Shown: piece after piece, positions 1 through 64,000 of the stretch | How the letters are laid out: every line of letters starts with the position of its first letter | How positions within the stretch are numbered: the stretch's first letter is position 1 | Assembly (NCBI GenBank): GCA_949152475.1 | Contig: OX424560.1 | Location: 43,292,719 to 43,356,718 of the forward strand | Direction of reading: 5' to 3' | From: Terebella lapidaria | Lineage: Eukaryota > Annelida > Polychaeta > Terebellida > Terebellidae | DNA length: 64,000 nt | Program-made: the position numbers and the translations under genes | The notes under the pieces: generated by a model | Databases searched by the model: none | Told to the model about the DNA's origin: nothing | The model's input: the letters and a program-made list of their open reading frames with translations, nothing else

Positions 1-2060
1 CACATAGAAAATGATATTAGTATATGCTGAATATTCTCATGACCTTGAACTTGATTTTCGACCTCATTTTCAAGGTCAGATCACAAATGGCTAATATCTC
101 ACTTATTATCAACCTCACATCTTAGGAATCAATTGTGATCAAACTCCAAATGGTATATGCAAAAATAATATACAGGACAAAATGACTAATATCTCGCCTA
201 ATATCGACATTACAGCTTAGGAATCAATTGTTCACATATAGGAAATGACATATGCCGAATCTTATGACCTTGAATTTGACCTTTGATTTCATTTTCAGGA
301 TCAGAGCACATAATGGCTAATATACCGCTTATTATTGACTTTACAACTTGGGAATCAATTGTGCACATATAGAACTTTACAACTTGATAATCAATTGTGG
401 ACATATAGGAAATGAATGTTGTCATGACCTTGAATTTGACCTTTGACCTCGTTTTCAAGGTCAGAGCATAGACATAGAAGAGAGATGGACTGCCAACTCG
501 ACCTCAGTGACCTTGAGCTTGCGACCAGAGGAACATGGGTACTTTATTTCCAGTTTGAAGTTTCATGGGGAAATTGAATTGTCAAAATACGTTGAATACC
601 GTACATGACGTCAACACTGAGGATCGTCAGGAATGAACAATGGCAATATGACTTTATATGTTGACAACGCAAGTGTAATTACCATCTTCCTCTGACCTTT
701 TGTGACTTCAAGCTCAATGACTAGAAACAGAGAGAGTGATACTGGTGTTCGCAGTCCATCTCTCTTCTATGTCTATGGTCAGAGCACGGAATGGCTAATA
801 TCTTGCTTATCATCGACTTTACAGCTTAAAAATGAACTGTGGACATATAGGAAATGATATATGCTGAATATTGTCAGGATTTTGAATTTGACCTCCGACC
901 TCATTTTCAAGGTCTCATAGGACACAATGGCTAATATCTTGTTTATTATCGACCTTACAGCTTCGGATCCAATTGTGGACATACAGCAAATGATATTTGC
1001 CAAATATTTTGATGACCTTTAATTTGACTTTTGATTCCATTTTCAAAGTCATATGACATAATGACTAATATCTCTCTTATTATTGATTTTACAGCTTAGT
1101 AGTCAACTGTGAATGATATGATATATGCTGAATATTCTCGTGACCTTGAATTTGACCTTTGACCTCATTTTCAAGGTCAAAGCACAAAATGGCTAAAACC
1201 TCGCTTATTATTGACTATACAGCTTAGGAATCAATTGTCCACATATAGGAAATAATATATACTGAATGTTGTCATGACCTTGGACTTGACCTTTGACCTC
1301 TCTTTCAAGGTCGGAGCATAAAATTACTAATATGTCACTTATTATGGACTTTGCAGCTTACGGATCAATTGGGGACATATAGGAAGTGATCTATGCTGAA
1401 ATTTGTCATGACCTTGAACTTGACCTTTGATTTCATTTTCAAAGGTCAGAGCACAAAATGGCTAATATCTCGCTTATTATCAACTTCACAGCTTGGGAAT
1501 GTTGACCTTTGAGGTCATTTTAAAGGGCAAAGCATAAAATGCTTAATATCTCACTTATTATCGACCTTACAGCTTTGCAATCAATTGAGCTTGTATAGGA
1601 AATGATATATACTTAATATTGTCATCACCTTGAATTTGACCTTTGAGCTCATATCAAAGGTCGGAGCACAAAATGGCTAATATATCACTTATTATCGACT
1701 TTGCAGCTTGGGAATCAATTGTGAACATATGAAAAACGTATATGCTGAATGTTGTCATGACCTTGAATTTGACCTTCGAACTAATTTTCAAGGTCAGAGC
1801 ACAAAATGGTTAATATCTCGCCTATTATCAACTTTAAAGCTTAGGAATCAATTGTGGACATATAGGCAGTGATAATACACTTAATATTCCCGTGACCTCT
1901 TAAATTTCACTTTTGATCTCATTTTTAAGGTCAGAGCACAGAATGGCTGATATCTCGCTTAATATCAGCTTCGCAGTTTAGGAATTAATTGTGAACATAT
2001 ATGAAACGATATCTGCTGATTGTTGTCATGACCTTGAATTTGACCTCATTTTGGCTTTGA
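1..2060 (+). repeat. Family A satellite array, plus orientation
   Basis: Diverged units of about 130 bp follow one another. Each reads roughly: CAAGGTCAGAGCAC, AATGGCTAATATCTCGCTTATTATCGAC, TTTACAGCTTAGGAATCAATTG, GAACATATAGGAAATGATATATGCTGAATATT, then TGACCTTGAATTTGACCTTTGACCTCATTTT. No gene is visible; the short ORFs here are chance. Unit lengths vary through small deletions and a MITE sits at 467-777. The units are rich in AGGTCA half-sites, including perfect direct repeats spaced by one base at 437-449, 1,153-1,165 and 1,287-1,299. Confidence 0.9.
467..777. mobile_element. MITE with 27-bp terminal inverted repeats, copy 1
   Basis: The 311-bp element starts CATAGACATAGAAGAGAG and ends with its reverse complement. 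It is flanked by GTCAGAG on both sides (460-466 and 778-784), which also occurs in the uninterrupted host satellite, so a 7-bp target duplication is likely (8 bp is possible by shifting the boundary). No coding capacity is seen. The superfamily is not certain; the CA terminus and 7-8 bp duplication would fit P-like or hAT-like elements. Confidence 0.8.
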
Positions 2061-3203
2061 CCTTTGGTCCGATAACCTATTGGCATGGCGTTGCGTCCGT
2101 CGTCCGTCCGTCCGTCCGTCCGTCCGGCGTTAACATTTTTATCTTCAAAGTTAACGATCGAATCTTTCTGAAATTTTGCACAAAAATGCCTAAAAATATT
2201 TTGAGAAGGAGGTATTTTTTTGTTTTTTGATTTTCGCATTTTTTTCAAAATGGCGGCCGTTTTTGTCGAAAAACGCTCAATTTTGGACTTTGACGGTATG
2301 CTGAAATTTGTCATGACCTTGAACTTGACCTTTGATTTCATTTTCAAAGGTCAGAGCACAAAATGGCTAATATCTCGCTTATTATCAACTTCACAGCTTG
2401 GGAATGTTGACCTTTGAGGTCATTTTAAAGGGCAAAGCATAAAATGCTTAATATCTCACTTATTATCGACCTTACAGCTTTGCAATCAATTGAGCTTGTA
2501 TAGGAAATGATATATACTTAATATTGTCATCACCTTGAATTTGACCTTTGAGCTCATATCAAAGGTCGGAGCACAAAATGGCTAATATATCACTTATTAT
2601 CGACTTTGCAGCTTGGGAATCAATTGTGAACATATAAAAAACGTATATACTGAATGTTGTCATGACCTTGAATTTGACCTTCGAACTAATTTTCAAGGTC
2701 AGAGCACAAAATGGTTAATATCTCGCCTATTATCAACTTTAAAGCTTAGGAATCAATTGTGGACATATAGGCAGTGATAATACACTTAATATTCCCGTGA
2801 CCTCTTAAATTTCACTTTTGATCTCATTTTTAAGGTCAGAGCACAGAATGGCTGATATCTCGCTTAATATCAGCTTTGCAGTTTAGGAATTAATTGTGAA
2901 CATATATGAAACGATATCTGCTGATTGTTGTCATGACCTTGAATTTGACCTCATTTTGGCTTTGACCTTTGGTCCGATAACTTATTGGCATGGCGTTGCG
3001 TCCGTCGTCCGTCCGTCCGTCCGTCCGTCCGGCGTTAACATTTTTATCTTCAAAGTTAACGATCGAATCTTTCTGAAATTTTGCACAAAAATGCCTAAAA
3101 ATATTTTGAGAAGGAGGTATTTTTTTGTTTTTTGATTTTCGCATTTTTTTCAAAATGGCGGCCGTTTTTGTCGAAAAATGCTCAATTTTGGACTTTGACG
3201 GCC
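1394..3203. repeat. 905-bp tandem segmental duplication
   Basis: Positions 1,394-2,298 and 2,299-3,203 are almost identical. Each copy contains several family A units, the GATAACC(T/C)ATTGGCATGGCGTTGCGTCCGTC start of the family A element and the (TCCG)n microsatellite. The same 79-residue fortuitous ORF appears twice with an offset of exactly 905 bp (1,991 and 2,896). Near identity implies a recent duplication or an assembly artefact. Confidence 0.85.
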
Positions 3204-4475
3204 ATTTTCTCAAAAACTGTCTGATCAGTTTTGAGTTTTTGGTTTCAAAATATTCCCCTCATATACCTCTGTGATATGTATAAGTTTGGTTGCCCTAAAT
3301 CTGCCGGTTTCCGTGTGGCGGCCATTTTGAATTTTTGGCGGGTCGGCGAAAAAAAATGTTTCGCCCCAAATTGCATTACTATCCATTTTAGGCCATTTCT
3401 AGGGCAAAAAAATGTTTTTGCCCTTTGAAAAAAATTTTGGACTTAGAAAATTTTCGGCACTTTTTCCCTTCATAATGGGAGCTGTCTGGACTGTACTCAT
3501 AGAACGCTTGAAGATAGAGCTTAGAAATTGGCACTTTCAAATGGGAAGTCATATATGGCGACTTGTGTGGTGACCTTGAATTTGACCTTGGATAACCTTG
3601 AAAGGTCAAAACAGCCATTTTTGGTTCGAAAAACGCTCAAATTTGCACCTGGTCTGTATTTTCTCAAAAACTGTCTGATCAGTTTTGAGATTTTTGCTTA
3701 AAAAGATTCCTCTTATATACCTCTGTGACGTGTATAAGTTTTGTTGCCCTTGAATCGCCGATCTCAGTGTGGCGGCCATTTTGAATTTTTGACGAGAGGG
3801 CGAAAAAAAAAATTTTCGCCCCAAATAACATTACTATCCATTTTGGGCCATTTCTAGGCAAAAAAAAATTTTCACCCTTTGAAAAAAATTTTGGACAAAA
3901 TTTTCGGCACTTTTTTCCTTCATAATGGGAGCTGTCAGGACTGTACTCATAGAACGCTTGAAGATAGAGCTTAGAAATTGGCACTTTCAAATGGGAAGTC
4001 ATATATGGCGACTTGTGCGGTGACCTTGAATTTGACCTTCGATGACCTTGAAAGGTCAAAACAGCCATTTTGGGGTCAAAAAATGCCCAGATTTGCCTTT
4101 GTAGATGAAATGCTTGCAGATAGAGCTCATGTTTGCATTATGAACATATAGGAAGACATATATGGCACAACTAATGATGACCTTGAACTTGACGTCAGAT
4201 GACCTTGAGTGCCAAATGTCTGACTTGGAATGTGTAAATTGACCTAGGCGGGCTAAACGATTCCACCCAACATATAGAATATCAAATGCCGCACACATAC
4301 ATGTAATGGTTACATCGAAGTTCATACGGATGACCTTGATTGGTAAATCCCAAGGTCATATGTTTACACTGCGAACCTTGATTGGTAAATCTCAAGGTCT
4401 GTTACCTGCCAATGCTGCCATGGCCAAACCAAAATTGTCCGGTAACCTATCTTAGCCTTTGGGCTAATTTTTAAG
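2964..4475 (+). mobile_element. Family A element copy with both ends
   Basis: The copy starts in TTTGGTCCGATAACTTATTGG, followed by the (TCCG)n tract and an A/T-rich section containing GGCGGCCATTTTG. It ends near 4,436-4,475 with ATTGTCCGGTAACCTATC and the hairpin TTAGCC-TTT-GGGCTAA, then T-rich DNA. The same two ends occur in the other copies (35,074-36,943; 58,805-60,872). No protein is encoded. The terminal palindromes, internal tandem repeats and lack of TIRs resemble non-autonomous Helitron/Helentron-type elements, but this is inference. Confidence 0.55.
3206..4070. repeat. Two tandem units of about 455 bp
   Basis: The segment beginning TTCTCAAAAACTGTCTGATCAG at 3,207 recurs at 3,661. 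Each unit holds GTGTGGCGGCCATTTTGAATTTTTG, a purine-rich run, CTTCATAATGGGAGCTGTC and a family A half-site block ending near TGAAAGGTCAAAACAGCCATTTT. The ORFs in this stretch are readings of the repeat. Confidence 0.75.
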
Positions 4476-5225
4476 GTTAGAGCACTAAATCGCTGATATC
4501 TCGCATATTATAGACTTTACAGCTTAGGAATCAATTGCGAACATAGAGGAAATGATATATGCTGAATATTCTCATGACCTTGAACTTGACCTTTGACCTC
4601 ATTTTCAAGCTCAGATCACAAAATGGCTAATATCTCACTCATTATCGACTTCACGGTTTAGGAATCAATTGTGAACATACTAGAAATGATAGTGATATAT
4701 GCTGAATATTCTCGTGTCCTTAAATTGACCAATGACTTTATTTTCAAGGTCACGGGACAAAAGGCTGATATCAAAAGTATATATTGTCCGGTAACCTAGT
4801 TTTTTGTCCGGTTGGCTAGTTTTTTGTAAGGTTACCGGATCTTTTATGCAGTTTTGGCGGCCATTTTTATGCCGAAAATGGCTGTTTTTGCATGTTTTTC
4901 AACTTTGAAAACTTTTCTCAAAAACTGTCTGGTAAGTTTTGACATTTTAGTTTCAAAATGTTCCCCTCGTGTATCGTTAAAATATGTATAAGTTTCGATG
5001 CTCTTGAATCGCAGGTCTGCGTGTGGCGGCCATTTTGATGTTTTCTACGTGGCCCAAATGGGACTTTCTCATGTTAAATTCTCCTATGCTTTATAATGGG
5101 TCACATTGTTCCTAATATCTCACTTAATATTGAGATTAGAGACTTGGAATCAATTTTGGACATATAGGAAATGAATGTTGTCATGACCTTGAATTTGACC
5201 TTTGACCTCGTTCTCAAGGTCAGAG
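4476..5225. repeat. Family A satellite and element-end fragments
   Basis: Family A units run to about 4,770. A second GTCCGGTAACCTAG end lies at 4,787-4,802 and is followed by GTCCGGTTGGCTAG and GTAAGGTTACCGGATC. A diverged internal section (GGCGGCCATTTT) follows to 5,080, and then satellite again. A perfect DR1 motif lies at 4,587-4,599 and another at 5,196-5,208. No gene is seen. Confidence 0.7.
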
Positions 5226-5537
5226 CATAGACATAGAAGAGAGATGGACTGCCAACTCGACCTCAGTGACTTTGAGCTTGCGACTAGAGGAACATGGGTA
5301 CTTTATTTCCAGTTTGAAGTTTCATGGAAAATTGAATTGTCAAAATACGTTGAATACCGTACATGACGTCAACACTCTGAGGATCGTCAGGAATGAACAA
5401 TGGCAATATGACTTTATACGTTGACAACGCAAGTGTAACTACCATCTTCCTCTGACCTTTTGTGACTTCAAGCTCAATGACAAGAAACAGAGAGAGTGAT
5501 ACTGGTGTTCGCAGTCCATCTCTCTTCTATGTCTATG
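5226..5537. mobile_element. MITE with 27-bp terminal inverted repeats, copy 2
   Basis: This is the same element as at 467-777, with identical termini and near-identical interior. Its flanks on both sides also match those of copy 1 for several hundred bases (about 385-1,245 against 5,145-6,005). It therefore arose by segmental duplication of the host satellite block, not by a second insertion. The flanking 7-mers are GTCAGAG and GTCAGAA. Confidence 0.8.
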
Positions 5538-6016
5538 GTCAGAACACGAAATGGCTAATATCTCGCTTATCATCGACTTTACAGCTTAGAAATGAACTGT
5601 GGACATATAGGAAATGATATTTGCTGAATATTGTCATGATTTTGAATTTGACCTCCGACCTCATTTTCAAGGTCTCACAGGACACAATGGCTAATATCTT
5701 GTTTATTATCGACCTTACAGCTTCGGATCCAATTGTGGACATACAGCAAATGATATTTGCCAAATATTTTGATGACCTTTAATTTGACTTTTGATTCCAT
5801 TTTCAAAGACATATGACATAATGACTAATATCTCTCTTATTATTGAATTTACAGCTTAGTAGTCAATTGTGAATGATATGATATATGCTGAATATTCTCG
5901 TGACCTTGAATTTGACCTTTGACCTCATTTTCAAGGTCAGAGCACAAAATGGCTAAAATCTCGCTTATTATCGACTTTACAGCTTAGGAATCAATTGTGA
6001 ACATATATAGGAAATT
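5538..6016 (+). repeat. Family A satellite
   Basis: Four diverged family A units continue the array. A perfect DR1 motif lies at 5,913-5,925. No coding potential is seen. Confidence 0.85.
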
Positions 6017-6366
6017 TGGGGGCGAGATGGCCGAGTGGTTACATGCGAGCGCTTAGTCGCTCAATTTGAACCAACAGCTATCGCCGGCGTGGGTTCGATC
6101 CTACGTCGGGCCGCATGTGCGGTAATTGTAGGGGGATTTTCTCCCTGCCCTCACAACTGGCAGTGTGCCCGTGACTCGGATATCACGTAAAATGGCGGTC
6201 CCATCTCTAAAAAATGTTGTAAAGGGATGTAAAAGACCCCTCTGAGAACGACATGTACCCTGGCAGTGACCACTCTCAGAGGACTAAATTCCAAACTGTG
6301 AAGCGCTTTGAGAATGTGTGTAACGTTGATAAAGCGCTATATAAGAACCTATTATTATTTATTATT
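6017..6366 (+). mobile_element. tRNA-derived SINE
   Basis: The head is tRNA-like with an RNA polymerase III A box TGGCCGAGTGG (6,028-6,038) and B box GGTTCGATCC (6,092-6,101). The long spacing suggests a Ser/Leu-type tRNA with a variable arm. A non-tRNA body follows, then the tail AAAGCGCTATATAAGAACC and (ATT)n. The element interrupts a family A unit: AGGAAAT before it and ATATATGCTGAATATT after it are adjacent in other units. It is not a functional tRNA gene because the folded ends do not pair as a mature tRNA and the transcript would continue into the body. The tail resembles the 3' end of the LINE at 6,690-7,540. Confidence 0.85.
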
Positions 6367-6689
6367 ATATATGCTGAATATTCTCGTGACCTTGGATTTG
6401 ACCTTTGACCTAATTTTCAAGGTCAGAGAATATCTCGCTTATTGTCGACTTCACAGCTTAGGAATCAATAGTGAACATATAGGAAATGATTTATGTTCAA
6501 TATTCTGGTGACCTTGAATTTGACCTTTGACCTCATTTTCAAGGTCAGAGAACAAAATGGCTGATATCTGGCTCATTATCGACTTTACAGCTTAGTAATC
6601 CATAGTGAACATATAGGGAACGATATATGCTGAATATTCCGATGATCTTGACTTTGACATTTGAACCTATTTTACCAACTTTACAGCTT
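6367..6689 (+). repeat. Family A satellite
   Basis: Two to three units resume directly after the SINE, with perfect DR1 motifs at 6,399-6,411 and 6,521-6,533. The array ends at the LINE tail. Confidence 0.85.
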
Positions 6690-7540
6690 ATAGGAATCAG
6701 TTGTGGAACATTGAACATTGAGATTCATATAGCGCCTTTTCAGGTTTAAAACTTATCAAAGGCGCTTTTGAATAAGTGAGTTTTGTTAGAATATCTCCCG
6801 AGAGTCACATTGGCGCAGGTCAATCGACAGACAGTTCCACAGTTTTGGAGCAACAGCACTGAACGCTCTGTCCCCACATGTACGAAGTAAAGGTTGGTTT
6901 TCGGGACATCCAACAACAATTTGTCGCTTGACCGGAGGCTGCTACCTGGTTTGTAAGGAGTCAGAAGGTCGGCGATATATAATGGGGATTCTCCATGTAG
7001 AGCTCGCCATACCAGGAGCAGAATTTTAAAATCGATTCTTTCACGAACTGGAAGCCAATGCAAATCTTTGAGGCCAGGGGTGATGTGGGCAGACTTAGGA
7101 ATCTTACGAATCGTCCTGGCAGCAGCATTTTGAACTTTCTGAAGTTTTGCCAACGACAAAGAGGTTATTCCAGCAAGCAAGGAGTTTCCGTTGTCCAGTC
7201 TGGATGATATGAAAGCATGGATCAGTGCTTGTGTTGCACTCTTGGTCAGACATCGTCTGATGTTGTTTATGTTCCGTAGGTGAAAGTATGCCGCCGAACA
7301 AATGCGCTTCACTTGTGATTCCATGTCTACCGACTGATCAACCACGACACCAAGGTTACAGGCAAGTGTTGATGCACTGACTGTGCTCTCTCCGATACGG
7401 ATTTGGGTTTCAGTGACATTCTTACGTTGCTGTTTGGATGACATCACTAGAAACCCAGTTTTTTCGTCATTCAACTTCAATTTGTTAAATGACATCCATT
7501 CACGTATTTCAGATATACACAGTTCCACTCGGTGTATGCT
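6690..7540 (-). mobile_element. 5'-truncated CR1/L2-type LINE copy
   Basis: The element consists of the ORF fragment above plus a 3' untranslated tail of about 55 bp. 5' truncation at about 7,540 is the usual result of incomplete reverse transcription. The tail motif GCGCTATAT is shared with the SINE 330 bp away, which supports a SINE/LINE partnership for 3'-end recognition. Confidence 0.8.
6746..7540 (-). CDS. LINE reverse-transcriptase ORF, C-terminal fragment (CR1/L2 type)
   Basis: About 263 residues of open frame correspond to the end of the ORF2 protein of a CR1/L2-group non-LTR retrotransposon. That protein copies the element's RNA into DNA at the target. Seen here are the conserved late-RT and post-RT motifs: WMSFNKLKLNDEKTGFLV, a CNLGVVVD-like block, LIHAFISSRLDNGNSLLAG, the LQKVQNAAAR block, and LHWLPVRERIDFKILLLV followed by ALHGESPLYI. 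The catalytic YADD part and the endonuclease are absent because the copy is 5'-truncated near 7,540, where it abuts family B DNA. The surviving frame has no stop and ends in SAFDKF. The 3' tail on the minus strand reads AAAAGGCGCTATATGAATC followed by CAATGTT repeats near 6,700. Confidence 0.9.
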   Translation of the reverse strand, partial: SIHRVELCISEIREWMSFNKLKLNDEKTGFLVMSSKQQRKNVTETQIRIGESTVSASTLACNLGVVVDQSVDMESQVKRICSAAYFHLRNINNIRRCLTKSATQALIHAFISSRLDNGNSLLAGITSLSLAKLQKVQNAAARTIRKIPKSAHITPGLKDLHWLPVRERIDFKILLLVWRALHGESPLYIADLLTPYKPGSSLRSSDKLLLDVPKTNLYFVHVGTERSVLLLQNCGTVCRLTCANVTLGRYSNKTHLFKSAFDKF

Positions 7541-8329
7541 TTATGGTTTCAGCAGATTTTTTTTTCTTCTTTTTTTTCTTCTTCCGCCGTTTTGGTTTCC
7601 GGACGATAACTTTAGATTGCCTTGATGGATCCTTGTCAATTTTTCACCACTAGTCAGAAATGTTATGTGGAAGAACACTATATTTTTTTTAGCCTGCTCC
7701 GAGGTCCGTGAGGTCCATGAGGATGAAATCAGGGCTAATTTTGAGACTTGGTTTCCGGACGATAACTTGAAAAATATTTACGCAATAGTTGCAGAACTCT
7801 GCATGGAGGTTCATATGCCACCAGGGAAGAACCCTATTGATTTTGGGATCGATCCGTTAAACGACCTTTGACCTAGAGGTCAAAATATTTTTTTGCTGAT
7901 TCATCCTTGAGGCTTCCTGCATATCTCAGAAACCGTGCGTCGTAGAGCCAAACGGACGTTATTTTCGGACTCCTCGCCCTAGACAAACATCTTTAAGGGG
8001 TATCATTTTTTTTTATCCAGCTCCGAGGTCCGTGAGGATGAAATCAAGGCTGATTTTGATACTTGGTTTCCGGACGATAACTCGAAAAATATTCAGGCAA
8101 TAGTTGCAGAACTTTGCATGGAGGTTTATATACCACCAGGGAAGAACCCTATTGATTTTGGGATCCATACGTCGAACGACCTTTGACCTAGAGGTCGAAA
8201 TAATTTTTTGCTGAGTCATCCTTGAGGCATCCTGCATATCTCGGAAACGGTACGTCATAGAGTGAAACCGACGGTATTTTCGTACTCGTCGCCCTAGACA
8301 AACATGTCTAAGGGGTATTATGGATGAAC

Positions 8330-9279
8330 TTTGACCTTGACCCAAATTTTTTCTGCCGAGTTGGCATTTTTCGTTCTCTTCTATGTCTCGGAAACGGTGC
8401 GTCGTAGAGCGAAACGAACGTTATTTTCGGACTCGTTGGCCTAGACAAACATGTCTCAGGGGTATTATGGATGAACTTTGACCTTGACGCGAAATTTTTT
8501 TGCCAAGTCGGCATTTTTCGTTTTCTTCGATATCTCGGAAACGGTGCGTCGTAGAGCGAAACGGACGTTTTTTTCGGACTCGTTGACCTAGACAAACATG
8601 TTCAAGGGGGGTATGGATGGATGAACTTTGACCTTGACCCGAAATTTTTTTGCCAAGTCGGCATTTTTTGTTCTCTTTGATATCTCGGAAACGGTGCGTC
8701 GTAGAGCGAAACGGACATTATTTTCGGACTCGTCGACCTGGACAAACATGTCTTACGGGTATTATGGATGAGCCTTGACCCGAATTTTTTTTGCGGAGTT
8801 GGCATTTTTCGTTTTCGTCGATATCTCGAAAACGGTGCGTCGTAGAGCGAAACGGGCGTTATTTTCTGAGACGTAGACAAACATGTCTTAGGGGTATTAT
8901 GGATGAACTTTGACCTTGACCCGAAATGTTTTTGCCGAGTCGGCATTCTTCGTTTTCTTCGATATCTCGGAAACGGTGCATCGTAGAGCGAAACGGACGT
9001 TATTTTCGGACTCGTTGACCTAGACAACCATGTCCAAGGGGTATTATGGATGAACTTTGACCTTGACCCGAAATTTTTTTGCCAAGTCGGCGTTTTTCGT
9101 TTTTGTCGATATCTCGAAAACGGTGCGTCGTAGAGCGAAACGGACGTCATTTTTGGACTCATCGACCTAGACAAACATGTCTCAGGGGGTATTATGGATG
9201 AACTTTCACCTTGACTTGAAATGTTATTGCCGAGTCGCTTTTTTTCGTTTCCATCGATAGCTCAGAAACGGTGCGTTGT
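8330..9279 (-). repeat. Family B tandem monomers (about 140 bp)
   Basis: Seven monomers share the core CGCTCTACGACGCACCG (seen here in reverse complement), TTTCCGAGATATCGA, GCCGACTCGGCAAAAA, GGTCAAGGTCAAAGTTCATCC and ACATGTTTGTCTAGG. The ORFs of 95 and 190 residues are readings through these monomers (repeating SVSLYDAPFPRYRRKRKMPT) and are unlikely to be proteins. Confidence 0.85.
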
Positions 9280-10752
9280 TACGGTGGCTTATTTCTGCCA
9301 CAATTAGATTAATTTCTGTAAGAAAAGATATCAGATATAAATATTTCAATTACACACGGAGCAAATGTTTCTTTCACGAAGCAAACGTTTCCTACACGAA
9401 GTGAATAGTTTCCTATGCGGAGCAAATGTTTCCTTCACGAAGCAAACGTTTTCTTCACGAAGTAAATAGTTTGCTTTGCAAAGTAAATGTTTTCTACGCG
9501 AAGCAAACGTTTCCTACACGAAGCAAATCATTTGCTTCGTTTAGAAAACATTTGCTTCGCGAAGGAAGCATTTCCTTCATGGAGCAAACCATTTGCTTCA
9601 TGTAGAAAACGTTCGCTACGTGAAGGAAACCTTTGCTCCACCTAGTAAACTATTTGCTTTGTGTAGAAAACGTTTGCTTCGTGGAAGAAACATTTGCTAC
9701 GCAAAGCAAACTATTTGCTTCATGAAGGAAACGTTTGCTTCGTGAAGGAAACATTTCCTTCGTGGAGCAAACCATTTGCCTCGTGTAGAAAACGTTTGCT
9801 TCGCGGAGGAAACATTTGCTACGCAAAGCAAATAATTTGCTTTGTATGGAAAACGTTTGCTTTGCACAGGAAACATTTGCTACGCCAAGCAAACTATTTG
9901 CTTCATGACGAAAACGTTTGCTTCGTGAAGGAAACATTTCCTTCGTGGAGCAAACCGTTTGCTCTGTGTAGAAAACGTTTGCTACGCGAAGGAAACATTT
10001 GCTATGCAAAGCAAACTATTTGCTTCGTGAAGAAAACGTTTGCTTCGTGAAGGAAACATTTGCTATGCAAAGCAAACTATTTGCTTCGTGAAGAAAACGT
10101 TTGCTTCACGAAGGAAACATTTGCTTTGCAAAGCAAACTATTTACTTCGTATAGAGAACGTTTGCTTCGCGAAGGAAACATTTGCTATGCAAAGCAAACT
10201 ATTTGCTTCGTGAAAAAAAAGTTTGCTTCGCGAAGGAAACATTTGCTTTGCAAAGCAAACTATTTACTTCGTGTAGAAAACGTTTGCTTCGCGAAGGAAA
10301 CATTCGCTATGCAAAGCAAACTATTTACTTCGTGTAGAAAACGTTTGCTTCGCGAAGGAAACATTTGCTATGCAAAGCAAACTATTTGCTTCGTGAAGAA
10401 AACGTTTGCTTCGCGAAGGAAACATTTGCTTTGCAAAGCAAACTATTTACTTCGTGTAGAAAACGTTTGCTTCGCGAAGGAAACATTTGCTATGCAAAGC
10501 AAACTATTTACTTTGTGTAGAAAACGTTTGCTTCGCGAAGGAAACATTTGCTATGCAAAGCAAACTATTTGCTTCGTGAAGAAAACGTTTGCTTCGCGAA
10601 GGAAACATTTGCTATGCAAAGCAAACTATTTACTTTGTGTAGAAAACGTTTGCTTCGCGAAGGAAACATTTGCTCCGTGTGTAATTAAAATATTTATATC
10701 TAATTTTTTTTTACAGAAATTAATCTAATTGTGGCAGAAATGAGCCACCGTA
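9280..10752. mobile_element. TIR element with TACGGTGGC ends and 6-bp target duplication
   Basis: The element is 1,473 bp. Its inverted ends of about 80 bp begin TACGGTGGCT(T/C)ATTTCTG and read on to ACACACGGAGCAAATG. CGTTGT flanks it at 9,274-9,279 and 10,753-10,758, and joining the flanks restores a family B monomer. The interior is the 61-bp array described next. No transposase is seen, so it is non-autonomous. The ends resemble those of the element at 59,660-60,459. Confidence 0.85.
9355..10680. repeat. 61-bp self-complementary minisatellite
   Basis: Units read approximately CGTTTGCTTCGCGAAGGAAAC, ATTTGCTATGCAAAGCAAAC, TATTTGCTTCGTGAAGAAAA. Short palindromes (GCTTCGCGAAGG, TTTGCATAGCAAA-like) recur in each unit, so both strands can form hairpins. 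Three units equal 183 bp, a multiple of three, which keeps long frames open on both strands (222 residues on plus at 10,060-10,728; 119 on minus at 9,650-10,009). These periodic frames are best read as by-products. Confidence 0.85.
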
Positions 10753-11214
10753 CGTTGTAGAGCGAAACAGACATTATTTTCGGACTCGTGGCTCTAGACA
10801 AACATGTCTAAAGGGTATTACAGATGAACTTTGACCTTGACCTGAAATTTTTCTTGCTGAGTCGACATTTTTCATTTTCGTCGATATCTAGTAAGCTGTG
10901 TGTCGTAGAGCCCGTGGCAAGCATGTTTTAAATATTACGAATTAGTCCCAACACCGAAATGCCTCCAAGGCATCTTTAGGCCTTGACGTCTAGTTATTTT
11001 CTCATAACTACACCATATTTAAGGGATAAAAACTGGTTTGCCATGACGTTTGTGGCGATTAGAAACGCTCGAGGGACTGTGTCGCAGATTTGAGACCGAC
11101 CCGAAGGGGAGGTCTCTATGGTGGCTGATAGCGTCCATTCGTCAATCTCGAGGTACGTACTTCATGCTAACTCATCACGAAATTCACCAAGAATGAGATA
11201 GATATTGCATCCAA

Positions 11215-13995
11215 GAGTCTAGGTGGCAGTGGTTTCCCGTAACCCACTGCCACTGCCACCAAGATCTGAACTATCAGCCAAGATTCTAGGCGGCAGTGAT
11301 TCCCCATAACCCACTGCCACTGCCAGCAAGATCTGGACTATCATCCAAGATTCTAGGCGGCAGCGTTTTCCAGTAACCCACTGCCACTGCCACCGCCAGC
11401 AAGGTCTGAACTATCATCCAAGATTCTAGGCGGCAGTGATTCCCCGTTACCCACTGCCACTGCCACTGCCAGCAAGATTTGAACTATCATCCAAGATTCT
11501 AGGCGGCAGTGTTTTCTCGTAACATACTGCCACTGCCACTGCCAGCAAGAAAGGGCCATCATGTAAGATTCTAGCTGGCAGCGTTTTGTCGTAGCTGCCA
11601 CTGCCACTGCCAGCAAGATCTGTACTATCATCCAAGATTCTAGGCGGCAGCGTTTTCCCGTAACCTACTGCCACTGCCACTGCCACTGCCAGCAAGATCT
11701 GAACTATCATCCAAGATTCTAGGCGGCAGCGTTTTCCCGTGACCTACTGCCACTGCCAGCAAGATCTGAACTATCATCCAAGATTCTAGGCGGCAGCGTT
11801 TTCCCGTAACCTACTGCCACTGCCACTGCCAGCAAGACTGGATCATCCTCCAAGATTCTAGGCGGCAGCATTTTCCCGTGACCTACTGCCACTGCCAGCA
11901 AGATCTGAACTATCATCCAAGATTCTAGGCGGCAGCGTTTTCCCGTAACCTACTGCCACTGCCAGCAAGATCTGAACTATCATCCAAGATTCTAGGCGGC
12001 AGCGTTTTCCTGTAACCTACTGCCACTGCCACTGCCAGCAAGATCTGAACCATCATCCAAGATTCTAGGTGGCAGTGATTTCCCGTACCCCACTGCCACT
12101 GCCAGCAAGACAGGACTATCATCCAAGATTCTAGGCGGCAGCGTTTTCCCGTAACCTACTGCCACTGCCACTGCCAGCAAGATCTGAACTATCATCCAAG
12201 ATTCTAGGTGGCAGTGATTTCCCATACCCCACTGCCACTGCCACTGCCAGCAAGACAGGACTTTCATCCAAGATTCTAGGCGGCAGCGTTTTCCCGTAAC
12301 CAACTGCCACTGCCACTGCTAGCAAGATCTGAACTATCAGCCAAGATTCTAGGCGGCAGTGATTTCCCGTAACCAACTGCCACTGCCAGCAAGATATGAA
12401 CTATCATCCAAGATTCTAGGCGGCAGCGTTATCCTGTAACCTACTGCCACTGCCACTGCCAGCAAGATCTGAACTATCATCCAAGATTCTAGGTGGCAGT
12501 GATTTCCCGTACCCCACTGCCACTGCCAGTAAGATCTGAACTATCAGCCAAGGTTCTAGGCGGCAGCGTTTTCACGTAACCCACTGCTACTGCCACTGCC
12601 AGCAAGATATGAACTATCATCCAAGATTCTAGGTGGCAGTTATCTCCCGTACCCCACTGCCACTGCCACTGCCAGCAAGACAGGACTATCATCCAAGATT
12701 CTAGGCGGCAGCGTTTTCCCATAACCTACTGCCACTGCCACTGCCAGCAAGATCTGAACTATCAGCCAAGATTCTAGGCGGCAGCGTTATCCCGTAACCC
12801 ACTGCTACTGCCACTGCCAGCAAGATCTGAACCATCATCCAAGATTCTAGGTGGCAGTGATTTCCCGTACCCCACTGCCACTGCCACTGCCAGCAAGACA
12901 GGACTTTCATCCAAGATTCTAGGCGGCAGCGTTTTCCCGTAACCAACTGCCACTGCCACTGCTAGCAAGATCTGAACTATCAGCCAAGATTCTAGGCGGC
13001 AGTGATTTCCCGTAACCAACTGCCACTGCCAGCAAGATATGAACTATCATCCAAGATTCTAGGCGGCAGCGTTATCCTGTAACCTACTGCCACTGCCACT
13101 GCCAGCAAGATCTGAACTATCATCCAAGATTCTAGGTGGCAGTGATTTCCCGTACCCCACTGCCACTGCCAGTAAGATCTGAACTATCAGCCAAGGTTCT
13201 AGGCGGCAGCGTTTTCACGTAACCCACTGCTACTGCCACTGCCAGCAAGATATGAACTATCATCCAAGATTCTAGGTGGCAGTTATCTCCCGTACCCCAC
13301 TGCCACTGCCACTGCCAGCAAGACAGGACTATCATCCAAGATTCTAGGCGGCAGCGTTTTCCCATAACCTACTGCCACTGCCACTGCCAGCAAGATCTGA
13401 ACTATCAGCCAAGATTCTAGGCGGCAGCGTTATCCCGTAACCCACTGCTACTGCCACTGCCAGCAAGATCTGAACTATCATCCAAGATTCTAGGTGGCAG
13501 TGATTTCCCGTACCCCACTGCCACTGCCACTGCCAGCAAGATCTGAACTATCATCCAAGATTCTAGGTGGCAGTGATTTCCCGTACCCCACTGCCACTGC
13601 CAGCAAGACAGGACTATCATCCAAGATTCTAGGCGGCAGCGTTTTCTCGTAACCTACTGCCACTGTCACTGCCAGCAAGATCTGAACTATCAGCCAAGGT
13701 TCTAGGCGGCAGCATTTTCTCGCAACCTACTGCCACTGCCACTGCCAGCAAGATCTGAACTATCAGCCAAGGTTCTAGGCGGCAGCGTTTTCCCGTAACC
13801 TACTGCCACTGCCACTGCCAGCAAGGTCTGAACTATCAGCCAAGGTTCTAGGCGGCAGCGTTTTCCCGTAACTTACTGCCACTGCCAGCAAGATCTGAAC
13901 TATCATCCAAGATTCTAGGTGGCAGTGATTTCCCATCCCCCACTGCCACTGCCAGCAAGACTGGACCATCATGCAAGATTCTAGCTGGCAGCGTT
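11215..13995 (-). repeat. 73-bp satellite, left array (about 38 units)
   Basis: On the minus strand the unit is (GGCAGT)2-3 AGGTTACGGGAAAACGCTGCC, GCCTAGAATCTTGGATGATAG, TTCAGATCTTGCT. Length alternates between about 67 and 73 bp with the number of GGCAGT hexamers. A 643-bp block is repeated (for example 12,489-12,722 and 13,132-13,365 are identical), showing higher-order duplication. The repeated peptides (LPPRILDDSSDLAGSGSG and similar) are translations of the satellite. Confidence 0.95.
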
Positions 13996-13999
13996 TTGC

Positions 14000-14515
14000 C
14001 ATAACCTACTAGCATCCCTGAGTGACTCTTCACATACTAGTATCTCTGAGTGACGCCCATGCGACGGTCCGTCAGATAGACCTTGTAGCGTCGCTTCACA
14101 GTACATGTACACTAGTATCTCTAAGTGACGCCCAGTGACGATCCGTGACATGGACGTTATAGCGCCACATACATATAGCAATATTTACCTTCCCCGTATG
14201 ACGGGCAAGCGACGGTGACGTTATAGCGCCCCATAGCAAGATTTCCCTTTCACAAATGACTAGCAAGTGACCATTCGTCAGATAGACGTCATAGTGCCAC
14301 ATGAAAACACTCTATTACAACGGTGAAAACTGGACAATCCCTGATGCATTGGGACATATCGTCTGAAATCAAATGAATATTTTATGTGAAATAAATATTA
14401 TCTCTGCGTACATGTTTGAAATGCATGGGATTGGGTGAGAAGCAAGTATTGTTCTCCTTGTGGCCTTTGATATCAGGAACATCAAACAATGGCATTCATT
14501 TCAAACCAAAATCCG
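14000..14515. repeat. Inner inverted arm, left copy
   Basis: About 515 bp that recur in reverse complement at 16,976-17,490 with only scattered differences. The outer half contains degenerate units of roughly 90 bp with ACTAGTATCTCTGAGTGACG and GACGTTATAGCGCC. The inner half (GAAAACTGGACAATCCC ... GGCCTTTGATATCAGGAAC) is unique. No gene is seen; the short ORFs are mirrored in the partner arm. Confidence 0.9.
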
Positions 14516-15850
14516 ACCAAATGATAATGATCCTAACATTGGCAATGATTGTGCTTTAGATATAAACATCATAGAAAATGTTAGTCACAAGTCATATGCA
14601 ATTAGTGGATACTGCTGTTACAGGTGAATTGGCTGATAAACCTGGGACCAAAAAACAACAACTGGGGTTTATACAAACAGTCACATCAGACATGGCACAA
14701 GAGGGTGGGGGGAGGGGGGGAGAGCAGGCTCTCAAATTACAAGGATGTTGGAAATGAAAGAACATTGCTTAATAAATAAAAATTGAATTCAATGAATAAA
14801 CATTGGTTTTTCTTAAGGTGTGATTGCACGTAACTTACCGGTGACTGCACTGAGGCACTTTTCCATTGACTTATAATGTGATAGTAAAGGTAACAAAATC
14901 ACCAAAACAATACAATCCCCTGACCTAAAACTTAGCTAGCACACACACATATACTCATGGATGATGAACCGAGACATGGTTTCATAAATGATATCACGAA
15001 AGCTGTGCAATTTGATGATTAGATAAATCATTTTATACGTTTCACCAAAACGAAGATTCGATTGTTCTGCTTGACAAGCATTGGCAGTTGCATATACTTA
15101 TCCCTTGTTGTCATCAAAATAATGAGAATATCTAGGGCTATACTTTCTGTGAGATGAATACAATGAGCTGAACATTCATAATCCCAAACACCTCGGTGCA
15201 CCCGAGTGCATATCACCTGTGAGTTTTACTGGCCTCACTAGCTATTTGCTGCACAACATAATCCTCAGCATAATCCACAGCATCGCCCTGTTGTGAGTGT
15301 ATTTTGTAGACTGAGAAATAGGTCGAAAAATGACATATGAAAACGATGAATTTAACAAATTTAACATTTCTTAGTAAGAAACAGAGTCTCGGTTAGTAAT
15401 CCTTGATGGCTAACAATCAGAAGGGCAAAGTTTCACGTTGATTGGAAGTGTGTAAATTCATGAATTTGTTACCTTTATATTTACATTATAAGTGAATGGA
15501 CAGCTGGTCAATGCCAGGTTCATGACGATCACATGCAATCAATCCTTAATAATGGTCTAATATTTTATTTATATATTATTAACAACAAATCGACATTTGT
15601 GCCACTATTTTGAAATCAATCTGTGTGCTGGAATGGTGTGCAGAATAAAACGCAGTGACATAAAATAAAACATCCAAGAAAAGGTAACTTAATATGATTT
15701 GGGGAAAAAATTGGAGAGGTGGGGGGGGGGGGGGGGGGGTGTGAACATTAGTTTTACTAGTAAAAGTGTGTATTTAAAATTCAAACAGTTTAGAAAATTT
15801 GTGCCAGTATTTGGAATACAAATGGTACTGGATAATCAATGGATATGTGT
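14516..15850. other. Unique core of the fold-back structure
   Basis: AT-rich DNA between the inverted arms. I see no recognisable gene, RNA or repeat apart from a G-rich run near 14,703-14,725 and a tract of about 20 G at 15,720-15,739. A transposase, if the element ever had one, is not here. Confidence 0.6.
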
Positions 15851-15854
15851 AGAA

Positions 15855-16190
15855 TATAGGTTTGCTCTGATTGGAAGAATATTGCTGATTAAGTTAACAT
15901 TAGTTTTATTAGTTCAGTGTGTTATTTTATTTACTTGTACAAATAAATTCTATATACTATGTAGATTTGCTCTAACTGGAAGAATAATGCCATTGGTTTT
16001 ATTTGTTCAATCCGTTATTTTATTTACTTATACAAATAAATTCTATATACTACGTAGGTTTGCTCTAACTGGAAGAATATTGCTGATTAAGTTAGGTTAA
16101 GTTTTATTAGTTCAGTGTGTTATTTTATTTACTTGTACAAATAAATTATATATACTACCAGTATGTAGGTTTGCTCTAACTGGAATAATA
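15855..16190 (+). repeat. Short AT-rich tandem repeat (about 3 units)
   Basis: The block TAGGTTTGCTCTAACTGGAAG, then TTATTAGTTCAGTGTGTTATTTTATTTACTTGTACAAATAAATT split over the unit, and TATATACTA repeats about three times with small deletions. It abuts the satellite at 16,190. The 133-residue plus ORF (15,699-16,100) reads through a poly-G run and this repeat and is not convincing. Confidence 0.8.
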
Positions 16191-16975
16191 TGGCAGTGGC
16201 AGTGGGCTACGGGAAATCACTGCCGCATAGAATCTTGGATGATAGTCCAGTCTTGCTGGCAGTGGCAGTGGGGTACGGGAAAATGCTGCCGCCTAGAATC
16301 TTGGATGATAGTTCAGATCTTGCTGGCAGTGGCAGTGGCAGTAGGTCACGGGAAAACGCTGCCGCCTAGAATCTTGGATGATAGTTCAGATCTTGCTGGC
16401 AGTGGCAGTGGCAGTAGGTTACGGGAAAACGCTGCCGCCTAGAATCTTGCATGATAGTTCATTCTTGCTGGCAGTGGCAGTAGGTTACAGGAAAACGCTG
16501 CCGCCTAGAATCTTGCATGATAGTTCAGTCTTGCTGGCAGTGGCAGTGGCAGTAGGTTACGGGATAACGCTGACAGCTAGAATCTTGGAAGATAGTTCAG
16601 AACTTGCTGGCAGTGGCAGTGGCAGTAGGTTACGGGAAAACACTGCCAGCTGGAATCTTGGATGATAGTTCAGATCTTGCTGACAGTGGCAGTGGCAGTA
16701 GGATACGGGAAAACGCTGCCAGCTAGAATCTTGGAGGATGGTCCAGTGTTGCTGGCAGTGGCAGTGGCAGTAGGTTTCGGGAAAACACTGCCGCCTAGAA
16801 TCTTGGATGATCTGACAGATCTGAACTATCATCCAAGATTCTAGGCGGCAGCGTTATCCCGTAACCTACTGCCACTGCCACTGCCAGCAAGATCTGAACT
16901 ATCATCCAAGATTCTAGGCGGCAGCGTTTTCCCAAAACCTACTGCCACTGCCACTGCCAGCAACACTGGACCATT
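16190..16975. repeat. 73-bp satellite with an orientation switch
   Basis: Units run in the plus sense to about 16,812 and then, after GATGATCTGACAGATC, in the opposite sense to 16,970. The switch creates a local palindrome centred near 16,813. The following base run (CCATTGTGCCATTGTTTGATG) is the start of the right inner arm. Confidence 0.9.
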
Positions 16976-17490
16976 GTGCCATTGTTTGATGTTCCTGATA
17001 TCAAAGGCCACAAGGAGAGCAATACTTGCTTCTCACCCAATCCCATGCATTTGAAACATGTACGCAGAGATAACATTTATTTCACACAAAATATTCATTT
17101 GATTTCAGACAATATGTCCCAATGCATCAGGGATTGTCCAGTTTTCACCGTTGTAATAAAGTGTTTTTCATGTGGCACTATGACGCCTATCTGATGAATG
17201 GTCACTTGCTAGTCATTTGTGGAAGGGAAATCTTGCTATGGGGCGCTAAAACGTCACCGTCGCTTGCCCGTCACACGAGGAAGGTAAATATTGCTACATG
17301 TATGTGGCGCTATAACATCCATGTCTCGGATCGTCACTGGGCGTCACTTAGAGATATTAGTGTACATGTACTGTGAAGCGACGCTAATAGGTCTATGTGA
17401 CGGACCGTCGCATGGGCGTCACTCAGAGATACTAGTATGTGAAGCGTCACTCAGAGATGCTAGTAGTTTACGGCAAAACGCTGCCAGCTA
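16976..17490. repeat. Inner inverted arm, right copy
   Basis: Reverse complement of 14,000-14,515, separated from it by about 2.5 kb. The arm pair could form a stem of about 515 bp. It is non-coding. Confidence 0.9.
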
Positions 17491-20400
17491 GAATCTTGGA
17501 TGATAGTCCTGTCTTGCTGGCAGTGGCAGTAGCAGTGGGGTACGGGAAATCACTGCCACCTAGAATCTTGGATGATATTTCAGATCTTGCTGGCAGTGGC
17601 AGTGGCAGTAGGTTACGGGATAACGCTGCCGCCTAGAATCTTGGATGATAGTTCAGATCTTACTGGCAGTGGCAGTGGCAGTAGGTTATGGGAAAACGCT
17701 GCCGCCTAGAATTTTGGCTGCTAGTTCAGACCTTGCTGGCAGTGGCAGTGGCAGTAGGTTACGAGAAAACGCTGCCGCCTAGAATCTTGGATGATAGTTC
17801 AGATCTTGCTGGCAGTGGCAGTGGCAGTAGGTTATGAGAAAACGCTGCCGCCTAGAATCTTGGATGATAGTTCAGATCTTGCTGGCTGTGGCAGTGGCAG
17901 TAGGTTACGGGAAAACGCTGCCACCTAGAATCTTGGAGGATAGCTCAGATCTTGCTGGCAGTGGCAGTGGCAGTAGGTTACGGGAAATCACTGCCACCTA
18001 GAATCATGGCTGATATTTCAGATCTTGCTGGCAGTGGCAGTGGCAGTAGGTTACGGGAAAACGCTGCCGCCTAGGATCTTGGAGGATAGCTCAGATCTTG
18101 CTGGCAGTGGCAGTGGCAGTAGGTTACGGGAAAGCGCTGCCGCCTAGAATCTTGGAGGATAGCTCAGATCTTGCTGGCAGTGGCAGTAGGTTACGGGAAA
18201 TAACTGCCGCCTAGAATCATGGCTCATATTTCAGATCTTGCTGGCAGTGGCAGTGGCAGTAGGTTACGGGAAATAACTGCCGCCTAGAATCATGGCTCAT
18301 ATTTCAGATCTTGCTGGCAGTGGCAGTGGCAGTAGGACACGGGAAAACGCTGCCGCCTAGAATCTTGGAGGATAGCTCAGATCTTGCTGGCAGTGGCAGT
18401 GGCAGTAGGTCACTGGAAAACGCTACCGTCTAGAATCATGGCTGATATTTCAGATCTTGCTGGCAGTGGCAGTGGCAGTAGGTTATGGGAAAACGCTGCC
18501 GCCTAGAATCTTGGATGATAGTTCAGATCTTGCTGGCAGTGGCAGTGGCAGTGGGTTACGGGAAATCGCTGCCGCCTAGAATCTTGGCTGATAGTTCAGA
18601 TCTTGCTGGCAGTGGCAGTGGCAGTAGGTTACGGGAAAACACTGCCAGCTGGAATCTTGGATGATAGTTCAGACCTTGCTGGCAGTGGCAGTGGGTTACG
18701 GAAAATCACTGCCGCCTAGAATCTTGGCTGATAGTTCAGATCTTGCTGGCAGTGGCAGTGGCAGTAGGTTACGGGAAAACGCTGCCGCCTAGAACCTTGG
18801 CTGATAGTTCAGATCTTGCTGGCAGTGGCAGTGGCAGTAGGTTAGGGAAAATCGCTGCCGCCTAGAATCTTGGATGATAGTCCAGTCTTGCTGGCAGTGG
18901 CAGTGGCAGTAGGTTACTCGAAAACGCTGCCACCTAGAATCTTGGAGGATGGTCCAGTGTTGCTGGCAGTGGCAGTGGCAGTAGGTTTCGGGAAAACGCT
19001 GCCGCCTAGAATCTTGGATGATAGTTCAGATCTTGCTGGCAGTGGCAGTGGCAGTAGGTTACGGGAAAACGCTGCTGCCTAGAATCTTGGAGGATAGCTC
19101 AGATCTTGCTGGCAGTGGCAGTGGCAGTAGGTTACGGGAAATCACTGCCGCCTAGAATCATGGCTGATATTTCAGATCTTGCTGGCAGTGGCAGTGGCAG
19201 TAGGTTACGGGTAAACGCTGCCGCCTAGAATCTTGGAGGATAGCTCAGATCTTGCTGGCAGTGGCAGTAGGTTACGGGAAAACGCTGCAGCCTAGAATCT
19301 TGGATGATAGTTCAGATCTTGCTGGCAGTGGCAGTGGCAGTAGGTTAGAGGAAATCACTGCCACCTAGAATCTTGGCTGATATTTCAGATCTTGCTGGCA
19401 GTGGCAGTGGCAGTGGACTACGGGAAATCACTGCCGCCTAGAATCTTGGATGATAGTCCAGTCTTGCTGGCAGTGGCAGTGGCAGTAGGTTACCCCAAAA
19501 TGCTGCCACCTAGAATCTTGCAGGATGGTCAAGTGTTGCTGGCAGTGGCAGTGGCAGTAGGTTTCGAAAAAATGCTGCCGCCTAGAATCTTGGATGATAG
19601 TTCAGATCTTGCTGGCAGTGGCAGTGGGCTACGAGAAAACGCTGCCGCCAAGAATCTTGGATGATAGTTCAGATCTTGCTGGCAGTGGCAGTGGCAGTAG
19701 GTCACGGGAAAACGCTGCCGCCTAGAATCTTGGAGGATAGCTCAGATCTTGCTGGCAGTGGCAGTGGCAGTAGGTTACGGGAAATCACTGCCGCCTAGAA
19801 TCATGGCTGATATTTCAGATCTTGCTGGCAGTGGCAGTGGCAGTAGGTTACGAGAAAACGCTGCCGCCTAGAATCTTGGAGGATAGCTCAGATCTTGCTG
19901 GCAGTGGCAGTGGCAGTAGGTTACGGGAAAACGCTGCCGCCTAAAATCTTGGAGGATAGCTCAGATCTTGCTGGCAGTGGCAGTGGCAGTAGGTTAGGGG
20001 AAATCACTGATACCTAGAATCTTGGCTGATATTTCAGATCTTGCTGGCAGTGGCAGTGGCAGTGGACTACGGGAAATCACTGCCGCCTAGAATCTTGGAT
20101 GATAGTCCAGTCTTGCTGGCAGTGGCAGTGGCAGTAGGTTACGGGAAAACGCTGCCGCCTAGAATCTTGGAGGATAGCTCAGATCTTGCTGGCAGTGGCA
20201 GTGGCAGTACATGTAGGTTGCGGGAAAACGCTGCCGCCTAGAATCTTGGAGGATAGTTCAGATCTTGCTGGCAGTGGCAGTAGGTTACGGGAAAATGCTG
20301 CCGCCTAGAATCTTGGATGATAGTTCAGATCTTGCTGGCAGTGGCAGTGGGCTACGAGAAAACGCTGCCGCCAAGAATCTTGGATGATAGTTCAGATCTT

Positions 20401-21950
20401 GCTGGCAGTGGCAGTGGCAGTAGGTCACGGGAAAACGCTGCCGCCTAGAATCTTGGAGGATAGCTCAGATCTTGCTGGCAGTGGCAGTGGCAGTAGGTTA
20501 CGGGAAATCACTGCCGCCTAGAATCATGGCTGATATTTCAGATCTTGCTGGCAGTGGCAGTGGCAGTAGGTTACGAGAAAACGCTGCCGCCTAGAATCTT
20601 GGAGGATAGCTCAGATCTTGCTGGCAGTGGCAGTGGCAGTAGGTTACGGGAAAACGCTGCCACCTAGAATCTTGGAGGATAGCTCAGATCTTGCTGGCAG
20701 TGGCAGTGGCAGTAGGTTAGGGGAAATCACTGCCACCTAGAATCTTGGCTGATATTTCAGATCTTGCTGGCAGTGGCAGTGGCAGTGGACTACGGGAAAT
20801 CACTGCCGCCTAGAATCTTGGATGATAGTCCAGTCTTGCTGGCAGTGGCAGTGGCAGTAGGTTACGGGAAAACGCTGCCGCCTAGAATCTTGGAGGATAG
20901 CTCAGATCTTGCTGGCAGTGGCAGTGGCAGTACATGTAGGTTGCGGGAAAACGCTGCCGCCTAGAATCTTGGAGGATAGTTCAGATCTTGCTGGCAGTGG
21001 CAGTAGGTTACGGGAAAACGCTGCCGCCTAGAATCTTAGATGATAGTTCAGATCTTGCTGGCAGTGGCAGTGGCAGTAGGTTAGGGGAAATCACTGCCAC
21101 CTAGAATCTTGGCTGATATTTCAGATCTTGCTGGCAGTGGACTACGGGAAATCACTGCCGCCTAGAATCTTGGATGATAGTCCAGTCTTGCTGGCAGTGG
21201 CAGTGGCAGTAGGTTACCCGAAAATGCTGCCACCTAGAATCTTGGAGGATGGTCAAGTGTTGCTGGCAGTGGCAGTGGCAGTAGGTTTCGAAAAAACGCT
21301 GCCGCCTAGAATCTTGGATGATAGTTCAGATCTTGCTGGCAGTGGCAGTGGCAGTAAGTTACGAGAAAACGCTGCCGCCTAGAATCTTGGATGATAGTTC
21401 AGATCTTGCTGGCAGTGGCAGTGGAAGTAAGTTACGAGAAAACGCTGCCGCCTAGAATCTTGGAGGATAGCTCAGATCTTGCTGGCAGCGGCAGTGGCAG
21501 TAGGTTATGGGAAATCACTGCCGCCTAGAATCATGGCTGATATTTCAGATCTTGCTGGCAGTGGCAGTAGGCTACGGGAAAACGCTGCCGCCTAGAATCT
21601 TGGAGGATAGCTCAGATCTTGCTGGCAGTGGCAGTGGCAGTAGGTCACGAGAAAACGCTGCCGCCTAGAATCTTGGAGGATAGCTCAGATCTTGCTGGCA
21701 GTGGCAGTGGCAGTAGGTTACGGGAAATCACTGCCGCCTAGAATCATGGCTGATATTTCACATCTTGCTGGCAGTGGCAGTGGCAGTAGGTTACGGGCAA
21801 ACGCTGCCGCCTAGAATCTTGGAGGATAGCTCAGATCTTGCTGGCAGTGGCAGTAGGTTACGGGAAAACGCTGCCGCCTAGAATCTTGGAGGATAGCTCA
21901 GATCTTGCTGGCAGTGGCAGTGGCAGTAGATCACAGGAAAACGCTGCCGC
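17490..21950 (+). repeat. 73-bp satellite, right array (about 60 units)
   Basis: The monomer is the one described for the left array, now on the plus strand. Variants fall into recurring classes, for example AATCATGGCTGATATTTCAG units and units with GGACTACGGGAAATCACTG. A 723-bp block is duplicated (the segments at 20,041 and 20,764 give identical translations), so the array grew by block amplification. The frames of 60-90 residues are artefacts. Confidence 0.95.
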
Positions 21951-21954
21951 AGCC

Positions 21955-22290
21955 ATGAAATTTCGTGATGAGTTAGCATGAAGTACCTACCAATCTCGAT
22001 CCCTCGCGGCGAGAGAGCGAAGCGATGCGAGGGAACGAGGAAGCGATGCGAGGGAACGAGAGAGCGATGCGAGGTAGCGAGAGAGCGAAGCGAGAGAACG
22101 AGTGAGCGATACGATATTCACATAGATCAACCTCGCTTCCTCGCATCGCTCTCTCGTTCTCTCGTTCTCTCGCTCTCTCGTTCTCTCGCTCTCTTGCTCT
22201 CTCGTTCTCTCACTCTCTCGTTCTCTCGTTCTCTCGCTCCCTCGTTCTCTCGCTCCCTCGCTGTCTCGTATACAGAAACTAATTTTCATG
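21955..22290. repeat. TCTCGCTC tract, self-complementary
   Basis: After TTTCGTGATGAGTTAGCATGAAGTACC (partner of 11,160-11,205) comes CAATCTCGATCCCTCGCGGCG. Then come purine-rich units GAGAGCGAAGCGATGCGAGG (22,003-22,110), a short loop and the complementary pyrimidine units CTCGCATCGCTCTCTCGTTC (22,130-22,266). The two halves can pair. The 135-residue plus and 100-residue minus ORFs across it are low-complexity readings. Confidence 0.85.
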
Positions 22291-23759
22291 TACCAGGTAT
22301 GCAGTATCAGAAACTAACTGAAGATTTCAGCATACAAATAAAACGCACTTTTGAGAGCTCGCACGATGATTTTTTTTTGTTCTAATATAACCATACATAC
22401 GACCATGTATGTACATGTACATTCATCGAAGCTAACTTTTATATGTATATTTTAATGATATTGATAAAGGTTTCGACATGGTCAGTGCTATTACAATGCT
22501 CATGGGCGTGTACAGAAATAATGGAAGGGAAGGAGCACGTACGGACTGTACCGACCCTTCCCTGGACACGCCCCTGTCATACCAGTTTCCTTGTAGGACA
22601 TATAAAAATAGGACATATAAAATAGATGATATTGATCTGAAATTTACATCATAGTTTCTACTTAACAGTGTATTCTTTGAAAACCACTGTATGCATAGGC
22701 GATTAAGTTTAAAATTATGCAATATGAGTCCCATATTGTTTCGAAAATTACAATTCCATATCGTGCTCTATTATGATATAATATCACAATAAACGGTGAT
22801 GATTATCGTGTTATTTGAAGTACGTGTATTGTATGCTCATCCGTGAACCACCACCTCCCACCTAGCTGCCTTATCCTCACCCCCTTCACCCAGTCTACAC
22901 CTTCATCCGCTGCAAGTCACCTCATTGGTTATATCACTGTCACGTGGTAGCGAGCCTTATCCACTCACCAGGCTCTCTTACGCAATCTTCTGGGCTGTAG
23001 GATCGGAGCATGTGCAAATTATATGTATGTGTTGTAGATGCCGTTAGCGAAATCTAAATGCTTGAACCATGTACAAATATGATATATAGGGCCTGTAAAA
23101 TACGCATGTAATCCGACGAAATTATAATATTGATACATAAAATTAACCATAAAATCTTCACATATTTAATTCAGATTGAGAATATTCATTAAATATCAGT
23201 AGTTACAGAAATATCATGTAAGTTCCGATGTCAGAATGTTATTTGAACGGAGATATATTCTTTCACTTCAATTACAACTTTGTTTTTGTCACAATTGACA
23301 CAAAATTGTTGTATGATTAACGTTCAATAAATAATTTTAAATATAATTTGTTGACATCGGTTATTGTGTGCGTTGTGCGAAGGGGAGGGGCGGGGTATAT
23401 AGGTAAATAGATGGTAAAAAACAACAACATCTATTCATGTTAATTTATATAAATTTATATACATCGTTATTTCGGTATTGAACGTCATATGTTTTGCGCT
23501 TGAATATGTACAGGGAGATTAGTTTTGCCGTAAAGGATTAACTGATCATATTTGACCATATGCAATAAATAATATTTGAACATATTCACTGGTAGGTATA
23601 CATGTATAAATATTAATGCAGCAGAATGGACGTGATTATTTTTCGTGTGCGCGAAAAATATCGTGGTAACGAATAAAAAATTAGCATCTGAACAAAAGAA
23701 AAAAAACCGTGATAACGAGATATTTATCGTTAGAACGGATTAACTTATTGTGACCTGTC
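22291..23759. other. Unassigned AT-rich stretch
   Basis: I see no recognisable gene, repeat or RNA in this stretch. Short ORFs (60-100 residues at 22,432-22,734) lack family motifs. It lies inside the 3-kb block that the right fold-back arm has and the left arm lacks. Confidence 0.5.
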
Positions 23760-24152
23760 ATATGAGCGAGAGAACGAGGAAACGAAGAAACAAGTGAGCG
23801 AGCGAACGAGAGAGCGATGCGAGGTAGGGAGAGAACGAGTGAGCGAGAGAGCGAGAGAACGAGAGAGCGATGCGAGGTAGCGAGAGAACGAGATTGCGAG
23901 GGAGCGAGAGAACGAGGTAGCGAGAGAACGAGATTGCGAGAGAACGAGTGAGCGAGAGAATGAAAGAACGAGGGAACGAGAGAGCGATGCGAGGTAGCGA
24001 GAGAACGAGATTGCGAGAGAGCGAGGGAGCGAGAGAGCGAGTGAGCGAGAGAACGAGAGAACGATGCGAGATAGCGATGCGATAAAGCGATGCGAGATAG
24101 TGAGAGTGCGAGGGAGCGAGAGAACGATGCGAGGAAGCGAGGTGGATTTATG
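23760..24152. repeat. GCGAGAGAACGA purine tract
   Basis: About 385 bp of GCGAGAGAACGAGAGAGCGA and GATGCGAGGTAGCGAG variants, related to the tract at 22,003. The complementary version lies at 24,861-25,012, beyond the hAT element. The 182-residue minus-strand ORF (SRSLALSLPRSLAISFSR pattern) is low complexity. Confidence 0.85.
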
Positions 24153-24852
24153 TAGGGCTAATACAAGTACAAAATTTTGTGACCGGTTACTCGGGGGTCT
24201 GTAACCGGACCGTGACCGGTTACTCGTCAAAAATACCACATAAAAATCCATGTGACTGTTTAGTATTGATGTTTGAACTTCGAACTCTCCCATAGTTGTT
24301 GTTGGTTAATGCGCATGCGCACATCTTTACCGTAATGTCTTGTGCAAAATCAGTCAATGTTTGCAAATGAAAATTATGAAATATACACGTAAAATATCTG
24401 ACCAATGAATGTGTAATTAACATGCGATGCTTCAATATCGCAATATTTTAATGTGTAATGATGTACGTATATACATGTATGTACATGCAGTACCTTGGAG
24501 GTCGATTATCCATTTTTGCGCGTGCAAAATATTAGACCATGATTGGCTATGCACTTGCTAATGTGGTAATGCTAATAATGTAAACTTAATTGGAAATCTT
24601 CTGCTAGAGGTAGGAAATGCAACAAGGCAAAACACCGAAGCAAAGTGATCCAAACTGATAATTGAAACTTTGAAAGGGAACATGGAGCCACGAAACTTGT
24701 TGTGATCACCTATTCAGATTCTCTTTATCTGTATAGATCTACCATTTTATTTACAAAAAGCTTATAACTGGTTAACCGGTCACTGCATCTGTGACCGGTC
24801 ACGATCGTTTCTGTGACCGTGACCGGTTACCCGTGTACTTGTATTAGCCCTA
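24153..24852. mobile_element. Non-autonomous hAT element (700 bp)
   Basis: Ends are TAGGGCTAATACAAGTAC and its reverse complement. Subterminal copies of GTGACCGGTTAC occur near both ends. The 8-bp GATTTATG flanks it on both sides (24,145-24,152 and 24,853-24,860), which is the target duplication size of the hAT superfamily. No transposase is encoded. It split a TCTCGCTC-type tract into the two halves described beside it. Confidence 0.9.
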
Positions 24853-24860
24853 GATTTATG

Positions 24861-25150
24861 TCACTATCTTATCGCTCATTCGCTCCCTCGCATCGCTCCC
24901 TCGCATCCTCGTATCGCTCTCTCGCCCCCTCGCATCGCTCTCTCGCATCGCTGTCTCGTGCGCTCGTATCGCTCTTTCGCTACCTCGCTTCGCTCTCTCG
25001 TCGCGAGGGAGCGAGATTGTCAGATGGACGCTATCAGCCACCATAGGTCTCAAATGTGGCGGCACAGTCCCGAGGGCGTTTCTAATCGCCGCAAACGTCA
25101 TGGCAAGCCAGTTTTTATCCCGATTATAACATGGCATTACTTTTTAATTA
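24861..25150. repeat. Pyrimidine tract and right fold-back end
   Basis: TCGCTCCCTCGCATCGCTC units run to 25,012 and end in GAGGGAGCGAGATTG. That is followed by 25,020-25,150, the reverse complement of the left border (11,015-11,150). The terminal piece CAATCTCGCTCCCTCGC is the inverse of the one at 21,990, so the 3-kb tract block itself has inverted ends. Confidence 0.8.
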
Positions 25151-26349
25151 TGTCTTACTTTGATTTCCATGTGTTTTTGAGGTGGAATATCGCTTGTTTT
25201 GCCTTCGAAGTGAATGAAGCTGCAAAATTTTCAACCTGGAAAAGGCCCACAGTTTCGGTCCGGAAAGAAAAAAGATCCATGAAATAGATATGACAACGCA
25301 CGCGCAGAAGCGCATATTACGTAAACAAAACAACGACGCCATGGCAACCAGCAGCCGGTCTCAAATGCCGGTCCATACACGATCAATAATATTGTGCAAT
25401 ATTATTATAGGTAATCGACTGAATTCAGTGTTTGAGGCACAAGGTCGGGTCTGGGTAGCCGACGTTGCTCCATTTTGAATGTTTATTATCGGGCGGGACA
25501 TTCAAAATGTCGCGCCGAGATCCAATGCTTAAGACCTATATTAGGTTCAGCGCTGGACATAACACTTTGGCGTGTTAACTAACCGCGATATTCTGACTTA
25601 GCGAACAGTATTCTACTTCGGCGCTGCGGTTTTGAAGCAGACATTCAATCATATCTTCAGATATAAACAATTTTCGAACTTGTAAGCACAGAATCTTTCC
25701 ACTCCGCCGCCATGATACCGGATCCGTGACGTCACATGACCATATTGCCGAAATTGCGGACTGCGGATAAGCGGGCTGATCGTGATTTGTAAACGTGCAT
25801 GTACACGTGTTCTACAGAAACTCACAAGTGTGACAGCTGTTTATTGCAGAAATTTCATGGTAAATCGAATATCATCATAATTAAATATGTACACTTGTTA
25901 ACAAGCAATTCAAAATGAAAAACAAGACATTACTGACACATTAGGTCCTGAGAAAGGTTGTTAAAAAAAAAAATTTGAGCGATGATATGGTACATCAGGA
26001 AATGAGAAGAGATATTAGATGTGTATATAAAAATTATGAAAAGCCTTGAGACGGAGGTTTTGTGTTTGGTTTTAATATTAGCAAATGTATTTGAATTAGA
26101 AGCAACACAATTACCATTGATTAGAAATAGTAGTAGATGAATTGGAATATTCTGTGTAAATTGGTACATGTATAATATTTCTTTTTTTCACTTTGAACCA
26201 TTAGGGTTTTTTACAGGCTATTTTTTTGCATGTAACGTCAAGTTTGCAATAGTATTGAACATTGGAAAAACGGAATGGAAATAATTGTTTCCATACAGTA
26301 TATATGATAATTAAATAGGTAGGCCTACTGCTGTTTGTTTGTACAGAAA

Positions 26350-26542
26350 ATGGAGCCTATGTGCACGACATGTGGGGTGCCCTTCCGAAAAAAGAAAGGG
26401 GGGTACAATCGGTATAGGCTGCTGAAGGTTGCATCCCCTATGACCGTAAGGATTGTATTCCCAGATGTGCGTTGCATGTCTGGATTCACATGTTCCGACT
26501 GCTGCAAGAAAGTGCGTTCCACATGTCGTCGGAAATCAACAG
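26350..26542 (+). CDS. Cys-rich N-terminal exon, possible transposase start
   Basis: An acceptor-like TTTGTACAG precedes AAAATGG, and the ORF runs 64 residues to AACAG|GTTTGTG, a possible donor. The peptide has CTTCGVPFRKKKG, then VRCMSGFTCSDCC, so four to five cysteines are spaced like a treble-clef or zinc-binding N-terminal module, followed by a basic tail. I do not recognise the family with certainty. Similar Cys-rich N-termini precede transposases in large animal DNA transposons. The downstream exons are not found before the opposing helicase exons begin, so the gene is a truncated remnant. Confidence 0.4.
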
Positions 26543-26827
26543 GTTTGTGAACACAGATTCAATAGTTTATTAGTTATATATAAAAATTTCAGCTTTGACA
26601 ATTTCTACAAAATTGTGAAAGTGCCCAATTCCAATTCCCTGACTGTATATCTAAATTGTATATATTTACATTTATTTCGAGAGAAGTTTGTTAAATGTAC
26701 TTTGTAAAATTGTGTTCAACACCCATAATCCTGAAACGTCCTGTAAAGGTGTTGTTGCCTTAACAAGCTGTATCGATCAGCAGTCACATGCTAACACCGG
26801 AATGAGCTTCACCAAGGAAACAATTAC

Positions 26828-27270
26828 CTTCCATTTCTGTTGTACTCGTTTGATTTGTCTGTATAATGGACACTGCCTTTATACCCCGTTTGTTGTTTCG
26901 CCTGACCTGATCCATAATTAGCACTCTCAGGGGACATACAATGACTGATTTGTTGTTAGACTTGTTCATCTGCAAAAATTTGTTCGAATAATTTAGACTG
27001 CATTGTCGTTTCACAATTACTAAATGTTTTTGAATAGGTATAAATATGTAATTTTTAAATGATTAGTGAAATATGTATTACTTTATCCATAATTACTGGG
27101 GCCAGAGAGAAGATATCACTCTTCCCATAACCAGTTGGTAACATGACAAACACATTCTCGTCACCAACAATCAGTTTTAATGCCTCTATTTGTTGGACCT
27201 TCAGAGAGTAGGGCAGTTGCAATTCGTTCACAACCGAAGCCAGAGTAGTCTCAAATGTCTTCTCAGCCAT
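26828..27270 (-). pseudogene. RecQ-type helicase, first two exons only
   Basis: Exon 1 (27,270-27,082) starts MAEKTFETTLASVVNELQ and contains LKVQQIEALKLIVG (Q/0 motif region) and the Walker A motif VFVMLPTGYGKSDIFSLAP. It ends ATGGATAAA|GTAATA. Exon 2 (26,969-26,828) follows TTTTTGCAG and has motif Ia VIVCPLRVLIMDQV, ending GAAG|GTAATTG. Junction phases agree (phase 0). RecQ enzymes unwind DNA with 3'-5' polarity; the DEAH box and the rest of the helicase core are not present downstream, so this is a truncated gene. It lies inside the long-TIR unit, pointing to a transposon-borne helicase and not the host RECQ gene. Confidence 0.75.
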
Positions 27271-28435
27271 TGTTTCCAACAATTATCAATCTGTACCTAC
27301 AAAACAAAAATTATCCATGTCATTTAACAATTGCTATGTCCGTTTTCTCTTTGAGGACTCAGTTAGCAACACACATTTACTCACTACTTGTACATATGAG
27401 CTACAAATAAATGTAATCTGATAATAATTGTCATTTAGCCTTAGGGCATACAGTCATCGTCATAATTTTTGCAACTTTGTTGTATATTTGGCGGGATTGA
27501 CAATTTATTCTGTATTTCATTCCCAATATTTCACCAGGGAAATAACAACTTTTTACATTCAACTTTGTGTATACATATCATATGTCACAGTTATGTGTAC
27601 ATGTATAAGCTCGCATGCACGCCGTAGCCCTGAAGGAAATATTTTTGCAAACAATTCAGCACTGCCGTCATAAAATTCTGCCTACACTATGGGTGTATGC
27701 ACGTTTACAAATCACGATCGGCCCGCTTATCCGCAGTCCGCAATTTCGGCAATATGGTCATGTGACGTCACGGATCCGGTATCATGGCGGCGGAGTGGAA
27801 AGATTCTGTGCTTACAAGTTCGAAAATTGTTTATATCTGAAGATATGATTGAATGTCTGCTTCAAAACCGCAGCGCCGAAGTAGAATACTGTTCGCTAAG
27901 TCAGAATATCGCGGTTAGTTAACACGCCAAAGTGTTATGTCCAGCGCTGAACCTAATATAGGTCTTAAGCATTGGATCACGGCGCGACATTTTGAATGTC
28001 CCGCCCGATAATAAACATTCAAAATGGAGCAACGTCGGCTAGGGTCTGGGCCGTAGCTCGCACGAGCTTGCGAGTGCGTCCGCGGCCCAGACACGACCGA
28101 GTGCCTCAAACACTGAATTCAGTTGATTAACTTATTATTATATACCGCACAAGGACATGTACATCCATTGGAAAGCAAACTATTACATTTTCTGACATTA
28201 ATTTGTGATTATTTACACGAAAACATGAGGTGTTTTTATCAATTCTTTGACCTACAAAAAAGTCAGGTTACAAGCGCATGAATATAAATGCATAAACACC
28301 GCTGGTTGCTGAGCGCATTGCCACGGATACGCCGTGCAATTAACACATGACCTGTATGTTCCAATACAGGAATTAATCGCACGATCGATTGTCTATACTG
28401 TACAATAGGACAACTCCCATAGGTATATAATAATT

Positions 28436-28766
28436 GTGTTAATATACTGCACAATATTAATGCCTCCCACACACGGTTCAATAATAGTCTTCCGGCTCGT
28501 TCAAACGCAATTCTGCAATAAGTCTCTCATGAGAGAAATCGTTTCTCCTCAGTAACCAATTTTTCATCCATAGTCGCCTTTTTCTGCGTTCCAACTTTTT
28601 ATTTCCTGTGGATGATATTCCCAAAGCCAATAATGCCACGCAGTCATCGTGATCTAGATCCATCTTGGTGGATGACATGTACAATAATGACATTTATTTG
28701 AAAAATATTGCGCAATATTATTGAACCGTGTGTGGGAGGCATTATTATTGTGCAATATATTAACAC
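28436..28766. mobile_element. Small Harbinger-type element within the shell
   Basis: The inverted ends of about 50 bp read GTGTTAATATACTGCACAAT, ATTAATGCCTCCCACACACG, GTTCAATAAT. They resemble the outer shell ends in the CAATAATATTG part. The interior is the transposase fragment at 28,478-28,693. Exact target duplications could not be resolved because of the AT-rich flanks. Confidence 0.5.
28478..28693 (-). pseudogene. PIF/Harbinger transposase N-terminal fragment
   Basis: The 71-residue frame contains KLERRKRRLWMKNWLLRR followed by HERLIAELRLNEPEDYY. This matches the N-terminal region of HARBI1-like (PIF/Harbinger) transposases, where a basic RR-W-KxWLLRR block precedes the DDE nuclease. 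The nuclease domain with its catalytic acidic residues is absent because the element is internally deleted. It cannot be active by itself. Confidence 0.65.
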
Positions 28767-28804
28767 AATAATATTGCACAATATTATTGATCGTGTATGG
28801 ACCG

Positions 28805-29732
28805 CTTTACACTTAGGGTCAAGGTGTCGAATGTCGGACGGGTGGGGCAATTCCGGACACAGGCTGAACTATCATATTGTCATATGAAACGCAACACAAT
28901 AGTCAAGAATATATATGTTGTGTCGTGTTTATTATAATAAGAAATAGGAACAGTATCCAAAACCGAAAACAAAAAGTAAATAAGATATTTATTAAAACAG
29001 GGAAGCTAGCCCTTGTAACATCAGGGCGTTACTTTCTGCACATGATTATTTGAGAGGATTCTTGGGAGTCACCGAATTTGACTCAGTTGACTTTGGTTTG
29101 TACATTTATATGTATTTGTGTTCTGGAATTATATTCAGGGCATTGTATGTCAGAAACAACTTGGAAAGCAAGTGCAGAAGTCAGATTATCCTGTCTTCAT
29201 GATGGTAAAGCATATATTTCTCAAACAAACACATTCTAATCAGGTGTCCGACATTGCTAGCACTATTCACGGGCAGAGCCCTATTGCACCACAGGCTAAA
29301 ATGTTTCAATCTAAGATTTGGCGCCAAAACTCCCAAAAGGGGATATTTCCCGGATTATGACATCACACCCATCAACAGCTGATTGCATGATGCTCCCTGA
29401 TTGGCTAATTTGAGTGGCAGCTTTGTAGCATGACAAAACTACACCATGATGACAATGTAAACAAACAGCTGTCAAGTGACATAGTATGGAATTAACTTAA
29501 AATTGAGGGACATAAATCGTTGGAAACAACTGAGATGGGAAGAAAACGATACACATTGTGTATTTCATGCTTTCAAACCATGTTTTGTTCTGAAATAAGT
29601 TAATAAATCCTGACCCACTGTGACAGGGTGTCAGGCGAAAACCGTTGTCGCCTCAGGAAGGGACTAGCACTTAACTCTGTTATTGGGCTGAACTACGACA
29701 TTGCCCCACCTACAGAGAACCCACATCAGGTG
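28805..29732. other. Unassigned stretch
   Basis: I see no gene or repeat here beyond TTAGGGTCAAGGTGTCGAATG at 28,813, which pairs with the inverted paralogous site near 42,650-42,690. The 80-residue ORF at 29,118-29,360 has no recognised motif. Confidence 0.5.
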
Positions 29733-29848
29733 GTGTATGAAACCCGGATCCGGAGCCGGAGGCGGATCAGGATTCAGGGTATGAAACCCGGAGGCGGCGG
29801 CGGAGGCGGAGCCGGATTAACCAGGTATGAAACCCGGATCCGGACTCA
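29733..29848 (+). repeat. GC-rich inverted repeat, left arm
   Basis: The block (GTATGAAACCCGGATCCGG, AGGCGGAGCCGGATTAACCAGG and repeats of GGCGGA/GGAGCC) recurs in reverse complement at 31,146-31,266. Its (GGCGGA)n and GGATCCGG units form GC-rich islands in AT-rich DNA. The 139-residue plus ORF (29,628-30,047) reads through it and shows a poly-Gly run, so it is probably fortuitous. Confidence 0.8.
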
Positions 29849-30184
29849 TGGCATCATCTTCCACGGCTGTAACCATAGCTTGCACACATCTGTTCGCTTC
29901 ACAGTTACCATATTATTGGGCGCAACTGTACAGGACAACTGCAATTGTATGGTAATATCCAAAATCGATGGATGGAAAACAGTATGCATCCGTCAGTTGA
30001 CAAACATCAAATGGCATCTTGTGATAGTAAATGGTGATATCTTGTGATATTACATCTTGTGATAGTAAATGGAATGGAGCATAAATCTAACTCGAAATAA
30101 TGGTTAGCTTAGGCCCACTACTGGTCTGAATCAATAATTAGATTACTTCATAATTACGTAATCACAAGCCAATGTATCACATAC

Positions 30185-30345
30185 ATTTAGTGCATATATG
30201 TCACATGATTTTCGGCAATAACTTTGTTTAGGATCGTCGGATCAATTTGAAATTTTATATTTACATTTGACTTGAAACCGTACAGTCTCACCAAATTCCA
30301 AACTTTTATGTTGAAAAGTAAAAAAATGGCAACCTACCCAATGTT
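30185..30345 (-). repeat. Dispersed repeat shared with 48,285-48,440
   Basis: On the minus strand this reads GGTAGGTTGCCATTTTTTTAC, TTTGGTGAGACTGTACGG, AAATTTCAAATTGATCC and ATCCTAAACAAAGTTATTGCC. The same order is present on the plus strand at 48,285-48,440 with substitutions. A weaker version forms part of the 37-kb fold-back. It is non-coding. Confidence 0.6.
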
Positions 30346-30704
30346 GAATGATGGTCCCAAATGGTATATGTAAAATCAGGAAAATTTTGGGGTTTCATTG
30401 TCACCACTAAGAAATGTAATGTGGTAAGCTTTTGATTTGGATGGCACATACCGGTATATGTAGGAAAGCTTATCAGGGACATTACTTTTTTTATTCATCA
30501 CGTGAAACTCTGTTCCACAGTGACATAAAACCCATTGCATATTTTTCGTATTCAACACGTGTAATATCGCGTAACGTCACCGTGGTAAATTACATAATCA
30601 CGGGCGGCCAAATCAAGTGGAAAACCACTAAAATCAGAGAGTGTTCTGCTAAAATCCGATGTAAATCAAGTTAAAATGCTTTTAAAGGGCCGCATGGTGT
30701 GATA

Positions 30705-30832
30705 AATGGAATCTCAAATGAGTGTCCATTTGATATCAAATTTAATATTAAATTCGCCCAGGCTCGCATAAAGCAAAAGTTATATGGCTCGTCTAATGAA
30801 TTTGATATCAAATGGGCACTCATTCAAGATGC
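30705..30832. repeat. Hairpin-forming inverted repeat
   Basis: CTCAAATGAGTGTCCATTTG and ATATCAAATTTAATATT on the left pair with AATTTGATATCAAATGGGC and ACTCATTCAAG on the right, around a loop of about 50 bp. It may be a small fold-back MITE; no target duplication was resolved. Confidence 0.6.
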
Positions 30833-31145
30833 TCTTTAGGGAATAACTTTTCTTCTGGAGGATGATCTGGTTAAACCTAGAAAACTGGCAATTAGGCCTA
30901 AATATTCAGAACCCGGAATTTGATATTAAAATCTGGGGATAAATGTTCAAACCCTGATTCCACCCCAATGTTATGCCGAAAAATCATCTGACATTTTGTG
31001 TTCAACTGGAATTCTACGTAAGGTATACATATGAAACTGTTCAGTGTGTCATGTCTTTTCGGCAATAATAGAATTACAGGTATTCCCCTGTCTTCATGTG
31101 GGATTTACGACTCGACTATTGCACAGGTAGAGCCTTGGGAACTTT

Positions 31146-31266
31146 CGCCTAATCCGGATCCGGGTTTCATACCTGGTTAATCCGGCTCCGCCTCCGCCTC
31201 CGCCTCCGGGTTTCATACCCCAAATCTGGGTCCGGCTCCGGCTCCGGCTCCGGGTTTCATACCCTA
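31146..31266 (-). repeat. GC-rich inverted repeat, right arm
   Basis: Reverse complement of 29,733-29,848. The two arms enclose 1.3 kb and may mark the ends of one inserted block (about 29.64-31.33 kb), but homology stops at the GC-rich block itself, so this is uncertain. Confidence 0.7.
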
Positions 31267-31329
31267 CCCCTACATCATAACGTCCCGACCATTTAAATTT
31301 ACCAGCGGATTCCCAGCTCATTCACTATC

Positions 31330-32490
31330 CAATGTGAAATACGGGTTCTCCAGTGATATGGAAACTGAAATACGGTTCTCCTCAGTGATGTGTAAATTTA
31401 CAATAGATGAGAAATTCGAGAATTATATTAAAACTGTGAATTCACGCTGAGAATTTAGTGATGCACTACGTAGATCTTTCTAGAATACACCAAATGACAA
31501 TTGTATTTCCTCGCATTGTCCTTGATGTGTGAACAGAAATTGCATTTTCTTTATTACAGATGATTTATATACATTCAGTAATATTTATGAGCATGCTGAT
31601 TTTAATTTAATGGAGAACACTGCAACATTTTCTGCAAAAAAATGTCCTTGGTTGGATTGCAGTCATGGAGTTGAATGAAAGTGGAATGACGACGCCTATG
31701 GTATGCCATATGTTGCAAAATTCAAAGTCTAAATTATTTTTGAAAGAGGTGGGGTGGGGACGGGAGGAGGGTTAGATGGGAGAGGCGCGACTTCAGGTCT
31801 GACTAGATTAAAAATATTCGATTTTATTTGATATACTAGTAGTAATTGTATTAAATATACATCCACAAGATATGTCAGCTAACGATATTTTCACAAGACA
31901 AGACGTACGTGTAATATCGAACCGACTTGTGTCCTTTTTCAAATGCTTGCATCTTTTTCAAACACAAAGCATGTGTAACTTTGTGATACATTCGAAAATG
32001 TGTGCCATTCGTTTTCGAAAGGGGGATTATGGGATCGACGAGTACTGCCCCTCACTGAAAGCGGTCAATTTGATTGGCTGCTAGTCTCTTGGCGCCCAAC
32101 CAACCACAGCGTTCAATCCTTTCCTCGTCCCACTCCCACCATGTGCAGCGTTCAATCCTTCCCACATCTCCCCCTTCCACTGGACCAATGTATTTTCTCG
32201 CAGTAGGCCTATTAATTCCACATTCACAATTTAGTGTTATGTTATCTCTAAAGTCAGGTTACAATTATGAATACGCAGAATACATGCTGTCTTGTGAAAT
32301 GTAATATTTCTCATATATATTTTGAATATAAATTATATGCACGGGTCTTATCTCATGTATTTGAATATATTTGAACCGAAGGTTCAAGTTATTCAAGTTG
32401 ATATTTTCTCTGATTTTCCGACAAAACGATAATGAGCATTAAACTAACTGTATTATTCCGTCAGTAGCATGTGATAAAAACAAAACCTGT
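31330..32490. other. Unassigned stretch with G-rich run
   Basis: No gene is recognised. A G-rich segment at 31,748-31,772 (GGGGTGGGGACGGGAGGAGGG, quoted in part) fits a four-tract G-quadruplex pattern. CGTTCAATCCTT is repeated at about 32,110 and 32,149. Three short overlapping ORFs around 31,872-32,304 show no family motif. Confidence 0.45.
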
Positions 32491-32493
32491 TTC

Positions 32494-32632
32494 GTGTGTT
32501 TTCCAGCACACGGGAAAGATCTCGTTTGAACTGGCGGAAGAAGATCAGAAAGCACTCGACCTTCGGTCTCGTGCTCTCTTGTATTCTTCCGCCAGTTCAA
32601 ACTCGATCTTTCCCGTGTGCTGGAAAACACAC
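32494..32632. repeat. Near-perfect fold-back of 48-bp arms
   Basis: GTGTGTTTTCCAGCACACGG, then AAAGATCTCGTTTGAACTGG and CGGAAGAA on the left are matched by the exact or near-exact reverse complement on the right (32,584-32,632). The loop of about 42 bp contains its own CGACCTTCGGTCTCG hairpin. The ORFs on both strands here are mirror images of one another and come from the palindrome. Confidence 0.85.
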
Positions 32633-32639
32633 TCACCTA

Positions 32640-34049
32640 GTTTTGTCATTGTATCCAATTTTATTAGCAGTCCAAACCTGCGAGAGCTCGAAATTTGAAC
32701 CACAAAGTTTATTTCTTTATTATTTTTTGGATAAGGGACTTACAATAGTGTACATGTGAGAAATGAATACAAGTGTTCCTATCCCTACCAATTATTCGGA
32801 CAATATTTTTACAAGTGACTAAATACTATAGCATAGCAAACAATATGCATGTCGATTGTGCCTTCAGTTATTTTGCGATACCAATATTAAGTTTAGGTCT
32901 GCAAATATATCATCCACTTAGCGCAATATAATGTGTGGATCGTATGACATGAACCAGTATGTGCAGCGATTTATGCATTTCCCTGACCCCAGTCTACATT
33001 TTGTGAAAATGATTTAAATTCACTTATATGAATTAATATAATCACAAAATAAATGTGTAAGTCTTAGAATCTTTTGTAATATCACTTTTACCTCAAAATA
33101 AATTTTCCACAAGTAAATTGTTCTAAGAACATAAACTGATATTAGATACAAATTTAAGATGTTCTGGTTCAACAAAATTTCACATAATTATATGGCAATG
33201 AACAAGATAAGTGCCCATCTCCACATTATAACTATCAAACGGTGTTTTCCGACTTGTATGATATTTTCAGTGGACTGGGGAAAGGAAATACTGATAAATA
33301 TTTCGTTTTCAGTTTATATTAACTTGGATACCGTTCATTGGGAATTTTTTATTTTATTTTATTTCGAATTCATAGTACATTAACAATGGCATAACGGATA
33401 CGTAAAAGAAGAGATCACAGACAGAAAAGATAATTAAAAAAAGTAAAAAACAGATACAAATACGCACAAATGTTCAACTGTTCAGATGTATAAAATACTG
33501 TTCCATCATGCTGAAATACTGGAGTGAAAAGGTACAACAAAATGTACAATACCTTCAATTAGGGTAGATTCAGGTAGACCGGTACACCTAAGGACTAAAA
33601 TTCTCTTGCTAACCTACAGTTAACTGTTAACCCGTACCATTATTTCCATATCACACCAAGGGAAGGTAGTCAACAAAATGATCAGTTGATACAGGATATG
33701 ATTCCAATCTTTGTTTGTTTTAAATATTTGTTGAGAGGAAGTGTAGTAATTTATACAAAATTCCAACAATTTTACGCGGTATACCTGGCGTGTCCCCCTG
33801 CAAATTGTGTGTAGTCTGAATGTAGGTACATATTATGCGATCGATCGTGTATTTATCGATATATCCTGGTGCACAGCCATTTTATGCATATTTTAAACTA
33901 CCGTTTGGGAAGTTATAACCCAAAAAAGTGTGCGTATGGTAAACTACTGTTGTGGTGGAGTTATAACGAAAAAAGACCATTGTCTGTAATAATATGTATG
34001 TTCTCTTAAAGGACCACATTCTTGTAGAAAAGCTTATAAGGTTTGAACT
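32640..34049. other. Unassigned AT-rich stretch
   Basis: I see no gene, RNA or repeat that can be supported. The 74-residue plus ORF at 33,159-33,383 has no recognisable motif. Confidence 0.5.
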
Positions 34050-34765
34050 TCATTCCCCGGTTCTAATATTCAATTCCAGGTTTTAATATTTAATTCCTGG
34101 TTTTAACGTAGTCCGCTACAATCAGTGAGGTATCGAATTTAGAGTCAAAATTTGAAAGTTATTCCTTGAATATTATCTCATAAAAATGACTTATTTTTAT
34201 AGAGTAACTGATCAGCATCCTAATAATGAAAAGAAAATAGGGGGTCACCGTGCTGGTTCCTTCGACATATTCGATCGAAATCACAAACATTCACCTAAAA
34301 TGACTTAAATTATGATATTTTTGCACATTTTTTCGTCCATATTCACATCTTGCATCGTGTTTTCTATGCGAACGGAAACGGTAACCCCTTATTTTCTTTT
34401 CAGTTTTAGGATGCTGATCAGTTACTCTATAAAATATGTCATTTTGAAGCTCTAGAATATGTTGATACAGTTATTTATTTAAAAAACTCTTTGGCCCCCT
34501 CCCCTCACCGTTTGGAGCGGACTACCTTTATTCCATGCTCGATTATTTAATTCTCCGTTTGAATATTTAATTCTGGGTTTTGAACACTTAATTCCAGGTT
34601 TGAACATTTATTTCTCAGTTTTAATACTTAATTCCGGGTTTTAATATTTAATTCCGAGTTCCAGATTTGAATATTTAATTCCGGGTTTGAACATTTATTT
34701 CCAGGTTTTAGTGTTTATTTCCCATTTTAAACATTTAATTCCAGATTTTAATATCTATATCCGGT
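34050..34765 (+). repeat. ATTTAATTCCGGGTTTTAAT minisatellite, split by a MITE
   Basis: Units of about 20-22 bp (TTTAATATTTAATTCC(G/A)GG) run from about 34,058 to 34,106 and resume from 34,531 to about 34,760. The array was one block before the MITE at 34,107-34,526 inserted. Confidence 0.85.
34107..34526 (+). mobile_element. TTAA-targeting MITE, copy 1 (420 bp)
   Basis: The ends (C/G)GTAGTCCGCT and AGCGGACTACC are inverted. The left flank is TTAA (34,103-34,106) and the right is TTTA, one change from TTAA. The interior includes GTAACTGATCAGCATCCTAA near both ends in opposite sense, so the subterminal parts are also inverted. TTAA duplication is typical of piggyBac and Kolobok elements. A second copy lies in opposite orientation at 41,914-42,336. 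Confidence 0.8.
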
Positions 34766-34769
34766 TGTC

Positions 34770-34885
34770 TATTTGTATGGTCTGTTGTCTGATATTGTGC
34801 GTTGTCTTGTTTTTTGTCTTGTTTTAGTATTATTTTATTATTATCCATGTATCTCCTTTTGGAGGCTGAATAAATAAATTATTTC
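34770..34885 (+). repeat. Possible LINE/SINE 3' tail
   Basis: The segment ATCCATGTATCTCCTTTTGG then AGGCTGAATAAATAAATT looks like the short tandem tail of a non-LTR retroelement (hairpin CTCCTTTTGGAG plus AATAAATAAA). It sits exactly between the minisatellite and family A satellite. No coding part remains. Confidence 0.4.
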
Positions 34886-36330
34886 AAGGTCAAAGGTCAA
34901 ATTCAATTTCATGACAATATTCAGTATATTTCATGTCCTACATGTACAATTAATGTTCACAATTGATTCCTAACCTGGAAAGTCGATAATAAGCGAGATA
35001 TTAGCTATTTTGTCCTGTGACCTTGAAAATTAGATCTATAATAATTTATAATCTTGGGCTAGTTTTATAATATATAAAATTAGCCCAAGGGCTAAGAAAG
35101 GTTACCGGACAATGTCTATTATAGATATTAGCCTTTTGTCCTGTGACCTTGAAAATAAGGTCATTGGTCAATTCAGGGTCACGGGATTTTCAGCATATAT
35201 CATTTCTAGTATGTCCACCATTGATTTCTAAGCTGTAAAGTCGATAATAAGTGATATATTAGCCATTTTATGATCTGGCCTTGAAAATGAGGTTAAAGGT
35301 CAAATTCAAAGTCACCAAAATATCCAGCATATATCATTTCCTATATGTTCACTATGGATTTCTAAGCTGTGAAGTCGATAATGAGCGAGATATTAGCCAT
35401 TTTGTGCTCTAACCTTGAAAATAAGTTCAAAGTCAATTTGAAGGTCATCAAAATGTTCAGTGTATATCATTTTCCATGCGTCCAAAATTGGTTCCGAAGC
35501 TATAAATCAACGGAGGAACAAGATATCAGCCATTTCGTCCTTTGATCTTGAAAATAAGGTCAAATTCAAAGTCATGGCAATATTCAGCATATATCATTTG
35601 CTATATGTTCACAATTAATTCCTAAGCTGTAAGTGAGATATTAGTCATTCTGTCCTGTGACCTTGGAATTTAGGTCAAATGTCAAATTCAAGGTCATGGG
35701 AATAATCTGTATATATCATTTTCTATACGTGCTCAATTGATTGCAAAGTTGTAAGGTCGATAATATTAGCCATTTTGTGATCGAGATATTAGCCATTTTG
35801 TGCTTTGACCTTGAAAATGAGGTCAAAGGTCAAATCAGAGGTCATGACAATACTCAGCATTTATCATTTATCATATATTCACAACTGATTCCCAAGCTGT
35901 AAAGTTGATAATAAGCGAGATATTAGCAACTTTATGCTCTGACCTAGAAAATGAGGTCAAAGGTCAAGTTCAAGGTCATGACAAGATTCAGTATATATCA
36001 TTTCCTAAATGTGCACAATTGATTCCTAAGCTGTAAAGTCAGTAATAAGCGACATATTAGCCATTTTTTTCTCTGTCTTTGGAAACGAGGTCAAAGGTCA
36101 AGTTCAAGGTCATGACAATATTTAGCATATATCACTTCCTATATGTCCCACTTGATTTGTAAGCTGTAAAGTTGATAATAAGCAAGATTTTAGCCATTTA
36201 GTGCTCTGACCTCAAAAATGAGGTCGAAGGTCAAATTCAAGGTCACGACAATATTCAGCATATATCATTTCCTATATGTCCACAATTGATTCCTAGTCTC
36301 TAATCACAATTTCAAGTGAGATATCAGCAA
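34886..36330 (-). repeat. Family A satellite array, minus orientation
   Basis: About eleven units run in the sense opposite to 1-6,690. Perfect AGGTCAAAGGTCA motifs are at 35,820-35,832, 35,954-35,966 and 36,088-36,100. An internal family A end (TTAGCCCAAGGGCTAAGAAA, GGTTACCGGACAATG) lies at 35,078-35,115. Non-coding. Confidence 0.9.
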
Positions 36331-36943
36331 TAATGTGTCGCATTATTCAGTATAGGAGAATTTAACATGGGAAAGTACTGTTTGGGCCAAAATGGCCCAC
36401 TTCGAGCGATTCAAGCGCAATAAAACTTATACACATCACAGGAGTACATATAAGGAGTGTTATGTGTCAAAAAGAAAAAAAAAATACTGAACAGATTTTG
36501 AGAAAATGGCCGCCAAAGTCCAAAATCAGGCATTTTTTGTCGAAAACGGCCGCCATTTTGAAAAAAACGCGAAAATCTGAAAACTTAAAAATTCTTTCTT
36601 GGAATATTTTCAGAGTGTTTTTGTGCAAAATTTCAGAAAGATTCGACCGTAAACTTTAAAGATAAAAATGTGAACGGACGACGGACGAACGTGCGAACGG
36701 ATGGGCGTTACGGGCAGACCCAATGTTAAATTTCCTATCTTAACTTTCCCCGTAAGTCCTGAAAAAATCCCCATAAAACCGCACTTTTGGCTTAAACTGT
36801 GGTTGTGGGGCGTTTTCAGCTTTATTCCCCCTAAGAAATCCCCGTAAACCCTTCTGGTATGCCCGGACGGACGGACGGACGACGTACGCAACGCCACGGC
36901 AATAGGTTATCGGACCAAAGGTCCGGTAACCGATTATGTAGAT
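35074..36943 (-). mobile_element. Family A element copy with both ends, minus
   Basis: On the minus strand it starts GGTTACCGGACCTTTGGTCC at 36,943, continues through GCGTTGCGTACGTCGTCCG and (TCCG)n, the internal AAATGGCGGCC section and satellite units, and ends ATTGTCCGGTAACC with TTAGCCCTTGGGCTAA at about 35,074. An inserted or diverged stretch (36,690-36,855; CCTGAAAAAATCCCC) is unlike the other copies. Confidence 0.6.
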
Positions 36944-37019
36944 GTTCTGTATCTTCGGCGTATAATAGTTCTATTTGATAGGAGTTCGATATATCCAGTC
37001 AACTATGCACATTATTTTA

Positions 37020-37580
37020 AATATATTCGGATTTTTCTAACTCGTTTACACTATTTTCCGCTAATATCTTTGTGATGCTAAACGCTATCGTTCTATAACT
37101 TGGCATGCTTCACCTGGGAGTCAAGCGGCAATTTTCTACAAGATTTCAGACAGCTATCGCGAAAAGTGAAAAAGTTGGCAATCTACCTCAATCTGAAATT
37201 TCAGTCCCAAACGGGATCTCAAGAATCTGAGAATATTCGAGGAACTGGTCCTGTTTACATGCATCAGGATTCGAAATATTCTTGTAACTTTGAACCAGAA
37301 GATACACTGGGGGTGTATGCTACACAAGCATGTTGATTTTGAATTATTGCTCCGCTACAAAACCGAGCAAATGCACAAAATTGTGTGCAGGCCCAAAAAT
37401 AAATATTAGGGCTAAATTTAACATTGGGGTAGATTGCCAACTTTTTCAATTTTCGCGATAGCTGTCTGACATTTGGTAGAAAATTGCTGTTTGACTCCCA
37501 GATGAAGTATGCCAAGTTTTAGAACGATAGCGTTTAGCATTACAAAAACAGTGTAAACGAGTTAGAAAAATCGGAGTATA
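37020..37580. repeat. Fold-back element with arms of about 170 bp
   Basis: Left arm 37,025-37,200 (TTTTTCTAACTCGTTTACAC, GCTAAACGCTATCGTTCTA, ACTTGGCATGCTTC, AGCTATCGCGAAAAGTG) is repeated in reverse complement at 37,425-37,580. The two ORFs of 78 and 83 residues are the same sequence read from each arm. No target duplication is clear. Confidence 0.8.
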
Positions 37581-37599
37581 CATCAAAATTTAGAAACGG

Positions 37600-38254
37600 A
37601 TCTTCACGGTGTGATATTATTTAATCTGTGATCATATCTAACGGTCGGTGAAGATGAATGAGGCTGGGTTGCAGAAACGACAAGCATTTATTGTGGACGA
37701 ACTCAACGATAAAGGCCGCCTGGGTGGGTGGGTAGGGAGCTTTACAAAAGAGATGTGTGCAGGGCGCTGCCAAAGTCAGGAATGAGGCAAGTGATACAAC
37801 AAACAGTGACCTGGATCTGATCCGGGTCATAAAGAACAGATGACCATTATATCCGGAACTGGAACCTCACTGAGTCTCTCACAGCAACACATCAAAAACA
37901 TATAAAGTAGTCATGAACGCAGCAAAAAAGGGAAGGCATTTATAATACAATAACCCGTTATTTTTCACATAAAAATAGTCTTGAAACGGGAACTCTGCAT
38001 ATCCGTATATGCCTGCTTATATTTCGATGATTAAGTAATGAAACATGAAATACTAGCTTTGTGTATGCATCATGAAAGATACCAATCAATTGTGATTATA
38101 ATAACATGAGGCACTTCTGTGATAGAAACCCTTTGTAGTGATGTTGGAGGACATAAGGCTGCGGGGGAGGAGAGGGATAATCGGACTTGCTACTTTTCTT
38201 TGCGGGGGGGGGGGGGGGGGGGGGGCTGTTTTACAACTGATTCAAGCCAAATAT
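37600..38254. other. Unassigned stretch with poly-G run
   Basis: Nothing recognisable except a run of about 20 G at 38,206-38,225, a site prone to sequencing error. Confidence 0.5.
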
Positions 38255-40622
38255 AACTAGACGTCAAGGCCTGAAGATGCCTTGGGGCATTTCGTGTGAG
38301 TTCTATTCCTACCTAACATTTACCTAAGAGACCGCGTCTAGAACCATAATGACTCTGAATCTGTCCGTGGTCAAAGTTTAAGTGACATACCCCGTCCTTA
38401 GGCATCTTTGCGTTTCGCTCTACGACGGACCGTTTCTGAGATATGGCAAACAGGAAGTGCTGAGTCGGCAAAAAAAAATTCGACACCAGAAGTCGTCTCG
38501 ATGCAAGATACCCTCTAGACTAGTTATTCTAGTGCCAGGAGGCCGGAATTGAGCTCCGTTTCGCTCTACGACGCACCATTTCCGAGATACGGCCAAACAG
38601 GAAGTGCGGAGTCGGCGAAAATAAATTCGACACTAGGGGTCGTCTCGACCGAAAATACCCACTAGACTAGTTTGGCTAGTGCCATAAGGCCGGAATTGAG
38701 CTCCGTTTCGCTCTACGACGCACCGTTTCCGAGATACGGCCAAACAGGAAGTGCCGAGTCGGCAAAAAAAAAAAATCGACACCAGGGGTCATTTTGACCC
38801 AAGATACCCCTAGACTAGTTTCTCTAATGCCAGGAGGCTGAAATTGAGCTCCGTTTCGCTCTACGACTCACCATTTCCGAGATACGACCAAACAGGAAGT
38901 GCCGAGTCGGAGAAAATAAATTCGACACCAGGGGTGGTCTTGACCCAAAATACCCACTAGACTAGTTTGTCTAGTGCCAGAAGGCCGGAATTGAGCTCCG
39001 TATCCCTGTATGATGCACAGTTTCCGAGATACGGCCAAACAGGAAGTGCCGATTCAGCGAAAAAAAAATTGACACCTGGGGTTGTCTCGACCCAAAATAC
39101 CCATAAGCCTAGTTTGTCTAGTGCCAGAAGGCCGGAATTGAGCTCCGTTTCGCTCTACGACGCACCATTTCCGAGATACGGCCAAACAGGAAGTGCCGAG
39201 TCGGCGAAAATAAATTTGACACTAGGGGTCGTCTCGACTCAAAATACCCACTAGACTAGTTTATCTAGTGCCAGGAGGCCGGAATTGAGCTCCGTTTCGC
39301 TCTACGACGCACCGTTTCCGAGATACGGCCAAACAGGAAGTGCCGAGTCGGCGAAAAAAAATTCGACACCAGGGGTCGTCTCGACCCAAGATACACACTA
39401 GACTAGTTTGACTAGTGCCAAGAGGCCGAAATTGAGCTCCGTTTCTCTCTACGACGCACCGTTTCCGAGATACGGCCAAACAGAAAGTGCCGAGTCCGCG
39501 AGAAAAAAATTCGACACCAGGGGTCGTCTCGACCCAAGATACACACTAGACTAGTTTGTCTAGTGCCAAAAGGCCGAAATTGAGCTCCGTTTCGCTCTAC
39601 GACGCACCGTTTCCGAGATACGGCCAAACAGGAAGTGCCGAGTCGGCCAAAAAAAAATTCGACACCAGGGGTCGTTTCGACCCAAGATACACACTAGACT
39701 AGTTTGTCTAGTGCCAGGAGGCCGAAATTGAGCTCCGTTTCGCTCTACGACGCACCGTTTCCGAGATACAGCCAAACAGGAAGTGCCGAGTCGCCGAAAA
39801 AAAAAATCGACACCAGGGGTCGTTTCGACCCAAGATACCCTCTAGACTAGTTTGTCTAGTGCCAGGAGGCCGAAATTGAGCTCCGTTTCGCTCTACGACG
39901 CACCGTTTCCGAGATACGGCCAAACAGGAAGTGCCGAGTCGGCGAAAAAAAATTCGACACCAGGGGACGTCTCGACCCAAGATACACACTAGACTAGTTT
40001 GTCTAGTGCCAGGAGGCCGAAATTGAGCTCCGTTTCGCTCTACGACATACAGTTTCCGAGATACGGCCAAACAGGAAGTGCCGAGTCGGCAAAAAAAAAA
40101 ATCGACACCAGGGGTCGTTTCGACCCAAGATACCCCCTAGACTAGTTTGTCTAGTGCCAGGAGGCCGAAATTGAGCTCCGTTTCGCTCTACGACGCACCG
40201 TTTCCGAGATATGCATGAAAGCCTCAAGGATGAATCAGCAAAAATTCTTCCGAGCTCTAGGTCAAAGGTCGTTCGACAGAGTGATCCCAAAATCAATAGG
40301 GTTCTTCCTTGGTGGTATATGAACTCCCATGCAGAGAATACTTGCCATTGCATGAATACTTTTTGAGTTATCGATCGGAAACCAAGTCTCGAAATCAACC
40401 TTGATTTCATCCTCACGGACCTCACGGACCCCGGAGCTGCCTCCAAAACAATAGGGGTCTTCCATGTAATATTTCTGACCAGTGGTGTAAATTTGGACAA
40501 GATCCGTTCAGGCGTTCCCGAGTTATTGATCGGAAACCAAAACGGCGGAAAGTAAAAAAAAAAGAAGAAAAAAAAAAAAACCAGACAAAACCATAAGGGC
40601 ATTTCGGGCCGAAATGCCCTAA
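38255..40622 (+). mobile_element. Family B element copy 2, the most complete
   Basis: It begins AACTAGACGTCAAGGCCTGA with GATGCCTTGGGGCATTTCG. It then carries about twelve monomers of 148 bp, a unique tail (GATTTCATCCTCACGGACC, GGTTTCCGATCAATAAC), an A-rich run and the terminal palindrome GGGCATTTCGGGCC-GAAATGCCC followed by TAATT. The end CCCTAA|TT recalls the hairpin plus CTRR end of Helitrons. No Rep/helicase protein is present, so it would be non-autonomous. Confidence 0.65.
38400..40210 (+). repeat. 148-bp family B monomers (about 12)
   Basis: The monomer order is GTTTGTCTAGTGCCAGGAGG, CCGAAATTGAGCTCCG, TTTCGCTCTACGACGCACCG, TTTCCGAGATACGGCC, AACAGGAAGTGCCGAGTCGG, a poly-A of 6-12, TTCGACACCAGGGGTCGTC and TCGACCCAAGATAC. 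The frames of 71-199 residues on the minus strand are periodic translations (ETVRRRAKRSSISASWH and similar) and are not proteins. Confidence 0.9.
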
Positions 40623-41597
40623 TTACATTATTGGTCTTGAATTAATATACTATTTGCTTTTCACACACGTGAGATATGAGTGAAACACAGATACATGTAC
40701 ACATGCAATTGTTATTGAGGCATCCATATGGAAAGTCCCTTCGATCGAAAGCCCTTCGGTCATGATCCCCTCGGTGAAATGTGCTCAGTAGAAAACTGTC
40801 TAGGATCAGAACCCTTCCGGTCAAAACGCCCGTTTGTATACTAATTTTCGTGAATTATTAAATGTTAAGTATATTAAATATACGTATTAAAACGTGGCCA
40901 AAACGTTCTACCCTTGGAAACTTGCTGGGAACCATTTCCCGAGCACGTGATATCATAATCATATACGCATACATCTATTGCACAAATGCTCGACAATATA
41001 ATATGATAACACATTCCTCGTCACATGAATGAGCTGTGATTTCGTGATGTTCACAGATAGTTAGCAACTCATCTATATTTCCCACAAATTCCAATGAAGT
41101 CGCTGTTCTCCATTTTCTCTTAATTATATGCCTGTTGCTACATTTCCCCTACTACTAGGCCTACTAGGAATGGCTAGACCTGCCCATAGACACTGTGGCT
41201 TGCCACCGTTCAGTGCAGGATCAGTGGGCGGTCCCAAACAAAAAAGGGGCGGGCCTTCAGCGATCCCATAATTCCTCGATCAAATAACTTACACGATATC
41301 GAAAAAGTATGTGCAACTCGATTGTTCAACAGGTAATGGACCTTTTTACTTTCCCGCCAAATTTTCCCGAATGCTGTAATTTTCCGACCAATCACAAGTG
41401 CTCGCATTCGAGTCGTTTAACGGTCGTAAACAAAATCTTTGTAGTAGAAATAAAGCCGATTATCACATCAAAATGTGCAGAATATGAAGTATTTTCATAA
41501 GTACAATTATCATATTGGCCATTTATGTTTATTTTATCAATCTGAAACGAAAACAGTACGCATTTCGTGAGGCGAGTTTAAACGGCCGTTTGACATA
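40623..41597. other. Unassigned stretch, promoter-like pieces near 41.2-41.4 kb
   Basis: No gene is recognised. GGGGCGGGCC at 41,246 and GACCAATCAC at 41,388 are a GC-box-like and a CCAAT-like motif, lying 200-350 bp upstream of the ORF at 41,598. This is suggestive but not evidence of a promoter. Confidence 0.3.
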
Positions 41598-41897
41598 ATG
41601 CTAAAACCACGTGCGCATGGCGCGTGCAATCTTGAGAAGAAACTGGTCAACAGGCTATCCTCCGTGGAACCCAGTTACCGTAATGCAGCACCACGTACGG
41701 TCAACACGATATATATGTTTGCAAGTTATCGTAAATTTAATACGAAGGAGCTAGTTCTTCACGTTAAAGTGTACAGTATTCCACCTGGCGTGAGACAGAG
41801 CATGAGAAGAGGTAACTATGGCAATGATCGAAGTTGGGTTGTACCACAGATTCATCCACGCTATCATTACATGGGCCTAGATCTATATCGGACATAA
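41598..41897 (+). CDS. Uncharacterised ORF of 99 residues
   Basis: An ATG-initiated frame begins MLKPRAHGACNLEKK and ends RYHYMGLDLYRT. It is not in a repeat I can identify, and it ends just before the MITE at 41,914. No signal peptide, membrane segment or family motif is visible. It could be a real small gene, a terminal exon or chance; the composition (RKFNTKELVLHVKVYSIPPG) is at least protein-like. Confidence 0.2.
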   Translation: MLKPRAHGACNLEKKLVNRLSSVEPSYRNAAPRTVNTIYMFASYRKFNTKELVLHVKVYSIPPGVRQSMRRGNYGNDRSWVVPQIHPRYHYMGLDLYRT

Positions 41898-41913
41898 AAT
41901 TTACCTACTTTAA

Positions 41914-42336
41914 GGTAGTCCGCTCCAAACAGTGAGGGGAGGGGGTCAAAGAGTTTTTTTAAAATAAATAACTGTATCAACATAATCTAGAACTTCAAAA
42001 TGACATATTTTATGGAGTAATTGATCAGCATCCTAAAACTGAAAAGAAAATTAGGGGGTCACCGTATCCGTTCGCATGGAAAATACGATGCAAGATGTGA
42101 ATATGGACAAAAAAAATGTGCAAAAATGCCAAAATTTATGTAATTTTAGGTAAATGTTTTTTTTATTTTGATCGAATATGTCGAAGAAACCAGCACGGTG
42201 ACCCCCTATTTTCTTTTCAGTATTAGGATGCTGATCAGTTACTCTATAAAATTAGGTCATTTTGAAAAGATAATATTCAAGAAATAACTTTTAAATTTTG
42301 ACTCAATGTTTACCTCAATGTTTGTAGCGGACTACT
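41914..42336 (-). mobile_element. TTAA-targeting MITE, copy 2 (423 bp)
   Basis: Same family as 34,107-34,526, in the opposite orientation. It starts GGTAGTCCGCTCCAAAC and ends GTAGCGGACTACT. TTAA flanks both sides (41,910-41,913 and 42,337-42,340), a perfect target duplication. Confidence 0.9.
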
Positions 42337-42340
42337 TTAA

Positions 42341-43780
42341 CATATATAGATAGGCTTTTCCAAGATATTACAGTTAATGAATCAAGTGAATGCACAATGG
42401 AATGAAAATATTCACAAATGAGTATTATAATCTATTTATTTTTGCGAATTTGCTAGACAAATAAGTAAATTTACGGCAACAGTGTACAATTCTGCATACA
42501 CTGACTTTTTCCTCCGAATTATCTTCATGTGATATGCAACCTCGCTCTCGATTCCATTTTCGGAAAGCAGGGAATGCCTTTATGCTTAAAATAGATGAAA
42601 AAATTGGACTTCACTGATAACAAGCTCGCGCAATTAAGTAATTCCTAAACCCGTCCGACATTCGACACCTTGACCCTATTAGAGACCGGCTTTGGCTGCT
42701 CAAACATCACCGCATCGTGGGTCTGGATACTAATGCCATGTTATAATTGCTGATACAAACTGGGAAATGTACTCAATGTGGAATTTTAAGGTTAATTTGG
42801 GCATTTGTTTACATTCGAGTTTGATGGATACATTTCGTTTGTTTATAAACAACATAGCACCAAGTGTGCTGTAGCTTACCGGCAATCATGAGAATTGCAT
42901 AGAATATTGATTTTCCAACATATAAATTGTTACACTAATGTTAAAATCTAGGGGCCTATTGTTAAACATGTTCATAAATGTTGCTAAAAATAATTTCTGT
43001 ATGGACTATAGCGATAGCTTTTATTCACAAAAGGCCAATGGGGTACCTGCAGATGTCATGTGCTTTTGGGGCTTTAAAACAGTCTATTATGCCCAAGAAG
43101 TACAAAAACGTCATGTCCATTGTCTGCATTATGCAAAAACAAACATGACAAAAATTTAATGTAATATTATTACGTTTTTGTATGTATTTGGCACAATAGA
43201 CTGTTTCTATGGTTCATCTATACCCGAATTACATGGTGGCGATCCTGGTGGCAAACAGTAACCCCATTAGCCGATGTGCATCACGTTACACGGTTCAAGT
43301 GACAAGTACATTATATACATGTGTAGCGTTTTGAGGTAGTGGTGTTGGATGTTTGGTTTCTGTTATCTCTTATGTTGCTACAGATCCCGAATTCGGGAAC
43401 CACACTCTTGAAGATTTAGAGTTTGTGTGATCGTATATTCTTTCGACCTAAGGACCTCTCGTTGTGTTCTATAAAGTCCCGAGAGCGGTTTGAACTAAGC
43501 AAGCCACCAGGTTCGCTTCAAGAGGTGGCAGAGTATTTTCGGCGCACTGACTACCCTTTTTCCACTTGGACTTCTATAGGTAAATCTCTATGCTTGCTAA
43601 CAAATAAGGCAAAGACGTTCAAGTTCAATCACTATTGGTTTATGTAACACACACCATCAAACACAATTTACAAAACAACCGTCATACAAAATCCATCGTA
43701 TCACACTATGCACAATTAGTGTGGATATTCCCTGTAGGTTCCTAGAGCTCTTGATCACTCCAAGGCCAAGGAGGATGGAG
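42341..43780. other. Unassigned stretch with a paralogous empty site
   Basis: Positions about 42,640-42,760, read in reverse complement, match the joined flanks of the Harbinger-like shell (25,120-25,366 in part and 28,809-28,845) without the 3.4-kb insert. Otherwise I see no gene. A frame at 43,423-43,577 (RERFELSKPPGSLQEVAEYF) ends at CTATAG|GTAAATC and could be an exon, but I do not recognise it. Confidence 0.45.
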
Positions 43781-43784
43781 GTCC

Positions 43785-44160
43785 GTCACAGTGAACGAGC
43801 GTGGGCTACTCGGCTGCGGGCGTGCACCTGGTGTCAAGGGCTGAGGCCCCAAGCGGCTGATGTCACGATGCCCAAGCTGGCGGCGGGCGTTGCCCCTAGC
43901 TGGCTGTGGGCGTGGCCCCCAGCTGGCAGAGGGCGTGGGCCCCAAGATGGCTGAGTGTGCGGCCCTAAGCTGGCTGCGGGCGTGGCCCCTAGCTGGCTGT
44001 GGCGTGGTCCCTAGCTGGCTGAGGGCGTGGGCCCCAAGATGGCTGAGGGCGCGGCCCTAAGCAGGCTGCGGGCGTGACCCCTAGCTGGCTGTGGGCGTGA
44101 GGCTCAAGATAGCTGAGGGCGCAGCCCTAAGCTGGCTGCGGGCGTGACCTGGTCAAGGCA
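43785..44160 (+). repeat. GC-rich minisatellite, about 30 bp units
   Basis: About a dozen units of GGCTG(C/T)GGGCGTGGCCCC, TAGCT and GGCCCCAAGATGGCTGAG form a GC-rich block in otherwise AT-rich DNA. The ORFs on both strands (for example RPQPARGNARRQLGHR) are periodic and fortuitous. Confidence 0.85.
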
Positions 44161-44452
44161 GGGTGCCCTCAGGTCGTACTGCGCCTATTCTAGCCTCCCG
44201 ACTGGATGTCCCGGTCAACCAACTCACTCCCGTCTTGATGATACCGCTCAGAGTAGATGATGCGGTCCCCAGGGCACTGCTGACTTGTCCCACTGCAGAC
44301 GGCACTCAGGTCGCACTCACCCTGTTATCAAATGAGAATACGCTTTTCACTGGCAAGAGCAGACCAGCTGATCGGCCCTGTTTCTTCACAAGGCCGTTGA
44401 TGTCCAATCACGGTCTCGTGCTCGTCCGGGGTGATTGAACACAGTCACTCAT

Positions 44453-44639
44453 ATGACGGGAAATATTTCTCAGATATCTATACAGTCCGGAGTCGTCCCT
44501 CCAGAAAAGGCAGCGAGATTCGGTCAAAATATAACAAAGTTCATTCACTCACTCAGGCATCCATCCACACAGACTTCGTGGCAAGTGAGCTGCGAGTTTC
44601 TTTCATCCGTCGGCAAGCATTCATCAGGATATTTCGAAG
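44453..44639 (+). CDS. Exon-like ORF with a strong splice donor
   Basis: The frame MTGNISQISIQSGVVPPEKA continues through ARFGQNITKFIHSLRHPSTQ and ends SSGYFEG at CGAAG|GTAAGTAGG, a consensus donor in phase 1. The 62-residue peptide is not periodic and not in a known repeat. No domain is recognised. It would need downstream exons, which I could not identify before repeat DNA resumes at about 45,100. It may be the first coding exon of an unknown gene or a chance ORF. Confidence 0.3.
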
Positions 44640-45099
44640 GTAAGTAGGCTTTAATTCTTGGCGAGTCCGTGGCTGGACGAAGTGGCGTGATACTGCCGGC
44701 TCATGTGTCCGTGTTCCAGTTCACGCCACTGATCTTTTCCCGTGACACTGATGTTTCCCCACCCCGAATACAACCAGCAGATGACAATATTGCTTGAAAT
44801 GAGCAGCAAACTCCGAAATAGTTAATAAAATATCCCCGTCTCTTGTATGTCCTGCTGGAGGGAGTTCGAATTTCCAACGCGTAGGCCCCTGTGGTTACCC
44901 TTGGCCAGAGAGAGATGTGAAGTCTACGATGTCAATCATCCAAACTCCTTGATGGCTGCCGTGCATCCGCTTATGTACTGATGTGCGCCCGTGGCCAGCA
45001 TCTCTGCCCGTGGCGGGATTTTCGCCCACGACGAGAATCTTGTCAGCCGTTTGTTTCACATGTGTTATATATAACACGAAATCAAGTTAAATCTTGAAA
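44640..45099. other. Unassigned stretch
   Basis: GC-richer than its surroundings. A 60-residue minus ORF (44,895-45,077) contains ENPATGRDAGHGRTSVHKRM and has no known motif. Nothing else is supported. Confidence 0.4.
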
Positions 45100-45709
45100 G
45101 ATTTTTTTCGTTAATGACATATTTTCACAGACCGTCGATTCAAAGGCAACCAATCTTATACACATTACAAAGGTACTTAAGGAGAGTTTTATATATGATT
45201 TTGAGAAAATGGCCACCAAAGACAAAATTCATCGTTTTTTCGACTCATAACGAATAGTGGCTCAATTTGGGACAAAAAAACATTTTTTTCGCTGACCTGT
45301 CAAAAATTCAAGATGGACGCACACGCAGACCGGCGATTCAAGGGCAACGAAACTTATACATGTCATAGAGGCACATGAGAGGAATGTTTTGAAACAAAAA
45401 TCTCAAAACTGATCAGACCGTTTATGAGGAAAGGCCATCAAAATCCAAAATTACCCATTTTTCGTCCAAAATGGCCGCCAAATCGGCCAAAACGATTGCA
45501 TAACAAATACGAAAAAACGTCTCGGGGTATTAGCCCAAGGAATGTTTTAATAAATTTTCAGAAAATTCATCAAGCCAAAAAAATAGCTCAAGGGCTAAGA
45601 AAGGTTACCGGACAATATATATTTTAAATATTAGCCTTTTCTCCAGTGACCTTGAAATGAAGGTCATTGGGCAATTCAAAGTCACGAGAATGTTCAGCAT
45701 ATATCATTT
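45100..45709 (-). repeat. Family A element fragment
   Basis: Contains the internal AAAATGGCC(A/G)CCAAAG section twice in diverged form and an end TCAAGGGCTAAGAAAGGTTA-CCGGACAAT at about 45,584-45,617, followed by a satellite unit. Non-coding. Confidence 0.7.
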
Positions 45710-45717
45710 CTAGTATA

Positions 45718-46448
45718 TAGGGTTTAATATATTCCCGGTTTTCCTGGAACCGGGAATAAGAAATGCTCAGAACCGGGTACCCGGGAATGGAACCGGGAAT
45801 AAACTCGTAGCTTCAAAACAATAGCACACATGAATTCGTTCGTTAGTTATCACTCCAGACACCATCTGTCAACGAGTTTTCCTTATACATCACCATGCAA
45901 CCATGCTTACAGCAATTTATAGCATGCAAATGTAAACATGGGTGAAATCAGAAATTCAAAATCCTAATTTACATTGGAGGTATGATGTAACAGGAGAGGG
46001 CTCACAAGTTCCGAACCCTCCCCCGTCTTTGTTCATATTTAATATGGACACAAATATTGTGAAGGGACAAATCGCTGGGAGGTCCCACTGTTACATTATG
46101 TCTTGTTCAGATTTAAAAAAAAAAATACTCAAGGTGTCTTTTTGCATGCACTTGACAAAAATGTCTCCGACGTTCCATGACAACGGCAAATGGAAGCATA
46201 CAGTTAGGTCAGTAAGTACTTATTATTCTTCATTTTTACCTTATTTTGGCAATACATTGTCCTGCTATACCACAGAGTGTTGTGGTACAGAAACGAAAGA
46301 TACCGTTGTTTTCTTCTGTTATTATGTAGTTTCTTTTTGGGGGGGAGAGGGCGATATATTCCCGGTTCCTGGCCACCCTATTCCCGGGAAACGGGAACTC
46401 TGATATCTTAATAATTCCCGGGAATTCCATTCCCGGGATTAAACCCTA
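45718..46448. mobile_element. Non-autonomous hAT element (731 bp)
   Basis: Ends are TAGGGTTTAATATATTCCCGG (first 20 matched) and the inverse CCCGGGATTAAACCCTA. CTAGTATA flanks both sides (45,710-45,717 and 46,449-46,456), an 8-bp duplication as expected for hAT. CCCGGGAA/TTCCCGGG motifs cluster near both ends. The 153-residue plus ORF inside has no transposase motif. Confidence 0.9.
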
Positions 46449-46456
46449 CTAGTATA

Positions 46457-46691
46457 TCCACAATTGATTCCTAAGCTGTAAATTCAATAATAAGTGAAAT
46501 ATTAGCCATTTTGTGATCTGACCTTGAAGGTCAAAGGTAAAGTTCAATATCATGAGAATATTCAGCATACACACGTATATCATTTCGTCTATGTTCACAA
46601 TTCCTAAGCTGTAAAGTCAATAATAAGCGATATATTAGCCATTTTGTTCTCTGACCTGGAAAATGAGGTTAAAGGTCATTCAAAGTCACCA
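46457..46691 (-). repeat. Family A satellite, left part of a split array
   Basis: Two units end at AAAGTCACCAA, where family B copy 3 begins. The array resumes at 57,846 with AATATTCAGCATATATC. Joining the two restores a normal unit. Confidence 0.85.
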
Positions 46692-47342
46692 AACTAGACG
46701 TCAAGGCCTAAAGGCCTTGGAGGCATTTCAGGGTGATGCTCGAAAAAAGACGAGATGCTGACTCAGCAAAAACATGATGAAGCTCCCAATGTTTTGCTCT
46801 AGGTCGCACCGTTTCTGAGGTATCGATGAAAATGAAAAAATGCCGACTCTGCAAAAAAAAATTCAGGTTATGGTCAAAGTTCATCCCCAATACCCCTTAG
46901 ATATGTTTGTCTAGGGCCACGAGCCCGAAAATAACTTCCGTTTCGCTCTACGATGTACAGTTTCCGAGATATCGACGAAAAAGAAAAATGCCGACTCGGC
47001 AAAAGAATTTCAGGTCAAGGTCAAAGTTTATCTCTAGTGCCCCTCAGATATGTTTGTCTAGGTCCGTTTCGCTCTACGATGTACAGTTTCCGAGATATCG
47101 ACGAAAAAGAAAAATGCCGACTCGGCAAAAGAATTTCAGGTCAAGGTCAAAGTTTATCTCTAGTGCCCCTCAGATATGTTTGTCTAGAGCCACAAGTCCG
47201 AAATCAAAGCCTGTTTCGCTCTATGAAGCACAGTTCCCGAGATATCGACGAAAGCAAAAAATGCCGACTCAGCGAAAAAAGTTAAGGTCAATGTCATTGG
47301 TTATCCCTAATACCCTAAGACATGTTTGTCTAGGGCGACGAG

Positions 47343-47515
47343 TGTTGAACCCACAAATGTTAAAACGCCCACAAATGTGAAAACCCACAAATGTGAAAAC
47401 AAATCACCCACAAATGTGAAAATATCATTACCCACAAATGTGAAAAAAAATCCACCCACAAATGTGAAAAAAAAATTTAACCACAAATGTGAAAACGGTT
47501 TTTGTCATTTGCCCA
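47343..47515. repeat. Left terminal inverted repeat of the 9.9-kb element
   Basis: Seven CACAAATGTG blocks are spaced by A-rich linkers of 6-16 bp (AAAACGCC, AAAACC, AAAACAAATCACC and others). The last ends in GAAAACGGTTTTTGTCATTTGCCCAC, which also occurs at the inner edge of the right repeat. Confidence 0.85.
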
Positions 47516-47872
47516 CAAATGTGAAAATCAAACACAGCATTAGGTTCCACATGAGGAATGTCTTTTATTGTTATGTCTTTTTACGGAACCTTGTTCTGAT
47601 AACCCATTGCATGGCATTGCGTCCTTCATCCGTCGTCGTCCGTCATACGTCTTACATTTTTATTTTTATCTCGAATTTATTGTCGAATCTTTTCGAAATT
47701 TGCGCTAAAATGCCTAAGAATACAGGGAAGCACTTTTCTGAAAGATTTTTTGGGCTACCAGACCTTTGGTCCGATAACCTATTGGCATCGCGTTGCGTCC
47801 GTCGTCCGTAAACAATTTTATCTTTACATTTTTGTAACGAATGTGACTTCGTTAAGTAGCAACCAGGTTAGT

Positions 47873-48035
47873 ACCGTCATAGCATGGTTAGTATACATCA
47901 CATCACATATCACACATCATATAATGAATAGTTATATTAATGTCGCCGTTGCCGGAGGCCCGAGTACACCATACATGTAACTTGGGTGCCCGGTGCCAAC
48001 AGCGTGGGCTTGTTGTTCGTCCGGCCTTGCTGATG
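47873..48035 (+). repeat. Direct repeat of about 165 bp, copy 1
   Basis: TACCGTCATAGCATGGTTAG, CATCACATCACATATCA, ATATAATGAATA, GTTGTTCGTCCGGCCTTG are found again in the same order at 49,536-49,697. It is not recognised otherwise. Confidence 0.75.
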
Positions 48036-48039
48036 GTCC

Positions 48040-49535
48040 TGACACGGAGATGGAACTCCGGACAGTCCGACAGTCTACCAGAGCCTGTACGCACAAGATC
48101 CCCGGTCATGATTTCATGCTCTTCATTCCGCTAAGAAACGTTAAACGGGGAAAATTTTGGAGTTGGAAGAATCGTACAGATAATAAAATATCATTCTTAC
48201 AAAGTACTGTGCAATGCTGACCTCGTATAACATGCCAAATTACGTCCAAAGTTGCAAATTTCCTGTTTTATGCGAAATTTAACATAGGGGTAGATTACCA
48301 ACTTTTTTCTGTTTTCAAGATAGAAGTCTGAAATTTGGTGAAAAAATACGGTTTTATGCCAAATGGAAACAAACAAAATTTCAAATTGATCCAGCCATCC
48401 TAAACGAAGTTATGGCCAAAAATCATATGAGGTTTTGTGTTGAACTTGACTTTACCCTCGAATGTACAGTCATTCAGGCAGTTCCGAGTAACTTCGTTAT
48501 ATTTACGAGAATGGACACACAGTTCATGACAACACCCGCATGTTTGCGACTCGTTCGTGAAATATCATCGGTTATCAATTGAAACTAACGAAGTGTATGT
48601 CGGTAAAACATAGAATGCTCGGAGAAATCTTTCTTTATTGTTACACCATTAAACCAGCTGTTTTAATCGAGTATTTCACTACCTAGGAGGCTTTTTGTGT
48701 TTTTTTGCATATCATTAGGGAGAAAACCTGCACACGCGTTAAATCATGAGGAACTATGTGAGCGTTGTCGGGGATGGTGGCGCTGGAAGTGTGTATATGG
48801 AGATGTTTAAAGAATGATTTGAGGCTGCACTTGCTGCAAGAACTGACGATACTCCTCATTTATCATTATCATCAATATATTCCTCCCAATCTTAATAACT
48901 CTGAAATTGGCAATACTGAGAACTTCATATGTCTTTTGCAGAGAAGTTCACCAAGTGAACACAGTATCTCTTTAACATGAATTCATTTAATCAATTGAGC
49001 ATTGAAACTGGTGCAAGATTCGCATTTAAAAATGAAATAACCCAACTTCAACAAAATATTTACTCATGCACATACGCGTAAAGTCCTCACGCACATCGCC
49101 TAAAATATAGCAAATAAACAAATGATACATTGAACCTAAATTTGTGCCACCTGCGACCGATGTGAAACATTTTGAAGACAGGCACATGTGAAACCCATAC
49201 TATCACTATCATAGAGCTCGCATTTTAACTACATTCCTGCCGATACATAACAATTTCAACCGCAAACCCGAGGAGAGTGGCTGTCGAAGTAATATTGACA
49301 GATATTTTGCAGCCAAAGGTATCGCTACACTGGCTTATTCGCTAACAACCATGAATATGTGTAATGTTCCGTGCAGACCCCAATACGACATTTCAAAACG
49401 GTAAAAATAGCGAAATTGTATGTATTTCCATCTCACGGTCACTCTGAGGCTGCCATTTCCTCTCGAATAGCGCGTAAAACTCACCATTTTACGTGGCACT
49501 CCGTGAATAACGCGTAACGCTTAGCCATCGTGAGG
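48040..49535. other. Unassigned stretch inside the element
   Basis: A dispersed repeat (GTTATGGCCAAAAATCATATG and neighbours, 48,285-48,440) matches 30,185-30,345. Apart from this nothing is recognised; the small ORFs have no motifs. Confidence 0.5.
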
Positions 49536-50405
49536 TTATTACCGTCAAGGCATGGTTAGTAGACAAACATCACATCACATATCATATAATGAATAATAAT
49601 AGTAATGTTGCCGTTACGTGAGGCCCGAGAACCATGGGAGGGGTCCCCGGAACCACAACGCTTGGGCGTGTTGTTCGTCCGGCCTTGTTGATCCTTGGGC
49701 ATCCTGAGCCCATTTCCTTGAAAAATAATTCTACTTCCGGTTTGGTGTCATTTGACACCACAGGTGTAATCAAACCACACCTAGTATATTGCCAATTAGC
49801 CCTACGGGTTCGAAAATAATGTCCTTTTTGCTCTACGATCAATATTTACTGAGATATGGAGGTTTTTATGGAAAAGTGGGTGATAATAGGGGAAAGTATC
49901 AATTTTTGGCCTTCAAACACACCAAAACGGCCTAATAACTGATCCTTGGGCATCCTGAGCCCATTTCCTTGAAAAATAATTCTACTTCCGGTTTGGTGTA
50001 ATTTGACACCACAGGTGTGATTTGGTACCAAACCACGCCTAGTATATTGCCAATTAGCCCTATGGGTTCGAAAATAATGTCATTTTTGCTCTACGATCAA
50101 TCTTTACTGAGATATGAAGGTTTTTATGGAAAAGTGGGTGATAATAGGGGAAAGTGTAAATTTTTGGCCTTCAAACACACCAAAACGGCCTAATAACTGA
50201 TCCTTGGGCATCCTGCGCCCATTTCCTTAAAAAATATTTCTACTTCTGGTTTGGTGTAATTTGACATCACAGGTGTAATCTTATACTAAACCACACCAGT
50301 ATATGGCCAATTTGTCATACGGGTCCGAAAATAACGTCCTTTTTGCTCTACGATCAATATTTATTGAGATATGAAGGTTTTTATGGAAAAATGGTGATAA
50401 TAGGG
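49536..50405 (+). repeat. 240-bp tandem repeat, 3 units, distant family B relative
   Basis: After the second 165-bp direct repeat (to 49,697), units begin GATCCTTGGGCATCCTGAGC and contain CCGGTTTGGTGT, GACACCACAGGTGT, GGGTTCGAAAATAATGTCCTTTTTGCTCTACGATC (read in parts) and GAGATATGGAGGTTTTTATGG. The CGAAAATAA(C/T)GTCC, GCTCTACGA and GAGATAT blocks are those of family B monomers, showing common origin. Confidence 0.8.
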
Positions 50406-50507
50406 GAAAGTATTAATTCTGCAATAGGTTTTCAGAACAAAGGTCGGTAACCTAAAAACATTCCTCATGTTGAAGCTAATGTTGTGTCAGATTTTCACAT
50501 TTGTATA

Positions 50508-51356
50508 ATATTCCGAATATTCGCCACCCTTCCCAGGTATATTAGGAGTGGATAAAGTTGAAGATGACCTGGAAGGAAGGTGGCTTAGCGACCTTTGATA
50601 TCGTTAATAACTGTATTATCAGCTTTTTAGGGTCTTCACATGCTCTAAACACGTTTTATGACGTAACCTTTACTTGCGCTTGAGGTACAGACCAGAGGTC
50701 AAACGTTGCCACGTGATTCCTTTTTCTGATTTAGCTTGCATAAATAACTCCTGAGACTATTTCCATAAGGAAATTAAATGTCATTTCCACACCGAAATTG
50801 CTCCCCTTCCAGTTATGGATTGAGAGGTCGTTTTAGGCACATACGATCGACTAAAACAGAATTTTATATATGTGATGTTGTACTGAAGATAACACCAGAC
50901 ATTTGGCTGATATGTGGTTTCTCAAACCACAGATAGAAAATATACTGCCGACCTAATTCCTAAGGAGATCAATCTTTCCTCAGTTAAGCTCATCCTCCTA
51001 TCCCCGACACAAGGTTATTCAAACTCCTCAATGAACAGGTAATACTCGAGAGAAACGATATTCATTGGTTTGATCTCGGTAGTAAATATCCATACTTGTA
51101 TAGTGTCGGTCCAACAATACCGAATGTTTTCCTTCTGTGAAATGAGTGACCAATACGCGGTATTTATAACATTGGCCATCTGAAATCATAAGGGGCTAAA
51201 TTGAAAAGTAGCCTATCTCAAAATAACGTGACCTTTTCCTCGCACACATACCGGTACCCTAATTCCGCATGACATCCTGTAAATTGCCAAACATAATGTT
51301 ACATGTTATTTTTTATTTTTAAATTTGTTTATCTACTTATTTTATTATTATTAAGA
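50508..51356. other. Unassigned stretch 3' of the recombinase gene
   Basis: No gene or repeat is recognised. On the minus strand this is the 3' side of the recombinase; an AATAAA-like signal (TTTATT on plus near 51,338) could serve polyadenylation. Confidence 0.4.
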
Positions 51357-52682
51357 TCAATTGTTCTTACGGCCTCCCTGTGCTGAGCTCTCGCATTCTA
51401 GTCTCTTTTCTATGGCCTCTCCAGCTATGCCTGCCAATCTTTCCTGCTGCCTCATCTTAGAGGACTTGGTGTATTTTTTCACCATCTCGTCCGATCGCCA
51501 GCCTACATACTGTTTTATGTCCTGTTGTGACATGCCGTTATCCAAGAGGTTTGCCGCGCAGGCCGCCCTAGCGCCATGTATTGTCTCTCCGTCATCCATT
51601 CCTAACTCCCGGAGGTGTTTGTGTAGTCTAGCATTCATCATGTCCGCAGTAACCGGCCTATTTAAAATTTCATCTTTCCCCACTGCCTTGGGGCGAAAGA
51701 AGTAACCCCCTTTCAATAGTATCCCTAGCTGAGTTGCCTTATCAATGTAGCTCTGTATAGCCCTGGTTGGGCACGCCTCCGTGTTGCCTGATGGCATCAG
51801 CACTACCTGTTTTGGGGGGCCCCTGGTGATAGTTTTTCCCACTGTCAGGGATATTGTGACCTTTCCTCCCCCCTGGTGAATCTGCTCTGTTTGCACTGCC
51901 CCTAAATCACTGCCCCTATCACCCGTGTGACATAACACAAGAAAGTATGTTTTATCCCTGATGAGTAAGTACTGTTCCACATCACTCAGGGACTGTCGGC
52001 GCGCTGTCCTATAGTCTATTGCGCGGGCGATTTTGATGACCTTGTCTATATGAAGGGGTGTAGCCGAAGTTACTGGGACCATCGCGCGCGCCTGCTCGTG
52101 CTTCACAGCCCTGACATAATCCTTTACGGCCTGATTGTCCACGGGGTTCCCCGTTCTGTGAAATGTGGTCCAGGGACCGGTTCGACCAATGTCCCTCATG
52201 ATAGCCCTGATTTTCCCACACATTGCATCTACTGAGCCTGCCGCCAGCCTGACAGGGCAACCACAATCTGTGATATTCTTTGATCCCTTTTTGTCACAAG
52301 ATAACACGTGAACCTGTGTCTTTCCCCCTTTGTCCTTCCAAACTAGAAACCGTTTCACATCATATGGGGTGGCGTCTTGCAATGTGGTGCCTTTCCCACA
52401 CTGCGCGAGAAATGTGTCCATTTCCTCGGCTAAGCTTTGCTTTTGGGTACTGTATCTAGTGCCTTTTTGTATGTCGTCTAATTGCTTTATTCTTGTTTGA
52501 ATTTTGTTTTCGTCTATATCCAGAGTCTTCGCTACTGCCTTGTCCCCTGTAACATGCGCTGCTTGGTTCTGTTGGCCCCCGCACTGCTGACAGAAGCACG
52601 CCCCTTGGTCGTTTTGATAACCGCACTGGCCACATGCTTTAGCCCGCACCACGTACAACTTGACACCCTGCGGTTGGGACTC
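51357..52682 (-). CDS. Tyrosine recombinase with zinc ribbon and ALOG-like domain, exon 2
   Basis: A 441-residue open exon follows the acceptor TTTTATCCAG|GAG at 52,683. Numbering from its first codon: a zinc ribbon with C17, C20, C29, C31 and C34; an ALOG-like DNA-binding domain at about 78-202 with GKTQVHVLSC, C140-x-C142, PVRLAAGSVDAMCGKIRA and NPVDNQAVKDYVRAVKHEQA; and a tyrosine-recombinase domain at about 208-420. Catalytic residues read as R256 (HTGDRGSDLG), H369 and R372 (IHGARAAC), W395 (YVGWRSDEM) and the nucleophile Y404 (VKKYTKSS). Such enzymes cut and rejoin DNA through a covalent 3'-phosphotyrosine. The H-x3-C...C-x-C ribbon insertion is as in plant ALOG proteins, a family reported to descend from DIRS1-type recombinases. 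No reverse transcriptase lies nearby. The gene looks whole. Confidence 0.85.
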   Translation of the reverse strand, partial: ESQPQGVKLYVVRAKACGQCGYQNDQGACFCQQCGGQQNQAAHVTGDKAVAKTLDIDENKIQTRIKQLDDIQKGTRYSTQKQSLAEEMDTFLAQCGKGTTLQDATPYDVKRFLVWKDKGGKTQVHVLSCDKKGSKNITDCGCPVRLAAGSVDAMCGKIRAIMRDIGRTGPWTTFHRTGNPVDNQAVKDYVRAVKHEQARAMVPVTSATPLHIDKVIKIARAIDYRTARRQSLSDVEQYLLIRDKTYFLVLCHTGDRGSDLGAVQTEQIHQGGGKVTISLTVGKTITRGPPKQVVLMPSGNTEACPTRAIQSYIDKATQLGILLKGGYFFRPKAVGKDEILNRPVTADMMNARLHKHLRELGMDDGETIHGARAACAANLLDNGMSQQDIKQYVGWRSDEMVKKYTKSSKMRQQERLAGIAGEAIEKRLECESSAQGGRKNN

Positions 52683-52717
52683 CTGGATAAAATATTCAAT
52701 ATATATATATTTTTTTT

Positions 52718-52751
<34 letters not shown>

Positions 52752-53152
52752 CGTCATTAGTCGGTTTATGCCCTACATGCTTCGATCATTTGCCTATCGT
52801 TCATACTGTTCTCTCAATGTGGTGCCTTTCCCACACTGCGCGAGAAATGTGTCCATTTCCTCGGCTAAGCTTTGCTTTTGGGTACTGTATCTAGTGCCTT
52901 TTTGTATGTCGTCTAATTGCTTTATTCTTGTTTGAATTTTGTTTTCGTCTATATCCAGAGTCTTCGCTACTGCCTTGTCCCCTGTAACATGCGCTGCTTG
53001 GTTCTGTTGGCCCCCGCACTGCTGACAGAAGCACGCCCCTTGGTCGTTTTGATAACCGCACTGGCCACATGCTTTAGCCCGCACCACGTACAACTTGACA
53101 CCCTGCGGTTGGGACTCCTGGATAAAATATTCAATATATATATTTTTTTTTT

Positions 53153-53189
<37 letters not shown>

Positions 53190-53252
53190 CGTCATTAGTC
53201 GGTTTATGCCCTACATGCTTCGATCATTTGCCTATCGTTCATACTGTTCTCT
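52380..53252 (-). repeat. 435-bp tandem duplication of the exon 2 start
   Basis: Positions 52,380-52,814 and 52,815-53,252 are near identical, differing mainly in the length of an oligo-T run. The copied unit holds the intron end with its poly-T, the splice acceptor and about the first hundred codons of exon 2 including the zinc ribbon. The acceptor is thus present at 52,683 and 53,118. Near identity implies a very recent event or an assembly error at the poly-T. Confidence 0.9.
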
Positions 53253-53254
53253 CA

Positions 53255-53348
53255 TGGCATTTGGCTAGATTTACGGTAATTGAGGCACTGTACCTATATG
53301 CCTCATCCGAGTATTATTTGTTTTGTTTTTGTTGTTTGTTTCCGCCTT

Positions 53349-53382
<34 letters not shown>

Positions 53383-53732
53383 TCGTGCTCATTGGTCTGC
53401 CCATTTAGGTCTAAATTCCCAAACATTGTTTGGTTTGTGCTTGTTTGGTTTTCTTTCTCTTTTTTGTTGTTGTTGTTGTTGTTGTTTCAATTCCCTCGTG
53501 TTATTTGTTAATAGTAGGCCCTATGCTGAAATACTTGTATTGTTTTATTTTTAGTTTTAATTCATCAATGTCCCTTTCCCAGAATTATCCGGCTATATGG
53601 TTACTGTATTTTGAAACATGCTCGCATTTCTCTGTGCACGTAACCCTAACTGTAAAACATGTTTTAGATGACATGGTCTTCACTAATCCTACTGTAGCCA
53701 GTGACCTATTACCGGTAATCGCGTAGGCCTAC
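53255..53732 (-). other. Intron of the recombinase gene
   Basis: Between the donor CCTAAG|GTAGGC at 53,732 and the nearer copy of the acceptor. It contains a poly-T run of about 30 (53,350-53,380) and (TTG)n. The ORFs on the plus strand across poly-T (108 and 62 residues) are fortuitous. Confidence 0.6.
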
Positions 53733-54050
53733 CTTAGGTTTCACCGTCGTTTTTTCTGCCTCCTGACGCGCCCTCTTCACTGGTGGCTCGACCCTCGTCT
53801 CCTCCTGCTGGTCGCCCGACAGTTTTCCGGCGTGGCTTGCCAATACTACCAGCTCTTCCCTTGACCCTTTTAAGCCCATTAGAGAGATACACTCCTCGGC
53901 ATCGACACCCCAAGTATTAAGTTGCTTTTTCAGCTCGGGCTCCGACCATGTCTGGAGTGGCTGCATCTCATGCACGCTGAATAGGTTGTCTTCCGGCACA
54001 TCCGGTTCTTCCCTGAATGCTTTCATTAACTTTAGCAAATCACACTTCAT
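53733..54050 (-). CDS. Tyrosine recombinase gene, exon 1 (SAP-like segment)
   Basis: The ATG at 54,050 (AACAAAATGAAGTGT) opens 106 codons ending CCTAAG|GTAGGC, a good donor in phase 0, which fits the phase 0 acceptor of exon 2. The peptide begins MKCDLLKLMKAFREEPDVP. Residues about 36-75 (SEPELKKQLNTWGVDAEECI then LKGSREELVVLASHAG) resemble a SAP-type DNA-binding helix-turn-helix pair. A basic PPVKRARQE near residue 90 could be a nuclear localisation signal. Assignment to the recombinase gene rests on strand, phase and splice signals; an independent small gene is possible. Confidence 0.6.
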
Positions 54051-54426
54051 TTTGTTTTTGTTTGTGGCAACTTTTCCGTACTGTGTGCCAAAAGTCTACT
54101 GCCTGGATCTTGCGCGATCTGTCAGTCTTAAAGTGTGTTCTGGCGCGGCGGTGCTAGGCCTCCATCCACACCCACCAATCATGTGCCAAGGATATATCCC
54201 AATCGCCTCTCACTGCCTAGCCTATGCCGGCCCCTTAGGCTGTTACTGCTCTGTTTACTGCCTTGGCTACCATATCGCCCCTCCCTGGCACCCGGTTTCT
54301 ACACTGACAAGGCTTATCTATATACCTGCACATGCATTGTGTAGGCCAGGGGTTGGTTTCCCCTTCATTTTCGCACAGATTTGACTAAGCATTGTGAATT
54401 AATAGCACACCCTCTGAGCTTATGGG

Positions 54427-54553
54427 TCATAAACGACCATCTGGATTCTGGATAAACGGGTCACCGTAGGTCATCTTTTGATGCACTCTCAGACTTGCCG
54501 GACCGTTCTTGTCAGTGATGAAAGGCCCCTTGTTGTGATTTGGTTGTAAATAC
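54427..54553 (-). CDS. Possible terminal exon of an unknown gene
   Basis: After ATAAAAACAG|G on the minus strand an open frame reads YLQPNHNKGPFITDKNGPAS, then LRVHQKMTYGDPFIQNPDGR, L and stop. It has no ATG and is not periodic. A start-like exon with the consensus donor GG|GTAAGTAGAG lies upstream on the same strand (MSRQYRDIIRRIFTNGVHTMG, 56,687-56,626), but their connection is only a guess. I do not recognise either peptide. Confidence 0.25.
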
Positions 54554-54559
54554 CTGTTT

Positions 54560-55960
54560 TTATTCTCAACTGTCTTCCTTTCCACACTACATGTGGCCTA
54601 GCTGCTGATTGCCCATTCCACTATCTTTTCGTTGATCGTTGGTATAATGTGAACTCTAATTGGCGTCGTATTTTCATTCCTGTCCTTCTCTTTTCAATTT
54701 TTTTTTTTTTTTTTTTTTTCATCCCTCTCGAAGCTGGATGTATAGTGGTATTGTATTTTCTAGACCAGCTGTGATCCCAGAATCATCTGTTACAAATTAT
54801 GAACCCTTTCACTGCGTCACTTATTCTTTATTCATTCATGGTGTTTTCTTCCCCCTTTGCCCCACTCCGTACATTAGAGAGTCAGACGCCCTTTCCAAGT
54901 AATCGGGAATGTACGAGATTCATTGCGACTATATTCAATTCTCTTGCTATTTACCTGTTATTTATTGTTATTGTGCACGACAATAGCCGTCCCCTCAAGA
55001 TAATCACTAATGTTCCGTTGTACATGGTCATAACGGCTAGCAATTTTGACACTTTTACTTCGTGTATCAGTGCATTGTCATTATCGGTTGACTCGTGCGT
55101 CTATTATTATTGCTGCGTTTTTTTATTTATTTTATCTAACCGTTTTAACTCTTTTGCACATTAGAACACTGTCGTTCCCTAAAGTTATGTGACCACGCAT
55201 ATGGGAAAAGAGAACGTCACCACAAATAAGGAGTACCGGTAGTCAAATTGGTTGCTTTTCTTCCGACTACCTGCATCGATTCGCTCATGCCCATATCAGC
55301 ACCTCAATATAACAATTGTACAAGCAACGTACAGTGGAGATAATTATTTACAGCGGAAATATGTTGGAATGGGAAAGTTGTGTGATTAATAATGAATGAT
55401 GAATTTAATGGATGAAATTGTTGACTCTTCTCCATATAATATGTTGCTCGTGATTCTCACTGAGATGAACATATCTATAGATCCACGGTTTTAATGTTGC
55501 CCAATGTTTTGAATCAAACCGATAATTCATGGCGTCTATTTTTTTGTAACAGCCATATTTCTCATCACCCTTATATCGGACAACTATAAAAGTTCTGCCA
55601 ACATCAGAGGTTTATCTGAATATTTTTGCTGCGCTGCTGCATGCGTATGTATTACGGTACACCATCCAAAATATCGCAAAGCTCTCAGGGTATTTGCGTT
55701 TATTCACCAGATTAAATGAAAACTTATTCGAAACAATCATGAATATTATTTTTGAACCTGCTGTGATCCTTTTGCTGAGATTACTATATTTAAAACAAAT
55801 GATAGCAAGGCCGGGGCCGCCCATGCCTACCGTCCGTGGGTCTGTTTTTACCCAAACTTAGGAGACCAGCGCGATGCGTTGGTCAATAAGAACTAACTTC
55901 TAGACACAACTGGGAGGGGGAAGATGGAGGCAGACAAGTAATTTTTCACTTTTTATTTAG
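54560..55960. other. Unassigned AT-rich stretch
   Basis: A poly-T run lies at 54,698-54,719. The 121-residue plus ORF (54,799-55,164) and the 70-residue minus ORF (55,612-55,824) have no recognised motif. Nothing else is supported. Confidence 0.45.
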
Positions 55961-56081
55961 TTTTGTTTGTTTGTTTGCTTGTGCTTCACTGTCTCTGTCT
56001 CTCTCTCTGTCTCTGTCTCTCTCTCTCTCTCTTCTTTCTCTTCTTATCTTTTCACTTTGGCTTTTTCACTCTTTCTCTCTA

Positions 56082-56121
<40 letters not shown>

Positions 56122-56590
56122 CATTGTATTATCTTTTCTCTTTTGTTCACTTTCATTTATTTCTTTGCTTTCTTTCTTTTTCCTCTTTCTTTTCTTTTCT
56201 TTTCTCTTCTCTTTTCTCTTTCGTTCACATTTACTCCTTTGCTTTCCCTTTTTTTTTTTTTTTTTCACTTTTTTCTTCTCTTTGTCTCTCTCGTTTTTCA
56301 CTGCTTTTCTTTTTTACTTTCTTTTAACTTTTTCACTTTCAACTTTTCTTTTTTTCTTTCTTTCCTTTTTCACTTTCATTTTCTCTTTCGTTCACATTTA
56401 TTTCTTTGCTTTATTATTATTATTATTTTTTTTTTTTTTTTCTTTTATTTATTCATTTTATTTTATTTTTTTATTTTTTTTTTTCACTCTTTCAACTTTT
56501 TTTTTTTTTTTTTTTTTTTTTTATTACTCTTTTACACTCGCCTTTACTCTCCATTTCTTAATTTTCAATCTTTCGCTCTTCGTTAATTTT
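55960..56590. repeat. Long polypyrimidine tract
   Basis: About 630 bp composed almost only of T and C on the plus strand, including (TCTCTG)n/(TC)n, several poly-T runs of 15-40 and CTTTTC units. The ORFs of 118-209 residues in three plus frames are low-complexity Phe/Leu/Ser readings. The purine strand could support triplex (H-DNA) formation. Confidence 0.9.
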
Positions 56591-57033
56591 TACTAGTTGC
56601 GTCTACATACATATACTCTACTTACCCCATTGTATGTACTCCATTCGTAAATATCCTCCGTATAATGTCCCGGTATTGCCTACTCATGATACTTGACACA
56701 AAATCATATGCCCACGCGGTACATTATATATTTCCCAATCCTCATTTTCCTTTGTATTTGAGCAGACAAACGTATGTTGTGGGATTTTGTTTGTCACTGT
56801 AATTGCTTGCCTTGTTGTTTCCCTTCATTGGACTTGGTTATTTCCCCGAAAATTTACCATTTAGCTAGCTACTATGAGATGACTAGATCCAAAGCCTGTG
56901 ACTGTTGTATCCCTTGCATGAAATAGGAGGTTCCCTCACTGCCATGAGATGCGTGTTGCCTGGTCCCTGCTTATTCAGCGAATGGCTGTTATACCTGGGT
57001 CCCTGAAGGTGGCAGCATAATCGGAATAGTGGG
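56591..57033. other. Unassigned stretch before the right TIR
   Basis: Contains the weak exon candidate at 56,626-56,687 on the minus strand. No other feature is recognised. Confidence 0.35.
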
Positions 57034-57262
57034 CAATTGACAAAAATCGTTTTCACATTTGTGGTTGATTTTTTTTTTCACATTTGTGGGTGAAGTTTTT
57101 TTCACATTTGTGGGTGAAGATTTTCACATTTGTGGGTAGTTGACAAAAAACGTTTTCACATTTGTGGTTGATTTTTTTACATTTGTGGGTGATTTACAAA
57201 ATTTGTTTTCACATTTGTGGGTTTTCACATTTGTGGGCGTTTTAACATTTGTGGGTTCAACA
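57034..57262. repeat. Right terminal inverted repeat of the 9.9-kb element
   Basis: Eight or nine CACATTTGTG blocks with T-rich linkers mirror the left repeat, with one extra TTCACATTTGTGGGTAGTTGACAAAAAACG-type unit (read in parts). It ends GTGGGTTCAACA. Confidence 0.85.
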
Positions 57263-57845
57263 GACGAGTCCGAAAATAACGTCCGTTTCGCTCTACGACG
57301 CACCATTTCCGAGATATGGATGAAAAGGAAAAATGCCGACTCAGCGAAAAAATTTAAGGTCAAGGTCAAAGGTCATCCATAATACCCCTTAGACATGTTT
57401 GTCTAGGATGATGAGTCCGTTTATAACGTCTGTTTCGCTCTACGACGCACCGTATCCGAGACATGCATCAGTGCCTCAAGGATGACTCAGCTAAAATAAT
57501 TTCGAGCCCTAGGTCAAAGGTCGTTTGACAGATCGGCCTCAATCGATAGGCTTCTACCCTGGTGATATATGAACCTCCATGCAAAGTTCCACAATCATTT
57601 CCATGATACTTTTTGAGTTATCGTGCGGAAACCAGAAACAGTGATTTCATCCTCACGGACCTCGGAGCCGGCTAAAAAACGATAGGCTTCTTCTACACAA
57701 CATTTCTGACCAGCGGTGAAAATTTGGCGAAGATACATGGAGGCAAACTGAAGTTATCGTGCGGAAACCAAAAAGTGAAAAAAAAGAAAAGAAAAAAAAT
57801 TTTTTTTTTGACAAAACCATAAAGGCATTTCTGCTGAAATGCCTT

Positions 57846-58810
57846 GAATATTCAGCATATATCATTTCCTAAGCTGTAAAGTCGATAATAAGTGGGTATA
57901 CGCCGTTTTGTATTCTGAATAAAATTCAAGGTCATCAAAATATTCAGTGTATATCATTTTCTATATGTCCACAATTGGTTCCCAAGCTATTAAGTCAATA
58001 GAGAAGCAAGATATTAGCTATTTTGTCCTTTGACCTGGAAAATGAGGTCAAAGGTCGAGTTCAAGGTCATGGCAATATTCAGCATATGTCATTTTCTATA
58101 TGTTCACAATTGATTCCTAAGCTGTAAAGTCGATAAGAAGCGAGATATTAGCCATTTTGTCCTGTGACCTTGAAAATTAGGTCAAAGGTCAAATTCAAGG
58201 TCATCAGAATATTCAGCATATAATATTTCCTATATGTCCACAATTGATTCCTAAGCTGTAAAGTCGATAATGAGCGAGATATAAGCCATTTTGTGCTCTT
58301 GACCTTGAAACTGAGGTCAGAGGTCAAATTCAAGGTCACGAGAATATTCAGCATATATAATTTCCTATATGTCCACAATTGATTCCTAGTCTCTAATCTC
58401 AATATTAAGTGAGAGATTTAGCATAATGTGTCCCATTATGGAGCATTTAAGACAGAATTCAACATGGGAAAGTCCCATTTGGGCCAAAATGGCCCACTTT
58501 GAGCGATTCAAGCGCAACAAAATTTATAGACATCATAGGATTACATATGAGGAGTGTTATATATCAGAAAAAAAAGTTACTGAACAGATTTTGGCCTAAG
58601 TAACGCACCTTACTCTGCTAATACTACTCACCCACTCAATGTATACCATATTTAATCCGTCTGGCACATTTTTAATCTTCATTGAATTTAGAAGAAATAG
58701 TAAGCTGCACTACATGGGCCCAGATTTTGAGAAAATGGCCGCCAAAGTCCAAAATCAGGCATTTTTCGTCGAAAGTGGCCGCCATATTGAAAAAAATGTG
58801 AAAATCAAAA
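57846..58810 (-). repeat. Family A satellite and element interior
   Basis: Four units continue the array split by family B copy 3. A perfect DR1 motif is at 58,179-58,191. From 58,430 the internal section (GGGCCAAAATGGCCCAC, ATGGCCGCCAAAGTCC) appears, carrying an insert with unrelated DNA at about 58,595-58,730. Confidence 0.8.
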
Positions 58811-60872
58811 ATTAGTCCTAGGGCTAAGAAAAGTTACCGTACAATATATATTTTGGACATTCTGTCCTGTGATCTTGAAAATGAGGTCAAAGGTCAAATT
58901 CAAGGTCATGGCAATAGTCTGCATATATCATTTCCTATATGTTCATAATTGATTCCTATGCTGTAAAGTCGATAAAAGTGAGATATTAGCCACTTTTCCT
59001 GTGACCTTGAAAATGAGGTTTCCAAGCTCAAACTCATTTCCAATTCATTTTCCAAATATCATTTCCTAAATGTCCACAATTGACTCCGAAGCTGTAAAGT
59101 CGATAATACACGAGATATTAGCCATTTTGTGCTCTTGACCTTGACTTTGAGGTCAGAGGTCAAATTCAAGGTCACAAGAATTTTCAGCATATATTATTTC
59201 CTATATGTCCACAAGTGATCCCTAAGCTGTTAACTCGATAATAAGGTAGATATTAGCCATTTTGTCCTGTGACTTTGAGAATGAGGTCAAATTCAAGGTC
59301 ATGACAATAATCTGCATATATCATTTCCTATATGTTCATAATTGATTCCTAAGCTGTAAAGTCGATAAGAAGCGAGATATTAACCTTTCTGTCCTGTGAC
59401 CTTGAAAATCAGGTCAAAGGTCAAATTCAAGGTCATCAGAATATTCCGCATATATCATTTCCTATATGTTCACAATTGATTCCTAAGCTGTAAAGGCGAT
59501 AATAAGCGAGATATTAGCCATTTTGTCATGTTGCCTTGAAAATGAGGTCAAAGGTCGAATTCAAGGTCACGAGAATATTCAGCATATACCATTTCCTATA
59601 TGTCCACAATTGATTCCTAGTCTCTAATCTGAATATTAGGTAAGATATTAGGCTTAATGTACGGCGGCCCAATGCTGTCAATATTCATGCCTGAGTTAAG
59701 TGTAGTTTTGAAATCAGTTTCATAGTTAGTAAACAGTTATTTTCAGTTATGAAACTAGTTTCTAGCAAGGCACAAACCCTTTACAACCGGCACAAACCTT
59801 TCTAGCAGGGCACAAACGTTTTTAGCAGGGTCAAGCTGTGTCTTTGTTCTGTGAGTAGGCTACTGGTAGTCTAGTACTACCAGTGAGCTCGACTTTTGAA
59901 TACAGTGATCTTATTGTCAAAATCAGGTTTACTAAAAAACTGTTTACTAACTAGGAAACTGATTTCAAACCTACTCTGTTATAAAGGTTTGCGCGCTGCT
60001 ATATAGGTTTGCGCCGTGTTGAAATGGTTTGTGCCATGCTAAAAAGGTTTGTGCCGTGCTAAAAAGGTTTGCACCAAGTTAAAAAGGTTTGTGCCGTGTT
60101 ATAAAGGTTTATGCCCTGCTATAAAGGTTTGTGCCGTGTTAAAAAGGTTTGTGCCCTGCTATAAAGGTTTGTGCCATGTTAAAAAGGTTTGCGCCCGTTA
60201 TAAAGGTTTGCGCCATGTTAAAAAGGTTTGTGCCGTGTTATAAAGGTTTATGCCCTGTTATAAAGGTTTGTGCCGTGCTAGAAAGGTTTGCGCCATGCTA
60301 GAAAGGTTTGCACCCTGCTAAAAACGTTTGTGCCGGGTGTAAAGGGTTTGTACCTTGCTAGAAACTAGTTTCATAACTGAAAATAACTGTTTACTATGAA
60401 ACTGATTTCAAAACTACTCTTAACTCAGGCATGAATAATGGCAGCATTGGGCTGCCGTATTAATGTGTCCCATTATAAAGCATAGGAGAATTTAACATGG
60501 GAAAGTCCCATTTGGGCCGAGTTTGGGCCAAAATGGTCCACTTTGATTGATTCAAGGGTAACGAAACTTATACACATCTCTCAGGGGCATATATAAGGAG
60601 TGTTATGCATCAATAAGAATTACTAAACAGGTTTGGAAAAAACAACCATCAAAGTCTAAAATTGGCCATTTTTCGTCAAAAATTGCCGCCATTTTGAAAA
60701 AATTGCGAAAATCAAAAAACAAAAAAATATCTCCTTCTCAAAATATTTTTAGGTATTTTTGTTCAAAATTTCAGAAAGATTCGACTGTATACTTTAAAGA
60801 TAAAAATGTATACGGACGACGGACGCAACGTCATGCCAATAGGTTATCGGACCAAAGGTCCGGTAACCTAAT
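58805..60872 (-). mobile_element. Family A element copy with both ends, minus
   Basis: On the minus strand it starts GGTTACCGGACCTTTGGTCC near 60,872 with GACGTTGCGTCCGTCGTCCG. It contains satellite units at 58,860-59,655 (perfect DR1 motifs at 58,884-58,896 and 59,411-59,423) and ends ATTGTACGGTAAC with TTAGCCCTAGGACTAA at 58,805. The TIR element at 59,660-60,459 is nested inside. Confidence 0.65.
59660..60459. mobile_element. TIR element with TACGGC ends and 6-bp target duplication
   Basis: The 800-bp element has inverted ends of about 150 bp starting TACGGC(G/A)GCCCAATGCTG. TTAATG flanks it (59,654-59,659 and 60,460-60,465) and the flanks rejoin the family A sequence. The centre is an array of about 20-bp units (AAAGGTTTGTGCCGTGTTAT). 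Between the left arm and the array sits an 89-bp block identical to 60,986-61,074. The ends resemble those of the element at 9,280-10,752. Confidence 0.85.
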
Positions 60873-60985
60873 ATCGGAAGATTGATATATCAAATTTTCT
60901 AACGCAATCATGACAATATATCGATACTAGTTTGCCCTCGATATGCCTCCACTAGAGTGCAGTCCTTCATATAACCGCCAGACTG

Positions 60986-61074
60986 TGACAATAAGATCAC
61001 TGTATTCAAAAGTCGAGCTCACTGGTAGTACTAGACTACCAGTAGCCTACTCACAGAACAAAGACACAGCTTGA
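60986..61074. repeat. 89-bp block, exact inverse of 59,831-59,919
   Basis: Every base of the 89 agrees in reverse complement with 59,831-59,919. Its middle is a palindrome (ACTGGTAGTACTAGACTACC AGT, read in parts). This copy lies immediately downstream of the cytochrome c gene, outside the TIR element. Confidence 0.95.
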
Positions 61075-61082
61075 CATCACAA

Positions 61083-61088
61083 TTTATT
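61083..61088 (-). promoter_or_regulatory. Candidate polyadenylation signal of the cytochrome c gene
   Basis: AATAAA on the minus strand lies about 355 bp after the stop codon and just before the 89-bp repeat block. It is the clearest such hexamer downstream of the gene, but use is not proven. Confidence 0.4.
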
Positions 61089-61440
61089 GAGTGGGTGTTG
61101 CATAAAATTTCTCTATTGTAAAAACAAACTATTTGTTATATTTAGAAATTTGGATTTGAAAGGTCCAGACAAACATCTGCATTCACAAAGCTCCAGCACT
61201 TTATAAACAATGGCGGCACAGTTCCCGACAATAAATAACCAAATATAGTTTTCCACCAGAATACACCTGTTAAAATAGTTGACAATACACTACACGCGAC
61301 AGTGACAAGAATTCAATAAGTTATCATGAGTGATCTAAACCATAGTAAAGCTATCAACATTGTGCTACCTGTGTTGAGACTAAAAAACAAGTGGTACATC
61401 GTAAAGATTTTCCTAATTTGATGTTAGAGTTTGTTGGCGA

Positions 61441-61897
61441 CTATTTGGTGGATTGCTCCAAGTAAGCGATCAAGTCCGCTCGTTCGTTCTTCTTCTTCAG
61501 GCCAGCAAAGATCATCTTGGTCCCGGGGATGTACTTTTTGGGGTTTTCCAAGTACACAAATAGCGTGTCTCGGCCCCACGTGATGCCTGCGAACAAACAG
61601 TAACATGAACGTCTAAAGTCTCTGATGTATTATTCCATGTACTGGTAGTGGATAATGCCCTACATAATACAGTATATAGTCCCACGCTCACACAGTCAAA
61701 CTGATCATTGTACCTTTGTTCTGGTTGGCAGCAGTGTACGAGAAGCCAGCTGCCTGACCAGTTTTGCGCCCAATCAGTCCGTGTAGGTTGGGGCCGGTTT
61801 TGTGCTTTCCGCCGCTCTCAACAGTGTGGCACTGTGCACATCTCTGAACGAACACCTTCTTTCCCTTCTCAGCGTCACCGGCCGGGATGTCTGCCAT
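61441..61897 (-). CDS. CYCS: Cytochrome c, two exons
   Basis: The product is the 109-residue soluble haem protein of the mitochondrial intermembrane space that carries electrons from complex III to cytochrome oxidase. Exon 1 (61,897-61,714) starts [18 protein letters not shown] and holds the haem-binding C20-A-Q-C23-H24. Exon 2 (61,586-61,441) follows GTTTGTTCGCAG and gives [28 protein letters not shown] with axial ligand M86, and the C-terminal helix ending QSTK. The 127-bp intron splits Gly62, equivalent to Gly56 of vertebrate cytochrome c where a conserved intron lies. An acceptor CATTGCAG at 61,913 shows a further intron in the 5' UTR. No defect is seen, and length and all key residues fit a functional gene. 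Confidence 0.97.
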
Positions 61898-62274
61898 TGT
61901 TACAGCGCTTATCTGCAATGGAGAAAACAAACTAAACTTGCATGCAATCAGTAATTACAAACATCTGTCCGAACACTATCAAACTCGGCCCAAAAAGTAA
62001 AACTTGTGTCGCCATCCCGGCCTCGCTTGAAATTAGACCTCGTTATATTATGAGGCTTATTCAGTACTACCAGTAACACAATGTTTTCAGTCAACTCCTA
62101 TATCTTGGAGAATCCTAACTCCAAAAGCATGAAAAGTGGCTCTCCAACCCAGTGAAGTAGCCATCGATATGGGAAGCCCATCACCAGGTTGAAGAGCCAC
62201 TTTTGGGGCTAGGAAAATCCTGGAGGGAGGTGGTGAAGGTGGATGGAAGCACCCACTAGAATCATAGCGTCCAA
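61898..62274. other. 5' region of cytochrome c and a small fold-back
   Basis: 61,898-61,912 is 5' UTR after the splice acceptor; the first exon should lie further right but cannot be recognised. At 62,100-62,230, TCCAAAAGCATGAAAAGTGG, CTCTCCAACC pairs with AGGTTGAAGAGCCACTTTTGG, giving a hairpin with arms of about 40 bp. Confidence 0.5.
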
Positions 62275-62600
62275 AACTAGACGTCAAGGCCTGAAGATGC
62301 CTTGGAGGCATTTCGGTGTGATGATTAATTTATAATATATACTAAATATCGACGAAAACGAAAAATGCCGACTCGGCAAAAAAAATTTAGAGTCAAGGTG
62401 AAAGTTCATCCATAATACCCTTAGACATGTTTGTCTAGTGCTATGAGTCCAAAAATAATGTCCGTTTCGCTCTACAACGCACCGTTTCCGAGATATCGAC
62501 GAAAACGATAAATGCCGACTCGGCAAAAACATTTCGGGTCAAGGTCAAAGTTCATTCACAATACCCCTGAGACATGTTTGTCTAGGGCGGCTTTGAGGAA
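62275..62600 (+). mobile_element. Family B element copy 4, 3'-truncated
   Basis: Begins AACTAGACGTCAAGGCCTGA with GATGCCTTGGAGGCATTTCGG, then two monomers (GCCGACTCGGCAAAA, TCGCTCTACAACGCACCG), and stops after GTTTGTCTAGGGCGG. The second end is missing. Confidence 0.75.
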
Positions 62601-62955
62601 AAAAATGCCTGCGAGATTGATTGACCTGAGTTTGATAGGCAACATGACACAAAAATTAACAACATGGCCAAAATAAAGATTCCTGAATCTTCCTTCACTC
62701 GTCAAATAGAGACAAAGAACCCAGTCCTTAATACTCTTATCAGCTGTAAAGCCATTTCATTGAATGCTCATCACAAGAGTACATGATTTCTCGTCTTTCC
62801 AATGTATTTTCGAGGAATTTTCTCTTCAATTGTGAATTCAATGATCCTACGTTAAACTTTTCAAAATGTTATTTTATTTTCAACCTAAACACAATGATTT
62901 TTCAATGTAAACGAGACAATCAGAGATTGCAGACCCTCGTCCTTCAGATTTAGTC
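62601..62955. other. Unassigned stretch
   Basis: No gene or repeat is recognised. Confidence 0.5.
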
Positions 62956-63763
62956 ACTAAAATTAGGCGATAATTGAGAGCTTTGGTCTTAAGACCATCG
63001 GTTTTACGCCATACGATTGGGAATTGGCCAAAGAAAAATACAAAAATAGGTTGAAAATTTAATATTGATTAGAACCTGAGTTATAGCCAATTATGTGATT
63101 TTCTTTTTTCCATTGCCATGGCAACCGTTTTCATCCGATTTTGGCAAAATTTGAAAGGGACTGAGCCACTACCATAGCACTCCAGCCCTATAAATTTCAA
63201 ATCGATCGGACCGTTTGCCTTTGAGTTATGAGCGCAGACACTTGCACTGAAACGTCGCTGGCCAAAAATAATTTTTCCAATTTTTCGACATCGGACGATA
63301 ATGGAGAGTTTTCGTCGTACGACCATCGGTCGTAAACCAAACGATCGGGAATTGGCCAAACAAAAATACAAAAATAGTTGAAAAAGTTAATATCAATTAG
63401 AACCGGAGTTAGAGACAATTATGTGATTTTCTTTTTTTTCCGTTGCCATGGCAACCATTTTCATCCTATTTTGGCAAAATTTTAAAGGGACTGAGCCACC
63501 AACATAGCACTCTTGCCCTATAAATTTCAAATCGATCGGGCCGTTTGCCTTTGAGTTATGAGCGCAGACATTTGCACTGAAACGTTGCTGGCCAAAAAAA
63601 ATTCGAAACCGTGACCCCCAATTTTTCGACTTCGGGCGATAATGGAGAGTTTTGGTCGTACGACCACGGTCCATATATCAGATGATCAGGAATTGGCCAT
63701 AGAAAAATACAAAATTAGTTAGAAAAATTAGCCCAAGGGCTAAGATAGGTTACCGGACAATTT
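62956..63763 (-). repeat. Two tandem units of about 355 bp ending in a family A end
   Basis: Each unit contains TGCCATGGCAACC, TTGGCAAAATTT(G/T)AAAGGGAC, TATAAATTTCAAATCGATCGG, GCCTTTGAGTTATGAGCGCAG and a GGACGATAATGGAGAGTTTT block. The second runs into TTAGCCCAAGGGCTAAGATAGGTTACC (read in parts) and CCGGACAATTTTGG at 63,726-63,763. The 73-96 residue minus ORFs repeat the same peptide and are not genes. Confidence 0.8.
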
Positions 63764-64000
63764 TGGTTTCAAGCATTGTAGGTGACATATGATTTTGAGA
63801 TTTACCAGTCAAGGTCATCTTTGTGAATCTCAATGTCACCATCAGGTATGCTGCATATGTTCATAATACAAACATATAAGTTTTATCAACAAGTATTTCG
63901 TGTGTAGAGGCCAATATCAGATTTTGAAATTCGCCCTTTTTTACAGGCTTATACACAATCCTAACCTGTATGTGCAAAAGTTTATGCTTCAGAGGCCACT
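63764..64000. other. Window end, unassigned
   Basis: A single CAGTCAAGGTCATC half-site is present. No gene is recognised. Confidence 0.4.

Follow-up and report, generated by a model that had tools for sequence, protein, structure and literature searches.

A satellite stretch of the annelid Terebella lapidaria holds a TIR transposon copy and, nested within it, a probable Crypton-like element with an ALOG-type tyrosine recombinase

Cryptons in the broad sense are mobile elements with a tyrosine recombinase (YR) bearing R-H-R-Y residues and without a reverse transcriptase (RT), for which a circular intermediate has been proposed; they can have terminal direct repeats of 4–6 bp, as in non-animal Cryptons, whereas animal Cryptons are reported to lack terminal repeats (PMC3212892). 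The sites of YRs typically comprise inverted repeats of 11–13 bp with 6–8 bp between them (PMC3212892). ALOG-type DIRS1-like retroposons carry an RT-RNase H in the same element as a recombinase in which a zinc ribbon, an ALOG domain and a YR follow in that order, an order known in marine animals and Ectocarpus; published animal ALOG-recombinases have all been placed in such retroposons (PMC3537659). The original prediction for the locus described here held that neither Cryptons nor DIRS elements make terminal inverted repeats (TIRs) with 6-bp target duplications. This is too strict: inverted repeats do occur at the termini of DIRS elements, which lack target duplications (PMC3266345), and MarCry-1_FO is a published composite of a Crypton and a mariner that has both TIRs and target duplications (PMC3212892).

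The window, a stretch of 64,000 nucleotides from the 762-Mb genome of T. lapidaria (contig OX424560.1), contains at this locus two elements, not one, and the ends of both are resolved almost to single-base precision (Table 1). It is highly probable that they form a nested set, in which a satellite received a TIR transposon copy and that copy received a 6.5-kb Crypton-like element that would move through a circle.

Table 1. Coordinates of features of the outer and nested elements in the window.
Feature	Position	Strand	Basis
Left 6-bp target duplication GACGAG, outer element	47337..47342	.	
Left part of outer TIR transposon copy, as far as nested insertion	47343..50502	+	
Left TIR, made of CACAAATGTG units	47343..47542	+	
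258-bp tandem repeat of outer element, about 2.9 units	49689..50418	+	
Nested tyrosine-recombinase element, 6,526 bp	50503..57028	.	Empty site and ends
GTATAA, 6-bp spacer kept at left junction	50503..50508	+	
Left inner arm TATTCCGA of recombination site	50509..50516	+	
Predicted exon 2: zinc ribbon, ALOG, tyrosine recombinase; acceptor ATCCAG/GAG	51357..52682	-	
435-bp tandem duplication in gene, copies 99% identical	52380..53254	-	
Predicted exon 1, 106 aa; donor CCTAAG/GTAGG	53733..54050	-	
Right inner arm TCGGAATA of recombination site	57021..57028	+	
Right TIR, outer part	57029..57262	-	
Right 6-bp target duplication GACGAG, outer element	57263..57268	.	

The outer element is a copy of a TIR DNA transposon with 6-bp duplications and without a recognised transposase. 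Its ends, TGTTGAACCC at 47343 and GGGTTCAACA at 57262, and the exact GACGAG duplication around them are as originally predicted. Over their outermost 62 bp the two arms are inverted copies with 100% identity; a 9-bp piece present in the right arm and in relatives is missing from the left arm, which shows further gaps when aligned with the right arm. Without the nested element the outer element measures 3,394 bp (47343..50502 plus 57029-57262), and the inner part of its right TIR lies at about 50454-50502, across the nested element from the outer part. The number of units in its 258-bp repeat differs among copies. The predicted restoration of a satellite monomer also holds, for the flanks joined without the outer element form a continuous satellite stretch, and 8 of the 12 rows shown in a comparison with the rest of the window match it over at least 200 bp at 74–85%.

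An exact 35-bp TIR end occurs 353 times in the genome (175 + 178, the window's two included) and its reversed control 0 times, which argues that these ends are not chance matches. Among 37 elements with both ends examined, the 6-bp duplication is exact in 24 and carries a single mismatch in 5 others; the last 8 comprise 6 with 5- or 7-bp duplications, read by eye, and 2 without a match. When left flanks were compared with right flanks of different elements, 11 of 1332 comparisons gave an exact match. Long TIRs and target duplications of constant length, features of TIR (DDE) transposons, recur across many copies of the outer element. A search for its transposase in 10 chosen ORFs of three copies (L031, L032 and L035) gave no Pfam match above its cut-off; these ORFs come from copies of at most 10 kb, and a 563-aa frame in L050 lies outside the set. 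The single match at E=0.0025 among those 10 ORFs lay below its cut-off and was treated as chance.

The nested element interrupts a single CACATTTGTGGG unit in the right TIR, between CACATTT and GTGGGC and without target duplication, its exact cut being ambiguous by 2 bp because GT also occurs in the target. Of 20 TIR-element copies fetched as 10-kb stretches, 15 preserve the empty site of this one insertion; in them CACATTTGTGGGC runs unbroken before a fixed anchor and is followed by CAATTG in 14 copies and by CATTTG in L040. The nested ends were absent from all 20 copies when searched in the window orientation with up to 3 errors, the right TIR end being visible in all but 6 of these stretches. 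The nested ends are themselves inverted (TATTCCGA...TCGGAATA) and lie beside the 6-bp spacer GTATAA; the junctions share only GT, rather than the 4–6 bp direct repeats of non-animal Cryptons. Comparison of the nested element with itself, with the low-complexity filter on, revealed a 435-bp tandem duplication and nothing else, and hence neither terminal direct repeats of the 159-bp Ectocarpus kind nor long inverted ends of the DIRS type.

These observations bear on the two readings that the original prediction had left side by side, a nested cargo or a new chimeric element. The cargo reading stands, as the recombinase gene lies in an element with its own distinct ends and an empty site. That the gene is instead integral to a chimeric TIR transposon, as its position between TIRs with a 6-bp duplication could suggest, is hardly credible against the empty site in relatives, the nested element's own ends and the count of 353 TIR ends to a single gene of full length and identical sequence among the matches listed, that of the window (188 candidates, of which 91 were scored). 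As far as the sequences covered show, both of the outcomes that the original prediction named as refuting it were seen. MarCry-1_FO likewise has a YR gene between TIRs with target duplications, but its composite structure is common to four copies (PMC3212892), whereas the present recombinase element was inserted afterwards and was seen in a single TIR copy.

Left ends consisting of GTATAA and the arm occur elsewhere in the genome, two on contig C13, one on C4 and one with one mismatch at C1:62035757, and 5 left ends at no more than one mismatch were found in all, the window's included; there are 8 right ends genome-wide, the window's included, against 0 in the control. On C4 a left and a right end lie 2.1 kb apart. 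A 587-bp element at C13:7559232-7559818 is a small non-autonomous relative that has these ends too, having its terminal 80 bp (86%) and 70 bp (84%) in common with the window element and elsewhere only T-rich and short matches. As it shares the ends only, it fixes both nested boundaries independently. Its right end adjoins another left end in the arrangement TAATCGGGATA-GTATAA-TATCCCGATTA, a head-to-tail core of 11 bp, 6 bp and 11 bp that has the layout of a YR site; another head-to-tail junction, an imperfect one, is found at C1:64469.5 kb. A copy on C14 retains the last 89 bp of the nested element at 100% identity, with no left end among the matches listed, and its right flank starts with GTGG, as in the window. 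Because the nested family is rare, its target preference is read from few sites. The CACAAATGTG repeats had been suggested as possible binding sites of a recombinase or transposase, and the nested element did enter one of them, but its relatives are flanked by other sequence, and these units do not look like the recombinase's specific target.

The predicted YR gene is present as an open reading frame at 51357-52757 on the minus strand, with Pfam matches to Phage_integrase (PF00589, E=8.8e-14) and ALOG (E=2e-22) and a weak zinc-ribbon match (DZR, E=0.027 for the whole ORF, which falls short of the cut-off). DUF3504, to which the YR of CryptonA is related, was not among the Pfam matches at E<=1. 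Two predicted exons would yield a product of 547 aa with zinc-ribbon, ALOG and phage-integrase parts, containing the motifs TGDRGSD, HGAR and GWRSDEMVKKY, which we take from family knowledge to supply the catalytic R, HxxR and Y. The first 104 aa of this product have no Pfam match at E<=10. Five other ALOG-YR exons have a homologue of exon 1 lying 0.2–0.5 kb upstream; for the ALOG-YR exon on C13 the distance is 13 kb, with a DIRS end in between. The 435-bp duplication copies the acceptor, whose duplicate lies at 53118, and the start of exon 2, creating a decoy splice path to a truncated product (211 aa, computed with a provisional donor), and may impair the window copy of the gene. Four stretches of viral contigs fit a pattern, and none of the four encodes a relative of the recombinase.

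In the nested element, a tblastn search with a DIRS RT query found one 10-aa match (E=9.0; positive control E=0) and Pfam found no RT in 10 ORFs; a badly decayed RT could be missed in these searches, since the query was the DIRS RT of another family and the ORFs were chosen ones. Within them the nested element lacks an RT, as Cryptons do, and it lacks the RT-RNase H of ALOG-type DIRS1-like retroposons. The nested element is probably a DNA transposon of Crypton-like kind whose recombinase is of the ALOG type, and that recombinase probably drives it. It has in common with Cryptons its YR and, beside the circle proposed for them, the existence of a small non-autonomous relative that carries its ends. 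It differs from them in that its recombinase carries a zinc ribbon and ALOG and matches Phage_integrase rather than DUF3504, and in that its ends form a clear inverted-arm core, whereas animal Cryptons are described without terminal repeats (PMC3212892).

With ALOG-type DIRS1-like retroposons the nested element shares the order zinc ribbon, ALOG and YR (PMC3537659), and it could be a decayed member of that group that lost its RT and moved via an RNA-derived circle, a reading consistent with the published placement of animal ALOG-recombinases and with the ALOG domains found at other sites of this genome. We consider it unlikely, as no RT was found in these searches, the filtered self-comparison shows long repeats of neither kind, the ends being short inverted arms with a spacer, and the N-terminal part of the gene, where such retroposons have an inactive N6-adenine methylase, is a predicted 106-aa exon in which no Pfam family and no methylase was recognised. 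An intron would not survive an RNA intermediate, and the in-phase intron predicted here, if real, is incompatible with one.

For the Crypton-like DNA element, a history can be proposed in which a non-autonomous TIR DNA transposon copy entered a satellite monomer with 6-bp duplications, and the 6.5-kb element later entered one unit of its right TIR. The recombinase would bind the inverted arms at both nested ends, which would recombine across GTATAA to release a circle with the junction arm-GTATAA-arm, and the circle would then recombine with a target that is only loosely defined. At the left junction the element's spacer would remain, and at the right junction the target's, so that no target duplication would arise. 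The order of strand exchange and the splicing of the gene likewise belong to this model, and the element may or may not be active at present. The ends of bacterial conjugative transposons of the Tn916/CTnDOT type are joined over a short spacer, and a heterologous spacer is tolerated at integration, which leaves no duplication. The nested element could work in a similar manner, although its host has a 762-Mb genome with DIRS elements and its gene appears to hold an intron.

More tentatively, and with somewhat less than an even chance in our estimate, ALOG-type YRs could be the enzymes that mobilise a distinct lineage of DNA transposons in animals, without reverse transcription and through a core site with a 6-bp spacer. 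If so, the ALOG developmental regulators of plants could descend from a cut-and-paste-like DNA element and not from a retroposon. Here the element around an ALOG recombinase has both of its ends defined, shows no RT in the searches and has junctions readable as a site-specific recombination core; the site of the enzyme is therefore directly testable in vitro, and the element bears on the origin of the plant regulator family. Within the open-licence literature, PMC3537659 was the only paper found to join Crypton, tyrosine recombinase and ALOG, a wider search gave no other paper joining ALOG and Cryptons among the matches listed, and the passages covered of PMC12477816 contain nothing on ALOG.

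In the family of the outer element, a DIRS retrotransposon, absent from the window, occupies one position in at least 22 of the 40 TIR pairs found on contigs C1–C3, the exact DIRS left end lying 203–210 bp from a TIR end in 22 of the 40 exact TIR pairs. Self-comparison of L039 reveals that the TIR element contains a DIRS, which has inverted ends and an internal complementary region of its own and whose empty site reads GCATTA/GGTTCC; this ruled out a first reading of the 7–9 kb copies as a DIRS with 6-bp duplications. The DIRS has an RT (RVT_1, 1.6e-23) and inserted without duplication at a few matching bases, as DIRS1-like elements do; its YR pieces have no Pfam match, and the ALOG-YR and the C-terminal YR piece of the DIRS share by BLASTP only a 45-aa match (E=0.004). 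Four fetched TIR copies have common internal deletions and different flanking duplications. Divergence of the DIRS and TIR parts is not significantly correlated across 15 copy pairs (Spearman 0.39, p = 0.15), so that it is the shared deletions that carry the claim of co-amplification. These deletions and the frequent presence of the DIRS might suggest that it, and not an unseen transposase, mobilises the outer TIR elements. This is very unlikely, since DIRS elements are reported to insert without target duplications (PMC3266345), the four copies with common deletions lack the DIRS right end, and 10 of 33 exact DIRS left ends on C1–C3 lie more than 1 kb from any exact TIR end. TIR copies without the DIRS, namely L008, L017, L033 and L049, also bear 6-bp duplications.

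The outer element has the TIRs and the GACGAG duplication that the original prediction described, and the satellite monomer is restored as stated there; that observation is confirmed. The tyrosine recombinase gene had been proposed to be either nested cargo or part of a new chimeric element, and the evidence favors nested cargo: the recombinase belongs to an element with its own ends that sits inside the TIR element. In the window, the site CACATTTGTGGGC is interrupted by the 6,526 bp that contain the recombinase gene. When the window element was compared with fetched relatives, element position 3162 was found to join element position 9687 directly in those reaching that point, and CACATTTGTGGGC is unbroken ahead of a fixed anchor in 15 of the 20 fetched 10-kb TIR-element copies, followed by CAATTG in 14 copies and by CATTTG in L040. 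Among the other five, L046 and L050 contain fuzzy matches only, and L035, L043 and L045, stretches in which the right TIR end is not shown, contain no match. A search allowing up to three errors, in the orientation seen in the window, found the nested ends in none of the 20 copies. The two junctions have only GT in common, so the nested insertion occurred without a duplication beyond 2 bp. Nesting, an ordinary process, thus solves the puzzle of a recombinase within a TIR element.

Locations of the elements, the recombinase reading frame and related loci (C, contigs of the same genome; L, fetched stretches)
Feature	Location	Strand	Details
Outer TIR element	window 47343-57262		
Nested element	window 50503-57028		6,526 bp
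Recombinase ORF	window 51357-52757	minus	ALOG domain, E=2e-22; phage-integrase domain, E=8.8e-14
Relative of nested element	C13:7532440-7559231		apparent span 26.8 kb; DIRS left end at 7551740
587-bp element	C13:7559232-7559818		
Right end of nested element (L055)	C14:29302900-29303180		last 89 bp at 100% identity; left side cut off
Tandem exon-1 domains	C8:4343971-4345127		three copies, 51-52% identical
Four other ALOG-YR	C1:50615, C11:38029, C12:816, C16:3856 kb		ALOG domains of equal score (101.5 bits); 41-45% identical to window's protein

Genome searches with the terminal 200 bp of the nested element returned matches on C13 (two), C4 and C1 (two pieces at one place) for the left end, and on C14, C13 (two), C4 and C1 (two places) for the right end. 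In the short flanks read, the left ends at C13, C4 and the window consist of GTATAA followed by TAT[C/T]CCGA, and the left end at C1:64470 reads GTATAATACTCCGA. The right ends of the window, C14, C13, C4 and C1:36636 copies read TCGG[A/G]ATA, past which the sequence varies, with the exception of C13:7559234, which abuts a left end. The C14 copy's right flank shares its initial GTGG with that of the window and differs beyond it. As a pattern, the left end occurs six times in the genome at up to three mismatches, the window's included (five times at up to one mismatch), and because the control gave one match the weakest of the six may be due to chance. The right-end pattern occurs eight times at up to two mismatches, again including the window's (control, 0).

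The 587-bp element on C13 has its terminal 80 and 70 bp in common with the nested element and only T-rich or short matches over the rest, and so looks as a non-autonomous derivative should. Its right end is fused to the adjoining copy's left end in the arrangement TAATCGGGATA-GTATAA-TATCCCGATTA, in which perfect 11-bp inverted arms flank 6 bp. According to a paper on Cryptons (PMC3212892), a tyrosine-recombinase site is typically composed of 11-13 bp inverted repeats with 6-8 bp between them. The shared termini and the head-to-tail join on C13 support recombination at the ends of the nested element. A second, imperfect head-to-tail join is found at C1:64469.5 kb, where the right end (C1:64469) is imperfect and adjoins a left end, and on C4 both ends are present 2.1 kb apart.

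By sequence, the recombinase ORF is closest, among solved chains, to plant LSH3, an ALOG protein (8p5q, E=3.9e-9); ahead of its ALOG part, a zinc ribbon matches weakly. Upstream, a further ORF in the same orientation ends with a donor (CCTAAG/GTAGG) in phase with an acceptor (ATCCAG/GAG), a join predicted to yield a 547-aa product. Pfam gives no match to the first 104 aa of this product at E<=10, and the genome contains nine other matches to them, five of which lie 0.2-0.5 kb upstream of an exon encoding ALOG fused to the recombinase (ALOG-YR), in the same direction; this co-occurrence supports a putative two-exon gene. On C13 the exon-1 match is 13 kb upstream of the ALOG-YR exon, with the end of a DIRS retrotransposon between them. 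Three of the nine are the tandem copies grouped on C8, with no recombinase nearby among the matches listed, possibly a captured or domesticated domain. The window's gene copy contains a 435-bp tandem duplication that adds a second acceptor, with a predicted truncated product, and may therefore be impaired. Elsewhere in the genome, the four equally scoring ALOG domains suggest a second ALOG-YR family with recent, nearly identical copies.

Between the nested ends, tblastn with the RT of a DIRS from the same genome returned only a 10-aa match (E=9; positive control, E=0), and no RT family was found in 10 ORFs of the nested element. The other ALOG-YR loci in the genome may belong to retroposons. 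The unusual part is the nested element, which combines an ALOG-type recombinase, low copy number, no detectable RT and a readable recombination core. We call it a Crypton-like variant, and its sequence places it outside CryptonA.

The window was placed on contig C6 of the 762-Mb genome, with 40 of 616 candidate matches scored. The exact 35-bp TIR end of the outer element occurs 353 times (175 + 178, the window's two counted; reversed control, 0), and of the 90 exact ends on C1-C3 all but 10 can be grouped into 40 plus-minus pairs, which span 1.2 to 19.5 kb. Target duplications were examined at both ends of 37 elements, 17 from fetched sequence that covers both of their ends (window copy included) and 20 of 27 pairs on C1. 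A 6-bp duplication is exact in 24 and has one mismatch in five more; the remaining eight comprise six 5- or 7-bp duplications, judged by eye, and two elements (L034 and L040) without a match. The duplications tend towards a palindrome with CG at its center (17 of the 24 exact duplications). In three of the five one-mismatch pairs, one side has CG at this central position and the other has CA, the change that methyl-C decay is expected to produce; the remaining two differ elsewhere. These duplications match the behavior of a DDE-type transposon that follows its own insertion rule, a class that we infer, since the ORFs scanned contain no transposase for the outer element.

Within one group of the TIR family, the copies of 7-9 kb contain a DIRS retrotransposon (RT domain, 1.6e-23), whose inverted ends in L039, by self-comparison, lie at about 203-373 and 7667-7863, with a complementary region at about 7514-7613. 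Its empty site, GCATTA/GGTTCC, is found in the window copy and in L031-L034, L036, L037 and L049. Four copies (L038, L041, L046 and L047) have in common the deletions 6002>6443 and 6829>8238, the latter eliminating the right end of the DIRS, and are flanked by different 6-bp duplications; they would therefore have multiplied as TIR units after DIRS entry. A divergence test for co-amplification of the DIRS and TIR parts was not significant. DIRS left ends number 185 in the genome at up to three mismatches. With exact ends ranked first, the matches listed include 33 exact ones on C1-C3, of which 23 are placed 203-210 bp inward of an exact TIR end and 10 have no exact TIR end within 1 kb; at least 22 of the 40 exact TIR pairs on these contigs, a lower bound, hold an exact DIRS left end.
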